Assembly: GCA_017399065.1 (NCBI GenBank)
Contig: JAFQEL010000042.1
Location: 42,867-106,866 of the forward strand
Length of the DNA stretch: 64,000 bases
Origin: Clostridia bacterium
GTDB lineage: Bacteria; Bacillota; Clostridia; Oscillospirales; Acutalibacteraceae
Reading direction: 5' to 3'
Under the pieces are notes generated by a model. That model did no database searches. It had not been told where the DNA came from and saw nothing but the letters and a program-made list of their open reading frames with translations. Positions 1 to 64,000 of this stretch are shown piece by piece. Position 1 is the stretch's first letter; each line of letters opens with the position of its first letter. The position numbers and the translations under genes are program-made.

Positions 1-534
1 TGAGCCGTAAGGATAATAGCGTGTAACGTCCTCCTGTACGCCGATACAGCTGTAAAGGCTGTTTTTTTCAACAAAGTCGAGAACCTTATCGTGTAATGCA
101 AGCTCAACTCCGCCTTTAATTTTTTCATAGCGTGAGTTTTTCTTGGTCTTTTCAAAAATTTTTTCCGCATCCTCGCTGAGAATTTCAGCAAGACCGTCGG
201 CAATAAGCCTGCGTTTTGCTTCAAGCTCAGACGCCACCTGTGCTTCAGTTTTATCTTTAGTGGAGACAGTGATATTGGCAGGATCGATATAAACAAGCCA
301 CGCAGATGCACTCTGTGCAAGCACGTGCATATTACTGTCATATATCGTACCTCTCAAAGCAGGCACAGCAGTATCTCCGAGGTAAAGCTCCTCAGCCTTT
401 TCTTTATATTCATTCCCCTTTATAAGCTGTATATTGCCGAGCTGAACAATACTCGTGCCAAAGCCGATTATTATCAGACCGACAAGAAAACGCAACGCAC
501 GCTTCGACATAAGCTTAGTTGCACCTCGAGCCAT
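1..534 (-). CDS. Penicillin-binding protein (FtsI/SpoVD type), N-terminal part
   Basis: The first 178 residues are present and the window edge cuts off the rest. After a basic start comes one membrane helix (about residues 13-36, LVGLIIIGFGTSIVQL), then the linker motif RGTIYDSN (about 60-67) and the start of the PBP dimerisation domain (AWLVYIDPANI). This matches class B transpeptidases that cross-link septal or spore peptidoglycan outside the membrane. The start is the ATG at 534, with an AAGGAGG ribosome site 6 bases upstream. It follows mraZ-rsmH-ftsL in the usual division-cluster order. FtsI and SpoVD cannot be told apart without the C-terminus, where SpoVD has a PASTA domain. Confidence 0.9.
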   Translation of the reverse strand, partial: MARGATKLMSKRALRFLVGLIIIGFGTSIVQLGNIQLIKGNEYKEKAEELYLGDTAVPALRGTIYDSNMHVLAQSASAWLVYIDPANITVSTKDKTEAQVASELEAKRRLIADGLAEILSEDAEKIFEKTKKNSRYEKIKGGVELALHDKVLDFVEKNSLYSCIGVQEDVTRYYPYGS

Positions 535-692
535 ATCTGTTCCTCCTTCATTACTTGCCGATTATCAGTTACCTTAACGGTCAAAACGACGAGAGCCAAG
601 TCCCTGACCCAACTCCCGTCCAAAATCAATATATTTAAATTCAAACAAATATATGTTAAAGGGAGCAAAATAATTGATTTAAACTCACCTTT

Positions 693-1151
693 TTATTCAG
701 CAGCAATTATCTGATTTCCTTTATCGGTATCAAAATAAACTATATGATATCGCTCACGCTTTACCATACCGTTGTTTTCAGCGTACTCTTTTACGTTGGC
801 AGGTGAAAACTTCGCATTGAGAACCGAATCAAGTCTTGTATACTCACTCTTCTTCTTGTCGAGCGACTCATCAATTTCAACGATAGCGTTATTAAGCTCG
901 TTATTTCTGATATGAAGAGCAATATTGGTACCGAGAAGAGTTATACCGACCGTAAGCACTGCAACAAACTTAAAGAGTCTGACTCTCATCGCTGCCGCTT
1001 CAGCCTTGAGCTCATCTTGTGTTTTGACCTGAGGCTTTACAAGTCTGGGCTGAGGACGATGTTCAGGCTTCGGCTCAGGCTTTGCCTTGGGAGCCGGTGC
1101 GAACAGGTCAAGATCATATGCATTTGAGCTGTTATTGTAATTGTAAGCCAA
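693..1151 (-). CDS. ftsL: FtsL-like cell division protein
   Basis: A bitopic membrane protein of 152 residues. It has a proline/lysine-rich cytoplasmic tail (about 20-45), one membrane helix (about 60-80, FVAVLTVGITLLGTNIAL) and a short extracellular coiled-coil segment (about 85-110), which is the FtsL/DivIC layout. FtsL works with FtsB and FtsQ to recruit and activate the septal synthase. Identification rests on topology and on position between rsmH and the PBP gene, because FtsL sequences diverge strongly. The start is TTG at 1151, with GGAGG 8 bases upstream. A 158-base gap without a gene separates it from the PBP gene. Confidence 0.82.
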   Translation of the reverse strand: MAYNYNNSSNAYDLDLFAPAPKAKPEPKPEHRPQPRLVKPQVKTQDELKAEAAAMRVRLFKFVAVLTVGITLLGTNIALHIRNNELNNAIVEIDESLDKKKSEYTRLDSVLNAKFSPANVKEYAENNGMVKRERYHIVYFDTDKGNQIIAAE

Positions 1152-1174
1152 AACAGTTTCCTCCGTTTGAAATC

Positions 1175-2098
1175 TTATAGTTTTTCGATAGCCCTGAGCT
1201 TTGCACTGCGGCTCCTTGAATTTTCCTCAAGCTCACGGCTCGTTGCGGTTTTGGGTTTGAAGCAGATTTTACCCTGCGGGGTCTTACCGCAGACACACAC
1301 GGGAAATTCCGGCGGACAGGTACAGCCGCCTGTAAAACCTGCAAAAGAGTTCTTGACAATTTTATCTTCAAGTGAATGAAAGGAGATGATTGCCAGCCTG
1401 CCGCCCTTATTAAGTGAAGCAAACATATCCTTCACGGCTTGTCCGAGATTGCTGAGCTCTCCGTTAACTTCAATGCGAAGTGCCTGGAAAGTTTTACGGG
1501 CAGGATGTCCGTCACGTCTTGCGGCCGCGGGATACGCTTCTCTTATGATATCCGCAAGCTGAAAGGTTGTTTCTACAGGTGCTTTTTCACGCTCGCGTAT
1601 GATTGCGGAAACAATACGGGGAGCAAATTTTTCTTCACCGTAATCGTAAAGTATTCTCTTGAGTTCACCTGCGGAAAGCTCGTTTACGAGATCCTTTGCA
1701 CTTCTGCCTGTTTTACTCATTCTCATATCAAGCGGTGCATCGTGATGAAAGGAAAAGCCTCTCTCAGCTTCATCAAGCTGATATGAACTGACACCGAGAT
1801 CAGCCATTATCGAATCTGCTCCGCTGATACCTAAGGCAACGAGAATTGAGGATATGTTGAAAAAGTTATCATGCACCACGGTGACCCGGCTGTCAGAGCC
1901 GAAGCGCTCATTCAAAACTTTGATCGCGTCAGGGTCACGGTCAATAACGATAAGCCTGCCGTTTTCACCGAGCCTCGCAAGTGCCGCGGCACTGTGTCCG
2001 CCGCCTCCTCCGGTGCAGTCAACAACCACACCGTCAGGTTTGATTGCAAGCGCGTCTATCGTTTCGTCAAAGAGAACGGATTTATGGTTGAACTCCAT
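1175..2098 (-). CDS. rsmH: 16S rRNA (cytosine-1402-N4)-methyltransferase RsmH
   Basis: The RsmH/MraW enzyme uses S-adenosylmethionine to methylate N4 of C1402 in 16S rRNA, in the ribosomal P site. It has the family's usual length of 307 residues, an N-terminal HKSVLFDE start, a glycine-rich SAM loop (VDCTGGGGGHS, about 27-37), the family segment DLGVSSYQLDEAERGFSF, and a C-terminal cysteine-rich stretch before KTPQGKICFKPKT. It lies 14 bases downstream of mraZ and is probably co-transcribed; its ribosome site AGAGAGGGAG overlaps the mraZ stop region. Confidence 0.97.
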   Translation of the reverse strand: MEFNHKSVLFDETIDALAIKPDGVVVDCTGGGGGHSAAALARLGENGRLIVIDRDPDAIKVLNERFGSDSRVTVVHDNFFNISSILVALGISGADSIMADLGVSSYQLDEAERGFSFHHDAPLDMRMSKTGRSAKDLVNELSAGELKRILYDYGEEKFAPRIVSAIIREREKAPVETTFQLADIIREAYPAAARRDGHPARKTFQALRIEVNGELSNLGQAVKDMFASLNKGGRLAIISFHSLEDKIVKNSFAGFTGGCTCPPEFPVCVCGKTPQGKICFKPKTATSRELEENSRSRSAKLRAIEKL

Positions 2099-2112
2099 TT
2101 TTTCTCCCTCTC

Positions 2113-2592
2113 TTAATAGTTAAGGTCAGGTATACTGCCCGTGTTATAGGGCTGGCTTGCTGCTTCTGCTGCAGCATAAGTATCGGGATCCCATATCTCA
2201 AGGCGTTTCATATTGCCGATTACAATAACCTCATCCTTGAGACCTGCGTACCTGCACATAGATGAGAGCAAAGTAAATCTGCCCTTGGCATCCATCGTGT
2301 AGTCCTCTGAATTTTTGTATAAATTACGGCGCATCCACTCAAGCTCGGGAGTGTGTGCTACCTCGGAATTTTTATCGTTAAGCTCGTTACAAAGATCGTC
2401 CCAATTCTGAGTCGGGAAAAAATAAAGGCAAGGATAAGGGCCGGGAGCACAGCAGGCAACAAACGTCTTGCCGAGATTGTCGCGGTACTTGGCAGGAACG
2501 GACAGTCTGTTATTGTCATCAAGCACGGCATCTGCCATACCCTTGAAGCCGAGGTATACCTTTTTCTCTTCTGTAATAACCGTATCAGACAT
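2113..2592 (-). CDS. mraZ: Transcriptional regulator and division-cluster protein MraZ
   Basis: MraZ is a ring-forming DNA-binding protein with two SpoVT/AbrB-like domains. It usually represses its own division-cluster promoter by binding short direct repeats. The protein shows both half-domains (DDNNRLSVPAKYRDNL at the N-terminus and MDAKGRFTLLSSMCRYAGL in the second half). I place the start at the ATG at 2592 (MSDTV) because the AAGGAAGGAG site is 9 bases from it but only 3 bases from the upstream ATG at 2598. It is the first gene of the cluster and has a strong promoter with repeated ATTGGTA boxes just upstream. Confidence 0.95.
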   Translation of the reverse strand: MSDTVITEEKKVYLGFKGMADAVLDDNNRLSVPAKYRDNLGKTFVACCAPGPYPCLYFFPTQNWDDLCNELNDKNSEVAHTPELEWMRRNLYKNSEDYTMDAKGRFTLLSSMCRYAGLKDEVIVIGNMKRLEIWDPDTYAAAEAASQPYNTGSIPDLNY

Positions 2593-2632
2593 ATCCATTC
2601 ACTCCTTCCTTTTGTTTTTTTGGTGTTTCAGC

Positions 2633-2660
2633 GTACCAATTTGGGGTGATTTGTACCAAT
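2633..2660 (-). promoter_or_regulatory. Direct repeats downstream of the mraZ promoter, possible MraZ operator
   Basis: ATTGGTAC occurs twice on the minus strand, at 2653-2660 and 2633-2640, exactly 20 bp (two helical turns) apart. A third copy, ATTGGTAT, lies at 2686-2693 inside the promoter. Known MraZ operators are short G-rich direct repeats next to the mraZ promoter. The position fits, but the sequence differs from the E. coli TGGGN type, so the link to MraZ is inferred. Confidence 0.5.
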
Positions 2661-2670
2661 CGATACACTT

Positions 2671-2699
2671 ATTATAACTATAACCATACCAATAGTCAA
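2671..2699 (-). promoter_or_regulatory. Promoter of mraZ division cluster
   Basis: Minus-strand TTGACT (2694-2699), 17-base spacer, TATAAT (2671-2676): a near-consensus sigma-A promoter about 75 bases upstream of mraZ. One ATTGGTA box (2687-2693) lies in the spacer. Confidence 0.85.
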
Positions 2700-2812
2700 G
2701 CAAAATCACAAAATTTTTTCGAAAAATTTTGGCAATTTTTTACGAACTTTTCCATTATTTATCAACAGATTTCATATCTTGTGGCGAACATTTATTCGCA
2801 CACAAAAGAAGC

Positions 2813-2856
2813 CAAAAAAGCGGAAAACCACAGCATAAAAGCTATGATTTTCCGCT
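2813..2856 (-). terminator. Second rho-independent terminator between rpmB and mraZ
   Basis: Minus-strand stem AGCGGAAAA/TTTTCCGCT (2848-2856 with 2819-2827) followed by TTTTTT. It sits behind the rpmB terminator at 2890-2930. The rest of the 2700-2950 stretch is AT-rich and shows no gene. Confidence 0.75.
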
Positions 2857-2889
2857 CAGAAAACACACTGTAAAATGTATATAATTATT

Positions 2890-2930
2890 AAAAAAAAATG
2901 AAAAAGAGACTGTCGCAACTGACAGTCTCT
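2890..2930 (-). terminator. Terminator of rpmB
   Basis: A perfect 10-bp stem AGAGACTGTC/GACAGTCTCT with a 6-base loop, followed on the minus strand by a T-rich tract. It lies 22 bases past the rpmB stop. Confidence 0.92.
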
Positions 2931-2951
2931 AAATCAATTCGGTTTACTTAA

Positions 2952-3140
2952 TCAGACAGCACGTGTAACCTTACCTGAACGAAGGCAACGTGTGCAAGCG
3001 TATACCCTCTTGGGTGAACCGTTTACAACAGCCTTAACGCGCTTGATGTTGGGCTTCCATGTTCTGTTGGAACGTCTGTGTGAGTGCGATACCTGGATAC
3101 CGAATGTAACGCCTTTACCGCAGAATTCACATTTTGCCAT
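2952..3140 (-). CDS. rpmB: 50S ribosomal protein bL28
   Basis: Small basic protein of the large ribosomal subunit, 62 residues. Two cysteine pairs, CEFC near the N-terminus and CTRC near the C-terminus, mark it as the zinc-binding form of bL28. The segment VSHSHRRSNRTWKPNIKRV is typical of the family. The ATG at 3140 (MAKCEFC) is the likely start: GGAGGT lies 7 bases before it, while the GTG three codons upstream overlaps that site. It is a single-gene unit with its own promoter and terminator. Confidence 0.97.
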   Translation of the reverse strand: MAKCEFCGKGVTFGIQVSHSHRRSNRTWKPNIKRVKAVVNGSPKRVYACTRCLRSGKVTRAV

Positions 3141-3186
3141 TTGCGGCACCTCCTTAAATAAAACTAAAGCTAAACGAACATCAATT

Positions 3187-3215
3187 ATATTAACAGATAA
3201 TTAATTAAAAAGCAA
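3187..3215 (-). promoter_or_regulatory. Promoter of rpmB
   Basis: Minus-strand TTGCTT (3210-3215), 17 bases, TAATAT (3187-3192), with an extended -10 TG one base upstream. Confidence 0.75.
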
Positions 3216-3248
3216 GTGTTTTTTTGTATTTTTTTAAACTATATAATA

Positions 3249-3563
3249 TTATTCTTTTGTGTATTTTGCCAATTCCTCACGAAGCCAGGCACAAGCGGCC
3301 GCCGCACCGTCATCATCGGCAGGGAAACACTGTACAGTCATAGAATCCTTATCGCTAAGGTCATATGACTTCCAGCCGATATAGTAGCGTGCTTCAATCT
3401 GCTTATCACCCTCATCGGGAACAAGCACCGTCAGCCTGTAGCGGAACTGATCGTCAAACACGCCGCCGTTATCTTTAAGTGCAACAGAGCCGAAATACGT
3501 ATTGGGCTTGCCCCAGATAGGCACTGCACCGAGAAGATATTCAAAAGTAAGTTCGGGTATCAT
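3249..3563 (-). CDS. Hypothetical protein downstream of fucosidase
   Basis: A 104-residue acidic soluble protein with no signal peptide or membrane segment. I do not recognise its family. Visible features are a hydrophobic, aromatic N-terminus (FEYLLGAVPIWGKPNTYFG), a likely beta-strand region (RYRLTVLVP, ARYYIGWKSYDL) and an acidic C-terminal helix (AAAACAWLREELAKY). It has a good ribosome site (AAGGAG) and starts 11 bases after the fucosidase stop, so it is probably the last gene of the fucosidase operon and may serve the same sugar pathway. That role is inference from position only. Confidence 0.75.
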   Translation of the reverse strand: MIPELTFEYLLGAVPIWGKPNTYFGSVALKDNGGVFDDQFRYRLTVLVPDEGDKQIEARYYIGWKSYDLSDKDSMTVQCFPADDDGAAAACAWLREELAKYTKE

Positions 3564-3574
3564 AATTTGTCTCC

Positions 3575-4921
3575 TTAGTATGCGGCAATTCTGTTGATAA
3601 TCGGTTCGCCTCTCGATGCCTCAACAACTATTTTAAACATATCGCAGCGGACATCTTCCTCAATAATACGCTTGTTGCCTATAGTCGTAAAGTTGGAGAA
3701 TATCTTCTCCCACAAGCCGTTTTTACGTCTTACGATACAGAAAGACTCAACGCGCTGACCCTGAGTTATATCCTCTCCAAGCTCGAAAAAGCTTATATCC
3801 TTCTCTTCACCCAGTTCAACAAGATATTCACACTGATAACCTCCGAGCGAGGTGCGTGTTACCTTGGCACCCTCACATAGGTCAACAGAAAAGCTTGAAC
3901 GGATTTTATCGCCGAGTTCTTTAAGCCTTTCGATATCGCGAGGGTCAAACCTGCCGTTCGGCATGGGAGGAATATTTAGATTAAACGTTGTATTACCGCC
4001 GACAGAGCGGAGATAAGTATTAAAAAGACGTTCGAGAGAATGAGGTTCTTCATCAGGATGATAAAACCAGCCCGGACGGATAGACATATCTATCTCAGAC
4101 GGACAGAACACAAGACCGTCTGAATATATTATGTTTTCGAGTGTACCGATATTCTTATCGCCATTGCCTATATGCTTCAGCTCACCGTCAAGCAGTTTTC
4201 CTTCGGTCTGCTTTTCGCAAAAACTGCAAAGCTCCCACGGCACAACTGCCCACTCTGCCGCACGTGCACTGCCCGACTCATTGCCGCACCAACGTATATC
4301 AGGACCGTCATCCTTGAATATCGTGGCATCGGGCTGATACTTACGCACAAGCTCGAAATAAGACTCAAACTCGTAAATCTGCTTTTTACCGGTCGGACCT
4401 TCGCCGCAGGCACCGTCAAACCAGACGTGAAAAACCTCGCCGTAATTTGTGAGAAGCTCGGTAAGCTGCGCACGGTAGAAATCGTTATATTCGTCTGTAC
4501 CGTATATATCGCAGTTTCTGTCCCACGGAGAGAGATAAAATCCAAACCTGATACCGCCTCTGCGGCAGGCATCTGCAAACTCACGCACAATGTCGCCCTT
4601 ACCGTTTTTGTAGGGACTGTTCTTTATGCTGTGCTCAGTCGTTTCGGTCTGCCATAAACAGAAGCCGTCGTGATGCTTGGCAGTTATAACCGCGCCCTTC
4701 ATACCCGCAGATTTGATAGCCTCAACCCACTCGTCACAGTCAAGCTCGGTAGGATTGAAAATCGCAGGGTCTTCCTTACCCGTACCCCACTCAAGCCCCG
4801 TATATGTGTTGGGGCTGAAGTGAACAAAGGCATAAAACGGAGTTTCTCTGAGATGTCTTAACTGACGCTCGGTAGGCACTACCCTGCCTGCTTTTTCAAG
4901 AAAGAATTTTATATCACTCAT
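3575..4921 (-). CDS. Alpha-L-fucosidase, GH29 family
   Basis: A retaining exo-fucosidase of 448 residues that removes terminal L-fucose from glycans. The GH29 barrel is clear: HFSPNTYTGLEWGTG (34-48), the substrate-binding HHDGFCLW (83-90), FGFYLSPWDRN (127-136) and the nucleophile Asp169 in VWFDGACGEG. The acid/base residue is not conserved across GH29 and I cannot assign it. There is no signal peptide, so it probably acts in the cytoplasm on imported oligosaccharides. It overlaps the upstream membrane-protein gene by 4 bases (ATGA), so the two are translationally coupled. The absence of a C-terminal sugar-binding module resembles the compact members of the family. Confidence 0.93.
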   Translation of the reverse strand: MSDIKFFLEKAGRVVPTERQLRHLRETPFYAFVHFSPNTYTGLEWGTGKEDPAIFNPTELDCDEWVEAIKSAGMKGAVITAKHHDGFCLWQTETTEHSIKNSPYKNGKGDIVREFADACRRGGIRFGFYLSPWDRNCDIYGTDEYNDFYRAQLTELLTNYGEVFHVWFDGACGEGPTGKKQIYEFESYFELVRKYQPDATIFKDDGPDIRWCGNESGSARAAEWAVVPWELCSFCEKQTEGKLLDGELKHIGNGDKNIGTLENIIYSDGLVFCPSEIDMSIRPGWFYHPDEEPHSLERLFNTYLRSVGGNTTFNLNIPPMPNGRFDPRDIERLKELGDKIRSSFSVDLCEGAKVTRTSLGGYQCEYLVELGEEKDISFFELGEDITQGQRVESFCIVRRKNGLWEKIFSNFTTIGNKRIIEEDVRCDMFKIVVEASRGEPIINRIAAY

Positions 4922-5763
4922 TTTGTTGCGAGTTCCTTTTTCTTTGACTTCTTTTCTGTAACGATATCTGTATAAAGATTATTTACATTATTCTTACCTG
5001 TATGGTGATAGGGCCATACAAGGAGCATAACGTAGACTATTGCACCGCCAATTGTGTTACAGATAATATCCTCCATTGTGTCCATAAGCGCCCAACGGTA
5101 TTCGAAGGTAGCTTCAGTCCAGCCTTCAGCCCAGAGGCTTTCGCTGATAACGTGAGGGATTATGTGCGGATTTGCAAGAAATTCGTTTCCGTAAGTTGCA
5201 GCAGCATTCTGTGCCTCCTGATAGCACCAGTGCTGTGCATCAGAGCCAAAGAACTGGTCGAGAATGAACTCAACGATTTCCCATACGTTACCGCAGATAA
5301 ATGAGAAGCCGAAAGCCGCAATAACAACAAAAGGAATGTGACTCCTGACTTTATCCCGGTGCTGCATTGCAGTAAGAGCCTCATATCCGAAGAGAGCACC
5401 TGCCGCACCGCCGAATATATGGAAAATAAGATCATAGAACTGGAAACTGTAATAAAGGTTGAGGTATGCACCGCAGAAGGATGCCATAAAGAAGCCTATA
5501 ACGGAAATATCCTGAATATAGGAAGGCAGATAACGCATAAAGTTCTTTTTACTCATAGCCTGACAGATTTCCCAAGCAAACATACCGACAATATTAGCAG
5601 CCATCTGCTTGACCATCATAGGTCTGCCGCCATAAGACGTGAAGCCGAAAATCGAATCAAGAATGCCGAAAATCATAATGCAGCGGAAAAGCCACCACCA
5701 TGCAATCTCCCACTTTTTCGGAATTTTTGTAATTCTTGAAAAATAATCTTTTACAACACTCAT
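4918..5763 (-). CDS. YjdF/DUF2238-like polytopic membrane protein
   Basis: A 281-residue integral membrane protein with about six hydrophobic segments. The motifs YDLIFHIFGGAAGALFGYE (middle), GNVWEIVEFILDQFFG, and MDTMEDIICNTIGGAIVY near the end resemble the YjdF/DUF2238 pattern (a His in a helix, then WE..E, then DT..D....G), so I assign it there with moderate confidence. The function of that family is unknown. It sits between a HAD phosphatase and GH29 fucosidase and shares an ATGA overlap with the latter, which hints at a role linked to sugar uptake or membrane glycan handling. Confidence 0.65.
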   Translation of the reverse strand: MSVVKDYFSRITKIPKKWEIAWWWLFRCIMIFGILDSIFGFTSYGGRPMMVKQMAANIVGMFAWEICQAMSKKNFMRYLPSYIQDISVIGFFMASFCGAYLNLYYSFQFYDLIFHIFGGAAGALFGYEALTAMQHRDKVRSHIPFVVIAAFGFSFICGNVWEIVEFILDQFFGSDAQHWCYQEAQNAAATYGNEFLANPHIIPHVISESLWAEGWTEATFEYRWALMDTMEDIICNTIGGAIVYVMLLVWPYHHTGKNNVNNLYTDIVTEKKSKKKELATK

Positions 5764-5788
5764 AATTTTTCTCCCTCAAAAAGAAATT

Positions 5789-6559
5789 TTATAATTGCTC
5801 GATGAGAGCCGCAATTGCATTCTCATCGTTTGAGCACAGTGTAATATCTGCCGCCGCACGCACACAGTCGAGTGCATTACTGACGGCAACACCCGTATCG
5901 GCACACCTGAGCATACCGATATCGTTTTCATAGTCGCCCACGCATATAAGCTTATCGGAATGCGTGTACTCTTTAAGCCACATAACCGCGTTATGCTTGC
6001 CGCCGTCAAGCGGATAGTACTCCATACCGCCCGGCCAACTGCGTTCGCAGTGATACCGATTCTTTGCAAAAGGCACAAAGAATGCCCGCGTTTCTTCGGT
6101 CAGTTCCTCATACGGGTCTGCCATATAAGTCATTTTATAGACCTTATTACAGGGGCTTGGGTCGATTTCATAAAGCTTACCGGTCTCTCCCCTGCCAATC
6201 GGCACAAAACCGTCGCTCGTATTGACAAGCAGAGTTTTGAGCTGAGGACAGCTGTCGAAAACATACTCTGCCTCATCAAAGCAGGATCTGTCCATTTCGG
6301 TACAGCGGACTATTTTATTCGTACCGTATTCGGATATGACACAGCCGTTGAGTGAAACAACAAGCGTATTGGGCACAAAGACATCACGGTAGCAGTCAAG
6401 AAAATCCCAATATCTGCCTGTTGCGGCAGTAAAGAGACCTCCGCCCTGCTGAAACCGCTTTATAGCCTCGGCATTCTCACGGCTGAGCACCTTGTCGGTA
6501 GTGAGCAGAGTGCCGTCCATATCGGTGCATATAAGGCAACCGTCATAGCGTTTAGTCAA
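5789..6559 (-). CDS. Cof-type HAD superfamily phosphatase
   Basis: A 256-residue member of the Cof/YwpJ subfamily of HAD hydrolases, usually cytosolic sugar-phosphate or nucleotide phosphatases. Motif I is DMDGTL (nucleophile Asp13, acid Asp15), motif II the S/T at SLNG (69-72), motif III Lys188 in GGKHNAV, and motif IV GDYEND (208-213). The C2 cap lies between about 85 and 185. The first codon is TTG (6557-6559), behind an AAAAGGGTGG site. It is the first gene of a likely operon with the YjdF-like protein, the fucosidase and the 104-residue protein, so a sugar phosphate is a plausible substrate. Confidence 0.9.
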   Translation of the reverse strand: MTKRYDGCLICTDMDGTLLTTDKVLSRENAEAIKRFQQGGGLFTAATGRYWDFLDCYRDVFVPNTLVVSLNGCVISEYGTNKIVRCTEMDRSCFDEAEYVFDSCPQLKTLLVNTSDGFVPIGRGETGKLYEIDPSPCNKVYKMTYMADPYEELTEETRAFFVPFAKNRYHCERSWPGGMEYYPLDGGKHNAVMWLKEYTHSDKLICVGDYENDIGMLRCADTGVAVSNALDCVRAAADITLCSNDENAIAALIEQL

Positions 6560-6647
6560 AATCAGCCACCCTTTTAAAAAACTATGTATAGTTTATCAAA
6601 ACTTGTCGCAAAAGGCAAGAGAAAAAATGCATATTAATAAATTGTAA

Positions 6648-6680
6648 TAAATTAAAAAAGGTACTGTAACACAGCACCTT
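6648..6680 (-). terminator. Terminator of the EamA transporter gene
   Basis: Minus-strand stem AAGGTGCTGT/ACAGTACCTT (one G-U pair, loop GTT) followed by TTTTTTAATTT. Confidence 0.88.
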
Positions 6681-6688
6681 AAGAAAAG

Positions 6689-7609
6689 TTATTTCTTTTT
6701 ACGCTCGGGAAGATTTGTGATAATTATGGCAGCAAACATCACAACACAGCCCACAGCTTCACGCACTTCAAGCTGTTCACCTTGTACAATCCACTCGGTA
6801 AGCACAGCAAAAACAGACTCAAGGCACATAAGCAGTGACGCTACTGCAGGCTTGGTATACTTCTGACCGATAATCTGAAGCGTATAGCCTGCACCGCTGC
6901 TCATAACACCCGAATAAAGCATAGGCACAAGTGCACCTCTTATGCCTGTAAGAGTAGGTGTCTCGAAAATAAACATACATATTACTGACAGCACACCGAC
7001 TACAAAGAACTGAGAGCACGAAAGAATAACGCCATCGACTTTATCCGTAACGCTGTCGATATAAAGAATATGCACTGCAAAAAATGCGGCACAGCCAAGT
7101 GCAAGTATTTCGCCGAAGCCTATCGTAAGCGAAGAATCGACACAGAGAAGATATGCACCCGCACAGCCCATAAGCACCGCTGCCCAAACAGCAAAACGCT
7201 GCTTTTGTCTGAGAAACAGACCGAAAACAGGTACAAGAAGCATATACAGTGCCGTGATAAAGCCGATTTTACCGGAAGCCGCCTCATCGATATAATTAAA
7301 AGCAAACTGCTGAAGGTTACTTGCACAGAAAAGTATGATGCCGCAGATCAAGCCGCTTTTTGCCTGAATAAAAGCATCCTTTTTCTTCTGCTCTTTTGTG
7401 CGGGTATCGGTTTTACGCTTCCTCAGCTGCATAAAAAGTATCAGCGGAAGCAGCACTGCGGCACCCATAAGCATACGCAGACCGTTATATGTAAACGCAC
7501 CTACATGGTCCTTACCGACATCCTGTGCAACAAAGGATGCACCCCAGATAATCGCAGCAAGCAAAAGGGCGGCATTACCGCCCATAGCTTTCTTTTTACT
7601 TATCTCCAT
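6689..7609 (-). CDS. EamA/DMT family transporter
   Basis: A 306-residue membrane protein with ten predicted helices arranged as two EamA repeats. The first repeat contains AIIWGASFVAQ near the N-terminus and the second begins near LALGCAAFFAVHILYID. The family exports or imports small metabolites, and the substrate cannot be told from sequence. It follows the Gfo/Idh oxidoreductase gene by only 5 bases, and its ribosome site GGAG lies inside that gene's last codons, so the two are co-transcribed. A transporter for the oxidoreductase's sugar-like substrate or product is a reasonable guess. Confidence 0.88.
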   Translation of the reverse strand: MEISKKKAMGGNAALLLAAIIWGASFVAQDVGKDHVGAFTYNGLRMLMGAAVLLPLILFMQLRKRKTDTRTKEQKKKDAFIQAKSGLICGIILFCASNLQQFAFNYIDEAASGKIGFITALYMLLVPVFGLFLRQKQRFAVWAAVLMGCAGAYLLCVDSSLTIGFGEILALGCAAFFAVHILYIDSVTDKVDGVILSCSQFFVVGVLSVICMFIFETPTLTGIRGALVPMLYSGVMSSGAGYTLQIIGQKYTKPAVASLLMCLESVFAVLTEWIVQGEQLEVREAVGCVVMFAAIIITNLPERKKK

Positions 7610-7614
7610 AAAAA

Positions 7615-8898
7615 TTAAAACTCCATTGGTTTACTGCCGTTTTCGCGTGACTTATCGGCAAGGAAAACGGTTTTATGACCTGCTACCGAATCAAAAATTG
7701 ACGTACAGGAAACAGACGGCTTGCCGCCACTGACATAATTTACAAAGTCCTCGGCAATGCCGATATCACCGCCGCCGTGACCGCCGCCCTCTTCGAATGC
7801 AGAAAGGTCGATAACGTCTTCGTCATATTCCTTATCCGGGTCGGGATTGATTGTGAGCACATGAATATCGTTATTTTCAAACTCGCCGAAAATTTCGCCC
7901 TTTGTGCCGACAATTTCAATTCTTCTCATCGGTCTTGCGGCACCGGCAATCATATTGTGCGTGCCCGTTGCACCGCTTTCGAAGTTGACCATAACGCTCT
8001 GGTGGTCAACAACATCGTTACCGCTCTTATAAATACACTTACCATAGGGACTGTCACCCTTGAGAAGATTGATTTTATCTTCAATAGTGGCATTCTCCAT
8101 ATCCTCAAGAGCCGACCAGACGTAGAACTCCCACCTATCGGGATGGTCGATATAAATACGCTTTGCGGAATAAAGGCAGGAATTGACGTGAGGGCAGTCA
8201 ACAAGGCACTTTGTGCCCGCACCCTCGGGAGCCATTTCCGGCTTGAACTGGAATATTGAGCCGCAGCTTGAAACGGTTTTGGGCTTTGTTTCACTCATCA
8301 TCCACATCATTATATCGAGATCGTGACAGCACTTTGCAAGAAGCATAGATGTTTTGCACTCTTCGGTTCTACCCCATTTACCTCTGACATAAGATGTTGA
8401 AGCGTGGTGGTAGCTGACGTGCTCAAATGTATTGATGCTGATTATATCGCCAATTTCACCTGCAAGCAGACGCTCCTTGATAGCAAGGTAAAAAGGAGTA
8501 TAGCGGAGCACGTGGCAAATCATAACCTTATTGCCGTATTCCTCAACGGCAGCAACAAGCTTTTCAAGCTCATCAATATTAACGGCAAAAGGCTTTTCGA
8601 GAAGCATATCGTAACCTGCTTTAAGCAAGGGAAGAGCTGTTTCAACGTGCTGGTGATCCATTGTACCGTTTATTACAGCATCCGCAAACTTCGGCACAGC
8701 CGCAAGCTCCTCAGCACTCGAGAAACAATTTTCTTTCGGGAAGCCGAACATTTTACGTGCCTTTTCACATCTGAAGGGATTGGGATCGGCAACGCCGACA
8801 ATCCTGAGCTTATCGGGTGATTTAAGAGCAAGCTCGGCATAAGTGAAGGCACGGTGGCCTCCGCCGACGATAATTGCCGTTACGGGTTTTGCACACAT
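7615..8898 (-). CDS. Gfo/Idh/MocA family oxidoreductase
   Basis: A 427-residue NAD(P)-dependent dehydrogenase acting on sugars, inositols or amino-sugar derivatives. It has an N-terminal Rossmann fold (IIVGGGHRAFTYA, 9-21), the catalytic EKP motif (101-103), and a C-terminal alpha/beta domain with HDLDIMMWM, where the His is the usual proton donor. A cysteine cluster (KCLVDCPHVNSC) in the middle is a notable extra and could bind a metal. The start is ATG at 8898. It has its own promoter and forms a two-gene unit with the EamA transporter. Confidence 0.92.
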   Translation of the reverse strand: MCAKPVTAIIVGGGHRAFTYAELALKSPDKLRIVGVADPNPFRCEKARKMFGFPKENCFSSAEELAAVPKFADAVINGTMDHQHVETALPLLKAGYDMLLEKPFAVNIDELEKLVAAVEEYGNKVMICHVLRYTPFYLAIKERLLAGEIGDIISINTFEHVSYHHASTSYVRGKWGRTEECKTSMLLAKCCHDLDIMMWMMSETKPKTVSSCGSIFQFKPEMAPEGAGTKCLVDCPHVNSCLYSAKRIYIDHPDRWEFYVWSALEDMENATIEDKINLLKGDSPYGKCIYKSGNDVVDHQSVMVNFESGATGTHNMIAGAARPMRRIEIVGTKGEIFGEFENNDIHVLTINPDPDKEYDEDVIDLSAFEEGGGHGGGDIGIAEDFVNYVSGGKPSVSCTSIFDSVAGHKTVFLADKSRENGSKPMEF

Positions 8899-8935
8899 AA
8901 AATAAGACCTCTAATCATAAAAAACATACAAGGAA

Positions 8936-8963
8936 ATAATATCATAATAGCAGAATTAGTCAA
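8936..8963 (-). promoter_or_regulatory. Promoter of Gfo/Idh-EamA unit
   Basis: Minus-strand TTGACT (8958-8963), 16 bases, TATTAT (8936-8941). Confidence 0.65.
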
Positions 8964-8971
8964 GAAGAAAA

Positions 8972-9005
8972 CATAAAAAAACAGCCAAGACTTTCGTCTT
9001 GGCTG
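8972..9005 (-). terminator. Terminator of secG
   Basis: Perfect stem CAGCCAAGAC/GTCTTGGCTG with a 4-base loop, followed on the minus strand by seven T residues. Confidence 0.93.
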
Positions 9006-9020
9006 AATGTTTGAGCTAAA

Positions 9021-9269
9021 TCAGAAAATTGTGGTGATAACCTTTGCAGCAAAAGCAATTACGAAGAAGCCGATACCTACAATCTTTGTAAGCTTGACAA
9101 GCTTAGCTTCCATTGTACGACCCTTATTCTTACCGAAGAATGTCTCTGCACCGCCGGCAATAGTACCGGAAAGGCCCTGAGAGTTACCCTCCTGAAGAAG
9201 AACAAGAGCTGAAATTGCAATAGCAAGAACAATAAGAACTACACCGAAAACTATTTCATACCATACCAT
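9021..9269 (-). CDS. secG: Preprotein translocase subunit SecG
   Basis: An 82-residue SecG, the small accessory subunit of the SecYEG channel. It has two membrane helices (about 5-25 and 60-80) separated by the conserved hairpin LLQEGNSQGLSGTIAGGAETFFGKNKGRT, which is diagnostic. It is transcribed alone from a promoter about 90 bases upstream. In many Clostridia secG precedes rnr and smpB, but here its own terminator follows immediately. Confidence 0.96.
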   Translation of the reverse strand: MVWYEIVFGVVLIVLAIAISALVLLQEGNSQGLSGTIAGGAETFFGKNKGRTMEAKLVKLTKIVGIGFFVIAFAAKVITTIF

Positions 9270-9356
9270 AATAATTCACCTTAACGCCTGCCCTAAAGCA
9301 AGTCTGTTACCCTTTCTTTTGAAAAATATATACAATTTCCGTTTTTATACTCGAGT

Positions 9357-9385
9357 ATTCTACCATATAGTTTTTCATTTTGCAA
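9357..9385 (-). promoter_or_regulatory. Promoter of secG
   Basis: Minus-strand TTGCAA (9380-9385), 17 bases, TAGAAT (9357-9362). A 12-bp palindrome ATACTCGAGTAT (9347-9358) overlaps the -10 and start point. Confidence 0.68.
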
Positions 9386-9555
9386 TAGTTTTTTAAAAAA
9401 ACTACAGATATTAAGGAAAAAATTTCAACGCATACTGAAAAACTCATAGGTAAAAATACTGTAGACGGACAAAGAACGTAAAAAGTCAATGCGTTTGCTG
9501 CGTGCTTTCTCCGTCGGCTGTTAACGGCGGGGAAGCCTGCATTAACAGTTACATA
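9386..9555. other. Intergenic stretch after the topoisomerase genes
   Basis: No gene is recognisable. It contains an AT palindrome (TAGTTTTTTAAAAAAACTA near 9387-9405) and a weak dyad CTGTTAA/TTAACAG around 9520-9548, just past the topoisomerase A stop. No U-rich tract follows, so it is not a clear terminator. Confidence 0.4.
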
Positions 9556-11793
9556 TTATATAAGAGTCATCTGCTCGCCGCTGTCCTCTGCGCTGAGCAG
9601 AGCACCGGTAGACGGTAGATTCTTGGTGCGGTAACGGTAAGGCTTGGCAAACTCGCCATCCGTATATGGTCTGACGGTCATAAGTCGCTGACCCTTCTTA
9701 AGTGTAAACACTGCAACGCCCTGCGTATCCTTTGCTGCCTTTGAAGAAATTGCGGCAGTATTGAAAAGCAGATGTCTGCCTGCACTTGAAATCAGAACAA
9801 GCTCTGTATCCTGCGTGATATACAATGCTGCAACAAGCGGTGATTTATCGCTGTAAGCTTTGATGAGCTTCTTACGGTTGGTCTTTGTTGCATAGGCTGA
9901 CATATCAACCTTTGCAACCTTACCGTTTTCGAAGAAGAACATCATATGACCGTTATACTCTTTGAGCAGAGCCATATATGCTACTGTTTCCTCAGGCTCC
10001 ATATCGAGCTTTGAGGGCACGTATTCACCGAGCACACTTGCCTTTGTGAACTCAAAGTCATCAGCCTTAGCCTTATAAACCTGCTGTTTGTTGGTAAAGA
10101 AAAGCAGTTCGACATCGTTGGTCGTGTCGTAGGTTGCGATGATTTCGTCGTTTTCCTTTACCTTCTGCTCGCCGCTCATACGCAGTGAAAGAGGTGTGAT
10201 TTTCTTGAAATATCCTTCACGCGAAAGGAAGAGATGAACAGGTTCATTGGAAACAGGCTCTTCAGCCTCAGCCTCTGCAATCTCAGCCTGATAGATAATC
10301 TCACTTCTGCGGGGCTTGCCGAACTTTTTGACTACATTCTGAAGCTCTGCAATAATTATCTTCTTTACACGCTGACGCTTTTCAAGAATCTCTTCAAGGT
10401 CTTTGATTGTATCCTTGAGGCTTTCAATATCCTTGGTATGTTTAAGGATATACTCACGGTTGAGGTGACGGAGCTTGATTTCCGCAACATACTCAGCCTG
10501 AATCTCATCAATACCGAAGCCGATCATAAGGTTTGTGACAACCTCTTTTTCTTCCTCGGTGTTGCGGATTATCTTTATAGCCTTATCGATATCGAGAAGT
10601 ATCTTCTGCAGACCCTCCAACAGATGCAGTCTGCTGCGGCACTTCTGAAGCTCAAAGAAAGTTCTTCTGCGCACACAGCCCGTACGGAAAGCGATCCACT
10701 CGGTAAGCAGCTGTTTTACACCGAGCACCTGAGGCATACCTGCAATAAGGACATTGAAATTGCAGGAGAACGTATCCTCCATGGGAGTCTGCTTATAAAG
10801 CTTGAGCATAAGCTTATCCGGGTCAGTGCCGCGCTTGAGGTCGATCGTAATCTTGAGACCGTTCTTGTCGGTTTCGTCACGCACGTCGCTGATTTCTTTG
10901 AGTGAGCCTGCCTTGAATTTTTCAATAATTTTATCTATTATAGCTTCCGCTGTAGTTGTAGGCGGAATTTCGTATATATCAATACAGTTATTTGATTTAT
11001 CGTAATTATATTTTGCTCTTACCTTGATACTGCCACGGCCGTTGTTGATGACATTCATCATCTCGTCGCGGTTGTAGATTATCTGACCGCCGCCGATAAA
11101 ATCCGGAGCTTTTATGATTTCGGAAACATCGTAATCGGGGTCTTTGATAAGCTCGATTGTTGTGTTGCAGATTTCCTCAAGGTTGAATGAGCAGATTGAG
11201 CTTGCCATACCGACAGCAATACCTGTATTTGCGTTGACAAGTACACTCGGGAAAGATACGGGAAGAAGAGTAGGCTCCTTCATTGTACTATCATAGTTAT
11301 CGACAAAGTCAACTGTATCCTTATCAATATCACCGAAAAGCTCGGAGCATATAGACTCAAGCTTTGCCTCGGTATAACGGGATGCAGCCCACATCATATC
11401 ACGTGAGTAAGCCTTACCGAAGTTACCCTTGGAATCGACAAGCGGATGAAGCAGAGCCTCATAGCCGCGTGAAAGACGCACCATTGTATCGTAAATAGCA
11501 GCATCGCCGTGGGGATTGAGCTGCATTGTACGGCCGACAATGTTTGCCGACTTTACTCGGGAGCCGTTCAGCAGACCCATTTTATACATTGTATAAAGGA
11601 GCTTACGGTGAGCAGGCTTGAGACCGTCGATTTCGGGAATCGCACGGGACATAATAACACTCATCGCATAGGGCATATAGTTGACCTCAAGCGTATCGGT
11701 AATACGCTGATTTACAACTTCGCCAGCACCTATAATATGTGCATTGGGGTTGATATCGTACTTCGGCTTTTTATCGACTTTCTTTTTTGCCAT
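9556..11793 (-). CDS. Type IIA DNA topoisomerase subunit A (divergent GyrA/ParC)
   Basis: The DNA cleavage/rejoining subunit of a type IIA topoisomerase, 745 residues. The winged-helix domain has NPHGDAAIYDTMVR (93-106) and the catalytic Tyr140 in AASRYTEAK. A coiled-coil arm follows (about 365-470), then a shortened C-terminal beta-propeller region (about 520-720). No GyrA-box of the QRRGGKG type is visible, which argues for a decatenase (ParC-like) rather than a gyrase. The residue equivalent to E. coli GyrA Ser83 is Ala98, while Asp87 is kept (Asp102). The partner B subunit ends 18 bases upstream. This is probably a second topoisomerase beside the usual gyrase, which is not in the window. 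Confidence 0.9.
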   Translation of the reverse strand: MAKKKVDKKPKYDINPNAHIIGAGEVVNQRITDTLEVNYMPYAMSVIMSRAIPEIDGLKPAHRKLLYTMYKMGLLNGSRVKSANIVGRTMQLNPHGDAAIYDTMVRLSRGYEALLHPLVDSKGNFGKAYSRDMMWAASRYTEAKLESICSELFGDIDKDTVDFVDNYDSTMKEPTLLPVSFPSVLVNANTGIAVGMASSICSFNLEEICNTTIELIKDPDYDVSEIIKAPDFIGGGQIIYNRDEMMNVINNGRGSIKVRAKYNYDKSNNCIDIYEIPPTTTAEAIIDKIIEKFKAGSLKEISDVRDETDKNGLKITIDLKRGTDPDKLMLKLYKQTPMEDTFSCNFNVLIAGMPQVLGVKQLLTEWIAFRTGCVRRRTFFELQKCRSRLHLLEGLQKILLDIDKAIKIIRNTEEEKEVVTNLMIGFGIDEIQAEYVAEIKLRHLNREYILKHTKDIESLKDTIKDLEEILEKRQRVKKIIIAELQNVVKKFGKPRRSEIIYQAEIAEAEAEEPVSNEPVHLFLSREGYFKKITPLSLRMSGEQKVKENDEIIATYDTTNDVELLFFTNKQQVYKAKADDFEFTKASVLGEYVPSKLDMEPEETVAYMALLKEYNGHMMFFFENGKVAKVDMSAYATKTNRKKLIKAYSDKSPLVAALYITQDTELVLISSAGRHLLFNTAAISSKAAKDTQGVAVFTLKKGQRLMTVRPYTDGEFAKPYRYRTKNLPSTGALLSAEDSGEQMTLI

Positions 11794-11811
11794 TTAATAT
11801 CTCCCCCTTTC

Positions 11812-13797
11812 TCAGCTTACATCGGCCATATCGATATAGAGGTGGCCGTTTTCTGCAATATACTGTTTTCTGCCTGCAAGGTTATCGCCAAGCAGCAGGT
11901 CGAATTTTTCTGCCATAGCCTCAGCAAAATCAGGCTCTATTTTGATAAGGCGGCGGGTTGCGGGATTCATAGTGGTAAGCCACATCATATCCGCATCGTT
12001 TTCACCGAGACCCTTTGAACGCTGAATGGTGAACTTTTTACCCTCAAGCTCGGCAAGCACGTCTGCCTTTTCTTTTTCGGTATAGGCAAACCACGTTTCA
12101 TCTTTATAGGATATTTCGTAGAGCGGTGACTCGGCAATAAACACATAGCCCTCTTCAATAAGAGTAGGCATAAGGCGGTAAATCATAGTGAGAATAAGAG
12201 TTCTGATCTGAAAGCCGTCGACATCGGCATCGGTACAGATAATAACTTTATTCCATCTGAGGTTATCAAGATTAAAAGTAGCAAGGTCCTTTGCATGCTT
12301 ACCTTTCGCCTCGATACCGCAGCCGAGGACTTTGATAAGGTCGGTTATGATATCGCTCTTAAAAATCTTGTCGTACTCGGATTTGAGACAGTTGAGAATC
12401 TTACCTCTGACGGGAATGATTGCCTGAAACTCCGAATCACGCGACTGCTTACAGGCACCCAAAGCAGAGTCACCCTCAACGATAAACAGCTCGCGCATAC
12501 TTACATCGCGGCTTCTGCAGTCAACAAACTTCTGCACTCTGTTTGCCATATCGTTACTGCTCTGCAGATTCTTCTTGATTGTCTGTCTTGTTGTTTCAGC
12601 CTTGACACGGCTGCGCATATTGATAAGCACCTGATCGCAGATCTTTTCTGCCTCGAGCTTATTTTCGATAAAATATATTTCAAGCTGTTTACGCAGGAAA
12701 TCAGTCATAGCCTCCTGAATAAACTTGTTGTTAATTGCCTTTTTCGTCTGATTTTCGTATGAGGTCTGTGTTGAGAAAGATGAAATGACAAGTATCAGAC
12801 AGTCCTCAACATCCTGAAAGCTGATTTTGGAATCGGCCTTTGTGTATTTATTATTCTGCTTAAGGTAAGCATCAATCTGCGAAACGAACGCACTTCTTGC
12901 CGCTTTATCGGGAGCACCGCCGTATTCAAGCCAGCTTGAATTGTGATAGTACTCTTTAAGCTGAGATTTGTTTGAAAAACGGAGTGCAACATTTATTTTA
13001 AGCTTATAATCCTTCTGGTCAGCTCTGTCACGGCCTACACGCTCTGCAGTCCAGAGCTGTGTCTGACTGAGTGCACCGTCGCCGCCGATTTCGTCAACGT
13101 AATCCTTAATACCGTTTTCATAAAGATATTCGTACGTTTCAAACGAATTGGTGTTACCCTTCTGATTACGTAGCACGAAACGCACGCCGGGATTTACAAT
13201 AGACTGGCGTTTGAGCGTAGACTGAAAATATTCGAGAGATACGGCAATATCGGTAAAAACCTCAAGGTCGGGCTTCCAGCGGATACGCGTACCCGTATCC
13301 CTCTTGGTGTACTCTTCTTTAAGCATTTTGCCTGCAGGCTTACCTTTTTTGAACTTGAGCTCGTAACGGTAGCCGCCGGTTTTGATTTCTGCCGCCATAT
13401 ATTCGGAAGCATACTGAGTAGAGCAAAGACCCAGACCGTTTAGACCGAGCGAATATTCGTAACTGCCGCCGTCGTTGGTATCGTACTTACCGCCTGCATA
13501 AAGTTCACAGAATACAAGCTCCCAGTTAAATTTCTTCTCCTTGGGGTTGTAATCTACAGGAATACCTCTGCCGAAATCCTGCACCTCAACAGAGCCATCC
13601 GAAAAGCGGGTGACTATAATCTTATCGCCATGACCTTCACGGGCTTCGTCGATTGAGTTTGAGATAATTTCAAAAATAGAATGCTCACAGCCCTCAATAC
13701 CATCGGAGCCGAATATAACGGCAGGACGCAGACGCACACGGTCGGCACCCTTGAGGGTTTTTATGCTTTCTACTCCGTATTCTGCTTTTTTCGGCAT
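11812..13797 (-). CDS. Type IIA DNA topoisomerase subunit B (divergent GyrB/ParE)
   Basis: The ATPase subunit paired with the A subunit just downstream, 661 residues. It has GHKL ATPase motifs (SNSIDEA, Asn47; QDFGRGIP, 73-80; YSLGLNGLGL, 115-124), the lysine loop QTK (350-352) and the TOPRIM motifs EGDSALG (Glu441) and DADVD (523-527), then RSKGLGEND near the C-terminus where gyrases have YKGLGEM. All catalytic residues are present. The protein is clearly divergent: it lacks the usual SGGLHGVG phrase and carries GLNGLGL instead. It follows ftsH in the operon, with a hairpin in the gap. Confidence 0.9.
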   Translation of the reverse strand: MPKKAEYGVESIKTLKGADRVRLRPAVIFGSDGIEGCEHSIFEIISNSIDEAREGHGDKIIVTRFSDGSVEVQDFGRGIPVDYNPKEKKFNWELVFCELYAGGKYDTNDGGSYEYSLGLNGLGLCSTQYASEYMAAEIKTGGYRYELKFKKGKPAGKMLKEEYTKRDTGTRIRWKPDLEVFTDIAVSLEYFQSTLKRQSIVNPGVRFVLRNQKGNTNSFETYEYLYENGIKDYVDEIGGDGALSQTQLWTAERVGRDRADQKDYKLKINVALRFSNKSQLKEYYHNSSWLEYGGAPDKAARSAFVSQIDAYLKQNNKYTKADSKISFQDVEDCLILVISSFSTQTSYENQTKKAINNKFIQEAMTDFLRKQLEIYFIENKLEAEKICDQVLINMRSRVKAETTRQTIKKNLQSSNDMANRVQKFVDCRSRDVSMRELFIVEGDSALGACKQSRDSEFQAIIPVRGKILNCLKSEYDKIFKSDIITDLIKVLGCGIEAKGKHAKDLATFNLDNLRWNKVIICTDADVDGFQIRTLILTMIYRLMPTLIEEGYVFIAESPLYEISYKDETWFAYTEKEKADVLAELEGKKFTIQRSKGLGENDADMMWLTTMNPATRRLIKIEPDFAEAMAEKFDLLLGDNLAGRKQYIAENGHLYIDMADVS

Positions 13798-13824
13798 TTG
13801 TTTTACCTCTCTTTAATACCACAG

Positions 13825-13856
13825 TTTGCCGACACAGCTTAAGCAGTGCCGGCAAA
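13825..13856 (-). other. Hairpin between ftsH and topoisomerase B genes
   Basis: Minus-strand dyad TTTGCCGGCAC / GTGTCGGCAAA (one G-U pair), with a nested AGCTTAAGC centre. No T-tract follows, so it is more likely an RNA processing or stability element than a terminator. Confidence 0.55.
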
Positions 13857-13865
13857 TTGTAAGTT

Positions 13866-15782
13866 TTATTCTTCTGTTTCTTCGGGGGCTTCCGTTGCAG
13901 TGGCGTCTTCCGCCTGCTCTTCTGACTGAGAAGCACCGGTCATAATAGCCTTGAAGGTCTCTCCGCTCATCTTCTCATGCTCGATGAGATACTGAGCAAC
14001 AGCGTGAAGCTTATCGATATCGGTTGTAAGAATATCCTCACAGCGTTTGTAAGCACCTGTGATGATTGAATTCATCTCGGTATCGATTGAGCTTGCAACC
14101 TTCTCGGAGTAGTTACGTGTCTGTCCGTAATCTCTGCCGAGGAATACCTCGTTGTGACCTGAGGTGAAAGAAATCGGACCGAGCTCGTCGCTCATACCGT
14201 ACTTTGTAATCATACCTCTTGCAATCTCGGTTGCACGCTGAATATCGTTAGAAGCACCCGTTGAGATATCACCGAGAACAATAGCCTCCGCAACACGTCC
14301 GCCAAGGAGCGTAACGAGATTGTCAAGCATATCATTCTTGGTTGTATAGCTCTTATCCTCAGTGGGAATTGACATTGTATAACCGCCTGCCATACCTCTG
14401 GGAATAATGGAGATTTCGTGAACGGGATCCTGCGACTCGAGGTTGAAGGTAGCAACTGCGTGACCTGCCTCGTGGTAGGCTGTGAGCTTCTTCTCCTTAT
14501 CGGTCATCTTATGAGACTTCTTCTCTGTACCGACAACAACCTTGACGGTCGCCTCTTCGATCTCCTTCATTGTGATAGCCTTTTTATTCTGCCTTGCGGC
14601 AAGAAGAGCAGCTTCGTTGAGAAGGTTTTCGAGGTCGGCACCCGTAAAGCCTGCTGTAGATCGGGCAATAACACCAAGGTCCACATCGGGAGCAAGGGGC
14701 TTGCCCTTTGAGTGTACTTTAAGAACAGCCTCTCTGCCCTTCTGGTCGGGATAGTTGACCGTAACCTGACGGTCAAATCTGCCGGGACGGAGAAGAGCCG
14801 GGTCAAGGATATCGGGGCGGTTGGTTGCGGCAATAATGATAACACCCTCGTTTGCACCGAAGCCGTCCATCTCAACAAGGAGCTGGTTAAGAGTCTGCTC
14901 ACGCTCATCGTGACCGCCGCCCATACCTGCACCTCTGTGACGGCCGACAGCATCAATTTCATCAATAAATATAATAGCGGGAGAATTCTTCTTTGCCTGG
15001 TCGAAAAGGTCACGCACACGTGAAGCACCGACACCGACATACATTTCGACAAAGTCTGAACCCGAAATTGAGAAGAAAGGAACATCCGCCTCACCTGCTA
15101 CAGCACGTGCAAGCAGAGTTTTACCAGTACCGGGAGGGCCTACAAGAAGCACACCCTTGGGAATTCTTGCACCGAGGTCATTGAACTTAGCCGGATCCTT
15201 GAGGAAATCAACAATTTCTGCAAGCTCTTCCTTCTCTTCGTCAGCACCTGCAACGTCCTCAAAGGTTGCCTTACGCTTTTCATCCTTGGCATTTTTGATT
15301 CGTGCCTTACCGAAGCTGAGCGTTTTGTTTGTTTCGTTATTAAAGCTCTGACCCATACGGCGGACCATAAGGAACATTACAACGCCGAGCACGACCATTA
15401 GCAACACGGTCGGCAAAACGTTGAGCACCCACGAATTCTCACCGCCGCGCTCATAGTCGTATTTGATGGGCGTATCGGGATTGGTCTTGTTATACTCGGA
15501 AACAAGAGGATGGATATCGTTGACAAAAATCTGAACGTTGGGCACGGTATACTTCTGTGCCACGTCATTATCCTTCTCCTTGTATACAAGGGCACCCGAG
15601 CTGAGATTGAGACTGTACTCGGTAACGTTGCCTGCTTCAAACTTGGCAACAATCTCATAGTACTGCGTCTTTGTGCTCGGTGTAGACGAGCTGACGAAGT
15701 AAAACGCAATACCCATAATAAGCAGAGGTACGGCAATATATATAAGAGCCGTCCTCAGCTTTCTTTTTTTGTTTGCATCCAT
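13866..15782 (-). CDS. ftsH: ATP-dependent zinc metalloprotease FtsH
   Basis: A membrane-anchored AAA+ protease that degrades unassembled or damaged membrane proteins, 638 residues. It has two membrane helices (about 11-30 and 118-140) around an extracellular domain, Walker A GPPGTGKT (215-222), Walker B IIFIDEID (270-277), a second region of homology ([19 protein letters not shown]) and the zinc site HEAGH (437-441). The C-terminus is acidic ([18 protein letters not shown]). It lies 29 bases downstream of tilS, the classic tilS-ftsH pairing, although hpt, which often lies between them, is absent. Confidence 0.98.
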
Positions 15783-15811
15783 TTCTTAACTCCTTCGTTT
15801 TATTTTAACAA

Positions 15812-17140
15812 TCAGTTTACTGTTATCATAACAACGCTGTCGGTGCTACTGTCAACAGCGGCTCTGTCGGCAACACCGACGCCCGAAACCCACACGATGC
15901 CGTCACTGTCACGCAGTACGGGAATGCTGCGGCGAAGCTCGGGCTCGATATGCATTTCGCTGAATATGCGTCTGAGCTGCTTGGTCACTCCCCTGCCGCG
16001 AAGCCGGATTTTATCACCCTCACGGATAGAACTGAAAAACAGCTTACCGTTTATTTTATCATAATTAAGCGCATTATCCAATAGGTGTTTGTTAAAATTT
16101 TGTATATTTATTTTGTTATTTTTGTCAAAAAGTTCAAGTTTTATGTCACCGTAAGGCAAATTATTAATTCCGAAGCAAGCTTCGCAATACCATTCTTCAC
16201 TTTTAGGCTTTACTTTGCGCAGCACACCTGAGCTGACACGCAGCGATATTCCGCCAGAAATCTGAGTGTCACCGCCTGCTTCGATTATACCGCATACCGC
16301 TTCAATATGATGAGCCTGCGGCTTCTCGCCTGTAAATTTCTCAATAACGGTTGCGACCGCTCTGCGTCTGAGTGACGGATGAAGCACAGCTATAGGCTCG
16401 GTAAGAAATCCGTCGGTAAGTCTTGCACGCTCGACAGCGGCATCACTGAGCATCGAAAGCAGTTCCTCATCCTCACGGATAGAATTGACACAGCGAGAAA
16501 AGGCTGAATCAAATGAAGGGTTTACTTTTTTAAGCTCGGGCACTGCCTTGTGTCTGAGGCGGTTGCGTGTATATTCATCCTGAAGGTTTGTACTGTCAGT
16601 AACATACGCTATATTATTCTGCTCACAATAATACTCAATATCATCACGTGAACAGTCAATAAGCGGACGGATTATATTTCCCCTGACAGGAGGAATTGAA
16701 GTCAGTCCCTTGAGTGAAGCGCCTCTTGCGAGATTGAAAAGAAATGTTTCCTCACAATCGGACAAGGTGTGTGCAGTTGCAACCTTAGCATCCGGAGCAA
16801 CGTGCTCAAAAAAAGCGTATCTCTCCTGCCTGCCGCACTCTTCAACGCCTATGCTCTTCTGCTTTGCGAGAGCAGGAATATCGGCACAGCCGACAAAAAG
16901 CTCCACACCCATTTCACGGCATACCGAAACGCAGAAATCCTCGTCACGCTTTGCCTCATCGCCACGGATACCGTGATTGAAATGAGCCGCACAGAGGGTA
17001 AGAGAGTATTCATCTTTAAGGCTGTATAAAACATTAAGGAGCGCCATCGAGTCAGCTCCGCCCGAGAGGGCTACCAGAACGGTATCCCCCGGATTAAGCA
17101 TATGATGACGCTCAATTGTTTGCTTAACTTTAAGGTTCAT
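15812..17140 (-). CDS. tilS: tRNA(Ile)-lysidine synthase TilS
   Basis: TilS converts the wobble cytidine of the CAU-anticodon tRNA-Ile to lysidine using ATP and lysine, so that AUA is read as isoleucine. From the ATG at 17140 the protein has 442 residues. The PP-loop SGGADS is at 26-31, followed by HFNHGIRG and other N-type ATPase motifs, then TilS substrate-binding and C-terminal domains. The longer frame to 17230 has no reason to be used: the ATG at 17140 has GGAG 10 bases upstream and overlaps the end of dnaB by 11 bases. Confidence 0.94.
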   Translation of the reverse strand: MNLKVKQTIERHHMLNPGDTVLVALSGGADSMALLNVLYSLKDEYSLTLCAAHFNHGIRGDEAKRDEDFCVSVCREMGVELFVGCADIPALAKQKSIGVEECGRQERYAFFEHVAPDAKVATAHTLSDCEETFLFNLARGASLKGLTSIPPVRGNIIRPLIDCSRDDIEYYCEQNNIAYVTDSTNLQDEYTRNRLRHKAVPELKKVNPSFDSAFSRCVNSIREDEELLSMLSDAAVERARLTDGFLTEPIAVLHPSLRRRAVATVIEKFTGEKPQAHHIEAVCGIIEAGGDTQISGGISLRVSSGVLRKVKPKSEEWYCEACFGINNLPYGDIKLELFDKNNKINIQNFNKHLLDNALNYDKINGKLFFSSIREGDKIRLRGRGVTKQLRRIFSEMHIEPELRRSIPVLRDSDGIVWVSGVGVADRAAVDSSTDSVVMITVN

Positions 17141-18518
17141 TACGAGTTTTCTCCGCATTTGTGAAGAGAGTGAACGCACCGTTCCAGTGAAGCGGTACTG
17201 TTTCGAGAGGACCGTGTCTGTTCTTCGCAACTATAAGTTCCGCCTCGTTTTTCTTTGCAAGATCCTCTTCGGTAAGAGGTCCGTCTTTCTCATTTATATA
17301 GTAGAAAGGACGGTAAAGCATAAGAACGATATCGGCATCCTGCTCGATTGAACCTGAATCACGCAGGTCAGACAGCATCGGGCGGTGAGATTTACCTCTG
17401 CCCTCAGTAACTCTGGCGAGCTGTGAACAGGCAACAACGGGAATGTTGAGGTCTTTTGCCATAAGCTTGAGGTTTCGCGTGATATCGGAAACCTCCTGCA
17501 CACGCTGACCCTCGAAGTTCTTATCGGATTTGAGAAGACCGAGGTAATCGACAACAACTGCATCAACGTCACGCATACGGCGGATACGTGCCTTCATCTC
17601 GGGCACTGTGATTGTGGAAGTATCATCGAAATAAAGGTTGCAGTTTGCAAGCGAGCCTACGGCAATGCCGATACGCTGCCAGTCGTTATCATCAAATTCG
17701 CCCGATCTCATCTTCTTGACGTCAACTCTCGCTTCCGTTGCAAGCACACGCTCTGCAAGCTGACCTTTGGTCATTTCGAGCGAAAACATTATAACCTTTT
17801 TGCCACCTACTACGGCAATATTACGTGCAAGGTTAAGTGCAAAGCTGGTTTTACCCATACCGGGACGGGCACCGACAATAATAAGGTCGGATTTATTGAG
17901 ACCGGAAATATACTTATCGAGAAGCGTGAAACCCGTAGGCACACCCTTATGCTTTTCACGCTCAACAGGGTTTGATATAACCTTGAGCCGCTCAAGAACC
18001 TCGTTATTGATAACATCGTCAATTCTCGAAGGAGCATCACTGCTGCGGCCCTGACGGATATTGTAAATTTTCTGCTCTGCCGAATCGAGAAGCAGATCCG
18101 CAGAATTCTCCTCATTCATAGAGCTGTCGATAATATCACGTGCAGTCGTGATAAGAGTACGCTTCATAAACTTTTCACGTACTATTCTGGCGTAAGTATC
18201 GACATTCTGTACCGAGGGTACAGCCTGAGCAAGCTGATAGAGATAATTCTTACCGCCTGCGTCGTCGTAAACACCCTCCTGCTTAAGATGCTCGAGCACA
18301 ACAAGCGGATCGATCGGCTGAGCATTTGCATCGAGAAGCACCATTATCGAATAAATCGACCTGTGCTGAGGCATATAAAAATGCTCTGCCTTAAGTAAAG
18401 TCTGAACGGTAGGCATGCAGCGTGGGTCCTTGAGGACAGAGCCGAGCACAGCCTGCTCCGCTTCAAGACTGTAGGGCATATTCATACCGTCATAATTGGT
18501 CTGAGTGCTGATATCCAC
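17130..18518 (-). CDS. dnaB: Replicative DNA helicase DnaB
   Basis: The hexameric helicase that unwinds DNA at the replication fork (called DnaC in Bacillus), 462 residues. The N-terminal DnaB domain (about 15-118, MPYSLEAEQAVLGSVL) is followed by a linker and a RecA-like ATPase domain with Walker A GARPGMGKT (216-224), Walker B (VVVDYLGLL) and the arginine-finger region KNRHGPLETVPLHW. No intein is present. It lies downstream of rplI, the usual rplI-dnaB order in Firmicutes, and overlaps tilS. Confidence 0.98.
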   Translation of the reverse strand: MDISTQTNYDGMNMPYSLEAEQAVLGSVLKDPRCMPTVQTLLKAEHFYMPQHRSIYSIMVLLDANAQPIDPLVVLEHLKQEGVYDDAGGKNYLYQLAQAVPSVQNVDTYARIVREKFMKRTLITTARDIIDSSMNEENSADLLLDSAEQKIYNIRQGRSSDAPSRIDDVINNEVLERLKVISNPVEREKHKGVPTGFTLLDKYISGLNKSDLIIVGARPGMGKTSFALNLARNIAVVGGKKVIMFSLEMTKGQLAERVLATEARVDVKKMRSGEFDDNDWQRIGIAVGSLANCNLYFDDTSTITVPEMKARIRRMRDVDAVVVDYLGLLKSDKNFEGQRVQEVSDITRNLKLMAKDLNIPVVACSQLARVTEGRGKSHRPMLSDLRDSGSIEQDADIVLMLYRPFYYINEKDGPLTEEDLAKKNEAELIVAKNRHGPLETVPLHWNGAFTLFTNAEKTRNEP

Positions 18519-18546
18519 ACCGCAACCTCCTTTCTGATTTTAAATC

Positions 18547-18987
18547 TTATTCGCAGACCTGAACGTAGAACGAAGCCTTTACACCGTGATTGAACTTTAC
18601 GTTTACGGTATATGTGCCGAAGGTCTTGATATCTTCTGCGTCAAGACGCTTTTTATCTACCTTTACGCCGTAAGCCTTCTGAAGCTCAGCTGCGATTTCC
18701 TTTGCTGTAACAGAGCCGAAAAGTTTGCCGTTCTGACCGGCTTTTGCAACGATCTTGAGTGTTTTACCCTCGATTTTTGCGGCATCTGCCTTGGCTGCCG
18801 CAGTCTCGGTTTCGATGCGGTATTTTTCAGCCTGCTCTTTATTTTTAAGTTCGGACATTGCCTGTGCGTTTGCCTCTGATGCGAGATTTCTCGGGAAGAG
18901 GAAGTTTCTTGCGTAGCCGTCTGATGCGTTTACAAGCTCACCCTTTTTGCCGAGACCTTTTACATCTGCTTTAAGAACAACCTTCAT
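18547..18987 (-). CDS. rplI: 50S ribosomal protein bL9
   Basis: Large-subunit protein bL9, 146 residues. It has the N-terminal domain [34 protein letters not shown] signature (positions 1-30), with the G-x-K-G loop and NFLFPRNLA, a long connecting helix rich in K/E/A (about 40-75) and the C-terminal globular domain. The ATG at 18987 has a GGAAGG site. It lies between rpiB and dnaB in the housekeeping operon. Confidence 0.97.
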
Positions 18988-19027
18988 TGTCCGTACACCT
19001 TCCTTTCGTAATTTTGCTTGAATTATA

Positions 19028-19471
19028 TTAGTTTTCGTTTTCTATCTGAGTGATGAGATCTACTCTGCGTGCGTGTCTGCCACCCTCGAACTCTGTTTCG
19101 AGGAAGGTATCAACCATCATCAGTGCAAGGCCTGCACCGATAACTCTGCCGCCCATTGCAAGGATATTGGCATCGTTATGAAGTCTTGTATAGTGTGCGC
19201 TGAAGCAGTCGGAGCAGCAGGCGCAACGGATACCCTTGACCTTGTTTGCTGCAATAGAAATACCTACGCCTGTACCGCAGCAGAGAATGCCGCGCTCACA
19301 TTCGCCGCTTGTGATTGCAAGAGCAACCTGCTTTGCGATAATCGGATAATCGATTGCTTCACCTGTAAAAGTACCGAAATCTTTATACTCAACACCTTTT
19401 TCGTCGAGGTGTTTTTTTATGGCTTCTTTAAGTTCGTAACCGCCGTGGTCAGCACCTAATGCTATCATCAT
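19028..19471 (-). CDS. rpiB: Ribose 5-phosphate isomerase B
   Basis: RpiB interconverts ribose 5-phosphate and ribulose 5-phosphate in the pentose phosphate pathway. At 147 residues it shows ADHGGYELK near the start, the active-site Cys in [17 protein letters not shown] (about 60-77) and the phosphate-binding [15 protein letters not shown] region. Its ATG overlaps the tsaB stop (ATGA). Related LacAB/RpiB proteins that act on allose or galactose phosphates cannot be fully excluded, but the housekeeping context favours RpiB. Confidence 0.94.
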
Positions 19472-20166
19472 TCAGTTCTCCTTTTCTTCAATTCTCTCTC
19501 CGCCTGCGGTACACGCAGGTATACGGGAGTAAGTTTATCTGCCGAAACCCGCTCGCCCGCACCGCATTCTGCCGCAAGAGCAACGCTTGAAGCACGCTGA
19601 TACCTGCTGAGCACGGGAGCAAGGCGAATATTATCGCAGACAGTTTTCAGATAATTATAACACAACTCGGCTCCGTCGCCAAGTATAATTACATCTTTTT
19701 TCAAATTTTTTATCATTTCGGGGATTTCTGCTATCATAACTGCCTTATCTTCGCAAAGCCTGACAACATCATCACCGCAATCAAACATAGCCATATAGAC
19801 CTGTGAGCAACGTGCATCCATAGCACAGAGAGCAACACAGTCGGTACCCTTGAGGTTATACGCCATAGCTTCAAGAGTTGAAACGCCGCAGCACTCTTTA
19901 CCGCCGAAAGCAATACCTTTGACAGCCGCTATACCTATACGGATACCCGTAAACGAACCGGGACCGTGAGCTACCGCAACAAGATCGATATCCGAAAGAG
20001 TGACACCCGCTGTATCCATACAGTTTTTAATCATAGGCATAAGAGTCTGGGAATGGGTCAGACCTGCATTGATATAATTCTCGCTGATAATTCTGCCATT
20101 GTCGCATACTGCGGCACTTGCACTCACAGCCGAGCTTTCAACCGCCAATATTTTCAAGCCTGTCAT
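19468..20166 (-). CDS. tsaB: tRNA threonylcarbamoyladenosine biosynthesis protein TsaB
   Basis: TsaB is an inactive ASKHA-fold partner that activates TsaD in making t6A37 on ANN-decoding tRNAs. It has ILAVESSAVSASAAV at the N-terminus, the conserved HSQTLMP and GPGSFTGIRIG motifs, and ends in a variable basic tail. The start is uncertain. The ATG at 20166 touches the GAAGGGG site; a TTG at 20157, 9 bases from GGGG, would give the MKILAVES start usual for the family. The gene overlaps the tsaE end, and its stop overlaps the rpiB start by 4 bases. Confidence 0.93.
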   Translation of the reverse strand: MTGLKILAVESSAVSASAAVCDNGRIISENYINAGLTHSQTLMPMIKNCMDTAGVTLSDIDLVAVAHGPGSFTGIRIGIAAVKGIAFGGKECCGVSTLEAMAYNLKGTDCVALCAMDARCSQVYMAMFDCGDDVVRLCEDKAVMIAEIPEMIKNLKKDVIILGDGAELCYNYLKTVCDNIRLAPVLSRYQRASSVALAAECGAGERVSADKLTPVYLRVPQAERELKKRRTE

Positions 20167-20584
20167 CCCCTTCAAAAGTAAAAATTCTGTCGCACTCGTT
20201 TTCGCCCTTCTCTATTGTAACACAAAGCGTATTTTCAGGCAAAACATTTTCGATGTTTTCACTCCACTCTACGGCAAGCACTGCATCATCCTCGAGATAC
20301 TCGAAGAAGCCTGTTGTGCAAAGGTCATCCCATCCGTCGATACGGTACATATCAAAATGACAGAGCTTCGGCGAGCCGTCGTAGACATTTACAATAGCAA
20401 AGGTCGGACTACTGACGTGACAGTCGAGCCCCATACCCTCGGCAATACCTCTTGTGAAAGCGGTTTTACCCATACCGAGGCCTCCGAAATACGCAACAAC
20501 ATCGCCCCGATGCAGAATTGCACCGAGAGCCTTACCGAGCTGATGTGTTGCCTCGGGACTGTTTGTGATTACAGTTTTTTTCAT
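20138..20584 (-). CDS. tsaE: tRNA threonylcarbamoyladenosine biosynthesis ATPase TsaE
   Basis: TsaE is a P-loop ATPase that cycles the TsaB-TsaD complex in t6A synthesis. From the ATG at 20584 (MKKTVITNS) it has 148 residues. Walker A is GGLGMGKTAFTRGIAEG, and SSPTFAIVNVYDG and HFDMYRID are family hallmarks. The ATG at 20584 is preferred because AAAGGG lies 8 bases upstream; the GTG at 20593 overlaps that site. It is the first gene of the long housekeeping operon running down to the topoisomerase genes. Confidence 0.95.
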   Translation of the reverse strand: MKKTVITNSPEATHQLGKALGAILHRGDVVAYFGGLGMGKTAFTRGIAEGMGLDCHVSSPTFAIVNVYDGSPKLCHFDMYRIDGWDDLCTTGFFEYLEDDAVLAVEWSENIENVLPENTLCVTIEKGENECDRIFTFEGDDRLENIGG

Positions 20585-20607
20585 AATGTTCACCCTTTAT
20601 CCAGAGG

Positions 20608-20636
20608 ATTATAACACATATTTTCAAATATATAAA
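20608..20636 (-). promoter_or_regulatory. Promoter of the tsaE-to-topoisomerase operon
   Basis: Minus-strand TTTATA (20631-20636), 17 bases, TATAAT (20608-20613) with an extended -10 TGT. It stands back to back with the rodA promoter. Confidence 0.7.
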
Positions 20637-20644
20637 GTATTTGC

Positions 20645-20673
20645 TTGTAATTTTTTTTGTGCTGAGATATAAT
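20645..20673 (+). promoter_or_regulatory. Promoter of rodA
   Basis: TTGTAA (20645-20650), 17 bases, TATAAT (20668-20673), 36 bases before the rodA ATG. Confidence 0.75.
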
Positions 20674-20709
20674 AGCATAGGTTAAATCTTATTTGGGAGG
20701 TGAAATCCT

Positions 20710-21882
20710 ATGCGAAAAGCAGGAAAGTTTCTGCGTGAAACCGACCTTTATCTGCTTGCGCTCTGCGTTGCCGCTTCTGTAGCAGGCATAATCGCGGTTT
20801 TCAGTGCAACCCGCTTCAGCCTTGAAGCAGGCGAAACAATATCGCGCGATGCTATTGTTATGATAGCCGCCGTTGTGCTCGGTCTTATAATATGTCTCGT
20901 AATTTCGGCGATCGACTACGAGGTTATTCTGAAACTGTGGCCTGTCGTCGCAGGTGTTTCGGTACTGTTGATGCTGTCGCTGTTCATATGGGGTACAGGA
21001 CCTACAGAAAGAAGTGACGTTATTACCTGGCTTCCGTTTAAAATAGGAAGCTTCAGCATATACTTCCAGCCATCCGAGCTGCTCAAAATCGCATTTATAA
21101 TCACGTTTGCCGTTCACATCGAGCTTGCAAGCGACAGACTCGATAAAATACTCAACATTCTGCTGCTTTGCCTTCACGGTGCAGTACCAACCCTGCTCGT
21201 CGTTATTACGGGTGATATGGGCTCCGCCCTTGTCTTCCTTATGATATTCGCAGTTATGATGTTTATGGCAGGCATCAAGCTGAGATATTTTGCGATTGCC
21301 ATATTGACTGTCGTTGCCGCATTTCCGCTCGTATGGGTCAAGGTCTTCAACGATATTCAGCGTGACAGAATCCTCGCCCTCATTTATCCCGAATCATACT
21401 CGGATATCATATACCAACAGCTTCAGGGCAAAAACGCAATAGGCTCGGGACAGTTTACAGGTGCAGGTCTTTTCAAAGGACCTTACACGCAGAACGGTGT
21501 TGTACCCGAAGCCGAAAACGATATGATACTCAGCGTATTCGGAGAAGAACTCGGATTTATCGGCTGTATGTTTGTTATGCTTCTGTTTTTGCTGATGGTT
21601 TTCAGAGTAATAAAGGTAGCACAGATGGCAAATGACAACCCCGGTAAAATGATGTGCATAGGCGTTGCGGCAATGATTGCTTCGCAGGTTATAGTCAACG
21701 TCGGCATGTGCCTTATGCTTCTGCCCTGTATCGGTATTACACTTCCGTTTATGAGTGCGGGCGGCTCGTCAAACCTTTGTATCTATATTGCCATGGGTGT
21801 TGTGTTCAGCGTATACCGCTTCAACGCAGACCGCACACCGGTTGACTTCAGAATGATAAACGTCAGGACACCATACAGATAA
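20710..21882 (+). CDS. rodA: SEDS-family peptidoglycan glycosyltransferase, RodA-like
   Basis: A polytopic SEDS protein (390 residues, about ten helices) that polymerises lipid II into glycan strands with a class B PBP. Conserved features are FQPSELLKIAFI (about 119-130), the catalytic Asp in GDMGSALVF (about 165), the long loop ending PEAENDMILSVFGEELGFIG (about 265-285) and PFMSAGGSS near the C-terminus. RodA, FtsW and SpoVE are hard to separate by eye. Its place outside the division cluster and the PEAENDMI phrase favour RodA (elongation). The start has GGGAGG 8 bases upstream. Confidence 0.9.
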   Translation: MRKAGKFLRETDLYLLALCVAASVAGIIAVFSATRFSLEAGETISRDAIVMIAAVVLGLIICLVISAIDYEVILKLWPVVAGVSVLLMLSLFIWGTGPTERSDVITWLPFKIGSFSIYFQPSELLKIAFIITFAVHIELASDRLDKILNILLLCLHGAVPTLLVVITGDMGSALVFLMIFAVMMFMAGIKLRYFAIAILTVVAAFPLVWVKVFNDIQRDRILALIYPESYSDIIYQQLQGKNAIGSGQFTGAGLFKGPYTQNGVVPEAENDMILSVFGEELGFIGCMFVMLLFLLMVFRVIKVAQMANDNPGKMMCIGVAAMIASQVIVNVGMCLMLLPCIGITLPFMSAGGSSNLCIYIAMGVVFSVYRFNADRTPVDFRMINVRTPYR

Positions 21883-21888
21883 ATTATG

Positions 21889-21928
21889 AAAAGGATAGCA
21901 ATGCCGAAAAGCACTGCTATCCTTTTTT
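21889..21928. terminator. Bidirectional terminator between rodA and flavodiiron protein gene
   Basis: Stem AAAAGGATAGCA (21889-21900) / TGCTATCCTTTT (21914-21925), with T-tracts on both strands, between converging genes. Confidence 0.9.
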
Positions 21929-21944
21929 TAAATGTAAAAACTGT

Positions 21945-23096
21945 TTATTTCAGCTCATCGGCAAGTGCTTCGATCTGTGAAACAGATTCATTGCTGAGTG
22001 CTGACTTTACGGTAACCTTGCTTTCTGCAAGGGTTATGCCCTTGAACTCAGCAAATCTTTTCTCCATAAGTCTTGCTGCAACGGGAGCCCACGAGCCGTT
22101 TTCTATCATACCGACAGTTCTGTTTTTGTAACCACGCTCTGCGAGCAAATCCATAAACGCTCTGACAGGCGGAAACAGCTCGGAATTATAAGTCGGCGAA
22201 GCAAGCACAAGCTTTGAATAGCGGAAAGCCTGAGCAAGAGCCTCGTATTTATCATCCCTTGCAAGGTCAAACACTTTGACATTTTCACATCCGTTTTCCC
22301 TGAGCTTGTCCGCAAGCAGAAGTGCCGCCTTTTTGGTGTTGCCGTATATACTCGCATAAGCAATAACTACGCCGTCGGCCTCAGGGGTATATGACGACCA
22401 CTTATCGTAAAGAGCTATATAATGACCGAGGTTTTCTTTGAGCACGGGGCCGTGAAGCGGACAGATCATGCTGATGTCAAGTGCAGCCGCTTTTTTTAGC
22501 AGGGTCTGCACCTGAGCACCGTACTTACCGACGATACCGATATAGTAGCGTCTTGCTTCGTCATCCCAATCTTCCGTAGTATCAGATGCGCCGAATTTAC
22601 CGAAAGCATCGGCAGAGAAAAGAATCTTGTCGGTTGTATCGTAAGCGATCATAACCTCAGGCCAGTGTACCATAGGTGCGGCAACAAACTTAAAATTATG
22701 TCTGCCTGTGCAAAGCTCGTCACCTTCTTTGATCTCAAGCTTTTCAAAACTGAATTCACTGCCGAAAAACTGAGACATCATTTTAAATGCCTTGGTTTCT
22801 GATACAACAACAGCCTCGGGATATTCAGACACAAACTTTGCAATACTTGCGGAATGGTCGGGCTCCATATGCTCTACTATAAGATAATCGGGTTTTCTGC
22901 CGTCAAGCACTGATTTAAGATTAGCAAGCCACTCATCGGAGAAGCGTGCATCAGCAGTATCAAATACGGTAATCTTCTCATCAATTACGACATACGAATT
23001 ATATAATACACCGTCGGGCACGGTATAAAGCCCCTCAAACAAGTCGATATCTTTATCATTTACTCCGATATTGTAAATACCCTTAGCAATTTCCAT
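21945..23096 (-). CDS. Flavodiiron protein (A-type flavoprotein, FprA)
   Basis: A soluble enzyme that reduces O2 to water, or NO to N2O, protecting anaerobes; 383 residues. The metallo-beta-lactamase-like domain carries the full di-iron set: H76-x-E78-x-D80-H81, H144, D163 and H215. The flavodoxin domain begins at about 243 with the FMN phosphate loop ASIYGNTKKAA. There is no rubredoxin or flavin-reductase extension. It is divergent from rubrerythrin across 101 bases, an arrangement that suggests a shared oxidative-stress response. Confidence 0.96.
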   Translation of the reverse strand: MEIAKGIYNIGVNDKDIDLFEGLYTVPDGVLYNSYVVIDEKITVFDTADARFSDEWLANLKSVLDGRKPDYLIVEHMEPDHSASIAKFVSEYPEAVVVSETKAFKMMSQFFGSEFSFEKLEIKEGDELCTGRHNFKFVAAPMVHWPEVMIAYDTTDKILFSADAFGKFGASDTTEDWDDEARRYYIGIVGKYGAQVQTLLKKAAALDISMICPLHGPVLKENLGHYIALYDKWSSYTPEADGVVIAYASIYGNTKKAALLLADKLRENGCENVKVFDLARDDKYEALAQAFRYSKLVLASPTYNSELFPPVRAFMDLLAERGYKNRTVGMIENGSWAPVAARLMEKRFAEFKGITLAESKVTVKSALSNESVSQIEALADELK

Positions 23097-23133
23097 TGTA
23101 ATCTCCTTTTTTAAAACATTTTTAAAATTATTA

Positions 23134-23162
23134 TTTACAAATTCTCGGTTTAATAGTATTAT
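23134..23162 (+). promoter_or_regulatory. Promoter of rubrerythrin
   Basis: TTTACA (23134-23139), 17 bases, TATTAT (23157-23162). I saw no clear PerR-box. Confidence 0.65.
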
Positions 23163-23197
23163 AAAACCACAATCTATTATACAGGAGGAATTTCAAA

Positions 23198-23734
23198 ATG
23201 GCAAACCTTAAAGGCACAAAAACTGAAAAAAATTTAATGGAAGCATTTGCAGGCGAAAGCCAGGCAAGAAACAAGTATACATATTTTGCTTCAAAAGCAA
23301 AAAAAGAAGGCTATCAGCAGATTGCCGCACTGTTTGAAGAAACAGCAAACAACGAAAAAGAGCACGCAAAAATCTGGTTCAAGCTTCTGAACGGTATCGG
23401 CACAACAGAAGAAAACCTCAAGGCTGCTGCCGCAGGCGAAAACGAAGAGTGGACAGATATGTACGCTCGTATGGCACGTGAGGCAAAAGAAGAAGGCTTT
23501 GACGATATCGCAGCACTTTTCACAGGCGTAGCCGCAATCGAAAAAGAGCACGAGGAAAGATACCTTAAGCTTCTTGCAAACGTCGAAAAAGATGAGGTAT
23601 TCAAGAAGAACGAAAAGACAGTATGGATCTGCCGCAACTGCGGTCACATCGTTGACAGCGAATCGGCTCCCGAGCTTTGCCCCGTATGTGCACATCCTCA
23701 GGCATACTTTGAGTTAAGAGTTATTAATTATTGA
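23198..23734 (+). CDS. rbr: Rubrerythrin
   Basis: A 178-residue non-haem iron peroxidase that detoxifies hydrogen peroxide. The ferritin-like four-helix domain (1-135) has the di-iron ligand motifs around E20, E53/H56 and E115/H118. A C-terminal rubredoxin domain binds iron through C145-x2-C148 and C161-x2-C164. Electrons pass from the rubredoxin centre to the di-iron site. The ATG is 9 bases after GGAGG. It is a single gene followed by a strong terminator. Confidence 0.97.
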
Positions 23735-23751
23735 TTATATATTAATCAATT

Positions 23752-23788
23752 AAACGGATAGCGTTCATTACGAATGCTATCCGTTTTT
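23752..23788. terminator. Bidirectional terminator between rubrerythrin and RAYT genes
   Basis: Stem AACGGATAGC-TTC / GAA-GCTATCCGTT (one G-T mismatch) with loop ATTAC and a TTTTT tract on the plus strand. It serves the converging rubrerythrin and Nudix-RAYT transcripts. Confidence 0.88.
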
Positions 23789-23789
23789 A

Positions 23790-24275
23790 TTACATTGTAT
23801 AATATTTATCTTCCGACCATCTGGCAGGATTATTCTCTATGTATTGCAAATGATTCAAATAATCCTCTTCGTCACGGATTATATGGTCGTGATATGAACG
23901 TTGCCAGATACTCTGACCTATTTCTTTTGAAACCAGTACTTTAAATGAGCGAATAAGGTTAGGCACAGAAATTGTAGGGGCCGATGCCTTCATCGGCCCA
24001 TCTATTGCAATTAATAAATGTATGTGATTCGGCATTATCACATATTTGTCTATGCCCGGCATAGACTCAATATATTTTCTCGCAATCTCTCCGCAGTGAG
24101 TGAGATTTGTTTGTGGGGCGATGAGGGCATCGCACAAAGGGACGATGTGGGCATCGTCCCCTACGATCGTGCTCAAAATACATTTGCGGTCAAGGGTACA
24201 AATCGTAATAAAATATGCACCTTGGCTACTGTAATCATAATTCTTTAATCGGTTAGGCTTTCTGTTGAATTTCAT
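23790..24275 (-). CDS. REP-associated tyrosine transposase (RAYT, Y1 family)
   Basis: A 161-residue single-domain HUH transposase of the RAYT type, which binds REP palindromes and cleaves single-stranded DNA. The HUH motif is MPNHIHLLI (His84, His86); the catalytic tyrosine is probably Tyr128 or Tyr139 in the RSYHDHIIRDEEDY segment, followed by the family ending YIENNPARW. Oddly, three REP-like palindromes lie inside the reading frame and encode residues 38-46, 47-55 and 93-101. Its ATG overlaps the Nudix stop (ATGA), so it is translated as part of the sugar-cluster operon. Confidence 0.9.
   Translation of the reverse strand: MKFNRKPNRLKNYDYSSQGAYFITICTLDRKCILSTIVGDDAHIVPLCDALIAPQTNLTHCGEIARKYIESMPGIDKYVIMPNHIHLLIAIDGPMKASAPTISVPNLIRSFKVLVSKEIGQSIWQRSYHDHIIRDEEDYLNHLQYIENNPARWSEDKYYTM
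23974..23999 (+). repeat. REP element in RAYT coding region (copy 1)
   Basis: GTAG followed by the perfect palindrome GGGCCGATG-CCTT-CATCGGCCC. The GTAG head plus hairpin is the established REP layout recognised by RAYT proteins. It encodes residues 93-101 of the transposase. Confidence 0.8.
24113..24135 (+). repeat. REP element in RAYT coding region (copy 2, degenerate)
   Basis: GTGG head, then GCGATG-AGGG-CATCGC. It faces copy 3, so the pair looks like a BIME (inverted REP pair). Confidence 0.6.
24139..24164 (-). repeat. REP element in RAYT coding region (copy 3)
   Basis: On the minus strand, GTAG followed by GGGACGATG-CCCA-CATCGTCCC, a perfect 9-bp stem. It encodes residues 38-46 of the transposase. 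Confidence 0.8.
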
Positions 24276-24817
24276 TTCGCATTACGCTCGATAAGAGCGG
24301 CGAGCTTGAGGACTGCTGCCTGAGTCTTGCCGTCCTTGATTTCGTTGCTCAGCACCATATCGACCGCTTTGTCGAGAGGAATGTATTCAACGTTGAGGAA
24401 TTCATCCTCGTCAAGCTCCTGCTCAAGCTGAGTCAGGTCACGTGCACCGTAGAGGTAAATAACCTCGTTTGTGTAACCGGGTGAAGGATAAAACTCACCG
24501 AGATTGATATACTGCGAAGCGGAAACACCTGCTTCTTCAAGGAGTTCCCTCTTACCTGCTTCAAGAGGATTTTCGCCCTTTTCAAGCTTACCTGCAGGAA
24601 GCTCAAGCACCTCTTCCATATAAGGGTAACGGAACTGACGGACAAAAATAAGCTCGGCATCATCAGTAAGTGCGGCAACGGTAACACCGCCGTTGTGCTC
24701 AACAAACTCACGCGGTGCCTCCTTGCCGTTGGGCAGGCCTGCGATATCGACACGCAGGTTAAGAATTTTTCCTCTGTAAATAGTATTTTTAAATACGGTT
24801 ACTTCTCTTGTATCCAT
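24272..24817 (-). CDS. Nudix hydrolase, ADP-ribose pyrophosphatase type
   Basis: A 181-residue cytosolic hydrolase that probably cleaves ADP-ribose or a nucleotide-sugar to the monophosphates. The Nudix box GKLEKGENPLEAGKRELLEE (76-95, ending AGV) fits G-x5-E-x7-REUxEExGU exactly. The upstream strand RQFRYPYMEEVLELPAG is typical of the ADP-ribose/NudF group. It lies 10 bases after the TIM-barrel gene and overlaps the RAYT start. Confidence 0.92.
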   Translation of the reverse strand: MDTREVTVFKNTIYRGKILNLRVDIAGLPNGKEAPREFVEHNGGVTVAALTDDAELIFVRQFRYPYMEEVLELPAGKLEKGENPLEAGKRELLEEAGVSASQYINLGEFYPSPGYTNEVIYLYGARDLTQLEQELDEDEFLNVEYIPLDKAVDMVLSNEIKDGKTQAAVLKLAALIERNAK

Positions 24818-24826
24818 AGTATCTCC

Positions 24827-25510
24827 TTAATAATCGGGATGAGGTTTACCGTTGCGGTAAGCCTCCATAATATCTTTGAAAACTTCTCCGTTTGAAGGCG
24901 GAGTCCACGTGATTGCGTTTGCACCTGCCTCAACAGTTGCGGTTATCGTTTCGTCAGTCGGGCCGCCTGTTGCAATAATCGGCACATCGGGAAATTCAGC
25001 TCTGATTTTACGCACTACTTCAACAGTTTTTCCTGCAGCCGAAACATTAAGTATATCCGCACCTGCTTCAAGTCTTGCGGCAATATCGGTATCGACAGAA
25101 GCAACAGTGACAACAACGGGAATATCTATCGTTTCTTTCAGCTGTTTTATTACTTCGTTGCTCGTAGGTGCGTTGACAACCACACCTATAGCACCCTGAA
25201 ACTCGGCATGCAGGGCAAGGTTTACAACCCTTGTGCCCTGAGTAAGACCGCCGCCGACACCTACAAAAACGGGCACATCAGCCGCAGTTGTTACAGCCTG
25301 GGTGATAACAGGCTGTGGGGTGAACGGATAAACGGCAATCACAGCATCGGCGTTTGTGTTTCTGATAATGCTGACATCTGTTGAAAACAGCACGGATTTG
25401 ATGCGTCTGCCGAAAATTCTTATACCGGAGCACTTATAGATAGGCTCAGGTACATTAAGCATAAAATTGCGAAGATATCCCTTTACTTCAGGGATTTTCT
25501 GCTCAGCCAT
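24827..25510 (-). CDS. TIM-barrel protein of unknown function
   Basis: A 227-residue soluble protein with a beta/alpha-barrel pattern of alternating strands (VIAVYPF, VPVFVGVGGG, GAIGVVVNAP, VVVTVAS, ADILNVSAAG, PIIATGG, ITWTPPS). The C-terminal GG(P/S) loops look like a phosphate-binding site, as in HisA, ThiG and IMP dehydrogenase-like barrels. I cannot name the reaction. The start is the ATG at 25510 (MAEQKIPEVKG), with AAGGAGG 9 bases upstream and one base after the GT2 stop; the longer frame to 25558 lies inside the GT2 gene. Co-transcription with the surface-sugar genes is the only functional hint. Confidence 0.8.
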   Translation of the reverse strand: MAEQKIPEVKGYLRNFMLNVPEPIYKCSGIRIFGRRIKSVLFSTDVSIIRNTNADAVIAVYPFTPQPVITQAVTTAADVPVFVGVGGGLTQGTRVVNLALHAEFQGAIGVVVNAPTSNEVIKQLKETIDIPVVVTVASVDTDIAARLEAGADILNVSAAGKTVEVVRKIRAEFPDVPIIATGGPTDETITATVEAGANAITWTPPSNGEVFKDIMEAYRNGKPHPDY

Positions 25511-25511
25511 C

Positions 25512-26474
25512 TTATTCTTCCTCCTTGTCAAAATTGAGGCGTTCTTCCTCAACGACAAGCGGACGCTTCATAACACGGCGGTTGATATTCATAATATACT
25601 CACCAAGCAGTCCGATAAAGAAAAGCTGAATAGAGCTCATAAGGAATACGCCGATAAGAATCGGTGCTGTACCTGCAGGAAAATCATTCCAGTTAATAAG
25701 CTTCAGCACAAGGTAAACAAGTGCAATTATAAAACCTATAAATGAAAAAGCACCGCCTGCAAAAACAGCAAGTCTCAGACCTATCTTCGTATACGATGTG
25801 AACGAAAGCATAGCAGCATCGTAAAGGCTGTAGAAATTATTGTGTGTCTTTCCTGCTCTGCGCTGAGGCTGAGTGTACTCGATCTCCTTACGCTCGGGAC
25901 CAAGCTCGGCAACAATACCTCGTATAAACGGCTGAGGGTCATCAAGCTCACGCAGAGTTTTAACAAAGCTCTTATCGTAAAGACCGAAGCCCGTAAAGTG
26001 CTCAATCTGCTCAACGTCGCTCATCTTCTTGATAAGCTTATAGTAGACAGAACGCAATGCGTACATTATCTTGCTCTCTTTTGACTGAGTTTTGACACCG
26101 ATTACGACCTTGTAGCCGTTCTCCCACTCCTTGACAAATTCGGGAATAAGCTCAACAGGGTCCTGAAAATCAGCACAGATTGTAATACAGCAGTCACCGC
26201 TTGTGTTGATAATTCCGTAGTAAGGGCTGTTGAACTGACCGAAATTGCGACAATTGAAAATGGCTCTTACATTTTTATCTTCCTTACATATCTCACGGAT
26301 TATGGAGCGTGTGTTATCCTTTGACTTGTTGTCTATAAACAGTATCTCGTAATCGTACTGCGGCAGCTTTGTAACAAGCTCGTTTTTAACCGCCTCATAA
26401 ATAGGACGTGCATTTTCTTCTTCGTTATAGCACGGTATCATTACGGAAATCTTTTTTCTGTTTTCCATCTTCAT
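25512..26474 (-). CDS. Family 2 glycosyltransferase, membrane-anchored (GtrB/DPM1-like)
   Basis: A 320-residue GT2 enzyme that probably transfers a sugar to a polyprenyl phosphate on the cytoplasmic face. The GT-A domain has MIPCYNEEENARPIY (12-26), FIDNKSKDNT and the metal-binding CADFQDP, with acceptor-site residues further on. Two C-terminal membrane helices follow (about 232-258 and 268-292), then a basic tail. This is the layout of GtrB and ArnC-like polyprenyl-phosphate glycosyltransferases. It overlaps the SDR gene by 4 bases, so it likely uses the CDP- or dTDP-sugar made by the neighbours. Confidence 0.9.
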   Translation of the reverse strand: MKMENRKKISVMIPCYNEEENARPIYEAVKNELVTKLPQYDYEILFIDNKSKDNTRSIIREICKEDKNVRAIFNCRNFGQFNSPYYGIINTSGDCCITICADFQDPVELIPEFVKEWENGYKVVIGVKTQSKESKIMYALRSVYYKLIKKMSDVEQIEHFTGFGLYDKSFVKTLRELDDPQPFIRGIVAELGPERKEIEYTQPQRRAGKTHNNFYSLYDAAMLSFTSYTKIGLRLAVFAGGAFSFIGFIIALVYLVLKLINWNDFPAGTAPILIGVFLMSSIQLFFIGLLGEYIMNINRRVMKRPLVVEEERLNFDKEEE

Positions 26475-27385
26475 TCACTTCCTTTAAGCCATTCGACTGT
26501 TTTCTTTATTCCTTCCTTGTAGCTGACCTGCGGCACAAAGCCCGTATCAGCCGTCAAAGCGGAAATATCCGCACAAAGGTACATCACCTGTTTATCATTA
26601 TAAGGCAACGCACCGATTTTTATGTCGCTTTCAGTGTTCGATGCCTTGTGCATAAGCGTGATATATTCTTTAAGCGGTCTCGCTTCACCGCTGCCGAGTG
26701 TATAGACAGCGCCGTCCTTACCGCTTTTTGCCATAAGATAAAACGCCCTTGCCGCATCGTCACAGTAAAGAAAATCCCACATCTGCTCTGCAGGTGTAAA
26801 CTCTGCAACCTGACCGCTGAGCATTTTACGAAGACTCGATACAGTGATTGTGAAGCTGTTGTCGCCCACACCGTAAACGCTGAGAATACGTGCCCATATG
26901 TGCCTCATACCGTGCTTTACACAAGCAATACGCGAAAGCTGACCTGCGGCGAGTTTAGACGCACCGTAGGCATTTTCGGGGAAGCAGGGAGTCTGCGGAG
27001 AAATCTTACCGTCTGCCCTGCCGTACTCTGCCTGAGAGCCTGCACCGACAAAAACTTCACACCCTAAAGAATGAGCGAGCTCAACAGCATCAAGCGTATA
27101 GCCGATATTTTTACTCTGCACCCGGCTGTCGTTACGCTCGGCACCCGACGTGCCGCACCACGCAAAGTGGAAAAAAGCATTACAACCGCAGCCGATGCTC
27201 TGACCGACTGCGGTGATGTCTGAAATATCTGCGTGAACAATATGTACACGCTCGTGTTTAATAATGTTGTCAAGCTTATTTGAGTCGGGTCTGCATAAGG
27301 CATAGACCTCGTGACCCTCGCTGACAAGAAGCCTGATAAGTGCCGAAGCAATCATGCTGCTCGCACCTGTTACAACAGCTTTCAT
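26471..27385 (-). CDS. NAD(P)-dependent epimerase/dehydratase, possible CDP-4-keto-sugar reductase
   Basis: A 304-residue extended short-chain dehydrogenase. The N-terminal Rossmann turn is TGASSMIASAL (7-17), a variant of GxxGxxG. The catalytic pair is in YGASK, and the C-terminal sugar domain includes DFLYCDDAARAF. Its place directly after rfbH suggests it reduces the 4-keto group of a CDP-3,6-dideoxy-sugar, as RfbJ/RfbS do in abequose and paratose synthesis. That is inference from position; an epimerase or 4-reductase for another nucleotide sugar fits the sequence equally. Confidence 0.82.
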   Translation of the reverse strand: MKAVVTGASSMIASALIRLLVSEGHEVYALCRPDSNKLDNIIKHERVHIVHADISDITAVGQSIGCGCNAFFHFAWCGTSGAERNDSRVQSKNIGYTLDAVELAHSLGCEVFVGAGSQAEYGRADGKISPQTPCFPENAYGASKLAAGQLSRIACVKHGMRHIWARILSVYGVGDNSFTITVSSLRKMLSGQVAEFTPAEQMWDFLYCDDAARAFYLMAKSGKDGAVYTLGSGEARPLKEYITLMHKASNTESDIKIGALPYNDKQVMYLCADISALTADTGFVPQVSYKEGIKKTVEWLKGSE

Positions 27386-27400
27386 ACAGAAGAAATCTCC

Positions 27401-28732
27401 TTAAAGATTTACTGCCTCAATAATGGTCTTGGCCATATAGTCAATCATTTCATCCGTCATACCCGGATATACGCCGACCCAGAATGTATCTTCCATAATT
27501 CTGTCGGTATTTTTAAGCTCGCCTACTACGCGGTAGCCCTCGCCGCTTGCACGCATTTCATCAAAGCAGGGATGCTTGATGAGGTTACCTGCAAAGAGCA
27601 TACGGGTCTGCACACCCTTGCTCTCAATAAATGGAACAACCTTTTTGCGATCAACACCCTCCTTACAGGTGAGCAGGAAGCCGAACCAGCTCGGACGTGA
27701 ATTTTCGCAAGCCTCGGGAAGAATAAGCTTATCGGCAACACATTCAAGTGCCGCACGGAGTCTGTTGAAATTCTCGATTCTGCGTTCGACAAAGCTCGGG
27801 AATTTCTCAAGCTGAGCACAGCCGACAGCCGCCTGAAGATCGGTAGCCTTGAGGTTGTAGCCGAAATGAGAGTAGACATATTTATGGTCGTATCCGTAGG
27901 GAAGCTCGCCGTACTGACCGTCAAAACGGTGACCGCAGAGGTTATCCTGACCCGAAGCACATACACAGTCTCGACCCCAGTCACGCATTGAGTGCATAAC
28001 CTTGGAGAGAAGCGGATTATTTGTATATACTGCACCACCCTCGCCCATTGTCATATGGTGAGGCGGATAGAAGCTTGATGTGCCGAGGTCACCGAATGTG
28101 CCTGTAAAGCCCTCTTTACCGTCGAGAGTATACTTTGAGCCGAGAGCATCACAGTTATCTTCAATCAGCCACAGACCATGCTTGTCGCAGAACTCCTTGA
28201 CAGCCTTGATGTTAAACGGATTGCCGAGAGTATGAGCAATCATAACAGCCTTTGTTTTGTCGCTGAGTGCAGCCTCGAGCTGAGTGACATCGATATTATA
28301 CTGCTCGACAGTGACATCGACAAATACGGGCACCGCACCAAACTGAATAACAGGTGTAACCGTTGTCGGGAAGCCTGCTGCAACAGTGATAACCTCATCC
28401 CCTTTTCTGACAGCTCTGTCACCGAGGAGAGGAGAAGTAAGAGTCATAAACGCAAGCAGGTTTGCGCTCGAGCCTGAGTTTACAAGCACACAGAAACGTA
28501 CACCGAGATACTCGGCAAGCTGTTTTTCAAACTTTGCGGTATATCTGCCTGCAGTAAGCCAGAATTCAAGTGCCGAATCGACAAGGTTTACCATTTCGTT
28601 TTTATCGTAAACTCTTGAAGCGTAGGGAATACGCTGACCCTCTTCAAAGGGCTTTTTTATATTGTGATAGGTTTCGCAGTACTCTGCTACCGCCTGAAGC
28701 AATTCTTCTCTTGCCTGTCTTTCGTCTTTCAT
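27401..28732 (-). CDS. rfbH: CDP-4-keto-6-deoxyglucose 3-dehydrase RfbH (E1)
   Basis: A PMP- and [2Fe-2S]-dependent enzyme that removes the C3 hydroxyl of CDP-4-keto-6-deoxyglucose, the key step to 3,6-dideoxyhexoses; 443 residues. It has the aminotransferase fold, but the PLP lysine is replaced by His in YPPHHMTMGEGG (His226), as in authentic E1 enzymes. The iron-sulfur cysteines are visible as C194 in DNCDALG and C256-x-C258-x7-C266. Both features separate it from ordinary DegT aminotransferases. Its usual reductase partner (E3, RfbI/AscD) is not encoded in this window. Confidence 0.95.
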   Translation of the reverse strand: MKDERQAREELLQAVAEYCETYHNIKKPFEEGQRIPYASRVYDKNEMVNLVDSALEFWLTAGRYTAKFEKQLAEYLGVRFCVLVNSGSSANLLAFMTLTSPLLGDRAVRKGDEVITVAAGFPTTVTPVIQFGAVPVFVDVTVEQYNIDVTQLEAALSDKTKAVMIAHTLGNPFNIKAVKEFCDKHGLWLIEDNCDALGSKYTLDGKEGFTGTFGDLGTSSFYPPHHMTMGEGGAVYTNNPLLSKVMHSMRDWGRDCVCASGQDNLCGHRFDGQYGELPYGYDHKYVYSHFGYNLKATDLQAAVGCAQLEKFPSFVERRIENFNRLRAALECVADKLILPEACENSRPSWFGFLLTCKEGVDRKKVVPFIESKGVQTRMLFAGNLIKHPCFDEMRASGEGYRVVGELKNTDRIMEDTFWVGVYPGMTDEMIDYMAKTIIEAVNL

Positions 28733-28735
28733 AAT

Positions 28736-29794
28736 TCACTTAACCTTTGCAAAAAATTCGTTTATCTGCTCATCGAGCTTAGCGGGCACATCGCCGCCGG
28801 AAGCATATACTTTAGTCCACTCAACAGTTTTCTTTACAGCCTCGGGTGCTGACCAACCGGGTTCCCAACCGAATACAGCCTTAAGCTTATCACAGTCGAG
28901 CTTGAGGAAGTTTGCCTCGTGAGGTCCGTCCTTACTGAGCACCTCATAGGTTTGGCCGTTGCCCCAGCTTTCACAGAAGAGGGTTGCAAGCTGACCTGTA
29001 GTAAGGCAATCGCACTCATTCGGACCGACGTTATAGTAATCGGCAAGTGCGGGGTTTTCGTACTGTGCCGCAGCTATCATAAGGTAGGCATAGAGCGGGT
29101 CAAGCACGTGCTGATAAGGTCTGACCGAGTTGGGGTTACGCACGACAATAGGCTTTGAAGCAATGGCCGCACGCACACAGTCGGGAATAATGCGGTTATC
29201 GGCAAAGTCACCGCCGCCTATAACGTTACCTGCTCTTGCAGTAGAAACGGCTACACCGCCCTTATCGAAAAACGAGCGTTTATAGCTGTGTGTAACAAGC
29301 TCTGAACAGGATTTTGAGTTTGAGTACGGGTCATAACCGTCAAGCGGCTCATTCTCTTTAATCGGTCTTCCGCTCTCGTTGTTTTCGTAAACCTTGTCGG
29401 TCGTAACATTGAGCACAGATTTGACACTGTCGCTCAGACGAACACACTCAAGAATATTGACCGTACCCATAACGTTTGTTTCGTAGGTGTACTGCGGCTG
29501 CTCGTAGGAAGTAAGCACTATCGGCTGTGCAGCAAGATGGAAAACGATTTCGGGCTGAGCCTTATCGAAAGCCTCTTTGAGACTCGCAAAGTCACGCACA
29601 TCGCCTATAACCGATGTCATCTTATCCTCAAGGTCCGCAAGCTCAAAAAGATTGGGGTTGGTAGGCGGCACAAGCGAATAGCCCGTAAGCACCGCACCTG
29701 CGTTTACGAGTATGCGGCTCAGCCACGCACCCTTAAAGCCCGTATGACCAGTAAGGAACACACGCTTACCCTTATAGAAAGATAAATCGAACAT
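28736..29794 (-). CDS. rfbG: CDP-glucose 4,6-dehydratase
   Basis: An extended short-chain dehydrogenase of 352 residues that turns CDP-glucose into CDP-4-keto-6-deoxyglucose with bound NAD. The cofactor loop is TGHTGFKGAW (15-24). Active-site residues are in NVTTDKVYEN (Thr131, Asp133) and the YxxxK of PYSNSK (Tyr157, Lys161). HTGFKGAW and the GPHEANFLKLD segment near the end are typical of RfbG rather than RmlB. It lies 3 bases upstream of rfbH and downstream of rfbF. Confidence 0.95.
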   Translation of the reverse strand: MFDLSFYKGKRVFLTGHTGFKGAWLSRILVNAGAVLTGYSLVPPTNPNLFELADLEDKMTSVIGDVRDFASLKEAFDKAQPEIVFHLAAQPIVLTSYEQPQYTYETNVMGTVNILECVRLSDSVKSVLNVTTDKVYENNESGRPIKENEPLDGYDPYSNSKSCSELVTHSYKRSFFDKGGVAVSTARAGNVIGGGDFADNRIIPDCVRAAIASKPIVVRNPNSVRPYQHVLDPLYAYLMIAAAQYENPALADYYNVGPNECDCLTTGQLATLFCESWGNGQTYEVLSKDGPHEANFLKLDCDKLKAVFGWEPGWSAPEAVKKTVEWTKVYASGGDVPAKLDEQINEFFAKVK

Positions 29795-29825
29795 AGCTGT
29801 TCTCCTTAAACTTAAAAATCAAGTT

Positions 29826-30599
29826 TTACCAGCGCTTCCACGGCGCTGTACCGTCTGCCCACAGCTTTTCAAGAAGCTGTTTGTCACGCAGTGTATCCAT
29901 ACACTGCCAGAAGCCGTCGTGCTTGTAAGCACTGAGCTGACCGCTCTTTGCGGCTGTTTCAAGAGGATACTTTTCGAACACTGTTGAGTCACCCTCAATA
30001 AGGTCAAATATCTCGGGCTGAAGCACCATAAAGCCGCCGTTGATATAGCTGCCGTCCTGAGCTGTCTTCTCACGGAATTCACGCACTGCATCAGCTGAGT
30101 CAATATCGAGCACGCCGAAACGCTGGCTGACGAGAATAGCTGTAAGTGTAGCCATTCTGCCCTGCTCCTTATGGAATTTTACAAGCTCTGAAATATCGAC
30201 ATCGGACACACCGTCGCCGTATGTGAGCATAAAGGGCTCGTTACCGATATACTTCTGCACACGCTTAACTCTGCCGCCTGTCATTGTGTTGAGGCCTGTA
30301 TCGACAAGTGTAACCTTCCAGGGCTCGGAGAAATTGTTGTGAACTGTCATTTCACCGTCAGCAGTAAAATCGAAAGTGACATCACTGCGATGAAGGAAAT
30401 AATCGGCAAAAAACTCCTTGATAGAGTGCTGCATATAACCGCAGCAGATAATAAACTCATTATAGCCGTAGCTTGAGTACATTTTCATTATGTGCCAGAG
30501 AATGGGCATACCGCCGATCTCAATCATGGGCTTGGGTCTGAGATGGCTTTCTTCACTTATTCTTGTGCCGTAACCACCGGCGAGAATAACAACTTTCAT
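29826..30599 (-). CDS. rfbF: Glucose-1-phosphate cytidylyltransferase
   Basis: A nucleotidyltransferase of 257 residues that makes CDP-glucose from CTP and glucose 1-phosphate, the first step of CDP-deoxyhexose synthesis. The pyrophosphorylase signature is LAGGYGTRISEESHLRPKPM (6-25), followed by GGMPILWHIMKMY and the product-site segment TYGDGVSDVDI. These are characteristic of RfbF rather than RmlA. It is the first gene of the cluster, with its own promoter 35 bases upstream. Confidence 0.96.
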   Translation of the reverse strand: MKVVILAGGYGTRISEESHLRPKPMIEIGGMPILWHIMKMYSSYGYNEFIICCGYMQHSIKEFFADYFLHRSDVTFDFTADGEMTVHNNFSEPWKVTLVDTGLNTMTGGRVKRVQKYIGNEPFMLTYGDGVSDVDISELVKFHKEQGRMATLTAILVSQRFGVLDIDSADAVREFREKTAQDGSYINGGFMVLQPEIFDLIEGDSTVFEKYPLETAAKSGQLSAYKHDGFWQCMDTLRDKQLLEKLWADGTAPWKRW

Positions 30600-30633
30600 C
30601 AGAACACATCCGTTTCATTACTGAATTTTTTTT

Positions 30634-30662
30634 ATTATAGCATTTTAATTATTTAAACGCAA
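30634..30662 (-). promoter_or_regulatory. Promoter of rfbF sugar cluster
   Basis: Minus-strand TTGCGT (30657-30662), 17 bases, TATAAT (30634-30639), with an extended -10 TGC. Confidence 0.78.
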
Positions 30663-30682
30663 CCTAAATATATAAAATTTAA

Positions 30683-32800
30683 TTAAACGTCTTTGGGCAA
30701 AAAAAGCAAGATATCGCTTGTTCTTTCTTCTGCAACGTAAAGTCTGTGCGTAGCTTTACCGCTGAGCGTATAATCCGATTCTATTTTTGCCCATTCTTCA
30801 GGGAAAAACTCGTTGAGCTTTGCAACACCGTCGCTGTCGATTACAAACGGCTCATCGGGATGCTGATTGATAAACTCAATATAGGTGTGTGCGTCGTCAT
30901 AGTAAAACCAGTTTATCTGCTCGTATACGTTTTCTCTTGCGGGTACGCCAATAAGCTCCTGAACAAAAGCCGCATAGGTATGAAGCACATAAGGTGTTTT
31001 ACCGTCGCATTTCTCTTCAGTCCATTCGTTTATCTGTGCGGCAACCTCAGCAAAGCCGGTCTGTTCATAGCTGAAACGCGTATTAAATTTACTGTCTGCA
31101 TTGAAAACATTGCCCGTCATTGTAAATGCGGCACACAGAGCAACACCGATAACGACAAAGCAGACCGTATTCTTCATAAATGTCGAGACTCTGCCCGCAA
31201 AAGAAAATCCGGAACGCTCTGTATAATCAACTCCGGACATATTCCTGTCGGCAAGCAAAGAGCAAATCATAACGACCCAGGGAAGGAAGGTCATACAGTT
31301 TGTCGGAAAACTGCGACCCATAAAGTATGTAAAGCTGCCTATACCCGCAACGCTTGACATAAACAGTGCCGTTACGCTGTCTTTATCGCCGTTAAATTCT
31401 TCGCCCTTACGGCGTGCAAAGGCAAGATAAGGTACACTTGAATAAAGGCCGTAAGCGAGTGCAAAGACAACAACTATCCATACACCGGGTTTGAGCGGCA
31501 GCATATAAAAGCCCGCACCGGAGAATGCAACTATACCGAAAAGTATATCATCCTTATTGAGCAGTACGCCTGCTCTTAAATATGTAATTACCTCAACGAT
31601 TACGACGAAAAGTACAACCGATATCACGCTTGACAAAACCGCAAAAGCAATTCGCTTGAGCAAAGTTTTATCGCTAAGCCCGCAGTAAAGAGCCTTGTCC
31701 AAAATCAGAAAACCTGCCCAGATAACAGCGGCAACAAACCCGGATTCCGTATTCCACACTATTGCCAGAGCGCAGAGCACCGTACCGACAGCCATCAGCA
31801 AACGGTGATGCTTTTTAAGCGTACAATAAACAGCGATAAGACCCATCACAAGAAAAACAAACAGTGCTCTTGTGGGATAGTACTGGAAATAAAGCTCTGT
31901 ATTGCCGAGATAAGCAAGAGGTCCGAGCGTAAAAAAGCCTGCGGCACAGATTACGCCGAGAAGCTTATTCTTAAAAAAGCGATAGCAGAAGCCGACCACA
32001 CACGCCGCCATTACGGTAAAAACCAGCGACATATACAGAGACAGCGACTGCTGATTCACACCGCCGAAAAGTTTCAGCACGGGTACTACAAGATAAGGAT
32101 AAAAACCGTAAAGCTCATTGAAGCCGTCACCGAGCGTCAGACCGGAGCCGACCTTATATACGGGATTCCACCACGCCGAATAATGGTGAAGATTGTACGA
32201 TGAGTAGGAAAGCATATAGTCATATTTGCCGACCGCATACATAACGAGTATAAGAAAAGCTGTGCCGAGAATTACGGCGGCAATCTCGTTAGCCGACTTA
32301 AAAAGGTTACGTCGGTAAGCAAAGCACACGGCAAAAGCAAAAGCGGCACAAATAAGTGCGAGAAAAAATTTATTGCGGCCGAAAAGGAATCTGTCAGCAT
32401 AATACGGGTGCAGATAAAATGCGGCAAGCATAGCCATACCGAATGCAAAAACAAACGCAGACCATAAAAAATCCGTAGCCTCACAAAAGCCGATACGCAG
32501 CTTTGAGCCATCGGAAAACAGCTTTCTGAACAAATGAATAAAAGCCGTACAGAGAAGTGGAAAAATCACCGCAAACGCCGCATAGCCGATGATATCACGC
32601 TCCGGAAGACAATCCTTAAGCACACTCGGCAGAAGTGAACCCTGAAAAGCACTGAGATCGGCGTTAACAGGTAATATTATAATCAGAAAAGCTGTCGCAG
32701 AAGCAACGGCAAGTGAAAGCAAAGCTGACACCTGCCTGACAAAACGCAACTTGATTTTTGACAGGTCAGCCGTAACGGCACCTGTATTTCTCGATATCAT
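30683..32800 (-). CDS. Large polytopic membrane protein of unknown function
   Basis: A 705-residue protein with about 13-14 hydrophobic helices over residues 20-560 and a soluble C-terminal domain (about 575-705). I do not recognise the family. The overall shape, with long helical bundles, aromatic-rich loops (GRNKFFLALI, YSSYNLHHYSAWW) and an extracytoplasmic tail domain, resembles GT-C-type glycosyltransferases that use lipid-linked donors, but I see no certain DxD or ExD motif. It has a strong separate promoter and lies upstream of the CDP-sugar genes, so a role in surface polysaccharide assembly is plausible. Confidence 0.75.
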   Translation of the reverse strand: MISRNTGAVTADLSKIKLRFVRQVSALLSLAVASATAFLIIILPVNADLSAFQGSLLPSVLKDCLPERDIIGYAAFAVIFPLLCTAFIHLFRKLFSDGSKLRIGFCEATDFLWSAFVFAFGMAMLAAFYLHPYYADRFLFGRNKFFLALICAAFAFAVCFAYRRNLFKSANEIAAVILGTAFLILVMYAVGKYDYMLSYSSYNLHHYSAWWNPVYKVGSGLTLGDGFNELYGFYPYLVVPVLKLFGGVNQQSLSLYMSLVFTVMAACVVGFCYRFFKNKLLGVICAAGFFTLGPLAYLGNTELYFQYYPTRALFVFLVMGLIAVYCTLKKHHRLLMAVGTVLCALAIVWNTESGFVAAVIWAGFLILDKALYCGLSDKTLLKRIAFAVLSSVISVVLFVVIVEVITYLRAGVLLNKDDILFGIVAFSGAGFYMLPLKPGVWIVVVFALAYGLYSSVPYLAFARRKGEEFNGDKDSVTALFMSSVAGIGSFTYFMGRSFPTNCMTFLPWVVMICSLLADRNMSGVDYTERSGFSFAGRVSTFMKNTVCFVVIGVALCAAFTMTGNVFNADSKFNTRFSYEQTGFAEVAAQINEWTEEKCDGKTPYVLHTYAAFVQELIGVPARENVYEQINWFYYDDAHTYIEFINQHPDEPFVIDSDGVAKLNEFFPEEWAKIESDYTLSGKATHRLYVAEERTSDILLFLPKDV

Positions 32801-32838
32801 TTATGACACCTCGTTAATAGCTTTATAAAATCATTTGA

Positions 32839-32867
32839 ATTTTAACATTTAATATAAAAAATGTCAA
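32839..32867 (-). promoter_or_regulatory. Promoter of the 705-residue membrane protein gene
   Basis: Minus-strand TTGACA (32862-32867), 17 bases, TAAAAT (32839-32844) with extended -10 TGT: close to consensus. Confidence 0.82.
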
Positions 32868-32896
32868 ATAAACACAGCTGTTTACCGATTTGTAAT

Positions 32897-32997
32897 AATT
32901 TGTTACTGAATTGAAACAAAAAGCGTAAACAAGTAACAAAAATGTAGCCTTTTGTAACCTATTTGTGGTAACTTTTCAGAGCTGATAAGCCTATAAT
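32897..32997 (+). promoter_or_regulatory. Putative promoter with repeated GTAAC boxes
   Basis: TATAAT at 32992-32997 with a poor -35. Upstream there is an inverted repeat GTAACAAAA (32933-32941) / TTTTGTAAC (32950-32958), plus TTTGTTAC near 32899 and GGTAAC at 32967-32972. The clustered half-sites suggest binding of an activator or repressor that compensates for the weak -35. Confidence 0.5.
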
Positions 32998-33024
32998 GTT
33001 TACAAAGGAAGGAGAGATGTTTTT

Positions 33025-33150
33025 ATGAAAAAGTACATTTCACAGAATAAAGCTACGGTTTTTTCCTTAGGCTTCGCAGGTGCGTTTATGAGCATCATAA
33101 CAGTGGCGGCACTGATATTCAGTGAAATTTCACCTACTGCAATATTCTGA
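33025..33150 (+). CDS. Small membrane peptide, 41 residues
   Basis: A short gene with a strong ribosome site (GGAAGGAG, 10 bases before ATG). The peptide starts with a basic tail (MKKYISQNKATVF), followed by one hydrophobic helix (about 14-34, SLGFAGAFMSIITVAALIF) and a short polar end. It lies between a TATAAT box with upstream repeats and a perfect terminator, so it is probably a real monocistronic unit. I do not recognise the family. It could be a regulatory membrane peptide, a toxin of the type I kind or a simple single-helix protein; nothing here decides between them. Confidence 0.6.
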   Translation: MKKYISQNKATVFSLGFAGAFMSIITVAALIFSEISPTAIF

Positions 33151-33157
33151 CAAAATA

Positions 33158-33198
33158 AAAAATCAGTGATCATCCCAAGCGGATTTTCACTGATTTTT
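33158..33198. terminator. Bidirectional terminator
   Basis: Stem AAAAATCAGTGA (33158-33169) / TCACTGATTTTT (33187-33198), between the 41-residue gene (plus) and the DUF6472-like gene (minus). Confidence 0.88.
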
Positions 33199-33207
33199 TG
33201 CTTTATA

Positions 33208-33375
33208 CTAATTCTGTTTTCTGACTATCGCATATTCATCGTTGATCACAAAATAAGGACAGCTTCTCATACCGCCGCCTATATACCTCTCGGTATCGTC
33301 CATATCCATATCAACTATGCATTCACACTCGCCTGTATCCTCATTATACTCATAATTAAGGCAATCCTCACACAT
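33208..33375 (-). CDS. Small cysteine-rich protein, DUF6472-like
   Basis: A 55-residue protein common in Clostridia under a domain-of-unknown-function name (DUF6472 by my recollection). It shows the family pattern CEDCLNY near the start, CEC, an acidic run (DMDMDDTE), CPYF and the ending DEYAIVRKQN. The cysteines could bind a metal such as zinc. The ribosome site AAAAGGAGG precedes a GTG at 33381 and the ATG at 33375; either could start the protein, and I show the ATG. Its function is unknown. Confidence 0.78.
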   Translation of the reverse strand: MCEDCLNYEYNEDTGECECIVDMDMDDTERYIGGGMRSCPYFVINDEYAIVRKQN

Positions 33376-33497
33376 CTTCACGCTACACGCCTCCTTTTAC
33401 AGATAATAAGTATAGCACACACAAAAGAAAAGGTCAAATTTTCAACTATACATTTTGCACAAATCGTGAACAAAATCTTAAAGAATGTACATAAGGA

Positions 33498-33526
33498 TTG
33501 ACGAAAACAAAAGAAAGTAGTATAGT
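33498..33526 (+). promoter_or_regulatory. Promoter of rmlACD genes
   Basis: TTGACG (33498-33503), 17 bases, TATAGT (33521-33526), 50 bases before the rmlA start. Confidence 0.8.
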
Positions 33527-33575
33527 AGGGTAAATCAAACCTCTTTTTACTACATCCGAAAGGAACGTGAAACAA

Positions 33576-34511
33576 TTGAAAGGCATTGTCCTTGCAGGCG
33601 GTTCCGGTACCCGACTTTACCCGCTCACTATGGTTACAAGTAAACAGCTTCTTCCTGTTTACGACAAGCCCATGATATATTATCCGCTTTCAACTCTTAT
33701 GCTCGCAGGCATCCGCGAGATACTTATTATCTCAACTCCTGCGGACACACCCAAATTCGAAGCACTTATGGGTGACGGCTCAAAATTCGGTCTTCACCTC
33801 TCCTACGCAGTCCAGGAAAAGCCCGAGGGTCTTGCTCAGGCATTCATTATTGCCGAAGACTTTATCGGCGACGATGACGTCGCAATGGTACTCGGTGACA
33901 ATATTTTCTACGGCAACGGTCTCGGCTCACTGCTCCGCAGTGCCGCCGCAAACAACAAGCGTGCCACGATTTTCGGCTACTACGTCGAAAACCCCAACTC
34001 TTTCGGCGTTGTCGAGTTTGACGAAAACAGCAAGCCCGTTTCAATCGAAGAAAAGCCGGAGCATCCTAAATCAAACTATGCTGTAACGGGTCTTTACTTC
34101 TACGACAACCGTGTTGTCGAATACGCAAAATCACTCAAGCCCTCCAAAAGAGGCGAGCTTGAAATTACGGATATCAACCGCATTTACCTCGAAAACGGTG
34201 AGCTTGACGTAAAGCTTATGGGTAGAGGCTTTGCCTGGCTTGATACCGGTACGGTAGATTCTCTCATCGAGGCTTCCAACTTCATCCGAAGCATTGAAAA
34301 GCTTCAGGGCATCCAGATTTCCGCACTTGAAGAAATTGCCTACAATATGCGCTGGATTTCCAAGAAACAGCTTCTCGAATCCGTTGAAAAATACGGCAAA
34401 TCACCCTACGGTCAGCATCTTCTCAGAGTTGCCGAGGGTAAGATACTTTACTCAAAATCAAACGAAAGACCTATCTGGGGCAGAGGAGAGAACTTATATG
34501 ACTCAGAGTAA
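33576..34511 (+). CDS. rfbA: Glucose-1-phosphate thymidylyltransferase
   Basis: RmlA/RfbA makes dTDP-glucose from dTTP and glucose 1-phosphate, the first step of dTDP-rhamnose synthesis. The signature [13 protein letters not shown] opens the protein, with [17 protein letters not shown] and the Mg-binding LGDNIFYG and WLDTGT motifs. I favour the TTG at 33576, which gives the usual [11 protein letters not shown] start 10 bases after AAAGGAA; a GTG at 33567 would add three residues but lies almost on the ribosome site. It is the first gene of the rml group and overlaps rfbC. Confidence 0.95.
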
Positions 34512-35067
34512 CGCACTTACAGCAGTGCGTACAAAGCTCGACGGTGTTATAATTGTCGAGCCGCTCGTCCACGGCGACAGCCGCGGCTGGTTTTACGAAA
34601 GCTACTCCAAGCGCAAATACGAAGAGCTCGGTATAGAAGCGGACTTTGTGCAGGATAACCGCTCTTACTCTTCACAGAAGGGTATAATCAGAGGACTTCA
34701 CTGTCAGCTTGAGCCGTACGCACAGGCAAAGCTTATCACCTGCACAAGGGGTGCAATACTCGACGTTGCAGTCGATATCCGCAAGGGCTCGCCCACATAT
34801 ATGCAGTGGGTAAGTGTTGAGCTTACGGCAGAAAACAAGCGTCAGCTTTTCATTCCCCGAGGCTTCCTTCACGGCTTCCTTACCTTGACCGACGATGTCG
34901 AGGTAATGTACAAAACCGACAATTACTACGAGCCGACTGCCGACAGAAGCATCAGATTTGATGACCCCGCCTTCGGTGTTGAATGGGGAACCGATACACC
35001 TCAGCTCTCTGCTAAAGACGGTAACGCTCCGCTTTACACAGACAGCGACGTAACGTTTACATATTAA
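34498..35067 (+). CDS. rfbC: dTDP-4-dehydrorhamnose 3,5-epimerase
   Basis: RmlC/RfbC is a cupin-fold epimerase of 189 residues acting on dTDP-4-keto-6-deoxyglucose. It has [11 protein letters not shown], the catalytic His in [22 protein letters not shown] and [15 protein letters not shown]. The ATG at 34498 has GAGGAG 9 bases upstream and overlaps the rfbA end by 14 bases. A longer open frame reaches back to 34294, but it lies inside rfbA and is not used. The C-terminus [12 protein letters not shown] is normal. Confidence 0.95.
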
Positions 35068-35075
35068 ATTTCAGC

Positions 35076-35099
35076 GGCAGGGGCAAGCCCCTGCCCTAC
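35076..35099 (-). repeat. REP-like palindrome between rfbC and rfbD
   Basis: On the minus strand, GTAG followed by GGCAGGGGC-TT-GCCCCTGCC, a perfect 9-bp stem. It has the same GTAG-plus-hairpin layout as the REPs in the RAYT gene, but the stem sequence differs. In the rfbC-rfbD transcript it would form a strong hairpin. Confidence 0.72.
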
Positions 35100-35118
35100 T
35101 TATGTGAGAGGATAAAAT

Positions 35119-35961
35119 ATGAAAGTTCTTGTAACAGGCTTTGCAGGTCAGCTCGGCCACGACGTAGCCACTGAGCTTGCAGCGAGAGGAATAAGCTGTG
35201 TAGCCGCAGACAAAGCGGATTTTGACCTTACAAGCCGTGAATCGGTGAAGGGTTTTGTAGGTGCATGCAGACCCAACGTAATCATTCACTGTGCCGCATA
35301 CACTGCGGTTGACAAAGCAGAGGAAGACAGCATAAACTGCTACAACGTAAACATAAACGGCACACGTTACCTTTGCGATGCCGCAGCCGAGAATCAGGCA
35401 AAAATCATCTATATCAGCACCGACTATGTGTTCGACGGCGAGAAAGACGAGCCTTACGAGGTTGATGACACGACTTCTCCCCAATCGGTCTACGGTGTCA
35501 CCAAGCTCGAAGGTGAAAACATCGTAAGAAACAGCACAGCTAAGCATTTCATTGTGCGTACAGCCTGGGTTTTCGGTGCAAACGGAAGCAACTTTGTAAA
35601 GACTATGCTTCGCCTCGGTAAAGAGCGTGATACTCTTAACGTAGTTTGCGACCAGTACGGCTCACCGACCTACACCAAAGACCTCGCAAGACTTCTTTGT
35701 GATATGGCTCTCAGCGATAAATACGGCACCTACCACGCAACAAACGAAGGCTTCTGCTCCTGGGCAGACTTCGCCTGCGAAATTATGCACAAGGCGGGTC
35801 TGGGTGCAAGAATCGTACCGATTCCGTCATCCGAATACCCGGCAAAAGCAAAGCGTCCGATGAACAGCAGACTTTCAAAGCAGAAGCTTATCGACAACGG
35901 CTTCGCTCCCCTGCCCGACTGGCAGGATGCACTGAGCAGATATCTCGAAGAAATACAGTAA
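35119..35961 (+). CDS. rfbD: dTDP-4-dehydrorhamnose reductase
   Basis: RmlD/RfbD uses NAD(P)H to reduce dTDP-4-keto-rhamnose to dTDP-L-rhamnose; 280 residues. It has GFAGQLGHDVATEL (7-20), CAAYTAVDKAEED, YISTDYVFDG, YGVTKLEGE (the YxxxK pair) and RTAWVFG, all standard. The start has AGAGG 10 bases upstream. rmlB, the 4,6-dehydratase that must act between RmlA and RmlC, is not in the window and must lie elsewhere. Confidence 0.95.
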   Translation: MKVLVTGFAGQLGHDVATELAARGISCVAADKADFDLTSRESVKGFVGACRPNVIIHCAAYTAVDKAEEDSINCYNVNINGTRYLCDAAAENQAKIIYISTDYVFDGEKDEPYEVDDTTSPQSVYGVTKLEGENIVRNSTAKHFIVRTAWVFGANGSNFVKTMLRLGKERDTLNVVCDQYGSPTYTKDLARLLCDMALSDKYGTYHATNEGFCSWADFACEIMHKAGLGARIVPIPSSEYPAKAKRPMNSRLSKQKLIDNGFAPLPDWQDALSRYLEEIQ

Positions 35962-35968
35962 ACATAAA

Positions 35969-36007
35969 AGCAGTGATAATCCGAAAAGATTATCACTGCT
36001 TATTTTT
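35969..36007. terminator. Bidirectional terminator between rfbD and sigF
   Basis: Perfect 13-bp stem AGCAGTGATAATC (35969-35981) / GATTATCACTGCT (35988-36000), followed by TATTTTTA on the plus strand; it sits between converging genes. Confidence 0.88.
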
Positions 36008-36671
36008 ATATGAGCTTCTGTCGAAGGTCTAATAAAATCGCTTTTTCACGACGTGAGACCTGCACCTGCGACATTCCGAGCTGCTCGGCTGTTTTGCTCT
36101 GTGTAAGCCCTTTAAAGTATCTAAGCTCAATTATCCTACGGTCACGCTCAGGCAAGGTGACCATCACCTGCTGTAAAGCTATGCTGTCGGATATTTCGCT
36201 GTCGTGCGACTCAACGGGTATATCAAACTGCGAAGTGCGTGATTCATCGTCAGGTGTGAGTGAAAACGCAGGCATAGCCGCATTAAGTATGTGCGCCGTC
36301 TCCTGTAAATCGAGACCGAGCGACTCTGCAAGCTCACTCATAGTCGGCTCACGGTCGTTTATTCTTGTCAGCCTTTCACGCTCAAGCATTGCAAGACGCG
36401 ATTTTTCCTTGAGCATTCTGCCTACCTTTACCGTGCCGCCGTCACGAAATATCCTGCGTATTTCGCCGAGTATAACCGGCACGGCATAGGTTGAAAAAGC
36501 AAAGCCACGCTCAGGCTCAAAGCCGTCTGCCGCCTTGACAAGTCCGACACAGCCTGCCTGAAAGAGGTCATCATATTCTATTCCCTTGCCCTTAAATTTA
36601 CCTGCACACGAGTGCACCAGACCCATATTTTCCGTTATGATTTTTTCGCGCTCGGCTTTTTCAGTCGGCAA
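36006..36671 (-). CDS. sigF: RNA polymerase sporulation sigma factor SigF
   Basis: Sigma-F directs early forespore transcription and is held inactive by the anti-sigma factor SpoIIAB. At 221 residues it has region 2 (DDLFQAGCVGLVKAADGF...FSTYAVPVILGEIRR), region 3 and region 4 with a helix-turn-helix (TQSKTAEQLGMSQVQVSRREK). The gene order spoIIAA-spoIIAB-sigF identifies it as F rather than G. The first codon is TTG at 36671, with AAAGGG 8 bases upstream; the gene overlaps spoIIAB by 11 bases. Confidence 0.94.
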   Translation of the reverse strand: MPTEKAEREKIITENMGLVHSCAGKFKGKGIEYDDLFQAGCVGLVKAADGFEPERGFAFSTYAVPVILGEIRRIFRDGGTVKVGRMLKEKSRLAMLERERLTRINDREPTMSELAESLGLDLQETAHILNAAMPAFSLTPDDESRTSQFDIPVESHDSEISDSIALQQVMVTLPERDRRIIELRYFKGLTQSKTAEQLGMSQVQVSRREKAILLDLRQKLI

Positions 36672-37101
36672 GAGCTTTGCCCTTTATGTATTTATCCAGT
36701 GTAACGCTTGTACCCTTACCGGGAGTTGAGCGCACACTCAGCTTATCGCAAAAGCTCTCCATAACCGCAAAGCCAAGCCCTGCTCTTTCACCGCCAAGAC
36801 TTGAATAAAGCGGCTCCATCGCCTTTTTCACATCCTCAATTCCGCAACCTCTGTCACGGATTTTAATTTTGAAAAGCCCGTTTTCGTAAATTGCGGCAGA
36901 AATATAAATATTGCCGACACCGTTGGGATATGCGTGCACAATACAGTTTGTGACAGCCTCACTCACTGCGGTTTTTATATCGCAAAGCTCCTCAACCGTA
37001 GGGTCAAGAAGCGCTGCAAATCCCGATGCAACAAGGCGTGCAAAGCCCTCATTTGCAGAGCGGCTGTCAAGAGTCATACTGAATTTATTTATCGGTTTCA
37101 T
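36661..37101 (-). CDS. spoIIAB: Anti-sigma F factor SpoIIAB
   Basis: A GHKL-fold serine kinase of 146 residues that binds and blocks sigma-F and phosphorylates SpoIIAA. The N-box is TAVSEAVTNCIVHAYPNG, the G1 box is IRDRGCGIEDV and the G2 box is ERAGLGFAVMESFCD. It overlaps spoIIAA by 4 bases and sigF by 11, which implies tight translational coupling, as in Bacillus. Confidence 0.95.
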   Translation of the reverse strand: MKPINKFSMTLDSRSANEGFARLVASGFAALLDPTVEELCDIKTAVSEAVTNCIVHAYPNGVGNIYISAAIYENGLFKIKIRDRGCGIEDVKKAMEPLYSSLGGERAGLGFAVMESFCDKLSVRSTPGKGTSVTLDKYIKGKALAD

Positions 37102-37415
37102 CTTTTACCTCCCGTCATATGAATTTTCGCAATTTTTTCAAGGCCCGACATTTTCATTATTCTGTAGCACCATTCAGGCAGATTTACAACTTCCAGCCGT
37201 CCGCCGTGCGCACTCACATTACGGTAACGCCCCATTACAAGCCCGACTCCCGAGCTGTCCATAAATGTAACCGCACTGAAATCCAGCACAAGCACCTGCG
37301 GCAACAGCTTGTCCGTTTCCTCATCAATCTGCTTTCTGATACCTGCGGCAGTGTGATGGTCGATTTCGCCCGAAAGAAAAACCGTCATACACTTGCCCGA
37401 CGTAATCATTTCCAT
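37098..37415 (-). CDS. spoIIAA: Anti-sigma F factor antagonist SpoIIAA
   Basis: A STAS-domain anti-anti-sigma factor of 105 residues that releases sigma-F by capturing SpoIIAB. The phosphorylated serine is in FMDSSGVGL (probably the second Ser, residue 55). The start at 37415 (MEMITSGKC) has AAGGAAGG 10 bases upstream. The longer frame to 37478 would read through the folC terminator hairpin and is not credible. It is the first gene of the spoIIA operon. I did not find a convincing sigma-H promoter in the short gap to folC. Confidence 0.93.
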   Translation of the reverse strand: MEMITSGKCMTVFLSGEIDHHTAAGIRKQIDEETDKLLPQVLVLDFSAVTFMDSSGVGLVMGRYRNVSAHGGRLEVVNLPEWCYRIMKMSGLEKIAKIHMTGGKR

Positions 37416-37435
37416 TTTTTCTTTTCCTTCCTTCA

Positions 37436-37474
37436 AAAATAAAAAACCTCTGTGCCGTTTAAGCATAGAGGTTT
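37436..37474 (-). terminator. Terminator of folC, just before spoIIAA
   Basis: Minus-strand stem AAAACCTCTATGC / GCACAGAGGTTTT (one G-U pair) followed by TTTTATTTTT. It ends only about 20 bases before the spoIIAA start. Confidence 0.85.
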
Positions 37475-37508
37475 TCAAATGAAAATTATGTCAGATTTTA
37501 GAGTGTGA

Positions 37509-38777
37509 TTATAATTTTTCAATCAGCTTCATTCTCACTTCACCTGCAAGATAGAGCGAGCCGCAGACAAGCAGGCAGTCGTAACCGTCAATTTCGCTGA
37601 GTGCACGTTCAACAGCCGCACTTGCATCACTTACCGCAATACAGTCATCACAGTAGCGAGAAGCAAGAGCACATAAATCATCTGCGCTCATAGTCCTCGG
37701 GTTATCTGCAACACTGCAGGTTATAATTTTACTGCAAAGCGGAGCTACATAAGAGAGATATGCATCGACATTTTTATCAGCCATCATACCGATAACGGCA
37801 ATTATGCGTTTTTCAGCCTGTAAAGTGCTTATACTTGTCGCAACAACTCTTCCGCCGTCGTCGTTATGTCCACCGTCGAGAAGCACGAGCGGAGAGGTTG
37901 AAAGCACCTCCATTCTTGCCGCAACCTTTGCAGATTCGATGCCAATTTTGATATTTTCTTCGTCAACGCCTGCAATTCTGCAGATTTCTATAGCTGTTAA
38001 GGCATTATAGACCTGATATTCGCCGCTCATAGCGAGCTTATACTCTTTACCCTGATACTCAAATCCGACACCATCAATGTGGTTGACAATGTTTTTAACC
38101 TCATCGATTTCGGGCAAAGTAAAGCTATTGTGCTTTACAACGCAAGTATCTCTGACAATATCAATCACAGCAGACTGCTGCAACGGATAACATACGGTTT
38201 TGCCGCCTTCTTTTATAATCCCGCATTTTTCTGCGGCAATCTGCTCAACGGTATCACCGAGAATTGCAGTATGGTCAAGCGAAATTGAAACAATCGCACT
38301 TACAAGCGGAGTCGGAATAACGTTTGTAGAATCAAGTCTGCCGCCAAGACCGACCTCAAGCACACATATATCACAGCCGCTGCGTTCAAAAATCAAAAAA
38401 GCAGCGGCGGTAATAACCTCAAACTCCGTAGGCTGCATATCACGTAATGCAAGCTGAGTAACAATCGGTTCAAGCTCAGTAACAACAGAAGCAAAAAGTG
38501 ATTTGTCAACCATTTCGCTGTTGATGCAAATACGCTCTCTGAAATCGGTGACAAAAGGAGATGTAAAAAGCCCCGTTTTTTTGCCGCTTGCATGCAGTGC
38601 ACGGGCTACCATAGTAGAAGTTGAACCCTTACCGTTTGTGCCCGCTATATGGATAAATTTCAGTTTTTTTTCGGGGTTACCGACTGCGGCACAAAGTGCT
38701 TCAATACGCTCGAGACCGGGGTTGATACCGAAACGGTTAAGTGAATGTATATATTTCAAAGACTGTTCGTAGGTCAT
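37509..38777 (-). CDS. folC: Folylpolyglutamate synthase/dihydrofolate synthase
   Basis: A Mur-ligase-like ATP enzyme of 422 residues that adds glutamate to folates and/or dihydropteroate. The P-loop is HIAGTNGKGSTSTMVARAL (43-61), and TSPFVTDFRERICIN and the carbamylated-Lys region follow. The C-terminal Mur domain contains LDGGHNDDGGRV. The start (ATG, 38777) directly abuts the stop codon of the upstream LYHGS protein, so the two are translated from the same message. Confidence 0.95.
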   Translation of the reverse strand: MTYEQSLKYIHSLNRFGINPGLERIEALCAAVGNPEKKLKFIHIAGTNGKGSTSTMVARALHASGKKTGLFTSPFVTDFRERICINSEMVDKSLFASVVTELEPIVTQLALRDMQPTEFEVITAAAFLIFERSGCDICVLEVGLGGRLDSTNVIPTPLVSAIVSISLDHTAILGDTVEQIAAEKCGIIKEGGKTVCYPLQQSAVIDIVRDTCVVKHNSFTLPEIDEVKNIVNHIDGVGFEYQGKEYKLAMSGEYQVYNALTAIEICRIAGVDEENIKIGIESAKVAARMEVLSTSPLVLLDGGHNDDGGRVVATSISTLQAEKRIIAVIGMMADKNVDAYLSYVAPLCSKIITCSVADNPRTMSADDLCALASRYCDDCIAVSDASAAVERALSEIDGYDCLLVCGSLYLAGEVRMKLIEKL

Positions 38778-39329
38778 CTATTTCACATCCCATATATGCG
38801 GAAAATTAGTTTTTATAAAAATGCTCATTTCATTATCAGGCTTATTTCTTAAATCATATTTTTGTATGTAATTCTCAAAATCATCAGTAACAATTTTCAT
38901 TTCGTTTTCCGAAATATCTTCAAAAGGCTTTATCCTGAACAATCCCTGTTTTTTATATTCTTTAAACTGTTCATAACAATCAATTATTTTGTTAACTCTT
39001 TTTATTTCAACAGGTTTTGTAACCGTATATGCACAGCTTATCTGTGTCGGATTTCCGGTATCAGTCACATTATCACACTCATAAAGATATCCGACTTTAC
39101 CTTTATAAATTTGCTCAAATGCATTTTTGTAATACTCAGAGTAAACTACCGTACCGTCACTGTCAAACCCGTAAGGATAGAAGCTGAATGGCTTCGGCAC
39201 GGGCTTCACCGCATACAGCAGTGCAACAACAGGATTAGCAGAAAAATAAATGTACGGCTTGTTATGCTCCGATAAAGAAGGTATAAGCTGAGTCAGACCA
39301 TCCGTCGGACTGCCGTGATATAAGGTCAT
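38778..39329 (-). CDS. Uncharacterised LYHGS protein, possibly ADP-ribosyltransferase-like
   Basis: A 183-residue soluble protein. The start TLYHGSPTDGLTQLIPS followed by KPYIYFSANPVVALLYAV is reminiscent of the N-terminal half of the ADP-ribosyltransferase fold, where LYHG(T/S) supplies the NAD-binding His and a YFS motif follows. A later Glu cannot be identified with certainty, so this is a suggestion only. There is no signal peptide. The gene touches folC and has its own good ribosome site (GGAGAGGTGAG). I found no antitoxin-like partner next to it. Confidence 0.6.
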   Translation of the reverse strand: MTLYHGSPTDGLTQLIPSLSEHNKPYIYFSANPVVALLYAVKPVPKPFSFYPYGFDSDGTVVYSEYYKNAFEQIYKGKVGYLYECDNVTDTGNPTQISCAYTVTKPVEIKRVNKIIDCYEQFKEYKKQGLFRIKPFEDISENEMKIVTDDFENYIQKYDLRNKPDNEMSIFIKTNFPHIWDVK

Positions 39330-39424
39330 TTATTCTCACCTCTCCAACCTTTTAACAAATCACCATTGTCTTTTGAAAACCACTACTGAATTTTCAGTGA
39401 AAAGTAAATTAACAGTAAATAAGT

Positions 39425-39458
39425 AAAAATCCCGAGAACTGATGTCCTCGGGATTTTT
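39425..39458 (-). terminator. Terminator of tRNA-Lys
   Basis: Stem AAAAATCCCGAG (39425-39436) / CTCGGGATTTTT (39447-39458) immediately after the tRNA 3' CCA. Confidence 0.9.
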
Positions 39459-39533
39459 GGTGATCCATCGGAGATTCGAACTCCGGACACCTTGATTAAA
39501 AGTCAAGTGCTCTGCCAACTGAGCTAATGGATC
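39458..39533 (-). tRNA. tRNA-Lys (anticodon TTT)
   Basis: A 76-base cloverleaf on the minus strand. The acceptor stem is GATCCAT/ATGGATC, the D-arm is GCTCAGTTGGCAGAGC, and the anticodon stem-loop CTTGA-CTTTTAA-TCAAG gives anticodon TTT. The T-arm is CGGAGTTCGAATCTCCG. Discriminator A and the encoded CCA end are present. Promoter and terminator are adjacent, so it is a single-gene unit. Confidence 0.97.
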
Positions 39534-39570
39534 ACATAGGCTCTGCACGCTTTGTGCTGAGCACTACGAT

Positions 39571-39599
39571 ATATTATCTTATTTCAGATAATTTGTCAA
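39571..39599 (-). promoter_or_regulatory. Promoter of tRNA-Lys
   Basis: Minus-strand TTGACA (39594-39599), 17 bases, TAATAT (39571-39576), 37 bases before the tRNA. Confidence 0.82.
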
Positions 39600-39622
39600 G
39601 TAGTTTTGGCAATTTTTTATTT

Positions 39623-40963
39623 TTATATCTCGTAACTTATGAGTTTTTGTGCCTGTTCAAGGCTTTCTTTCACCTTACAAGCAACTAAAGCTGTTAAAAC
39701 TGCGCCGTATGCAGCCTCTTCACGGTGGAGCGGAATCTGCATTTCAGCACCGAGCGCCGCGGAAAAACGCTTCTGAAGCGGAACATTCTTACGCAGACCG
39801 TTACCCGAGCCGACAAGTGACGTTGCCTTAAAGCCCGTAGGCTCAATCATTTCGATAATCTCGCTGACCATTCCGCCGAGGAAACCGTTCATCAGAGCAA
39901 CGGGAGTAAAATTATCAATACCGAGATTATTTATACTACCGCGTACCATGGGGTCAGACCTTGTACCGCTGAGCTTAGTAGAAACAGTAAGAGAATCGGT
40001 ATCATCTGCCGACTCAAGTGCGGCATCCATATACTTGTAGATACTGCCGTCACACTCGCAGCCTGCCATTGCAAGACAGCTCTTGAAGAAATCCGCAAGC
40101 ACTGCAAATGCTCTGCCGCCGCAGAGTGAACAGCCGACAAGTATATTCTTACCCGAACACAGCGGTCTTATTTCCATATTATCGGGAGCTTTTTTTAGGT
40201 CGGTAAGCACCGATATCTGACCGCCCGTACCCATATTTACAAGGGCACAGCCCTCCATATCACGCACAGAGCCTATAAAGCTTGCCTGATTGTCGCCTAT
40301 TGCAACACATACGGGCACACCGTTATATTCACCTACCGCATCAAAATCGCAGGTAACATCGGGAAAGAAGCTGAAATCCATACCCGCTTTTTCTATCGCT
40401 TCTTTATCAAAGCAGCCGTTTTCAATATCGAAAATGCCGAATGATGCGGCATCGGATGAATGAGTCAAGGGAGATTTTCTTCCTGTGAGCACCATTGAGG
40501 CATAGTCGTGTATTGTACAGAATTTAACTGCAGACTCGGGCACGAGGTTATTTTTGCTGTGATAATAATACGTTGTACCACCAAATCCGCTTGCTGTATT
40601 ATAGCCCGTAATATCCGACAAAACGGATGCATAAGTGCCGTTTTGATACGGCTGATTGCCGCTCTCATCCTGCCATGTATAGAGCGGGCTGACCGCCTTA
40701 CCCTCTGCATCAATATAAACTATACCGTGCATCTGACCGGTAATACCTACAGCACACACGGGCGAAAACTCATTGAAAAGCTGAGCCGCAAGTGACGTAA
40801 CCTTGCTGATTATTGCATCGGGTGACTGTATTTTTTCAAAGGGCTTACCGTCGATAAAGCTGTCATTATCGAGCGTAACTGATTTGAGCAGTTTGCCCGA
40901 CTCGGCATCAACTGCAATACCGCAGATTGTTGTAGTGCCTATATCAAGACCGATAACGTTCAT
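39623..40963 (-). CDS. FGGY-family carbohydrate kinase
   Basis: A 446-residue sugar kinase of the ASKHA fold. The phosphate-1 motif is GLDIGTTTICG (5-15), followed by GITGQMHGI (about 73-81), YTWQDESG, and the adenosine-site ALVNMGTGGQISV. The TWQD phrase and HDYASMVLTG resemble sedoheptulokinase and xylulokinase relatives, so a keto-sugar substrate is likely, but I cannot fix which. The start is the ATG at 40963 (MNVIGLD). It lies 10 bases after the glycyl radical enzyme gene, so kinase and radical enzyme probably act in one pathway. Confidence 0.88.
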   Translation of the reverse strand: MNVIGLDIGTTTICGIAVDAESGKLLKSVTLDNDSFIDGKPFEKIQSPDAIISKVTSLAAQLFNEFSPVCAVGITGQMHGIVYIDAEGKAVSPLYTWQDESGNQPYQNGTYASVLSDITGYNTASGFGGTTYYYHSKNNLVPESAVKFCTIHDYASMVLTGRKSPLTHSSDAASFGIFDIENGCFDKEAIEKAGMDFSFFPDVTCDFDAVGEYNGVPVCVAIGDNQASFIGSVRDMEGCALVNMGTGGQISVLTDLKKAPDNMEIRPLCSGKNILVGCSLCGGRAFAVLADFFKSCLAMAGCECDGSIYKYMDAALESADDTDSLTVSTKLSGTRSDPMVRGSINNLGIDNFTPVALMNGFLGGMVSEIIEMIEPTGFKATSLVGSGNGLRKNVPLQKRFSAALGAEMQIPLHREEAAYGAVLTALVACKVKESLEQAQKLISYEI

Positions 40964-40973
40964 ATTCTCACCC

Positions 40974-43349
40974 TCAGATTTTTGTTGATTCAAGGTCAAG
41001 ACGGGTAATGATATCGTTCTGGATAGCCGGTGAAAGGTCAAGGAAGTTTACAAATGTGCCGTGGATTCTCATAATGTAAACACCGCTCGGAGCATACTTT
41101 TCAGGCTCTGCGAGCACTTTACGGAGAGTATCGGGAGTAGTGATATTGAAGTAGAGATAAGAGGGAGAAAGGTTTTCGTTTTTCTCGTTAAAGAAGATAG
41201 GCTTAAGCACCTTATCACGGAATTCTACGCCCTTTTCCTCATAATCGGCACCCTTGAAATATTTGGGGTCGATACCGAGATGTGAAGCGTAACCGCCGTT
41301 GAATTTGCCGTAGGGCAGCTTCATAGCGGAAAGCGTACGGAAGCCGAGACCGTTGCCTGCCTCGCCGTATAGAGGGTCTGTACCGTAGCCGAGCATATCT
41401 CTTGCACCTCTGCCGTCGGGTGTAGCACCTACCCAGTAGCCGTAGAGAAGATGAGTTGACGGGCTGGACCAGTCAGCACGGAAGGGATTGCCGAGATAGT
41501 TTTTCTGTGAACGTACGATATCTGAAATCCTGTTTGCAATTTCTGCAGCCTCGTTATCGACCGATTCAATACCGTTACCGAATTTCGGAGCAGACTTGAG
41601 GAACTCGCGAAGCTCCTCATAGCCCTCAAAGTTGACTTTAAGTGCTTCAATCAGCTTGTCACAGTCCTGAGGACGCTCTTCAAGCAGCTTATCGATTGCG
41701 ATAAACGAATCGGCAATAACGGAAAGGCCGTGGATAAGACAGCCGCTGCCGTTATACTTTGTACCCTGCTTTTCGGGGTGACGTGTGTCAATACCGCTTT
41801 CGCAGCCGCCCATAAACGCACTGAGGAAGGGCACGCGAAGATGTGAAAGTGCAACGGAAGCACCGTTTGCGGCATCAGCCATAAGGCTTGCATAAACCTC
41901 GGCATTCTTATAGAAAGCAGTACGGATATTCTTAAGAAGTTCTTTACTGCTCGGATAATCAACGAAAGTGCCGATTTTTTCGCCTGTGATTGTAGAGTTG
42001 CCGCTATTGAGTGTAAGTTCAAGAATCTTGGGCAGGTTAAACCAGCTGTTTGTTGTGTTGCCGTTATCCTTACCCATTATAAGCGGCTCCTGACAGCCTG
42101 CTACGGAGTAATCGGGCAGGTCGCAAGCCTCAACACCGCTTTCACGGAGCACCTCAAACACAGTATCATCATTGAAGAATGACGGAGTGAGCACACCGGG
42201 TGTAAACATAAACTTACCGATTTCACGGTAGAGCTTTTCGGGTGTATTTTTATGAAGCTTGACAGAGAGAATGGGCTGAGGCAGATTCATATCGTAGTAT
42301 GCATCCATAATAGCGTAGCTCATCTCGCTTGTAAGGTCATTGCCCTCAACATCTCTGCCGCCGACAAGCACGTTCTGTGAAATTGCCCAGCTTCTGTCAC
42401 CGACATTGAAGAATACAAGGAAGTGACGGAAGAGCTCTGCGGCCTCTTCACGTGTTTCACCCGACATTGCTCTGTAGGGCTCGAAAATTCTGTCAGCATT
42501 ACCGACTGAGAAAGCAAAGGGATTGGGAGCCTGCTCAAGAGTCATAACCTCCCAGAGAATGAGGAATGACTGGATTGCTTCGTAAAGTGACTCTGCACCG
42601 TTTGCAGGCACCTTACGGAGTGTCTTCTCCATAAGCTCAAGCTGAGCGGCACGCTCGGGTGAAGCTGTTTCCTTCTGTTTTGCGGCAATATCAGCGTAAC
42701 GGTTAGCAAGAGTAACTGTAGCCTCAAGCACCATTCTGATATCCTCGAGAGTATCCTTACGCTCATCGTTCTTTTCACTGTTGATTTTCTTTGTAAGGTC
42801 GGAAATTATCTTGTTAAGACCAACAGAAAGAGCTTTGCGGAAATCGGGAATAAGGTGACCTGTTACCTGCTCGATAAAAAAGGCAACCTCACCTGTATAT
42901 TTTGCGTATTTCTCATAAACCGCACTCAGGTCACGGACATAGTCGCCGCGCTTTGTACGCTCACGCATTGTGTCAATACGCTCCTGAGTAAACTCCTCGT
43001 TTGCCTCAATATCGCCGAAAACAGCTGTCGGGTCGCAGTAGCCCGAGAAGGTTTCGACCTGAAAAGCAGGGTTGATAAGAGCGTAGCTTCTTGCAAAAGA
43101 GTCGCTCTGTGTACCAGCAAATACGTTGTTGTCGCTGATTGAAAGCGGAAGCTTTTCGAGAATCATCTTAAGCTCACGTGCGGCACGAAGCTCTTCGCTC
43201 ATACCGTTTTTGCCAAAGCCCGTTGCTTTATATGCAAGCTCACGTGAAAGGAACCAACCGTCGAGCCTTTTTTTAGCTCTCTCCTCACGGAATAGATCCT
43301 TCGCCATCTTTGTTATTTCGCCTTTAGCGTATACATTTTTTACTGACAT
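40974..43349 (-). CDS. Glycyl radical enzyme of unassigned function (PFL-like)
   Basis: A 791-residue glycyl radical enzyme. The thiyl Cys419 and base Glu421 sit in AGCQEP, the C-x-E layout of eliminases and lyases rather than the double Cys of pyruvate formate-lyase. The C-terminal radical domain is recognisable (NITTPDTLRKVLAEPEKY), with Gly764 in MRIHGTFVNF. The usual loop is RVxG(Y/F/W); here it is RIHGT, while the rest of the signature (L, Q777, I780, R783) is kept. I recognise no specific reaction. The adjacent activase and sugar kinase suggest a sugar or polyol-derived substrate. Confidence 0.88.
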   Translation of the reverse strand: MSVKNVYAKGEITKMAKDLFREERAKKRLDGWFLSRELAYKATGFGKNGMSEELRAARELKMILEKLPLSISDNNVFAGTQSDSFARSYALINPAFQVETFSGYCDPTAVFGDIEANEEFTQERIDTMRERTKRGDYVRDLSAVYEKYAKYTGEVAFFIEQVTGHLIPDFRKALSVGLNKIISDLTKKINSEKNDERKDTLEDIRMVLEATVTLANRYADIAAKQKETASPERAAQLELMEKTLRKVPANGAESLYEAIQSFLILWEVMTLEQAPNPFAFSVGNADRIFEPYRAMSGETREEAAELFRHFLVFFNVGDRSWAISQNVLVGGRDVEGNDLTSEMSYAIMDAYYDMNLPQPILSVKLHKNTPEKLYREIGKFMFTPGVLTPSFFNDDTVFEVLRESGVEACDLPDYSVAGCQEPLIMGKDNGNTTNSWFNLPKILELTLNSGNSTITGEKIGTFVDYPSSKELLKNIRTAFYKNAEVYASLMADAANGASVALSHLRVPFLSAFMGGCESGIDTRHPEKQGTKYNGSGCLIHGLSVIADSFIAIDKLLEERPQDCDKLIEALKVNFEGYEELREFLKSAPKFGNGIESVDNEAAEIANRISDIVRSQKNYLGNPFRADWSSPSTHLLYGYWVGATPDGRGARDMLGYGTDPLYGEAGNGLGFRTLSAMKLPYGKFNGGYASHLGIDPKYFKGADYEEKGVEFRDKVLKPIFFNEKNENLSPSYLYFNITTPDTLRKVLAEPEKYAPSGVYIMRIHGTFVNFLDLSPAIQNDIITRLDLESTKI

Positions 43350-43366
43350 AATATGTAATCCCCCAT

Positions 43367-44077
43367 TCAGGTTCTGACTAATTTAATTGAATTATTTTTA
43401 AGTATATTACAAAACTCATCAAACTGAGCTTCGCTTACAAATGCATCCTGCATTGTGTAGCTCATACCGTTCTGTTCCCATTTGTCCTTACCGTACTCGT
43501 GGTAGCTGAGCACCTCGAGAGCAAAGCCATCCTTTGTCATAAAGGGTATCAACGCTTCTGCAAATCCTTCGGCATCCGACTTATCGGCATTGAAGCCGTT
43601 GATAAGCGGAATACGCAGGAGAAGCTGATTGCGAAGCTCAGAAGCCGCCTTGATATTGGCTATAACGGTTTCGTTGCCTACACCCGTATATTCTTTAAGC
43701 TTTTTACTGTCATAGTGCTTGAAATCCATAATCAGAAAATCAACAAGCTCAAACAGCTCAGGCAAGCGAGGATTTGTGCCGTTTGTTTCTATTGCGGTGC
43801 TGATACCTTTTTCTTTAAGAAGCACAAGCAGCTCCTTAAGTGCATCAAACTGCAGTGTCGGCTCGCCACCCGTAAAGGTGACTCCCCCACCGTCAAAAAA
43901 CATAGGCTCAGCGGCAACGATCTGCTTTGACATATCCTCAATGGGCATACCGCCTTCTTTGGCAATCTTCATACTCTCGGGGTTTGAGCACCACGGGCAG
44001 TGAAGATTGCACCCCTGCAGGTGATAAACCAGGCGGTTACCCGGACCGTCTTGCGAATAGTTAAAGCCCTTGTGCAA
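43367..44077 (-). CDS. Glycyl radical enzyme activating enzyme (radical SAM)
   Basis: A radical SAM protein that installs the glycyl radical on the neighbouring enzyme. The [4Fe-4S] motif is CNLHCPWC (Cys23, Cys27, Cys30), followed by TFTGGEP. At about 236 residues it has no ferredoxin-like insert, like PFL activase and unlike most other activases. The start is problematic. The TTG at 44077 is 19 bases from the good AGAGGTGG site, whereas a rare ATT at 44086 is 10 bases from it and would give MNVLHKGFNYS. No ATG or GTG lies in frame. It is the first gene of the operon. Confidence 0.9.
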   Translation of the reverse strand: MHKGFNYSQDGPGNRLVYHLQGCNLHCPWCSNPESMKIAKEGGMPIEDMSKQIVAAEPMFFDGGGVTFTGGEPTLQFDALKELLVLLKEKGISTAIETNGTNPRLPELFELVDFLIMDFKHYDSKKLKEYTGVGNETVIANIKAASELRNQLLLRIPLINGFNADKSDAEGFAEALIPFMTKDGFALEVLSYHEYGKDKWEQNGMSYTMQDAFVSEAQFDEFCNILKNNSIKLVRT

Positions 44078-44109
44078 AACGTTAATATCCGTAAAACCAC
44101 CTCTTCCAC

Positions 44110-44124
44110 CTATAATTATTATAG
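44110..44124. promoter_or_regulatory. Palindrome at the start site of the radical-enzyme operon
   Basis: CTATAATTATTATAG, a 15-bp perfect palindrome (central T) lying 1 base past the -10 box and over the expected start. It is a candidate repressor operator. Confidence 0.5.
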
Positions 44125-44125
44125 T

Positions 44126-44154
44126 ATTTTAGCATAACCTAAATTATGAGTCAA
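44126..44154 (-). promoter_or_regulatory. Promoter of activase/glycyl-radical-enzyme/kinase operon
   Basis: Minus-strand TTGACT (44149-44154), 17 bases, TAAAAT (44126-44131) with extended -10 TGC. Confidence 0.8.
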
Positions 44155-44186
44155 GAAATAATAATAAATTAAGAAATATATAATAT

Positions 44187-44540
44187 TTACTTTTCTTTCG
44201 GTTTTGCTATAAACGAAGCAATCAGACCGCAGAGCAGTGCCGCAGTAATGCCTGCCGCACCCGACGTAAAAGGCCCGGTAAGTGCGCCGAGTAAACCGTC
44301 GCTTTCAACAGCCTGCTTTGTACCCTTTGCAAGCGTGTAGCCGAAGCCCGTAAGCGGCACTGTCGCACCTGCACCTGCCCACTCTGCAAGAGGCTTGTAC
44401 AGACCTACGGCACCGAGCACAACACCTGCCACAACGAACGAAACAAGAATCCTCGCAGGGGTCAGCTTTGTCATATCCATAAGCACCTGCCCTATCGCAC
44501 ATATAAGACCGCCTATAATAAAAGCTTTCAGAAAATCCAT
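44187..44540 (-). CDS. spoVAE: Stage V sporulation protein AE (SpoVAE-type)
   Basis: A 117-residue hydrophobic protein with three or four membrane helices, matching the small SpoVAE (SpoVAEb) family. SpoVA proteins form the channel that moves dipicolinic acid into spores and out at germination. Recognisable segments are GGLICAIGQVLMDMTKLTPARILV (10-33) and VPLTGFGYTLAKGTKQAVESDGLLGALTGPFTSGAAGITAA in the second half. The ribosome site AAGGAG (10 bases before ATG) lies inside the right arm of the upstream terminator hairpin. spoVAC and spoVAD are not adjacent. Confidence 0.92.
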   Translation of the reverse strand: MDFLKAFIIGGLICAIGQVLMDMTKLTPARILVSFVVAGVVLGAVGLYKPLAEWAGAGATVPLTGFGYTLAKGTKQAVESDGLLGALTGPFTSGAAGITAALLCGLIASFIAKPKEK

Positions 44541-44588
44541 AAAAAATCCGCTCCTTTTCAGCTATTTTCAGCCAGAAGGAGCGGATTT
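44540..44588 (-). terminator. Terminator of acyltransferase gene, containing the spoVAE ribosome site
   Basis: Minus-strand stem AAATCCGCTCCTT (44576-44588) / AAGGAGCGGATTT (44544-44556), then TTTT. The AAGGAG of the 3' arm is the ribosome site of spoVAE. Confidence 0.85.
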
Positions 44589-44593
44589 ATTCA

Positions 44594-45667
44594 TCACATA
44601 ATATATTTGTTCAGAACGGGTATTTTGCCGACAAGATATATAATCAGTAAGCTCACCGCAAACACACCGATGCCGAGCAACGGCACCGAAAAAACGGTAT
44701 TGAACGAAAAACAATCCACATCAAATTCATAGCTCAAATAATCAATAATTGCAGCATGAACAAGATAAACACCGAAGCTGTATTTTGAAAGGAAGGATAT
44801 AACTTTCAACGAGCCTTTGCCGAACTCTCTGCCCGAAAACAGATCCTTGAACAGTACGAACGCACTTACCGACAGCAGACCGATAAAAGGCGACTGGAAT
44901 GCATAAAGAATAAATAAATTTTCGCCGAGCTTTGCCGAGTAGTAATAAGTGCCAAGCGGTATCATAACAGCGCTTACAAGACCACCGATATAAAGCAGTG
45001 CCTTGAATTTCTTACCGGGTGAATAACGCTTGAAATAATAGCCTGCAACATAGTAAAAGGTATAGCCGAAAACAAAATCCATATTAAACTTTTCGTCGAT
45101 ATATAAGAAAACCTCGTCAATTCTGCCGTGAAGCGAATAGAGTGCGACGTTCGACAGACCGAACATAAACACACAGCTCAGGATAAGAAAATACTCCGTA
45201 AGCTTTTTATCCTGCGTGATCTTTCTCAGAATCGGAGTAATCATATAAAGACCCGCTATCATGAACATAAACCATAGGTGGAACTCACCCTTGAGAAAAT
45301 CCGTCAGGAACTCAAGCACAAACTTTTTGCCAAACGGAAGCGTACTGCGGCTGGCTCTGATTATCGCATAAAAAGCCGACCAGAAAACAAAGGCAGTAGC
45401 TATACGCAGTATTTTAACTTTATACAGCTTCTTTATTGAGTACTCGCGCTCCGGGTCAAGCAGAAAAGCGCCCGAAATCATAATAAATACAGGCACGCAG
45501 ATATGAGTTATGCCGTCGTAAATATTGCATACGTGCCAATCAAACGAGCCTATGTCCGCGCGCATACCCACACCCGAAATATGCAGAGTAACCATCATAA
45601 CCACGCTCATTATCCTGAGCAAATCAAGATACACAAGGCGTCCTCCGCTTGTTTTTTTCTCAGCCAT
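44594..45667 (-). CDS. Acyltransferase 3 family membrane protein
   Basis: A 357-residue integral membrane acyltransferase with about ten helices, the family that O-acetylates surface sugars and peptidoglycan (OatA, WecH and others). The start R-LVYLDLLRIMSVVMMVTLHISG carries the conserved LDLLR and the catalytic-type His in the first helix; ISGAFLLDPEREYSI and FGVYLVHAAIIDYL are also typical. There is no SGNH domain. The promoter has an 8+8 bp inverted repeat across its -10 box, so expression is probably controlled by a repressor. Confidence 0.92.
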   Translation of the reverse strand: MAEKKTSGGRLVYLDLLRIMSVVMMVTLHISGVGMRADIGSFDWHVCNIYDGITHICVPVFIMISGAFLLDPEREYSIKKLYKVKILRIATAFVFWSAFYAIIRASRSTLPFGKKFVLEFLTDFLKGEFHLWFMFMIAGLYMITPILRKITQDKKLTEYFLILSCVFMFGLSNVALYSLHGRIDEVFLYIDEKFNMDFVFGYTFYYVAGYYFKRYSPGKKFKALLYIGGLVSAVMIPLGTYYYSAKLGENLFILYAFQSPFIGLLSVSAFVLFKDLFSGREFGKGSLKVISFLSKYSFGVYLVHAAIIDYLSYEFDVDCFSFNTVFSVPLLGIGVFAVSLLIIYLVGKIPVLNKYIM

Positions 45668-45688
45668 AACACCCTCCCGAGAATAAAA

Positions 45689-45712
45689 GGTATATGAATT
45701 TTAACATATACC
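45689..45712. promoter_or_regulatory. Inverted repeat over the acyltransferase -10 box
   Basis: GGTATATG (45689-45696) and CATATACC (45705-45712) flank the -10 element exactly. A bound protein would block the polymerase. Confidence 0.58.
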
Positions 45713-45727
45713 AAATAATGCCGTCAA
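45698..45727 (-). promoter_or_regulatory. Promoter of acyltransferase gene
   Basis: Minus-strand TTGACG (45722-45727), 18 bases, TAAAAT (45698-45703). Confidence 0.72.
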
Positions 45728-45732
45728 GCAAA

Positions 45733-45773
45733 TATAAAAAAGCTCCTTTCGTCAAAATAGCGAAAGGAGCTTT
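45733..45773 (-). terminator. Terminator of the beta-helix/CAT/EamA operon
   Basis: Perfect 13-bp stem AAAGCTCCTTTCG / CGAAAGGAGCTTT with a 9-base loop, followed on the minus strand by TTTATATTT. The 45774-45846 stretch before the EamA stop shows nothing else. Confidence 0.88.
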
Positions 45774-45846
45774 AAACACACCGTAACTGACCTATAAATT
45801 GGAATTTGACGCTCCGCCAAACTGAAAGTTTATGTACTGTGCATGA

Positions 45847-46260
45847 TTACATAACCATTATTAATGTTCCTATTCCAATCAGAATACATCCTACCAATGA
45901 CTTGATTGTAAACTCTTCGTGCAAAAATACAAACGCCAACACTAAGGTAATTACTACACTTAATTTATCTATCGGTACAACTTTTGATGCATCACCAATC
46001 TGCAATGCTTTGTAGTAACACAGCCATGATGCACCTGTTGCCAATCCTGACAAAATCAAGAATATCCAGCTCTTTCTGCTAATTTCTGTTATACCGTTTT
46101 GTGCATTCGTGAGGAATACCATTCCCCATGACATAGCAACTACAACAACAGTTCTTATAGCTGTTGCAAGATTCGAGTTGACCCCTTCTATACCGACCTT
46201 GGCCAGTATAGAAGTAAGTGCTGCAAAAATTGCAGACAGTAATGCGAATACAAACCACAT
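45847..46260 (-). CDS. Single-repeat EamA family transporter
   Basis: A 137-residue membrane protein with five hydrophobic segments, equal to one EamA repeat. Such half-size proteins normally work as dimers and export small compounds. WFVFALLSAIFAALTSILAKVGIEGVNSNLATAIRT and PIDKLSVVITLVLAFVFLHEEFT are standard for this subgroup. It follows the CAT-like gene by 34 bases, which contain the shared AAATAAGAATTTG hairpin and a GGAGG site. Codons here are more A/T-rich than in neighbouring operons, which suggests transfer. Confidence 0.9.
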   Translation of the reverse strand: MWFVFALLSAIFAALTSILAKVGIEGVNSNLATAIRTVVVVAMSWGMVFLTNAQNGITEISRKSWIFLILSGLATGASWLCYYKALQIGDASKVVPIDKLSVVITLVLAFVFLHEEFTIKSLVGCILIGIGTLIMVM

Positions 46261-46274
46261 ACAATGTTACCTCC

Positions 46275-46290
46275 ACAAATTCTTATTTGT
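46275..46290 (-). repeat. Shared leader hairpin before EamA gene
   Basis: ACAAAT-AAGA-ATTTGT on the minus strand, immediately before the GGAGG site. The same core occurs at 46949-46962, 48882-48894 and 49021-49033. Confidence 0.7.
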
Positions 46291-46294
46291 CACA

Positions 46295-46936
46295 TCACTT
46301 AAGCTCTGCAATTTTTTCTTCAAGCTTCTGAACGAACTGACCGACAAAATATCCGTCAATAAAACGATGGTTCACATCAAGTGTCATATTGATGATATAT
46401 TTACCATTTTGCTCGGTGTATTTTCCCCAAACGAGAATGGGTGCGGTATCGTCTTTGAGCTTCGGATCTGTGTAGTCACGCTCATTTGAACACATTGTGA
46501 TATCAGCCCAAGGAATACAGGAAAATACAATCTGCGACTCTCTCAAGCCACCAAGAGAATGTACTGACAAAGGATTGTTTTCACTTTCCTTACGGGCGTT
46601 AGTTGCAAATTCTATAATATTACCGTCACAAGGAAGTGACACCATATGAAAGCTTGTTGCACCTTTTTTCAAATCCGTAAAGCAAGGCACACGGCGGTCA
46701 ATCTTATAAACCTTGTTATCCTCAGTTTCAAGTAAAAACTCATCAATTTCATTAATCGACTGTGTACAAAGATATATAAGCGAGTAATAGAAAGATATTT
46801 TGTTCTCTCTTGTAAACTCAAGAAGCTTTGTTATATCAATATTAAATGCAACGCAATAATGGGGTGTTGCAATATCAGAATAAAATTCAAAGTGTTCTTT
46901 TCTGTCCCAAGTGTTTATATCAATTTCTTTTCTCAT
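46295..46936 (-). CDS. CatA-like O-acetyltransferase (chloramphenicol acetyltransferase family)
   Basis: A 213-residue cytosolic acetyl-CoA-dependent acetyltransferase. The catalytic motif is NHRFIDG near the C-terminus; classical CATs have HHxxxDG, and the catalytic His and the Asp four residues on are both kept here. WDRKEHFEFY, ISFYYSLIYL and IPWADITMCS are also family features. Whether it modifies chloramphenicol or another hydroxyl compound cannot be told. The start is the ATG at 46936 behind GAGGTG; the frame extends to 46993 without a ribosome site. Confidence 0.88.
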   Translation of the reverse strand: MRKEIDINTWDRKEHFEFYSDIATPHYCVAFNIDITKLLEFTRENKISFYYSLIYLCTQSINEIDEFLLETEDNKVYKIDRRVPCFTDLKKGATSFHMVSLPCDGNIIEFATNARKESENNPLSVHSLGGLRESQIVFSCIPWADITMCSNERDYTDPKLKDDTAPILVWGKYTEQNGKYIINMTLDVNHRFIDGYFVGQFVQKLEEKIAELK

Positions 46937-46948
46937 AAAGCACCTCTG

Positions 46949-46962
46949 CAAATTCTTATTTG
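46949..46962 (-). repeat. Shared leader hairpin before CAT-like gene
   Basis: CAAAT-AAGA-ATTTG on the minus strand, directly before CAGAGG. It matches the element before the EamA gene. Confidence 0.7.
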
Positions 46963-47008
46963 TCTGACTGTCCGACAAATTGGATTTTTTCAAATTGTTG
47001 CTGTTAAT

Positions 47009-48868
47009 TCAAAGCTGAGAATTAATCTCAGCCCAGACACGGATGCTGTCTGATTTTGCAATTTCTTTGTTTTGCATAAATCCGCTGTTAACAAAAATAT
47101 TATCCGTGTACTTTACGTTTGAACAGTATTCTCCGAACCAAAGACTGCCTTGAACGGAAGAGTTGTCAAAGAAATCACCCGTATCGACTGTGTTTTCCGA
47201 AAGAACAAGTCTGTTAATGTTGTTTATTCTCATAAGTGTTGACGGTATATCTTTGAAACTGTTTGAACTGATTTCTATATTTGTGAAAACGGCAGTTTCG
47301 GCAGACTTACCTGCAATGTTAGTGCCGATTTCGATTACAGAACCCCAGTCGCTGTAGTTACACTTCTCAAAGGTGTTGTTACGGATAATAAGGTTATCAA
47401 CGCCCGTGCCTTCTTGCCAGAGTGTGGGTTCAATATCCATAACAACCTTTATCGCCTGAGCCATTGTTTTATAGAATCGGTTGTTTTCGCAAAGTCCGTT
47501 TGAGGACTGAAGAAGCAGACCTCTTGCTCTGTTTTCATGGAAATAATTGTTTCTGATAACGTAGTTACCGCTGTTGCATTCCGTATTATATGCGGTCCAG
47601 CCCACCGATAAAGTTTCGAGCAGACCTTCAACAACAACCTCTTTTGTTATCCAGTCAAGATTTTTGACAGAAACAACCTTTGCAGTTAAATCAGTATTCT
47701 CAAATTTATCATTCTTAAAGCCGAGAGTATCGCCCGCTTCAAGCCTCATTGCAGAAGCAATAAGAGTAAGTGTGTTACCGTTAACCGCAGAAACATAGCC
47801 GAGACCGTCATGAACGTTAATGCAATCATCACCCATACCGCTTATGTCACAATCCGAAATGTTGAAGCAACCGTTTGTGTTGACAATATGAATCGCATCG
47901 GCAGTCAGGGACACACAACGTTTATCTTTGTGTTCGGGATTTACTCCGATAAAACTGTTGATAATCTGAAAATGCGAGCTGTTGCCCTCGCAGATATAAG
48001 CCATACCCGGACTTCCGTAAATACTGACGTTATCAAAGGTTATGTTTTTACTGTAATCGCGGAGATTGAAAACCGTTCCGTTATAGACATAGTGCCTGAG
48101 TATGTATGTTTCTCCGTCTTCAAAACCGTTCATGCAACCGTTGTGAGTAACACGCAAGGTGTTATCGGAAATCTTCTGAAAGGATTTTATATTCGTTTCG
48201 TCCTGATAAAGATAAACCTCTTTTGACGAATATTTTGCACCGAAAGTATAAGTTTCGGGGTCGCATTGAGTAATCGCCATCAATCGGCAGTTTTCATCAC
48301 AGTATTCCGCATCCTTGAAAACAAGGTCAAGAGTATAGGTATCGGTGTTACTGTTTTGAACGATAACAACGGAAGCGAGCGGACTTTTTTTCCAGTTCCA
48401 ATCAATATTGAGGTTGCGTATTTCAACGCAGTCGCTGTTTCTGATAAAAAATCTGTAGTCGGTTGAAGAGAAAACAAAGGTTGCATCGTTGCCTTCAATC
48501 AGCAAATCGGTGCAGTTGTTTGCATCAAGACCGTTAATGCTCTCAAAATAATACGTACCTTTATCAATAACAAGCTTGGTCTGCGGATTTAAAGCACAGT
48601 AATTGAGCGCACTCTGAAAAGCGGCAAAATTATCTTCGTTTTCTTCAGAAAGTCCGAAATCAGCGGCATTGACCTCGTTCAATTTATCAGCTTTGGGTCG
48701 CTGAATATAAAATTTTGTTCCGTTAGCACCGTTTATTTCGTCTGCCGTTCTGTTTTCACTTAAATTGACGAGTTCTTCAACAAGCACATCTGATTCTGCG
48801 GGTAGTGTTGTCGATGAAATAAATAACAACAATATTGAAGCAATAAAAGAAACTATTTTCAGAAGCAT
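47009..48868 (-). CDS. Secreted right-handed parallel beta-helix protein, GH110-like
   Basis: A 619-residue protein with a signal peptide (1-23, LLKIVSFIASILLLFISS) and many parallel beta-helix repeats over about 90-600 (runs such as NLIIRNNTFEKCNY and RNLNIDWNW). The core motif NISDCDISGMGDDCINVHDG has the DxD/GDD arrangement used by GH110 alpha-galactosidases and pectinase-type enzymes. With TADAIHI just before it, GH110 (cleaving alpha-1,3-galactose of blood group B glycans) is the best guess. No sortase or anchor signal is visible at the C-terminus. It is the first gene of an operon with the CAT-like and EamA genes. Confidence 0.75.
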   Translation of the reverse strand: MLLKIVSFIASILLLFISSTTLPAESDVLVEELVNLSENRTADEINGANGTKFYIQRPKADKLNEVNAADFGLSEENEDNFAAFQSALNYCALNPQTKLVIDKGTYYFESINGLDANNCTDLLIEGNDATFVFSSTDYRFFIRNSDCVEIRNLNIDWNWKKSPLASVVIVQNSNTDTYTLDLVFKDAEYCDENCRLMAITQCDPETYTFGAKYSSKEVYLYQDETNIKSFQKISDNTLRVTHNGCMNGFEDGETYILRHYVYNGTVFNLRDYSKNITFDNVSIYGSPGMAYICEGNSSHFQIINSFIGVNPEHKDKRCVSLTADAIHIVNTNGCFNISDCDISGMGDDCINVHDGLGYVSAVNGNTLTLIASAMRLEAGDTLGFKNDKFENTDLTAKVVSVKNLDWITKEVVVEGLLETLSVGWTAYNTECNSGNYVIRNNYFHENRARGLLLQSSNGLCENNRFYKTMAQAIKVVMDIEPTLWQEGTGVDNLIIRNNTFEKCNYSDWGSVIEIGTNIAGKSAETAVFTNIEISSNSFKDIPSTLMRINNINRLVLSENTVDTGDFFDNSSVQGSLWFGEYCSNVKYTDNIFVNSGFMQNKEIAKSDSIRVWAEINSQL

Positions 48869-48881
48869 CGAATCTTCCTTT

Positions 48882-48894
48882 CAAATTCTTATTT
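48882..48894 (-). repeat. Shared leader element before beta-helix gene
   Basis: AAATAAGAATTTG on the minus strand, followed by AAAGGAAG and the ATG. Third copy of the leader motif. Confidence 0.65.
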
Positions 48895-49090
48895 ATGAAA
48901 ATGATTATATCACATAAAAAAACCAATTACAATCGGACGAATACAGATTTGTAACCTGAAATCAATGAGAAACATTGTACACCGTCAAGCCGACAGTCTA
49001 AAAACAAATACTTTCACCTTGAAATTCTTATTTTTTGTGATAATTTCAACATATATAAAGCTGAAATTGAGGTTCAAATCGTCACCTGTG
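48895..49090. other. Intergenic region between the beta-helix gene and azlC
   Basis: No gene is visible. A fourth copy of the AAATAAGAATTT motif lies at 49021-49033 on the minus strand, followed by AAGGTGA but by no convincing reading frame. I could not find a strong minus-strand promoter for the beta-helix gene. Confidence 0.4.
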
Positions 49091-49093
49091 TTA

Positions 49094-49122
49094 TTGTTTT
49101 GAATATGCGTATATGCTATACT
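49094..49122 (+). promoter_or_regulatory. Promoter of azlCD
   Basis: TTGTTT (49094-49099), 17 bases, TATACT (49117-49122) with extended -10 TG. Confidence 0.7.
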
Positions 49123-49153
49123 GTTGGGCAGCGACTAAAGAAAGGTCAACATT

Positions 49154-49855
49154 ATGCAAAAGGAATTTAAAAAAGGATTTTCAGACGGTATACCTATCGG
49201 ATTAGGATATTTTTCGGTCTCTTTCGGTTTTGGCATTTTAGCTATGAGTTCCCGTATTTCTGCTTTTTTTGCCTGGCTTATTTCCGCAACAAACCTTACC
49301 TCTGCAGGTCAGGTAGCAGGCGTTGAAATAATAGCTGCATCAGGTACGCTGGTAGAAATGGTTCTTACACAGCTTGTAATAAACCTGAGATACTCGTTAA
49401 TGGGTTTTTCATTGACTCAGAAGCTTGACAGCAGCTTCACCACACCTAAAAGGCTTCTGTTAGCCTTCGGCATTACCGACGAAATTTATGCCGTAGCAAT
49501 ATCGCAGAAGGGTAAGATTACCGCATCATATATGGCGGGACTGATAGTTATACCTTTTATCGGCTGGACCTCAGGCACGGTTGCAGGTGCACTGACCAAT
49601 CAGCTGCTGCCCGAAATAATAGCAAACAATATGGGAATTCTGCTTTACGGTATGTTTATTGCCATATTCATACCTGCCGCAAAAAAGAGTAAAGCCGTTC
49701 TTTTTGCCGTTATCATTTCTGCAGCTGTGAGTGTATTGCTCAAATACTTTTTCCCCTTTATAAGCAGTGGATTTTCAGTAATTATAAGTGCAGTCGTTGC
49801 CGCTGTCATCTGTGCAGCTTTATTCCCCGTTAAAGAGGAGGAAGAAGAATTATGA
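49154..49855 (+). CDS. azlC: AzlC family branched-chain amino acid exporter subunit
   Basis: The large subunit of a two-part exporter for branched-chain amino acids and analogues, 233 residues with about seven helices. It shows GIPIGLGYFSVSFGFGILA (14-32), NLRYSLMGFSL (RxxLMG) and FGITDEIYAVA, all AzlC signatures. azlD overlaps its end by 4 bases. The ATG follows GAAAGGT. There is no adjacent regulator (AzlB) in the window. Confidence 0.94.
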   Translation: MQKEFKKGFSDGIPIGLGYFSVSFGFGILAMSSRISAFFAWLISATNLTSAGQVAGVEIIAASGTLVEMVLTQLVINLRYSLMGFSLTQKLDSSFTTPKRLLLAFGITDEIYAVAISQKGKITASYMAGLIVIPFIGWTSGTVAGALTNQLLPEIIANNMGILLYGMFIAIFIPAAKKSKAVLFAVIISAAVSVLLKYFFPFISSGFSVIISAVVAAVICAALFPVKEEEEEL

Positions 49856-50151
49856 GCATAATAATTTACATAGCCGTAATGGCAGGCGTAACATACCTCA
49901 TCAGAATGATACCATTTGCGGCATTCCGAAAACAAATCAAGTCCCGGTTTGTCAAAAGCATCCTCTATTATTTACCTTATGCCGTACTTGCGGCAATGAC
50001 AGTTCCTGCTATTTTTTATTCAACAGGAAATATTAAAAGCGCAGTCGTCGGTACAGTCGTTGCAGTAGTTATAGCTTTTTTTGAAAAGCCGCTGATAATT
50101 GTCGCCTTGGCAGCTGCAGCTTCGGGGCTTATCGCAGATTTGATAATATGA
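49852..50151 (+). CDS. azlD: AzlD family branched-chain amino acid exporter subunit
   Basis: The small partner of AzlC, 99 residues with three to four membrane helices. YLIRMIPFAAF near the N-terminus is the conserved AzlD motif. The ATGA overlap with azlC indicates coupled translation at fixed stoichiometry. Confidence 0.93.
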   Translation: MSIIIYIAVMAGVTYLIRMIPFAAFRKQIKSRFVKSILYYLPYAVLAAMTVPAIFYSTGNIKSAVVGTVVAVVIAFFEKPLIIVALAAAASGLIADLII

Positions 50152-50215
50152 GTAAACCGACCATTCAATAATATAGATTTGTGATATTAAATAAATGTAT
50201 AACAAATGTATAACG

Positions 50216-50256
50216 TTAAAAGGAGCGTTACGGCATATACCGTAACGCTCCTTAAC
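50216..50256. terminator. Bidirectional terminator between azlD and acpP
   Basis: Perfect 13-bp stem AGGAGCGTTACGG / CCGTAACGCTCCT with loop CATATA, extended by TTAA/TTAA. It lies between converging genes; no long T-tract is present. Confidence 0.8.
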
Positions 50257-50266
50257 GCATATAAAA

Positions 50267-50491
50267 TTACATTTCTTCGATGAATCTGACGATGTCGCCG
50301 ACTGTCTCGAACTTCTCAAGTGCATTGTCGGGAACTTCGACTTCGAACTCGTCCTCAAGGCTGATTGCAAGATCAACAAGGTCAAGGCTGTCTGCACCAA
50401 GGTCATCCTTAATATTGGTCTCCATGGTGACATCACTCTCCTCAAGCTCAAGCTGCTTGCAGATGATTTCACGTACCTGCTCGAAAGGCAT
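50267..50491 (-). CDS. acpP: Acyl carrier protein
   Basis: A 74-residue acidic four-helix protein that carries fatty-acyl intermediates. The phosphopantetheine site is Ser35 in the conserved GADSLDLVDL. It is transcribed alone from a strong promoter, outside any fatty-acid gene cluster in the window. A role in another acyl pathway is possible, but the sequence is that of a standard AcpP. Confidence 0.96.
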   Translation of the reverse strand: MPFEQVREIICKQLELEESDVTMETNIKDDLGADSLDLVDLAISLEDEFEVEVPDNALEKFETVGDIVRFIEEM

Positions 50492-50555
50492 AATAATTCT
50501 CCTCCTTACTTTGATTAACTATGAATAACTTATTAACAAAATTGATTGCGTACTT

Positions 50556-50584
50556 ATCTTATAGGGTATAGCACGGTTTGTCAA
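50556..50584 (-). promoter_or_regulatory. Promoter of acpP
   Basis: Minus-strand TTGACA (50579-50584), 17 bases, TAAGAT (50556-50561). Confidence 0.8.
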
Positions 50585-50611
50585 GTGTTTTGCGTAAAAT
50601 TTATTTTAAAA

Positions 50612-52648
50612 TCAGTTTCCGAAGGTTGAGCTCATATCGCTCTGAACGGCCTCTCGTGTAACCTTGACAAATTTCGAGCCTGCTATCTTATCCTGAAGAA
50701 GCTTAAAATAAAGCCCCTTATCAATAGGCAGTTCGACAGTCTTATCAAGCCAGCTTGAAAGGTGTGCACAGTTGGAAATTGTAAGGCCGTTGATGCCTTC
50801 TTCACCTCTGCCGACAAGGTCGCCGCCGCGAAGGATATTATCGCCGAACTGTGTCATTACCTGAACATGCTGTGACCACGGTGCAGGATCGGGAGTTATT
50901 GTATATTTTGTTGTGTCGATTCTGCCGAAGCCCTCACCTGCTGTATCGCAGAATTCCTGGCAGGACTGAGCAAGCTCAATAACCTCAAGCTTATTGTTCA
51001 TACAAACAATCTTTGCCTTATCAAGTGTGATCTCGAGGCGGTTTGTGCCGGGGAAGTCACCCGTTGTGGTGATAAATACACCTGTTGCACCGTTGGGATA
51101 ATCAACGTAAATCGTAACGTCATCCTCAACCTCAATTTTGTGCCACTTGCCCTCGTGAAGGAAGCCGCGAACCTTGCAGGGCATACCGCACAGCCACTGC
51201 CAGAGGTCGAGCTGATGGGGACACTGGTTGAGAAGAACACCGCCGCCTTCACCTGACCAGGTTGCACGCCAGTCACCCGAATCGTAGTAGGACTGAGTTC
51301 TGTACCAGTCTGTTATAATCCAGTTTACGCGCTTTATCTCACCGTACTGACCGCTCTGAAGCATCTCACGAAGCTTGATATAGCAAGGATTTGTGCGCTG
51401 GTTGAACATAATTGCAAATGACTTGTCGCTCTTTGCGGCAACCTCATTCATCTCTTCAACCTGCTTTGTGTATACACCTGCGGGCTTTTCAATCATAACG
51501 TGAAGACCTGCGTTAAGGCCCTCAATAGCGTATGTAGGATGCAGATAGTGGGGTGTTGCAACAAGAATTGCATCAACCTCTCCGGATGCAATAAGCTCAC
51601 TGCCGTCGTTATATACCTTAACATTCGGGAACATCTCGAGAGCAACCTTACGGCGTGATTCCTTAAGGTCAGCCACAGCGGTAAGCTCAAACTCCGGCAT
51701 ACAGCCTGCAAGCATATTCTGCATATGGCTTGTACCCATATTACCGCAGCCGATGATGCCAAGGCGGATACTGCCCTTTGAAAGAGACTCAAGTATCTCT
51801 TTAAGAGCGTTTACGGCTGCATCAAAAGATTCATCGGAATTTGCATAAACATAGCTCTTTTTCTTTTCAATGGATTTAATCGTACCGTTGTCGGGTTCAA
51901 GGTCTTTGAGACCGTCAAATACAGTAAGATGAGGCTCGAGTGAAAGGAACTTCTCGCCGCCGTTACGTGCAAAACGCTTGATGATCTCGGCAACGCTGCC
52001 GTCGCCCTTGCCTGCAGGTACGACCTCACCGTTTTCAAAGTAAGCATCCTTGACGTGGAGATATTTTACAAAGCCTGCTACTTTTTCGTAAGCTGCAAGC
52101 GGATCGACACCGCACTGTATGTAGTTTGCAGGGTCAACGATTGCATAGAGGTTGGGAGCACAGTATCGGAGAACTTCGAGGTTTCTGTCATCAGTGTCGC
52201 CATAGATTTCCTTCTCGTTTTCAAGGCAGCAGTAGATACCCTGCTCAGCCGAATAGTCTGCAAGAGCCTTTACTCTGCGGAGCACCTCTTCACGGTTGTC
52301 CTCATAGCTCTGACCCTTTGTGAAGAAGAAACTGAACATACGGATATATTTTGTTTCGAGTATCTTTGCAACCTCAACAGTGTTCTTGAACTTTTCAAAA
52401 TGAGACTCAAAATCATCGTCGATCTCAATCTTACCGAATGGAGAGCCGATTGAAGAAACCTTGATGCCCTCTGCATCAAGCTTTTCTTTGAGAACCTTTG
52501 CCTCTTCTACAGTGAAGTCGGAAATATTTTTGCCGTTGATACCTCTGGGCTCAAAGTAAGACATACCGTTACGCTTGAGTGCCGCAATCTGACCGTCAAG
52601 GTCCTTTGCAGCTTCATCGGCAAAGCCTGAGAGAATAAAATTCAACAT
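50612..52648 (-). CDS. Fusion of sugar isomerase/epimerase and Gfo/Idh/MocA oxidoreductase
   Basis: A 678-residue two-enzyme fusion. Residues 1-265 form an AP-endonuclease-2-type TIM barrel with likely metal ligands Glu143, Asp172, His198 and Glu238, as in xylose-isomerase-like epimerases. After a linker (about 266-293), residues 294-678 form an NAD(P)-dependent Gfo/Idh oxidoreductase with GIIGCGNMG (297-305), EKPA (387-390) and the catalytic His in NQCPHQLDLWQWL. Both halves keep their active-site residues, so the protein may oxidise and then isomerise a keto-sugar or inositol. The frame is open throughout, so this is a true fusion rather than read-through. Confidence 0.9.
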   Translation of the reverse strand: MLNFILSGFADEAAKDLDGQIAALKRNGMSYFEPRGINGKNISDFTVEEAKVLKEKLDAEGIKVSSIGSPFGKIEIDDDFESHFEKFKNTVEVAKILETKYIRMFSFFFTKGQSYEDNREEVLRRVKALADYSAEQGIYCCLENEKEIYGDTDDRNLEVLRYCAPNLYAIVDPANYIQCGVDPLAAYEKVAGFVKYLHVKDAYFENGEVVPAGKGDGSVAEIIKRFARNGGEKFLSLEPHLTVFDGLKDLEPDNGTIKSIEKKKSYVYANSDESFDAAVNALKEILESLSKGSIRLGIIGCGNMGTSHMQNMLAGCMPEFELTAVADLKESRRKVALEMFPNVKVYNDGSELIASGEVDAILVATPHYLHPTYAIEGLNAGLHVMIEKPAGVYTKQVEEMNEVAAKSDKSFAIMFNQRTNPCYIKLREMLQSGQYGEIKRVNWIITDWYRTQSYYDSGDWRATWSGEGGGVLLNQCPHQLDLWQWLCGMPCKVRGFLHEGKWHKIEVEDDVTIYVDYPNGATGVFITTTGDFPGTNRLEITLDKAKIVCMNNKLEVIELAQSCQEFCDTAGEGFGRIDTTKYTITPDPAPWSQHVQVMTQFGDNILRGGDLVGRGEEGINGLTISNCAHLSSWLDKTVELPIDKGLYFKLLQDKIAGSKFVKVTREAVQSDMSSTFGN

Positions 52649-52690
52649 TGTTATACACTCCTCTTATGGATTGTTTTTATAAAACAGAAT

Positions 52691-54178
52691 TTATTTTTTT
52701 CTGTAAAGCTTCTGATCCTGATGCTCGGGCTCGCTTGTGAGATTTACGCCGAGCTTTTTGAGCAGGCTTTCATCAACGTGAGAAAGCATAACACTTACGT
52801 GCATCTCACAGCCTCTGAGTCGCTTGAGCTGAGCCATAGCCTTTGCCGCATTCCCATCCGTTGCGGCACAGATTGAAAGAGCAAGAAGAATTTCGTCGGT
52901 ATGAAGTCTCGGATTCTTACTGCCCATATGTTCAACCTTAAGCTGTTGTATGGGAGTTATGACCTCGGGAGAAATAAGGTGAAGCCCGTCCTCAATGCCC
53001 GCATATGCCTTGAGCGCATTTAAAAGCATAGCCGCACTGCAACCGAGAAGTGAAGAAGTCTTACCCGTAATGATTCTGCCGTCATCAAGCTCGATTGCCG
53101 CTGCGGGAGAGCCCGATTCCTTAGCTCTTGCAAGAGCGGCGGAAACAACCGGTCTATCCTCTTTGCTCAGCTTTGCCTGGCGCATAAGAAGCTCCAGCTT
53201 GTATATTACATTCTGGTCAACCTTACCGTCACGACGCTCACAAAGACCTGTATAGTAGCGTCGTATTATCTCGTTATTTGCCGCCTGACAGACAGCCTCG
53301 TTATCAAATATGCAGTAACCTGCCATATTAACGCCCATATCGGTCGGTGACTTGTAGGGTGATGAACCGTAAATGCTCTCGAAAATAGCATTGAGTACGG
53401 GGAATATCTCAACGTCGCGGTTGTAGTTAACGGTCGTTTCACCATATGCCTGAAGATGGAACGGGTCAATCATATTTACATCGTTAAGGTCTGCGGTTGC
53501 AGCCTCATATGCAAGATTAACGGGATGATTCAGCGGAAGATTCCATATCGGGAAGGTTTCAAACTTGGCATAGCCCGATTTGATTCCCCTCTTGTTTTCG
53601 TGGTAAAGCTGAGAAAGGCAGGTGGCCATTTTGCCGCTGCCGGGGCCGGGAGCGGTAATAATAACAAGCTGACGCTGGGTTTCGATATATTCGTTTTTGC
53701 CGTAGCCCTCATCGCTTACGATAAGCGGAATGTTTGACGGATAGCCCGGAATTTTGTAATGGCGGTAAACCTTTACACCGAGGCTCTTCATCCTTTCGGT
53801 AAACACCTCTGCAGAGGGCTGACCAGAAAACTGAGAGACAACAATACTGCCGACAAAAAGACCTATCTCACGGAATTCGTCAATAAGTCTGAGCACGTCT
53901 GCATCGTATGTGATGCCGTAGTCGCCTCTGATTTTATTGTTTTCAATATCTGCGGCATTGATTACAATAACGACCTCAGCCTGGTCCTTGAGCTCAAGCA
54001 GCATCTTGAGCTTACTGTCGGGCTTGAAGCCGGGCAGTACTCTTGCGGCGTGATAGTCGTCAAAAAGCTTACCGCCGAATTCAAGATACAGCTTGCCGCC
54101 GAACTGGTCGATACGCTGTCTGATACATTCAGACTGCATTTTGAGATATTTTTCGTTGTCAAATCCTATCCTGTCCAT
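52691..54178 (-). CDS. DUF1846 family protein
   Basis: A 495-residue protein of the conserved DUF1846/UPF0371 family, whose function is unknown. Hallmarks are GFDNEKYLKMQSECIRQRI at the N-terminus, EFGGKLFDDYHAARVLPGF, and a central P-loop-like APGPGSGKMATCLSQLYHE that may bind a nucleotide or phosphate. The start is the ATG at 54178 (MDRIGFDNEKY) with GGAG 8 bases upstream; the longer frame to 54223 has no ribosome site. It lies 42 bases upstream of the isomerase/oxidoreductase fusion, so the two are probably co-transcribed. Confidence 0.9.
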   Translation of the reverse strand: MDRIGFDNEKYLKMQSECIRQRIDQFGGKLYLEFGGKLFDDYHAARVLPGFKPDSKLKMLLELKDQAEVVIVINAADIENNKIRGDYGITYDADVLRLIDEFREIGLFVGSIVVSQFSGQPSAEVFTERMKSLGVKVYRHYKIPGYPSNIPLIVSDEGYGKNEYIETQRQLVIITAPGPGSGKMATCLSQLYHENKRGIKSGYAKFETFPIWNLPLNHPVNLAYEAATADLNDVNMIDPFHLQAYGETTVNYNRDVEIFPVLNAIFESIYGSSPYKSPTDMGVNMAGYCIFDNEAVCQAANNEIIRRYYTGLCERRDGKVDQNVIYKLELLMRQAKLSKEDRPVVSAALARAKESGSPAAAIELDDGRIITGKTSSLLGCSAAMLLNALKAYAGIEDGLHLISPEVITPIQQLKVEHMGSKNPRLHTDEILLALSICAATDGNAAKAMAQLKRLRGCEMHVSVMLSHVDESLLKKLGVNLTSEPEHQDQKLYRKK

Positions 54179-54236
54179 CTGTAGTTCTCCGTCCTGCCCT
54201 TTGTCAAACGCATACGGGCACATTATTAACTATCGC

Positions 54237-54265
54237 ATTATAACACAACTTATCCATAAGTTAAA
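54237..54265 (-). promoter_or_regulatory. Promoter of DUF1846-fusion unit with operator palindrome
   Basis: Minus-strand TTTAAC (54260-54265), 17 bases, TATAAT (54237-54242) with extended -10 TGT. The spacer contains the perfect 16-bp palindrome AACTTATCCATAAGTT (54247-54262), a likely operator. Confidence 0.65.
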
Positions 54266-54313
54266 GGGTATAATCATAAATTTTTATGGAATTTCTAAAA
54301 ATTATTATATCTA

Positions 54314-54342
54314 TTGAAATAATAAAAGAAAAGAAGTATAAT
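54314..54342 (+). promoter_or_regulatory. Promoter of nagA
   Basis: TTGAAA (54314-54319), 17 bases, TATAAT (54337-54342), about 50 bases before the ATG. Confidence 0.8.
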
Positions 54343-54356
54343 AAGGGTTACCCTTA
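54342..54356. promoter_or_regulatory. Operator-like palindrome at the nagA start site
   Basis: TAAGGGTTACCCTTA, a perfect 15-bp palindrome directly after the -10 box, followed by a further half-site GGGTTA at 54363-54368. It differs from the AT-rich dre site of NagR in Bacillus. Confidence 0.58.
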
Positions 54357-54392
54357 ATAATGGGTTAAAAGGTTTTATTCGAGGTGTAAACC

Positions 54393-55505
54393 ATGATTAT
54401 CAAAAACGCTACAGTTTACGGTGCCGATTTCGAGCCAAATATAACAGACATCGAAATTGAAAACGGCATCATCAAAGCAATAGGCAAAACAGAAAAAGAC
54501 GGCGAAGACTATACGGGTCTCACCGTGCTTCCGGGTTTTATCGATATACACATTCACGGCACAAGGCTTGCCGACAGCTCATCGGGCAGCACCGATGAAA
54601 TTGCAACGATAAGCAAAGCACTTGCCGAACACGGCATAACCTCCTTCTGCCCCACTACTATGACACTGCCGACTGAAACGCTCGAAAAAGCATTTGCGGC
54701 AGTTGCAGAATATATGGGCAGCGAAGATGGTGCATATATACACGGCATCAATATGGAGGGTCCGTATATATCGCTTGCAAAAAAAGGTGCCCAGGCGGCT
54801 GAGCACGTCCGTCCTGCCGACCTTGACGAATTCAGCAAGCTCAATTCGATATGCCCGATAAAACTTGTTGATATCGCTCCCGAAACGGACGGTGCCGTAG
54901 AGTTTGCAAAAAAAGCAAGTGAAGTATGTACTGTTTCTGCCGCACATACGGACGCAACCTTTGCCGAAGCAAAGCTCGGCTTTGAAAACGGTTTTACCCA
55001 TGCAACTCACCTTTTCAACGCAATGACACCGATACAAAACCGTGAGCCGGGTGTACCGACTGCAGTATTCGATACCGATGGTGTTACCGCAGAGCTTATC
55101 TGCGACGGCTTCCACAATCATCCCGCAATCCTCCGCATGGCATTCCGTGAGCTCGGCGAAGACAGAGTCTGCGTTATAAGCGATTCGATGTCTGCCGCAG
55201 ATAACGGCGACGGCGAATATGAACTCGGCGGTCAGACGGTATATGTAAGAGACGGCAAGGCAACACTTGCCGACGGCACGATAGCCGCAAGTACAACAAA
55301 CGTTTTTGACGAATTTAAAAACCTTTTAAATTTCGGAATTGATTTCAAATCAGCACTCAAAGCCTGCACGGCTAACCCTGCAAAGGCTATAGGCGTGTTT
55401 GACGTAACAGGCTCGGTTGAGCCGGGTAAGAGAGCAGACCTCACCGTTATTGACGGCGATGCTCAGCTCAGGCACGTATTCATCAAAGGTAAACAAGTGC
55501 TCTGA
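54393..55505 (+). CDS. nagA: N-acetylglucosamine-6-phosphate deacetylase
   Basis: NagA removes the acetyl group from GlcNAc-6-phosphate, feeding amino sugars into glycolysis or wall synthesis; 370 residues. It is an amidohydrolase barrel with the metal motif DIHIHG (51-56), INMEGPYIS, HLFNAM and the catalytic Asp in VISDSMSAADN. The ATG follows GAGGTG. nagB, the deaminase, is not adjacent. The upstream palindrome suggests control by an amino-sugar-responsive repressor, which is inference. Confidence 0.96.
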   Translation: MIIKNATVYGADFEPNITDIEIENGIIKAIGKTEKDGEDYTGLTVLPGFIDIHIHGTRLADSSSGSTDEIATISKALAEHGITSFCPTTMTLPTETLEKAFAAVAEYMGSEDGAYIHGINMEGPYISLAKKGAQAAEHVRPADLDEFSKLNSICPIKLVDIAPETDGAVEFAKKASEVCTVSAAHTDATFAEAKLGFENGFTHATHLFNAMTPIQNREPGVPTAVFDTDGVTAELICDGFHNHPAILRMAFRELGEDRVCVISDSMSAADNGDGEYELGGQTVYVRDGKATLADGTIAASTTNVFDEFKNLLNFGIDFKSALKACTANPAKAIGVFDVTGSVEPGKRADLTVIDGDAQLRHVFIKGKQVL

Positions 55506-55527
55506 CACTGAGCACGCTATATATCAA

Positions 55528-55594
55528 GCGGTGTACGGTATACAGCTCCCCGAGGGCTGAAAGTGCCACTGCAACCTTGCTCACCGCATTTTTT
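55528..55594 (+). terminator. Closing stem and T-tract after nagA
   Basis: GCGGTG (55528-55533) pairs with CACCGC (55582-55587), enclosing smaller stems, followed by ATTTTTT. It is either the nagA terminator or the first domain of a regulatory leader. Confidence 0.65.
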
Positions 55595-55636
55595 GAGAGG
55601 TCAGCTCTCAAACCATATTATGCCGCCGGGGCATAA
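55528..55636 (+). promoter_or_regulatory. Structured leader of the nucleosidase operon
   Basis: Three consecutive hairpins: the GCGGTG/CACCGC domain with T-tract, TTGAGAG/CTCTCAA (55593-55611) and TTATGCC/GGCATAA (55618-55636), then the AAAAGG ribosome site. It matches no riboswitch consensus I can recall. A termination-based or translational switch is possible. Confidence 0.45.
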
Positions 55637-55663
55637 ATTGACAAAGAAAAGGATGATAATCAA

Positions 55664-56347
55664 ATGAAAACAATAGGTGTACTTATAGCAGACGAGCATG
55701 AATACAACCCCTTCTGCAAATGGGCAACGGAAAACGGCGCGCGTACCTTCACCGAAAACGGTATGAATATGCTTGAGGGTGAGCTCTTCGGTGTAAAGCT
55801 GATTGCAATGATGACCAATATCGGCAAGGTAAATGCCGCAACAGCTGCTACACACCTTATACTTAAATACAGTGTTGAAGAGATATACAACATCGGCTTC
55901 TCAGGCGCAGTAAAGGGTGTACGCAGAGGCGACCTTGTTGCAGGATCAAGCTGTACTGAGTGTGACTTTGACCTCACACCCCTCGGTCTTGAACTCGGCG
56001 TAAAGCCCGACCAGAAGTACGTATACGAAACCGACCCTGAGCTTGTTGAGCAGTGCAGGAGTCTCGGCATCAAGGTTGGTGCACTCGGCACAGGCGACAT
56101 GTTCCTCACAAGCACTGAAAAGAAAGCTGACTTTCATAACCGTTTCGGCATTGTCGCATTTGATATGGAGTCAGGGGCAATCGCAAGCGTATGCGACAGA
56201 TACGGCATAAAAAGCTTAAGCATACGTAAGATATCCGACGACAGTGAAGAAACAGCCTGCGAGGATTACAGAGAGATGAACAAGAGCGAGGAAATGGGTC
56301 TTACAGATACACTTGTTTCTCTGCTCAAGGTACGCTTCAATGGATAA
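55664..56347 (+). CDS. 5'-methylthioadenosine/S-adenosylhomocysteine nucleosidase family protein
   Basis: A 227-residue nucleoside-cleaving enzyme of the PNP/UDP family, closest to MTA/SAH nucleosidase (Mtn/Pfs), which removes adenine from the toxic by-products of SAM use. It has the start IGVLIADEHEY, the segment TNIGKVNAATAATHLI, GFSGAV, the catalytic DMESGAIA (Glu and Asp) and ISDDSEE. The radical SAM gene that follows would itself produce 5'-deoxyadenosine, a substrate of such nucleosidases. The stop overlaps the next start by 8 bases. Confidence 0.9.
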   Translation: MKTIGVLIADEHEYNPFCKWATENGARTFTENGMNMLEGELFGVKLIAMMTNIGKVNAATAATHLILKYSVEEIYNIGFSGAVKGVRRGDLVAGSSCTECDFDLTPLGLELGVKPDQKYVYETDPELVEQCRSLGIKVGALGTGDMFLTSTEKKADFHNRFGIVAFDMESGAIASVCDRYGIKSLSIRKISDDSEETACEDYREMNKSEEMGLTDTLVSLLKVRFNG

Positions 56348-57215
56348 CTGCACACTCTGCCCCCGTATGTGCGGTGCATACAGACCGCTCACGGGCAAAG
56401 GTGAAGGCTTCTGCGGTTTACCTGCCCTGCCGGGAATCTGCCGTGCAGACAAGCATATGTGGGAGGAGCCGGATATCAGCGGAGAAAGAGGCTCGGGCAC
56501 AGTTTTTTTCAGCGGATGCGTACTCAGGTGCGAATTCTGCCAGAACAGCGTGATATCACGAAACAGTTGCGGTAAAACGGTTAATGCTCAAGAGCTTGCA
56601 GATATTTTCAAAAGACTCGAGAGTGAAGGTGTGCACAATATAAACCTTGTCAGCCCTACCCCCTACTATCCCGTAATCACCGAAGCTCTCGATATCTATC
56701 GCCCCGCTATACCGATAGTCTGCAACACCTCCGGCTACGAGCGTGTTGAAACGCTGAAAAGGCTTGAAGGATACATCGATATATACCTGCCCGATTTCAA
56801 ATATTCATCGGCTGAGGCGGCAAAGAAGTATTCTGCCGCACCCGATTATCCCGCGGTTACCCTCGCGGCAATCAAAGAGATGGTAAGGCAGGTCGGTATA
56901 CCCGTACACAGCGACGACGGAATGATGAAAAAAGGCGTTATGATAAGACATCTGATTTTACCGGATAATGTTGAAAATTCACTCGGCGTGCTCGATATGA
57001 TAGCTGATGAATTGCCGCAGGATATTTATGTCAGCCTTATGGCACAGTATTTCCCGACAGGCAACGAAACCCACACCGAGCTTGGCAGAAAAATAACAAA
57101 AGAAGAATACGACACAGTCAGCAGCTATATGATGCTGCTCGGTCTTGAAAACGGATATATGCAGGAGCACGAATCTGCCGACAGCAGCTACGTGCCCGAT
57201 TGGAATATGATTTAA
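56340..57215 (+). CDS. Radical SAM protein, PflX-like (COG1313)
   Basis: A 291-residue radical SAM protein of the uncharacterised PflX family, related to pyruvate formate-lyase activases. The cluster motif is CVLRCEFC (Cys60, Cys64, Cys67). An N-terminal cysteine set (CTLCPRMCG, GEGFCG) may hold a further metal. I place the start at the ATG at 56340 (MDNCTLCPRMCG), 9 bases after AAGG and overlapping the nucleosidase stop. The substrate is unknown; it is not adjacent to a glycyl radical enzyme. Confidence 0.9.
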   Translation: MDNCTLCPRMCGAYRPLTGKGEGFCGLPALPGICRADKHMWEEPDISGERGSGTVFFSGCVLRCEFCQNSVISRNSCGKTVNAQELADIFKRLESEGVHNINLVSPTPYYPVITEALDIYRPAIPIVCNTSGYERVETLKRLEGYIDIYLPDFKYSSAEAAKKYSAAPDYPAVTLAAIKEMVRQVGIPVHSDDGMMKKGVMIRHLILPDNVENSLGVLDMIADELPQDIYVSLMAQYFPTGNETHTELGRKITKEEYDTVSSYMMLLGLENGYMQEHESADSSYVPDWNMI

Positions 57216-57228
57216 AGGAATGATAAAT

Positions 57229-57699
57229 ATGAAACTCAACTACACACCCGAAGAATACTCGACAAAAGCAAAAGCTCTGTTTGAGCAGGGCTACAACTGT
57301 GCACAGGCGGTACTGCTTGCTTTTGATGATATAACAGGTTTTGATACAAAAACCGCTGCCGCACTTTCATCCTCCTTCGGCGGAGGTATGGGCAGACTGC
57401 GTGAGGTCTGCGGTGCAGTAAGCGGAATGTTTATGGTATCAGGTATTGTCCGCGGCTACAGCGACCCAAAAGCAACTACAGAAAAAGCAGAGCATTACGC
57501 ATTTATTCAGAAACTTGCAGCAGACTATAAAGCAGAAAACGGCAGCATAATCTGCCGTGAGCTGCTCGATTTGCCCGGTGCGGAATCCCCCATACCCGAA
57601 GAACGTACGGCAGACTACTACCGCCGCCGTCCTTGCGGTGAATATGTTGCACGTGCGGCACTGCTGCTTGCAAAGACCCTTGAAGCTGATGAAAGCTGA
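57229..57699 (+). CDS. C_GCAxxG_C_C family putative redox protein
   Basis: A 156-residue protein of the C_GCAxxG_C_C family, thought to be redox-active. The defining cysteines are in GYNCAQAV (family C), REVCGAVSG (GCAxxG-like position), IICRELL and RRPCGEYV. It carries no signal peptide. The ATG at 57229 is 9 bases from AAGGA; the ATG at 57220 overlaps that site. It lies 13 bases after the radical SAM gene and may supply electrons or a metal to it. Confidence 0.88.
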   Translation: MKLNYTPEEYSTKAKALFEQGYNCAQAVLLAFDDITGFDTKTAAALSSSFGGGMGRLREVCGAVSGMFMVSGIVRGYSDPKATTEKAEHYAFIQKLAADYKAENGSIICRELLDLPGAESPIPEERTADYYRRRPCGEYVARAALLLAKTLEADES

Positions 57700-57716
57700 A
57701 CAGGAAGGAAATTTAA

Positions 57717-60461
57717 ATGATTCAGAAACAGCTAAAAAAACTGCCAATGCTTCTCAGCGGAGCACTCATATGCACTGTGCTGATGTTGGTTGTATATATG
57801 CTCAAAGGTGTATGGCCTTTCGGTGCAGGCAATGTTACCTATGATGATATGGCACAGGGCACGTTACCGATATACTATCACCTTTATGACTGGCTTCACG
57901 GTGATAAGGCAATGGCTTTTGATTGGTATACGGGTCTGGGCACAAACATTGTCAACTCGGGTACGTTTATGCCGCTTGACCTTGTGCTCTGTCTTTTCAG
58001 CCGTGATAAGCTGCTTTACGGCATAGGTATACTGATAATCGTAAAGGTTGCGGCAAGTGCCGTCACCGCAAAATATGTATTTGACAAACTTTTCGGCAAG
58101 GTCAGTCAGATATGGCGTGTGCTTTTCAGCGTGATGTACGCTATGAGCGCATACTCAATGTTTTACTACACAAATTCATTCTGGCTTGATTTTGTAGTCA
58201 TTTTTCCGTTGGTTTTTTACGGACTCAAACGATTGCTTGCAGATAGCAAGCCGCTTGTATTCGTGCTTTTTTATGCATACACACTTTACCTTTCGGTCTA
58301 TATAGGCTTTATGGTTACGCTCGGTGTATTTTTTCTCAGCGGTCTTTACATTCTTCTGCTGTGTGAAAAAGAGAACCGTGGCAAACGCACCTGCCTGCTC
58401 GGTCTCAGCACACTGACGGGTGCTCTGCTCTCAGCCTGGCACAGCGTGCCTATGGCAATTCAGACGCTATCCTCAAAGCGGCTTGAAACAAGCTTTACCG
58501 AGTCAAAAAATTCACCTTTACTTGATATATTCACAACAAACCATATCAACTCCATACCCTCTAAGCTGATGCTATGCGTCGGTCTTCAGCTCGCATTTGT
58601 GCTGACGGTCATTTTTATCATCAGACTGATAAAAGACAAAAAAACAAATAAAGCCTGCTTTGTAGCAGGCAGCTTCTTTTTACTCTTTGCACCTGTTTTA
58701 TTTGAGAACGTCAACCTGTTATGGCACGGCGGAAGCTACATTCAGTTTACGATGCGTTTTTTCTTTATATGTGTATTCGTGCTGTTAACGCTCGCTCTTG
58801 CCTGTATTGACACCTACGGCGAAACACTTTTAAAGCCTAAAAAAAGCTTTACAAAATTTGCCGTATTTGCTCTTATTGTATTTCTTACCGTGATTTTCGT
58901 TTCAGGTGTCATATTCTTCGCAACAAAAACTCTTGGTAAACTCGGCACAGAAGAGACTCTCAGCTATGTAAAAGCCATAGGCTTTGCGATCCTTTTTGCT
59001 TCAGGCATACCGCTGTTTACACTTCTGCTCTGTCAGAAAAAGCATATCACGCAGGCATTCTGTTTTGTGCTCTGCACAGTACAGTCACTCGGAATCTGCT
59101 ATGCAGGCGTAGCAAACGCTCATCAGCAGAAAGACGAAGAAATGCTTTATAACAGCACATCATATTTTGACTACTGCCGTGAGGTTTCACAGCTTGACCT
59201 TGATTGCGGAGAGCTCGGCAGAATCAAAAACTCCGACACCTCACTCAACACCAACTATCCCTTTATACTTCAGACTCCCGCACTTTCAAACTGGACTCAC
59301 AATATTCCTCACTATATGCAGCTTGCCGCAACAAATCTCGGCTACAGCACACAGTACACCCGTATACTCGACTCAGGTGGCACCGCCTTCACCGATGGTA
59401 TACTCGGCATCAAAAAGCTTATAGTAAGAAATCATATAGATGTAAGCAACCAATTCACCAAGCTTGACAGCACCGAAAACTTCGTGCTTTACGAAAACAG
59501 CTATGCTATTGAAGCAGGCTTGCTCGGCGACAAGTCACTCCTTGACGATATAACATCAGCCAAAGCCTATGAAAGATTTGACATACAGAATAAGCTCTAC
59601 CGCTCGTTCACCGCTTCGGATGAATCACTTTTCAGCGTATGCTCAAACAAGGGCGAAACAGCCGACAGGATCAAGCTTACACTCAGCGAAAAAGATGAGC
59701 TTGTTTTCAAATATACGGCAGGCGAAAACGAGGTACTCTACCTCAACACAGCCGACTTCGGCAGTAAATCGCTCAAGATCTCCGTAAACGGTGAGCGTGT
59801 AATTGCTCCGTATTACAAACAAACCAACTACAGCTACTATCCTTCTCAGGCTGTAAACGGCATCCTTACGCTCGGCAGCTTCAATAAAGGCGAAGACGTT
59901 GAGATTACGGTAAGATGTATCAACGATGAAGTTATCACGAACGAAACCGTACAGCTTGCATATATGCCGCTTGACAAAATGACTCAGCTTAATTCGATGT
60001 ATAAGGACACTGTAACCGATATAAGCGTCGGCAAAACAAGCCTTACGGTCAGCTACAATAACACTTACGGCGACGGCAAATATATATTTATTCCCGTTAC
60101 CTTCGACAATGGCTGGAAATGTACGCTCAACGGCGAAAAGGCTCAGGTGCTCAGTGCACTCGGCTCATATATCGCGGTTGAGCTGCCCGAAGGCAGCGGC
60201 ACATTTACTCTCAGGCACACTTCACCCGGACTTGAAATTGGGCTTGTGCTCAGCACTGTCGGTCTTATTATGGCAGGTGTGATGTTACTGCTTAAAAAAC
60301 GAGATTACGACTTGCCGAAAATCATTACGGTAACTGTACTGTGGCTTTTCATACTGCTGTTTGCCGCATCGGTGATCTTTATTTATGCTGTATCAATTTT
60401 ATTTTTCGCAGTCAGTATAGTAGATATGATAAAAAACGGTATTCCTTCAGAGGTGAAATAA
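57717..60461 (+). CDS. YfhO family membrane protein
   Basis: A 914-residue polytopic protein of the YfhO family, GT-C-fold proteins linked to glycosylation of teichoic acids or other surface polymers in Gram-positives. It has about 12 helices over residues 10-490, a large extracellular beta-rich domain (about 500-830) and two or three C-terminal helices. PFGAGNVTYDDMAQ and WYTGLGTNIVNSGTFMPLDL (about 35-90) form the conserved first loop with its DD motif. It lies between the C_GCAxxG protein and parA and touches the parA start. Confidence 0.92.
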   Translation: MIQKQLKKLPMLLSGALICTVLMLVVYMLKGVWPFGAGNVTYDDMAQGTLPIYYHLYDWLHGDKAMAFDWYTGLGTNIVNSGTFMPLDLVLCLFSRDKLLYGIGILIIVKVAASAVTAKYVFDKLFGKVSQIWRVLFSVMYAMSAYSMFYYTNSFWLDFVVIFPLVFYGLKRLLADSKPLVFVLFYAYTLYLSVYIGFMVTLGVFFLSGLYILLLCEKENRGKRTCLLGLSTLTGALLSAWHSVPMAIQTLSSKRLETSFTESKNSPLLDIFTTNHINSIPSKLMLCVGLQLAFVLTVIFIIRLIKDKKTNKACFVAGSFFLLFAPVLFENVNLLWHGGSYIQFTMRFFFICVFVLLTLALACIDTYGETLLKPKKSFTKFAVFALIVFLTVIFVSGVIFFATKTLGKLGTEETLSYVKAIGFAILFASGIPLFTLLLCQKKHITQAFCFVLCTVQSLGICYAGVANAHQQKDEEMLYNSTSYFDYCREVSQLDLDCGELGRIKNSDTSLNTNYPFILQTPALSNWTHNIPHYMQLAATNLGYSTQYTRILDSGGTAFTDGILGIKKLIVRNHIDVSNQFTKLDSTENFVLYENSYAIEAGLLGDKSLLDDITSAKAYERFDIQNKLYRSFTASDESLFSVCSNKGETADRIKLTLSEKDELVFKYTAGENEVLYLNTADFGSKSLKISVNGERVIAPYYKQTNYSYYPSQAVNGILTLGSFNKGEDVEITVRCINDEVITNETVQLAYMPLDKMTQLNSMYKDTVTDISVGKTSLTVSYNNTYGDGKYIFIPVTFDNGWKCTLNGEKAQVLSALGSYIAVELPEGSGTFTLRHTSPGLEIGLVLSTVGLIMAGVMLLLKKRDYDLPKIITVTVLWLFILLFAASVIFIYAVSILFFAVSIVDMIKNGIPSEVK

Positions 60462-61229
60462 ATGGGTAAAATAATTGCAATAGTAAATCAGAAAGGCGGC
60501 GTAGGCAAAACCACTACCGCCGTCAACCTTACAGCCGCTGTCGGTGCACAGGGCAAAAAGGTACTGCTTGTAGATATCGACCCGCAGGGCAACGCAACAA
60601 GCGGTCTGGGTATAAACAAGCGTGAGGTAAAGCTCTCATCCTATGACAATATAATCAACTCAACACCTGCCTCGCAGACGATAATACATTCCCCCTTCAA
60701 AAATGTTGACGTTATCCCGTCTACAATGGACCTTGCGGGCGCTGAGCTTGAGCTTGTCGATGTAGAAAGACGTGAGGCAAAGCTTCGCTCCTGCCTTGCA
60801 CTTGTAAAATCGCAGTACGATTTCATTTTTCTCGACTGTCCGCCTTCACTCGGTCTTATAACGCTCAACGGACTGTGTGCAGCAGATACTCTGCTTGTGC
60901 CTATCCAGTGCGAATACTATGCACTCGAGGGTCTTTCACAGCTTATTTCAACCGTACGTAACATCAAGCGCCTTTACAATCCGCTCATAGATATCGAAGG
61001 TGTACTGCTGACAATGTATGACGGCAGACTCAACCTCACACAGCAGGTAGTTGACGAGGTAAAGAAATTCTTCCCGAAAAAGGTTTTCAATACCGTTATC
61101 CCCCGCACCGTCAGACTTTCCGAGGCACCGAGCTTCGGTCAGCCCGTTATGTACTACGACCGTAACTCAAAGGGCACCTTCGCCTACGATAACCTTGCAA
61201 CCGAACTTATAAACAAAAGCACTACATAA
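60462..61229 (+). CDS. parA: Chromosome partitioning ATPase ParA (Soj)
   Basis: A Walker-type ATPase of 255 residues that moves or regulates chromosomal origins together with ParB and can affect DnaA. The deviant Walker A is KGGVGKTT (11-18), with DIDPQGNATSGLG and FLDCPPSLGLITLN as the A' and B motifs. It begins immediately after the yfhO stop codon, with GAGG inside yfhO, which implies co-transcription with that operon. Confidence 0.96.
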   Translation: MGKIIAIVNQKGGVGKTTTAVNLTAAVGAQGKKVLLVDIDPQGNATSGLGINKREVKLSSYDNIINSTPASQTIIHSPFKNVDVIPSTMDLAGAELELVDVERREAKLRSCLALVKSQYDFIFLDCPPSLGLITLNGLCAADTLLVPIQCEYYALEGLSQLISTVRNIKRLYNPLIDIEGVLLTMYDGRLNLTQQVVDEVKKFFPKKVFNTVIPRTVRLSEAPSFGQPVMYYDRNSKGTFAYDNLATELINKSTT

Positions 61230-61243
61230 GGAGGACATATATA

Positions 61244-62098
61244 ATGGCAGCTAAAAAAGGCGGACTCGGACGCGGACTCGACGCGCTCCTTGTAGATAAC
61301 TCAATTGAGAACACCTCAGCATCCTCCGCAGTAAAATTAAAGCTCAATGAAATTGAGCCCAACAAAAATCAGCCCCGAAAAAACTTCGATGATGAAGCTC
61401 TTTCAGAGCTTGCCGCGAGCATCGAAAAGCACGGTGTTATCCAGCCGCTTCTCGTCAGACCTCTTACTGGCGGCACATATCAGCTTGTAGCCGGCGAAAG
61501 ACGCTGGCGTGCTTCAAGAATGGCAGGCCTCACGGAAGTACCCGTGGTAATCAGAGAGCTCAATGACGCAGATGCGGCTGCACTTGCACTTATCGAAAAC
61601 CTTCAGCGTGAAGACCTCGACCCGATTGAAGAGGCTGAGGGCTACAAATACCTTATGGACACATACGGTGCTACCCAGGAGGAAGCCGCACAGAGAGTCG
61701 GTAAATCACGCTCCGCAGTTGCAAACCTTATGCGTCTGCTTGCACTTCCAAAAGATGTACTCGAGCTTGTAAGAAGCAAGTCTCTCTCCGCAGGTCACGC
61801 AAGGACTCTGCTTCCGCTTGAGGATGCGGCGCTTATCTCGCAGTTTGCAAAAGAGGTAATCGAAAAAGGTCTTTCTGTCAGAGAAACAGAGAAATGGGTC
61901 AAGGATTTCCTTAAGCCCAAAAAGCCTTCAAAGCCCACTGCCGAAAAAGACAAGTATTTCACAGAGGTCGAGCTTTCACTCTGCGAAACGCTTGCAAGAA
62001 AGGTAAGCGTTAAAGGCGGAGAAAAAGGCGGCTCGATCACAATAGAGTTCTTTGACAAAGACGACCTTATGAAAATAGCAAAGCTTTTTGAGGAATAA
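61244..62098 (+). CDS. parB: Chromosome partitioning protein ParB (Spo0J)
   Basis: A CTP-dependent DNA clamp that loads at parS sites, 284 residues. The N-terminal domain has LGRGLDALL, NQPRKNFDDEALSELAASI and GERRWRASRMAGL, the CTP-binding motifs. The helix-turn-helix region is EEAAQRVGKSRSAVANLMRLL, followed by a linker and C-terminal dimer domain. The start has AAGGAGG. I saw no TGTTTCACGTGAAACA-like parS site in the window. Its context (no gidA or trmE next door) differs from the usual origin-proximal cluster. Confidence 0.96.
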   Translation: MAAKKGGLGRGLDALLVDNSIENTSASSAVKLKLNEIEPNKNQPRKNFDDEALSELAASIEKHGVIQPLLVRPLTGGTYQLVAGERRWRASRMAGLTEVPVVIRELNDADAAALALIENLQREDLDPIEEAEGYKYLMDTYGATQEEAAQRVGKSRSAVANLMRLLALPKDVLELVRSKSLSAGHARTLLPLEDAALISQFAKEVIEKGLSVRETEKWVKDFLKPKKPSKPTAEKDKYFTEVELSLCETLARKVSVKGGEKGGSITIEFFDKDDLMKIAKLFEE

Positions 62099-62100
62099 TA

Positions 62101-63837
62101 ATGGCACTTGACGGACTTACCCTTAGCTTTTTAAGAAAAGAAATTGCAGATACGGCAGTAGGCTGCCGTGTTGAAAAGGTGCACCAACCCTCCCGTGAGG
62201 AGTTGGTGCTTGTTCTGCGTGGCAGAAACGGAGCGCATAAGCTGCTATTAAGTGCAGGCGCAAACTCACCTAAAATACATTTCACGGCTTTTCCGCCCGA
62301 AAACCCTGCAAAGCCGCCGATGCTCTGTATGTTGCTTCGCAAGCACCTCACCTCTGCGCTGCTGACAAACATAAGACAGGAAGGGCTCGAACGTGCGCTA
62401 TTTCTTGATTTTGATGCAACAAACGAAATCGGCAACCCCGTAAAGCTCACACTCTGTATTGAAATAATGGCACAATACAGCAACATTATCCTCATAAACG
62501 AAGAAGGAATTATACTCGATGCCGTTAAGCGTGTTGACAGCGAAACCTCTTCACTCAGGCAGATTCTGCCCGGTATGCTGTACAAAATGCCGCCTAAGCA
62601 AAACAAGCCCGACCTTACGGAAATCAGCTCATTTGATGCGGCTGCCAGTGCCTCAGAGAAAGACGGCAAAACCGCAAGCGGTGCAATACTCGCAAGCGTG
62701 CAGGGTCTCTCCCCTATCGTCTGCCGTGAGGTTGTGAGCAGAGCAATCGGTGAGGATAAGCGTGCAGAAATGCTCACCGAAAACGATATGAAATTAATTG
62801 CTGCAGAGCTTGACAGACTCAAAACCTGCGAGCCGAAGCCTTGTGCGGTAATTGACCCAAGCGGTAAACCTTTGGATTTCTCATTCAGGGAAATCACACA
62901 GTACGGTGATAACGCACAGCTCAAATTCTTCGATTCATTTTCGGCTTTGCTTGATGATTTCTACTATGAAAAAGACAGAATCGAGCGAACAAAGCAGAAT
63001 TCATCCGAGCTTCAGAAGCTCGTCGCAAACCTTATACAGCGTACTGCAAGAAAGCTCGACCTTCAGCGTGCGGAGCTAAGCCAGTGTGCTGACCGTGAGC
63101 AGCTTAAAATAAATGCTGAGCTTATTGCCGCAAACATCTATCAACTCAAAAAAGGCGCACCTTTTTACGAGGTTTACAACTACTATACCAATGAGATGAT
63201 AAGGATAAACGCAAACCCTGCATTGACACCCAATGAAAACTCACAGCGGTATTACAAAGAATACCGCAAGGCAAAAACAGCCGAGCAGATGCTTACCAAC
63301 CTTATCGCTCAGGGCGAAGAGGAGCTTGCTTATCTCGACACTGTTGCCGACTCACTTTCACGTGCGGAAACAACAGCACAGATCGGTGAAATCCGAGCAG
63401 AATTAAGTCATACGGGTTATCTCAAATCCAAACAAAAGCCGGGTACAAAAGCACCGAAGCCTTTGAGTCCTATGGAATATGAATCAAGCGACGGATTCAC
63501 AATTCTTGTCGGCAGAAACAACGAGCAGAATGACAGACTCTCGCTCAGAACAGCCTCAAAAAACGATTTGTGGCTTCATACGCAGAATTTTCCGGGCTCA
63601 CACACAATAATTGTTACAAACGGTGAAGAAGTGCCCGAGGATACACTTGTTGAGGCAGCAATCATAGCGGCATACCACAGCAGAGCAAGACAAAGCTCCG
63701 GCGTGCCTGTCGACTATACACAGGTAAGAAACCTTAAAAAGCCGCAGGGTGCAAAACCCGGTAAGGTTATCTACCACGTTTACAATACCCTTTATGTAAC
63801 ACCCGACAGAGATATAGTAAATAACTTAAGCAAATAA
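62101..63837 (+). CDS. rqcH: Rqc2 homologue RqcH (NFACT family, formerly FbpA)
   Basis: A 578-residue NFACT protein that binds stalled 50S-peptidyl-tRNA complexes and adds alanine tails to mark nascent chains for decay. The NFACT-N domain (1-200) begins LDGLTLSFLRKEI. Coiled-coil arms follow (about 290-430), and the NFACT-R domain carries DLWLHTQNFPGSHTII (about 500-515). The C-terminal NFACT-C module of longer homologues appears to be absent. It starts 2 bases after the parB stop, as the last gene of the operon. Confidence 0.94.
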   Translation: MALDGLTLSFLRKEIADTAVGCRVEKVHQPSREELVLVLRGRNGAHKLLLSAGANSPKIHFTAFPPENPAKPPMLCMLLRKHLTSALLTNIRQEGLERALFLDFDATNEIGNPVKLTLCIEIMAQYSNIILINEEGIILDAVKRVDSETSSLRQILPGMLYKMPPKQNKPDLTEISSFDAAASASEKDGKTASGAILASVQGLSPIVCREVVSRAIGEDKRAEMLTENDMKLIAAELDRLKTCEPKPCAVIDPSGKPLDFSFREITQYGDNAQLKFFDSFSALLDDFYYEKDRIERTKQNSSELQKLVANLIQRTARKLDLQRAELSQCADREQLKINAELIAANIYQLKKGAPFYEVYNYYTNEMIRINANPALTPNENSQRYYKEYRKAKTAEQMLTNLIAQGEEELAYLDTVADSLSRAETTAQIGEIRAELSHTGYLKSKQKPGTKAPKPLSPMEYESSDGFTILVGRNNEQNDRLSLRTASKNDLWLHTQNFPGSHTIIVTNGEEVPEDTLVEAAIIAAYHSRARQSSGVPVDYTQVRNLKKPQGAKPGKVIYHVYNTLYVTPDRDIVNNLSK

Positions 63838-63870
63838 AAGAACGCTTGTAAAGGCATAAAGTGATATAGT

Positions 63871-63924
63871 CCCCTTAGAGTAGACACTCGAAAAAAGAAA
63901 AATTTTCGAGACTACACTAAGGGG
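63871..63924. repeat. Large dyad between rqcH and the transposase gene
   Basis: CCCCTTAG (63871-63878) and CTCGAAAA (63887-63894) pair with TTTTCGAG (63903-63910) and CTAAGGGG (63917-63924). It may be the left end of the insertion sequence, the rqcH terminator, or both. Confidence 0.55.
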
Positions 63925-63932
63925 ATTGTTTT

Positions 63933-64000
63933 ATGGGAAGAAAAGGATATAAGTACAAGAAATATTCAGCAGAGCAGAAAATGTCAGCAGTACAAGACTA
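63933..64000 (+). mobile_element. IS3-type transposase OrfA, 5' end only
   Basis: The first 22 residues (MGRKGYKYKKYSAEQKMSAVQ) resemble the start of IS3-family OrfA proteins, a basic helix-turn-helix domain (KYSAEQK... is the usual opening). The window edge cuts the rest. The ATG is 9 bases after GGGGATT. Identification rests on few residues and on the dyad just upstream, so it is moderate. Confidence 0.55.

Follow-up and report, generated by a model that had tools for sequence, protein, structure and literature searches.

A predicted family of glycyl radical enzymes in Clostridia, encoded beside a sugar kinase: a likely entry to an undescribed anaerobic sugar catabolism

Much of the anaerobic metabolism of the gut, including that of choline, taurine-derived isethionate, hydroxyproline and diols, depends on glycyl radical enzymes (GREs). 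A minus-strand operon of a Clostridia bacterium (assembly GCA_017399065.1, contig JAFQEL010000042.1), lying in the 64,000-nucleotide stretch of DNA that was analysed as a whole and is here called the window, raises the question of what a GRE homologue does beside a sugar kinase. The genes are transcribed in the order activase, GRE, FGGY kinase (Table 1). An initial annotation of this DNA had put 10 bases between GRE and kinase and had read a C-x-E active site in the GRE, and both readings hold: the kinase ATG at 40963 stands 10 bases past the GRE stop, and the 791-residue reading frame carries GCQEP with Cys419 and Glu421.

Table 1. Features of the activase-GRE-kinase operon, in window coordinates
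Feature	Position	Strand	Remarks
Activase gene, GRE-activating radical SAM enzyme	43367..44077	-	236 aa counted from TTG 44077; Pfam Radical_SAM
Glycyl radical enzyme (GRE) homologue, P0001	40974..43349	-	791 aa; Pfam PFL-like
His165 of GRE	42855..42857	-	alignment to His164 of glycerol dehydratase
Cys-loop site, GCQEP (Cys419, Glu421) in GRE	42087..42095	-	121/121 close proteins, 81/81 genomic copies
Radical loop RIHGT (residues 761-765, Gly764)	41055..41069	-	unchanging across GRE family
FGGY ketose-type kinase, QMHG + GDNQAS motifs	39623..40963	-	446 aa

The GRE gives a Pfam PFL-like match of 380 bits and has the PFL-like barrel fold. It also has the CXE motif, whose role in GRE eliminases is treated in excerpts of PMC7077986 and PMC8473560: GCQEP, which contains CQE, is present together with RIHGTF in 121 of 121 proteins (the query and the best 120 of 3398 hits, 67-96% identical), and GCQEP and RIHGT are each present in 81 of 81 genomic copies (80 loci and the window), with 0 in-match stops, as counted within the tblastn match only. 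Gly764 aligns with the catalytic Gly of other GREs, and R761, I762, H763, G764 and T765 are invariant in 61 aligned members. The description of this loop as degenerate was therefore the wrong label for a loop that is unchanging across the family. RIHGT and Gly764 do stand where they had been placed, but the difference from canonical GREs exceeds RIHGT. In an alignment with eight GREs, including PflD, YbiW and a HypD-type enzyme, residues are added before the loop (YAPSGVYIMRIHGTF vs, for example, YRNLVIRVAGYSA in canonical GREs), and the family has YLYFN where six of the eight have a HIQFN-type strand. His165 aligns with His164 of glycerol dehydratase; in other GRE eliminases the beta-1 strand gives substrate contacts, according to excerpts of PMC8473560. 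The loop breaks the sequence fingerprint RVxG[FWY], given for GREs in excerpts of PMC11528403, by having Ile rather than Val, His in the x position and Thr in place of an aromatic residue. The glycyl-radical-domain models of Pfam and NCBIfam gave 0 matches to the window's GRE at E 0.001, and the GrcA/spare-glycyl models were matched by 10 of 10 other GREs scanned against NCBIfam. Assignment to the GRE superfamily rests on fold, Gly and activase, not on the sequence signature, and searches by the fingerprint or by the NCBIfam glycyl-domain models would overlook the family.

The broken fingerprint and the failure of the glycyl-radical-domain models to match would suit a non-catalytic relative that forms no radical. 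We consider such a relative barely credible, however: Gly764, Cys419 and Glu421 do not vary, nor does the loop, an activase gene is present at 80 of 81 copies, and excerpts of PMC11528403 describe relatives in which Ala, Ser or Thr instead of Gly carries the radical. A pseudo-enzyme was rejected given the invariant residues and the activase gene, and an artefact of sequencing or assembly was ruled out, since the loop is identical in all 121 proteins and all 81 genomic copies. In the structure model the loop region is of low confidence (block pLDDT 61).

The activase reading frame carries CNLHCPWC (CX3CX2C) and scores 73.9 bits with Pfam Radical_SAM and 175.9 bits with NCBIfam TIGR02494 (cut-off 174.35). 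With neither ATG nor GTG as an in-frame start, it would begin at TTG 44077 or possibly at an ATT nine bases upstream. The window's copy has no ferredoxin-like insert: 38 residues lie between its CX3CX2C motif and its GGE motif, a stretch that measures 84-87 residues in nine insert-bearing relatives and, in E. coli, 69 residues in PflC and 97 in YbiY. The annotated short activase without a ferredoxin insert is thus found in the window but is not universal in the family, the short form (at most 50 residues in that stretch) being present in 62 of 75 measured copies.

To what extent is this GRE distinct from characterised ones? Among 291 genomes, an even draw from the window's class, 15 (its own genome included) have a family member among the matches listed. 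Identity in this set, again among the matches listed, is 51-77% over matched stretches and 63-68% for full-length members; the members in G102, G008 and G277 are each in two pieces, and that in G126 is a contig-edge fragment only. The closest GRE outside the family, among the matches listed, is 32% identical. A search of genome_contigs returned 227 stretches with relatives at E 0.001, of which the closest 80 were used; in an alignment of 79 GREs, 78 from these loci and one from the window, identity does not fall below 63%. The RIHGT loop is present in all 80 closest relatives from the GTDB species collection, and many of the closest 80 are, by their titles, MAGs of ruminant and deer guts. The two collections overlap, in that L051 and G080 share sequence and a regulator is common to L072 and G237. 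A tree of 85 rows groups the family as a single clade (support 1.000; stem length 1.46 substitutions per site), whose placement next to the nearest neighbouring branches is weakly supported, at 0.117 for the node concerned (L160_div was disregarded, being in the wrong frame; L126, L143 and L144 were omitted as fragment or duplicates; two row pairs are identical).

With the window's GRE, the NCBIfam models for CutC, HypD, HpsG/HpfG and indoleacetate and hydroxyphenylacetate decarboxylases score 46.6-202 bits vs cut-offs of 1000-1150, the best curated class model being HpsG (202 bits vs 1000), and the general model TIGR01774 scores 257 bits vs a cut-off of 678; as a control of scale, L089 exceeds the HypD cut-off. 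Pyruvate formate-lyase was rejected as an identity (no Cys-Cys, GCQEP instead; TIGR01255 56 bits vs cut-off 994), as were a PflD or YbiW orthologue (23-26% identity, separate clade; PRK09983 196 bits vs 1109) and an aminoacyl radical enzyme of the ARE, SRE or TRE type (the residue at the radical position is Gly764, not Ala, Ser or Thr). The initial annotation had asked whether the protein clusters with a characterised class, and no testable class groups with it, which favours the annotated reading. We conclude that these GREs are a new, discrete family inside a known superfamily.

The conservation of the operon bears on whether the kinase belongs to the function of the GRE. With neighbours scored as same-strand tblastn matches above 80 bits in the 80 loci and the window, the activase gene adjoins the GRE gene in 80 of 81 copies (the exception is L013), a kinase gene lies at most 1.4 kb downstream of the GRE gene in 76, and a phosphomannose-isomerase-like (PMI-like) gene lies at most 4 kb downstream in 45 (in addition, L065 has one on the opposite strand); 72 of the 81 have at least 2.7 kb downstream, and all 45 PMI-like genes fall in those. 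In Sporanaerobium hydrogeniformans XHS1971 (L034) the row reads ROK regulator, activase, GRE, kinase, PMI-like gene. Spacing between GRE and kinase, for 70 pairs, is 0-27 bases in 45 and 54-162 bases in 4, and 21 pairs overlap when the first start codon is taken. Five GRE copies have no adjacent kinase: L028 and L069 have a subfamily match elsewhere (52% and 43%), each with one in-frame stop, and L024, L025 and L038, where activase and GRE are present, have no close kinase relative in the genome, only FGGY kinases of 26-28%. These three copies count against the explanation proposed below.

Genome-wide co-occurrence gives the same picture. Among the matches listed, the kinase subfamily is present in 30 of the 291 genomes, comprising 14 of 15 GRE genomes vs 16 of 276 others (p = 8e-15), and the PMI-like subfamily (52-54% identical to that of L023) is present in 9, comprising 8 of 15 GRE genomes vs 1 of 276 (p = 5e-11); these p values are guides, as genomes are not independent samples. 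The sole GRE-less genome with the PMI-like subfamily, G248, has no family GRE or kinase among the matches listed and is a 78%-complete assembly. The kinase neighbour, which the initial annotation had proposed to check in other genomes, is a conserved one, which again favours the annotated reading.

Beyond the activase-GRE-kinase/PMI core the flanks vary by lineage. Even the most widespread gene cluster there is limited to at most 14 of 81 loci, which leaves no transporter or dehydrogenase as a constant neighbour. Such variation among genomes would be in keeping with a GRE that acted on a non-sugar and a kinase link that reflected shared regulation or a common polymer source. We hold this to be very unlikely, because GRE-kinase adjacency persists across many different flanks and because of the strength of the co-occurrence among the matches listed.

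What, then, does the kinase phosphorylate? Its FGGY_N match (74.9 bits) is over the Pfam cut-off of 28.8 and its FGGY_C match (21.6 bits) is below the cut-off of 27; the NCBIfam xylulokinase model scores 116 bits vs a cut-off of 380, and of the nine NCBIfam models that the protein matches, none reaches its cut-off. A relative 51% identical to it, P0198, bears the name sedoheptulokinase in two sources. The window's kinase has the QMHG and GDN motifs in common with xylulokinase and sedoheptulokinase but belongs to its own subfamily, members of which are 36-49% identical to it in the 291 genomes, other FGGY kinases being at most 32% identical, among the matches listed. QMHG is retained at 15 of 15 GRE-less kinase sites (15 of 16 were examined, over 4.5-19 kb each), a PMI-like gene is present at 0 of 15, and fructofuranosidase-family genes are fused to or beside the kinase at 6 of 15. 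In G128 kinase and GH32 domain form one protein amid more GH32 genes, and in G238 a GH32 gene adjoins the kinase gene. The four other sites (G061, G114, G203 and G161) have one gene cluster directly upstream of the kinase, with DUF2961, that is GH172, in the scanned member; excerpts of PMC8605356 describe the GH172 founder as acting on alpha-D-fructofuranosides and alpha-D-arabinofuranosides. These four GH172 contexts belong to a single genus. A split transketolase pair lies near the kinase in G084, and the other GRE-less sites have no recognised fructoside gene (for example, GH67 in G125 and GH5 in G235). The contexts point to a putative ketose substrate, most simply a ketohexose, with a heptulose possible.

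The nature of the kinase also bears on the order of the two steps. The kinase could act first, phosphorylating a sugar or anhydro-sugar, with the GRE then cleaving the phosphorylated compound in the manner of YbiW and PflD, which reportedly cleave 1,5-anhydrohexitol 6-phosphates. This order is unlikely, given that YbiW and PflD are 23% and 26% identical to the GRE and lie in a separate clade, and that the kinase has ketose-kinase motifs and belongs to a subfamily that lies with fructosidase-family genes at 6 of 15 GRE-less sites.

The GRE fold class, CxE, Gly764, His165, the activase gene, the ketose-type kinase and the conserved linkage of the three genes are established by sequence or model. 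We propose, with even confidence for and against, that the GRE is a glycyl radical C-O eliminase that acts on an unphosphorylated hexose derivative, and that the FGGY kinase then phosphorylates the resulting ketohexose. According to this proposal, the activase would generate a radical on Gly764, the radical would move to Cys419, the Cys419 thiyl radical would abstract hydrogen at a carbinol carbon, Glu421 would take the hydroxyl proton, and the adjacent C-O bond would cleave, yielding a ketone and a reduced neighbouring carbon. The kinase would add phosphate at the far end of the ketose, the phosphorylated product would enter glycolysis directly or via a transaldolase- or aldolase-type enzyme, and, in roughly half of the copies, a dedicated PMI-like enzyme would connect aldoses with ketoses. 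Phe278, Ala279 and Thr433 of the GRE stand at glycerol dehydratase His281, Ser282 and Asp447, which we take to bind glycerol; since these glycerol-contact positions are changed, the substrate of the GRE probably differs from that of glycerol dehydratase.

In a more specific version a 1,5-anhydrohexitol or hexitol would be opened to 1-deoxy-D-fructose, with phosphorylation as the later step; the kinase type and the operon of G276 speak for it. The gene order there is activase, GRE, TIGR00875 gene, kinase, beta-lactamase-family gene, PMI-like gene, ROK-cluster regulator, and the TIGR00875 gene (fructose-6-phosphate aldolase family) scores 297 bits, over a cut-off of 246. At positions 59 and 131, which presumably separate transaldolase from FSA, the G276 aldolase carries the transaldolase-type residues Glu and Phe, against Gln and Tyr in FsaA. 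An FSA-family gene is near the operon in 0 of 80 loci and in 1 of four further stretches (G276), and among the 80 loci and the further stretches an FSA-like tblastn match is confined to L237 and GldA-like genes have no tblastn match. The 1-deoxyfructose version is weakened because the window's own genome lacks a TIGR00875 match and GRE genomes show no excess of such matches (6 of 15 vs 131 of 276, p = 0.61), both among the matches listed, and because a PMI-like enzyme cannot act at C1 of a 1-deoxyketose. We regard this version as doubtful.

The accessory genes allow a different role for the hexose. The PMI-like gene encodes MPI cupin and PMI_typeI_cat domains, with QxHP and EP[TS]D each in 45 of 45 proteins, and it scores 96.8 bits vs the cut-off of 116.2 for mannose-6-phosphate isomerase class I. 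YRxY, which we take to be the usual motif of that class, is absent from 43 of 45, and the subfamily is set apart from the class, the next-best gene being 38% identical among the matches listed. The window's operon site has no PMI-like gene, and its genome has, among the matches listed, no operon-type copy but a 38% relative and another PMI. The 38% relative adjoins an IolE-like gene (named by eye). GH38-type genes abut the GRE operon in L046, L051, L054 and L063 (the GREs of L046, L054 and L063 are 85-87% identical to each other), a GH38 gene separates GRE from kinase in G079, and the GH38 protein of G080, whose sequence is that of L051, carries a fused aldo/keto reductase domain. GH38 is present in 11 of 15 GRE genomes vs 90 of 276 others (p = 0.002) among the matches listed. 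In L038 a GH32 gene precedes the activase gene and another FGGY kinase leads the operon, and in L055 a GH43/GH32-like gene precedes the activase gene.

If the GRE split a glycosyl-polyol (for example, of the mannosyl- or fructosyl-glycerol type) with the hexose as leaving group, the freed mannose or fructose would pass to fructose 6-phosphate via the PMI-like enzyme and the kinase. This would explain a window genome without a TIGR00875 aldolase, a PMI-like subfamily nearly specific to GRE genomes and the joining of GH38 genes to the operon, each among the matches listed, as well as the association of the kinase subfamily with fructosidase-family genes at sites without the GRE. The PMI-like gene, GH38 and the missing aldolase suit this reading better than the 1-deoxyfructose version. 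However, there is no constant enzyme for the aldehyde by-product, given that no non-core cluster exceeds 14 of 81 loci, the GH38 enrichment may reflect shared lineages, and to our knowledge no GRE has a sugar as leaving group. We judge release of the hexose in this way improbable. Returning to elimination on a hexose derivative, the annotated idea of a radical step on a sugar tied to phosphorylation has gained support from the kinase near GH32 and GH172 genes, from GH38 and from the aldolase-family gene of one operon, and we infer such a step.

We conclude that this predicted GRE family is carried by many Clostridia, largely of animal guts, and probably initiates a so far undescribed way of degrading sugars without oxygen. 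It is plausible, though at somewhat less than even confidence, that the family, with its non-canonical radical loop, is a new class of GREs and carries out the first known C-O cleavage by a radical on a hexose derivative that bears no phosphate. A kinase, joined in half the lineages by a PMI-like isomerase, would be dedicated to the ketohexose-type product. The route would be a second 'radical glycolysis', of gut and rumen Clostridia, only distantly akin to YbiW and PflD in sequence. The kinase link makes the role of many uncharacterised gut GREs testable with few hexose derivatives, one kinase and one assay.

The YbiW/PflD pathway was reportedly published by Ma et al., JACS 2024, and the E. 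coli 'anhydroglycolysis' reportedly has kinase and radical step in the opposite order to the 1-deoxyfructose version considered here. The absence of a named pathway joining the three genes, as first annotated, stands in so far as no system combining a GRE with an FGGY kinase, sedoheptulokinase, fructokinase or RIHGT was found in open-licence literature, but sugar-phosphate-binding GREs, YbiW and PflD, are already known. PDB titles (8id7, 8id0, 8yjo) give E. coli YbiW with 1,5-anhydroglucitol 6-phosphate and Streptococcus PflD with 1,5-anhydromannitol 6-phosphate, and the putative ligand of the present family is likewise of sugar type. Like YbiW and PflD, the family combines a GRE with CxE and, in one operon (G276), an aldolase-family gene, E. 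coli ybiW and pflD being close to fsaA and fsaB; unlike them, it has an FGGY kinase adjoining the GRE, and its other examined operons are without an aldolase gene. B12-independent glycerol/1,2-propanediol dehydratases (1r8w, 9rco, 5i2a), which are GRE eliminases, are 24-27% identical to the GRE over the structural alignment and have the loop RVAGY, whereas the GRE here has RIHGT with added preceding residues and a sugar-kinase neighbour. The aminoacyl radical enzymes, as described in excerpts of PMC11528403, the main text of which has no word starting 'kinase' or 'sugar', resemble the family in being GRE homologues, with many members from gut MAGs, which depart from RVxG[FWY] and keep Cys and activase, but they occur in varied contexts, whereas in the family described here the catalytic Gly and the gene neighbourhood are conserved.

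Pairing of a glycyl radical enzyme (GRE) with an FGGY kinase may extend to more than one GRE clade. In locus L029, the family operon (activase, GRE and FGGY kinase) is followed downstream by a second FGGY kinase and then by a second, distinct GRE, truncated by the locus end, that shares 23% identity with the GRE of the window. A separate group of GREs, at loci L156, L161, L165 and L168 (class genomes G071, G276, G043 and G012), has the Cys-loop sequence GCYEP and the radical-loop sequence R(L/V)CGWN, and in the tree these GREs and L170 form a single clade with support of 1.000. GRE matches number as many as ten per genome in some members of the window's class, and five occur consecutively on one contig of genome G102.

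The phosphomannose-isomerase-like (PMI-like) paralogue in the window's own genome shows at most 41% identity to the operon-type PMI-like protein, and adjoins IolE-like and PHP-like genes, both named by eye. The window contains a 678-aa fusion gene; at the close loci L003 and L004, too, a gene of 678 aa precedes the operon.

The window's activase lacks an in-frame ATG or GTG upstream of the TTG at 44077 (interval 44077-44100), and the codon run ATT-AAC-GTT-TTG suggests that the start codon is ATT or TTG. Activases of the same family contain approximately 45 extra residues following the CX3CX2C motif in 9 of 75 copies, and the extra segments are Cys-rich in the four inserts inspected.

Locations of paralogues, fusions, additional GREs and activase inserts
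Feature	Location	Remarks
PMI-like paralogue, 363 aa	L146 (G000:C12, about 103.4-104.5 kb)	window's own genome
Xylose-isomerase-like TIM barrel-Gfo/Idh/MocA dehydrogenase fusion, 678 aa	window 50612-52648	
GH32-FGGY kinase fusion, subfamily of the window's kinase	L206:6863-9976 (G128)	surrounding cluster rich in GH32
GH38-aldo/keto reductase domain fusion	L236:5835-9230 (G080)	immediately after GRE operon
Second FGGY kinase	L029:14735-16306	
Second GRE	L029:16589-18364	
Five consecutive GRE matches	G102 contig C69, 4531-15708	
Activases with extra residues	L016, L026, L048, L073 and five further loci
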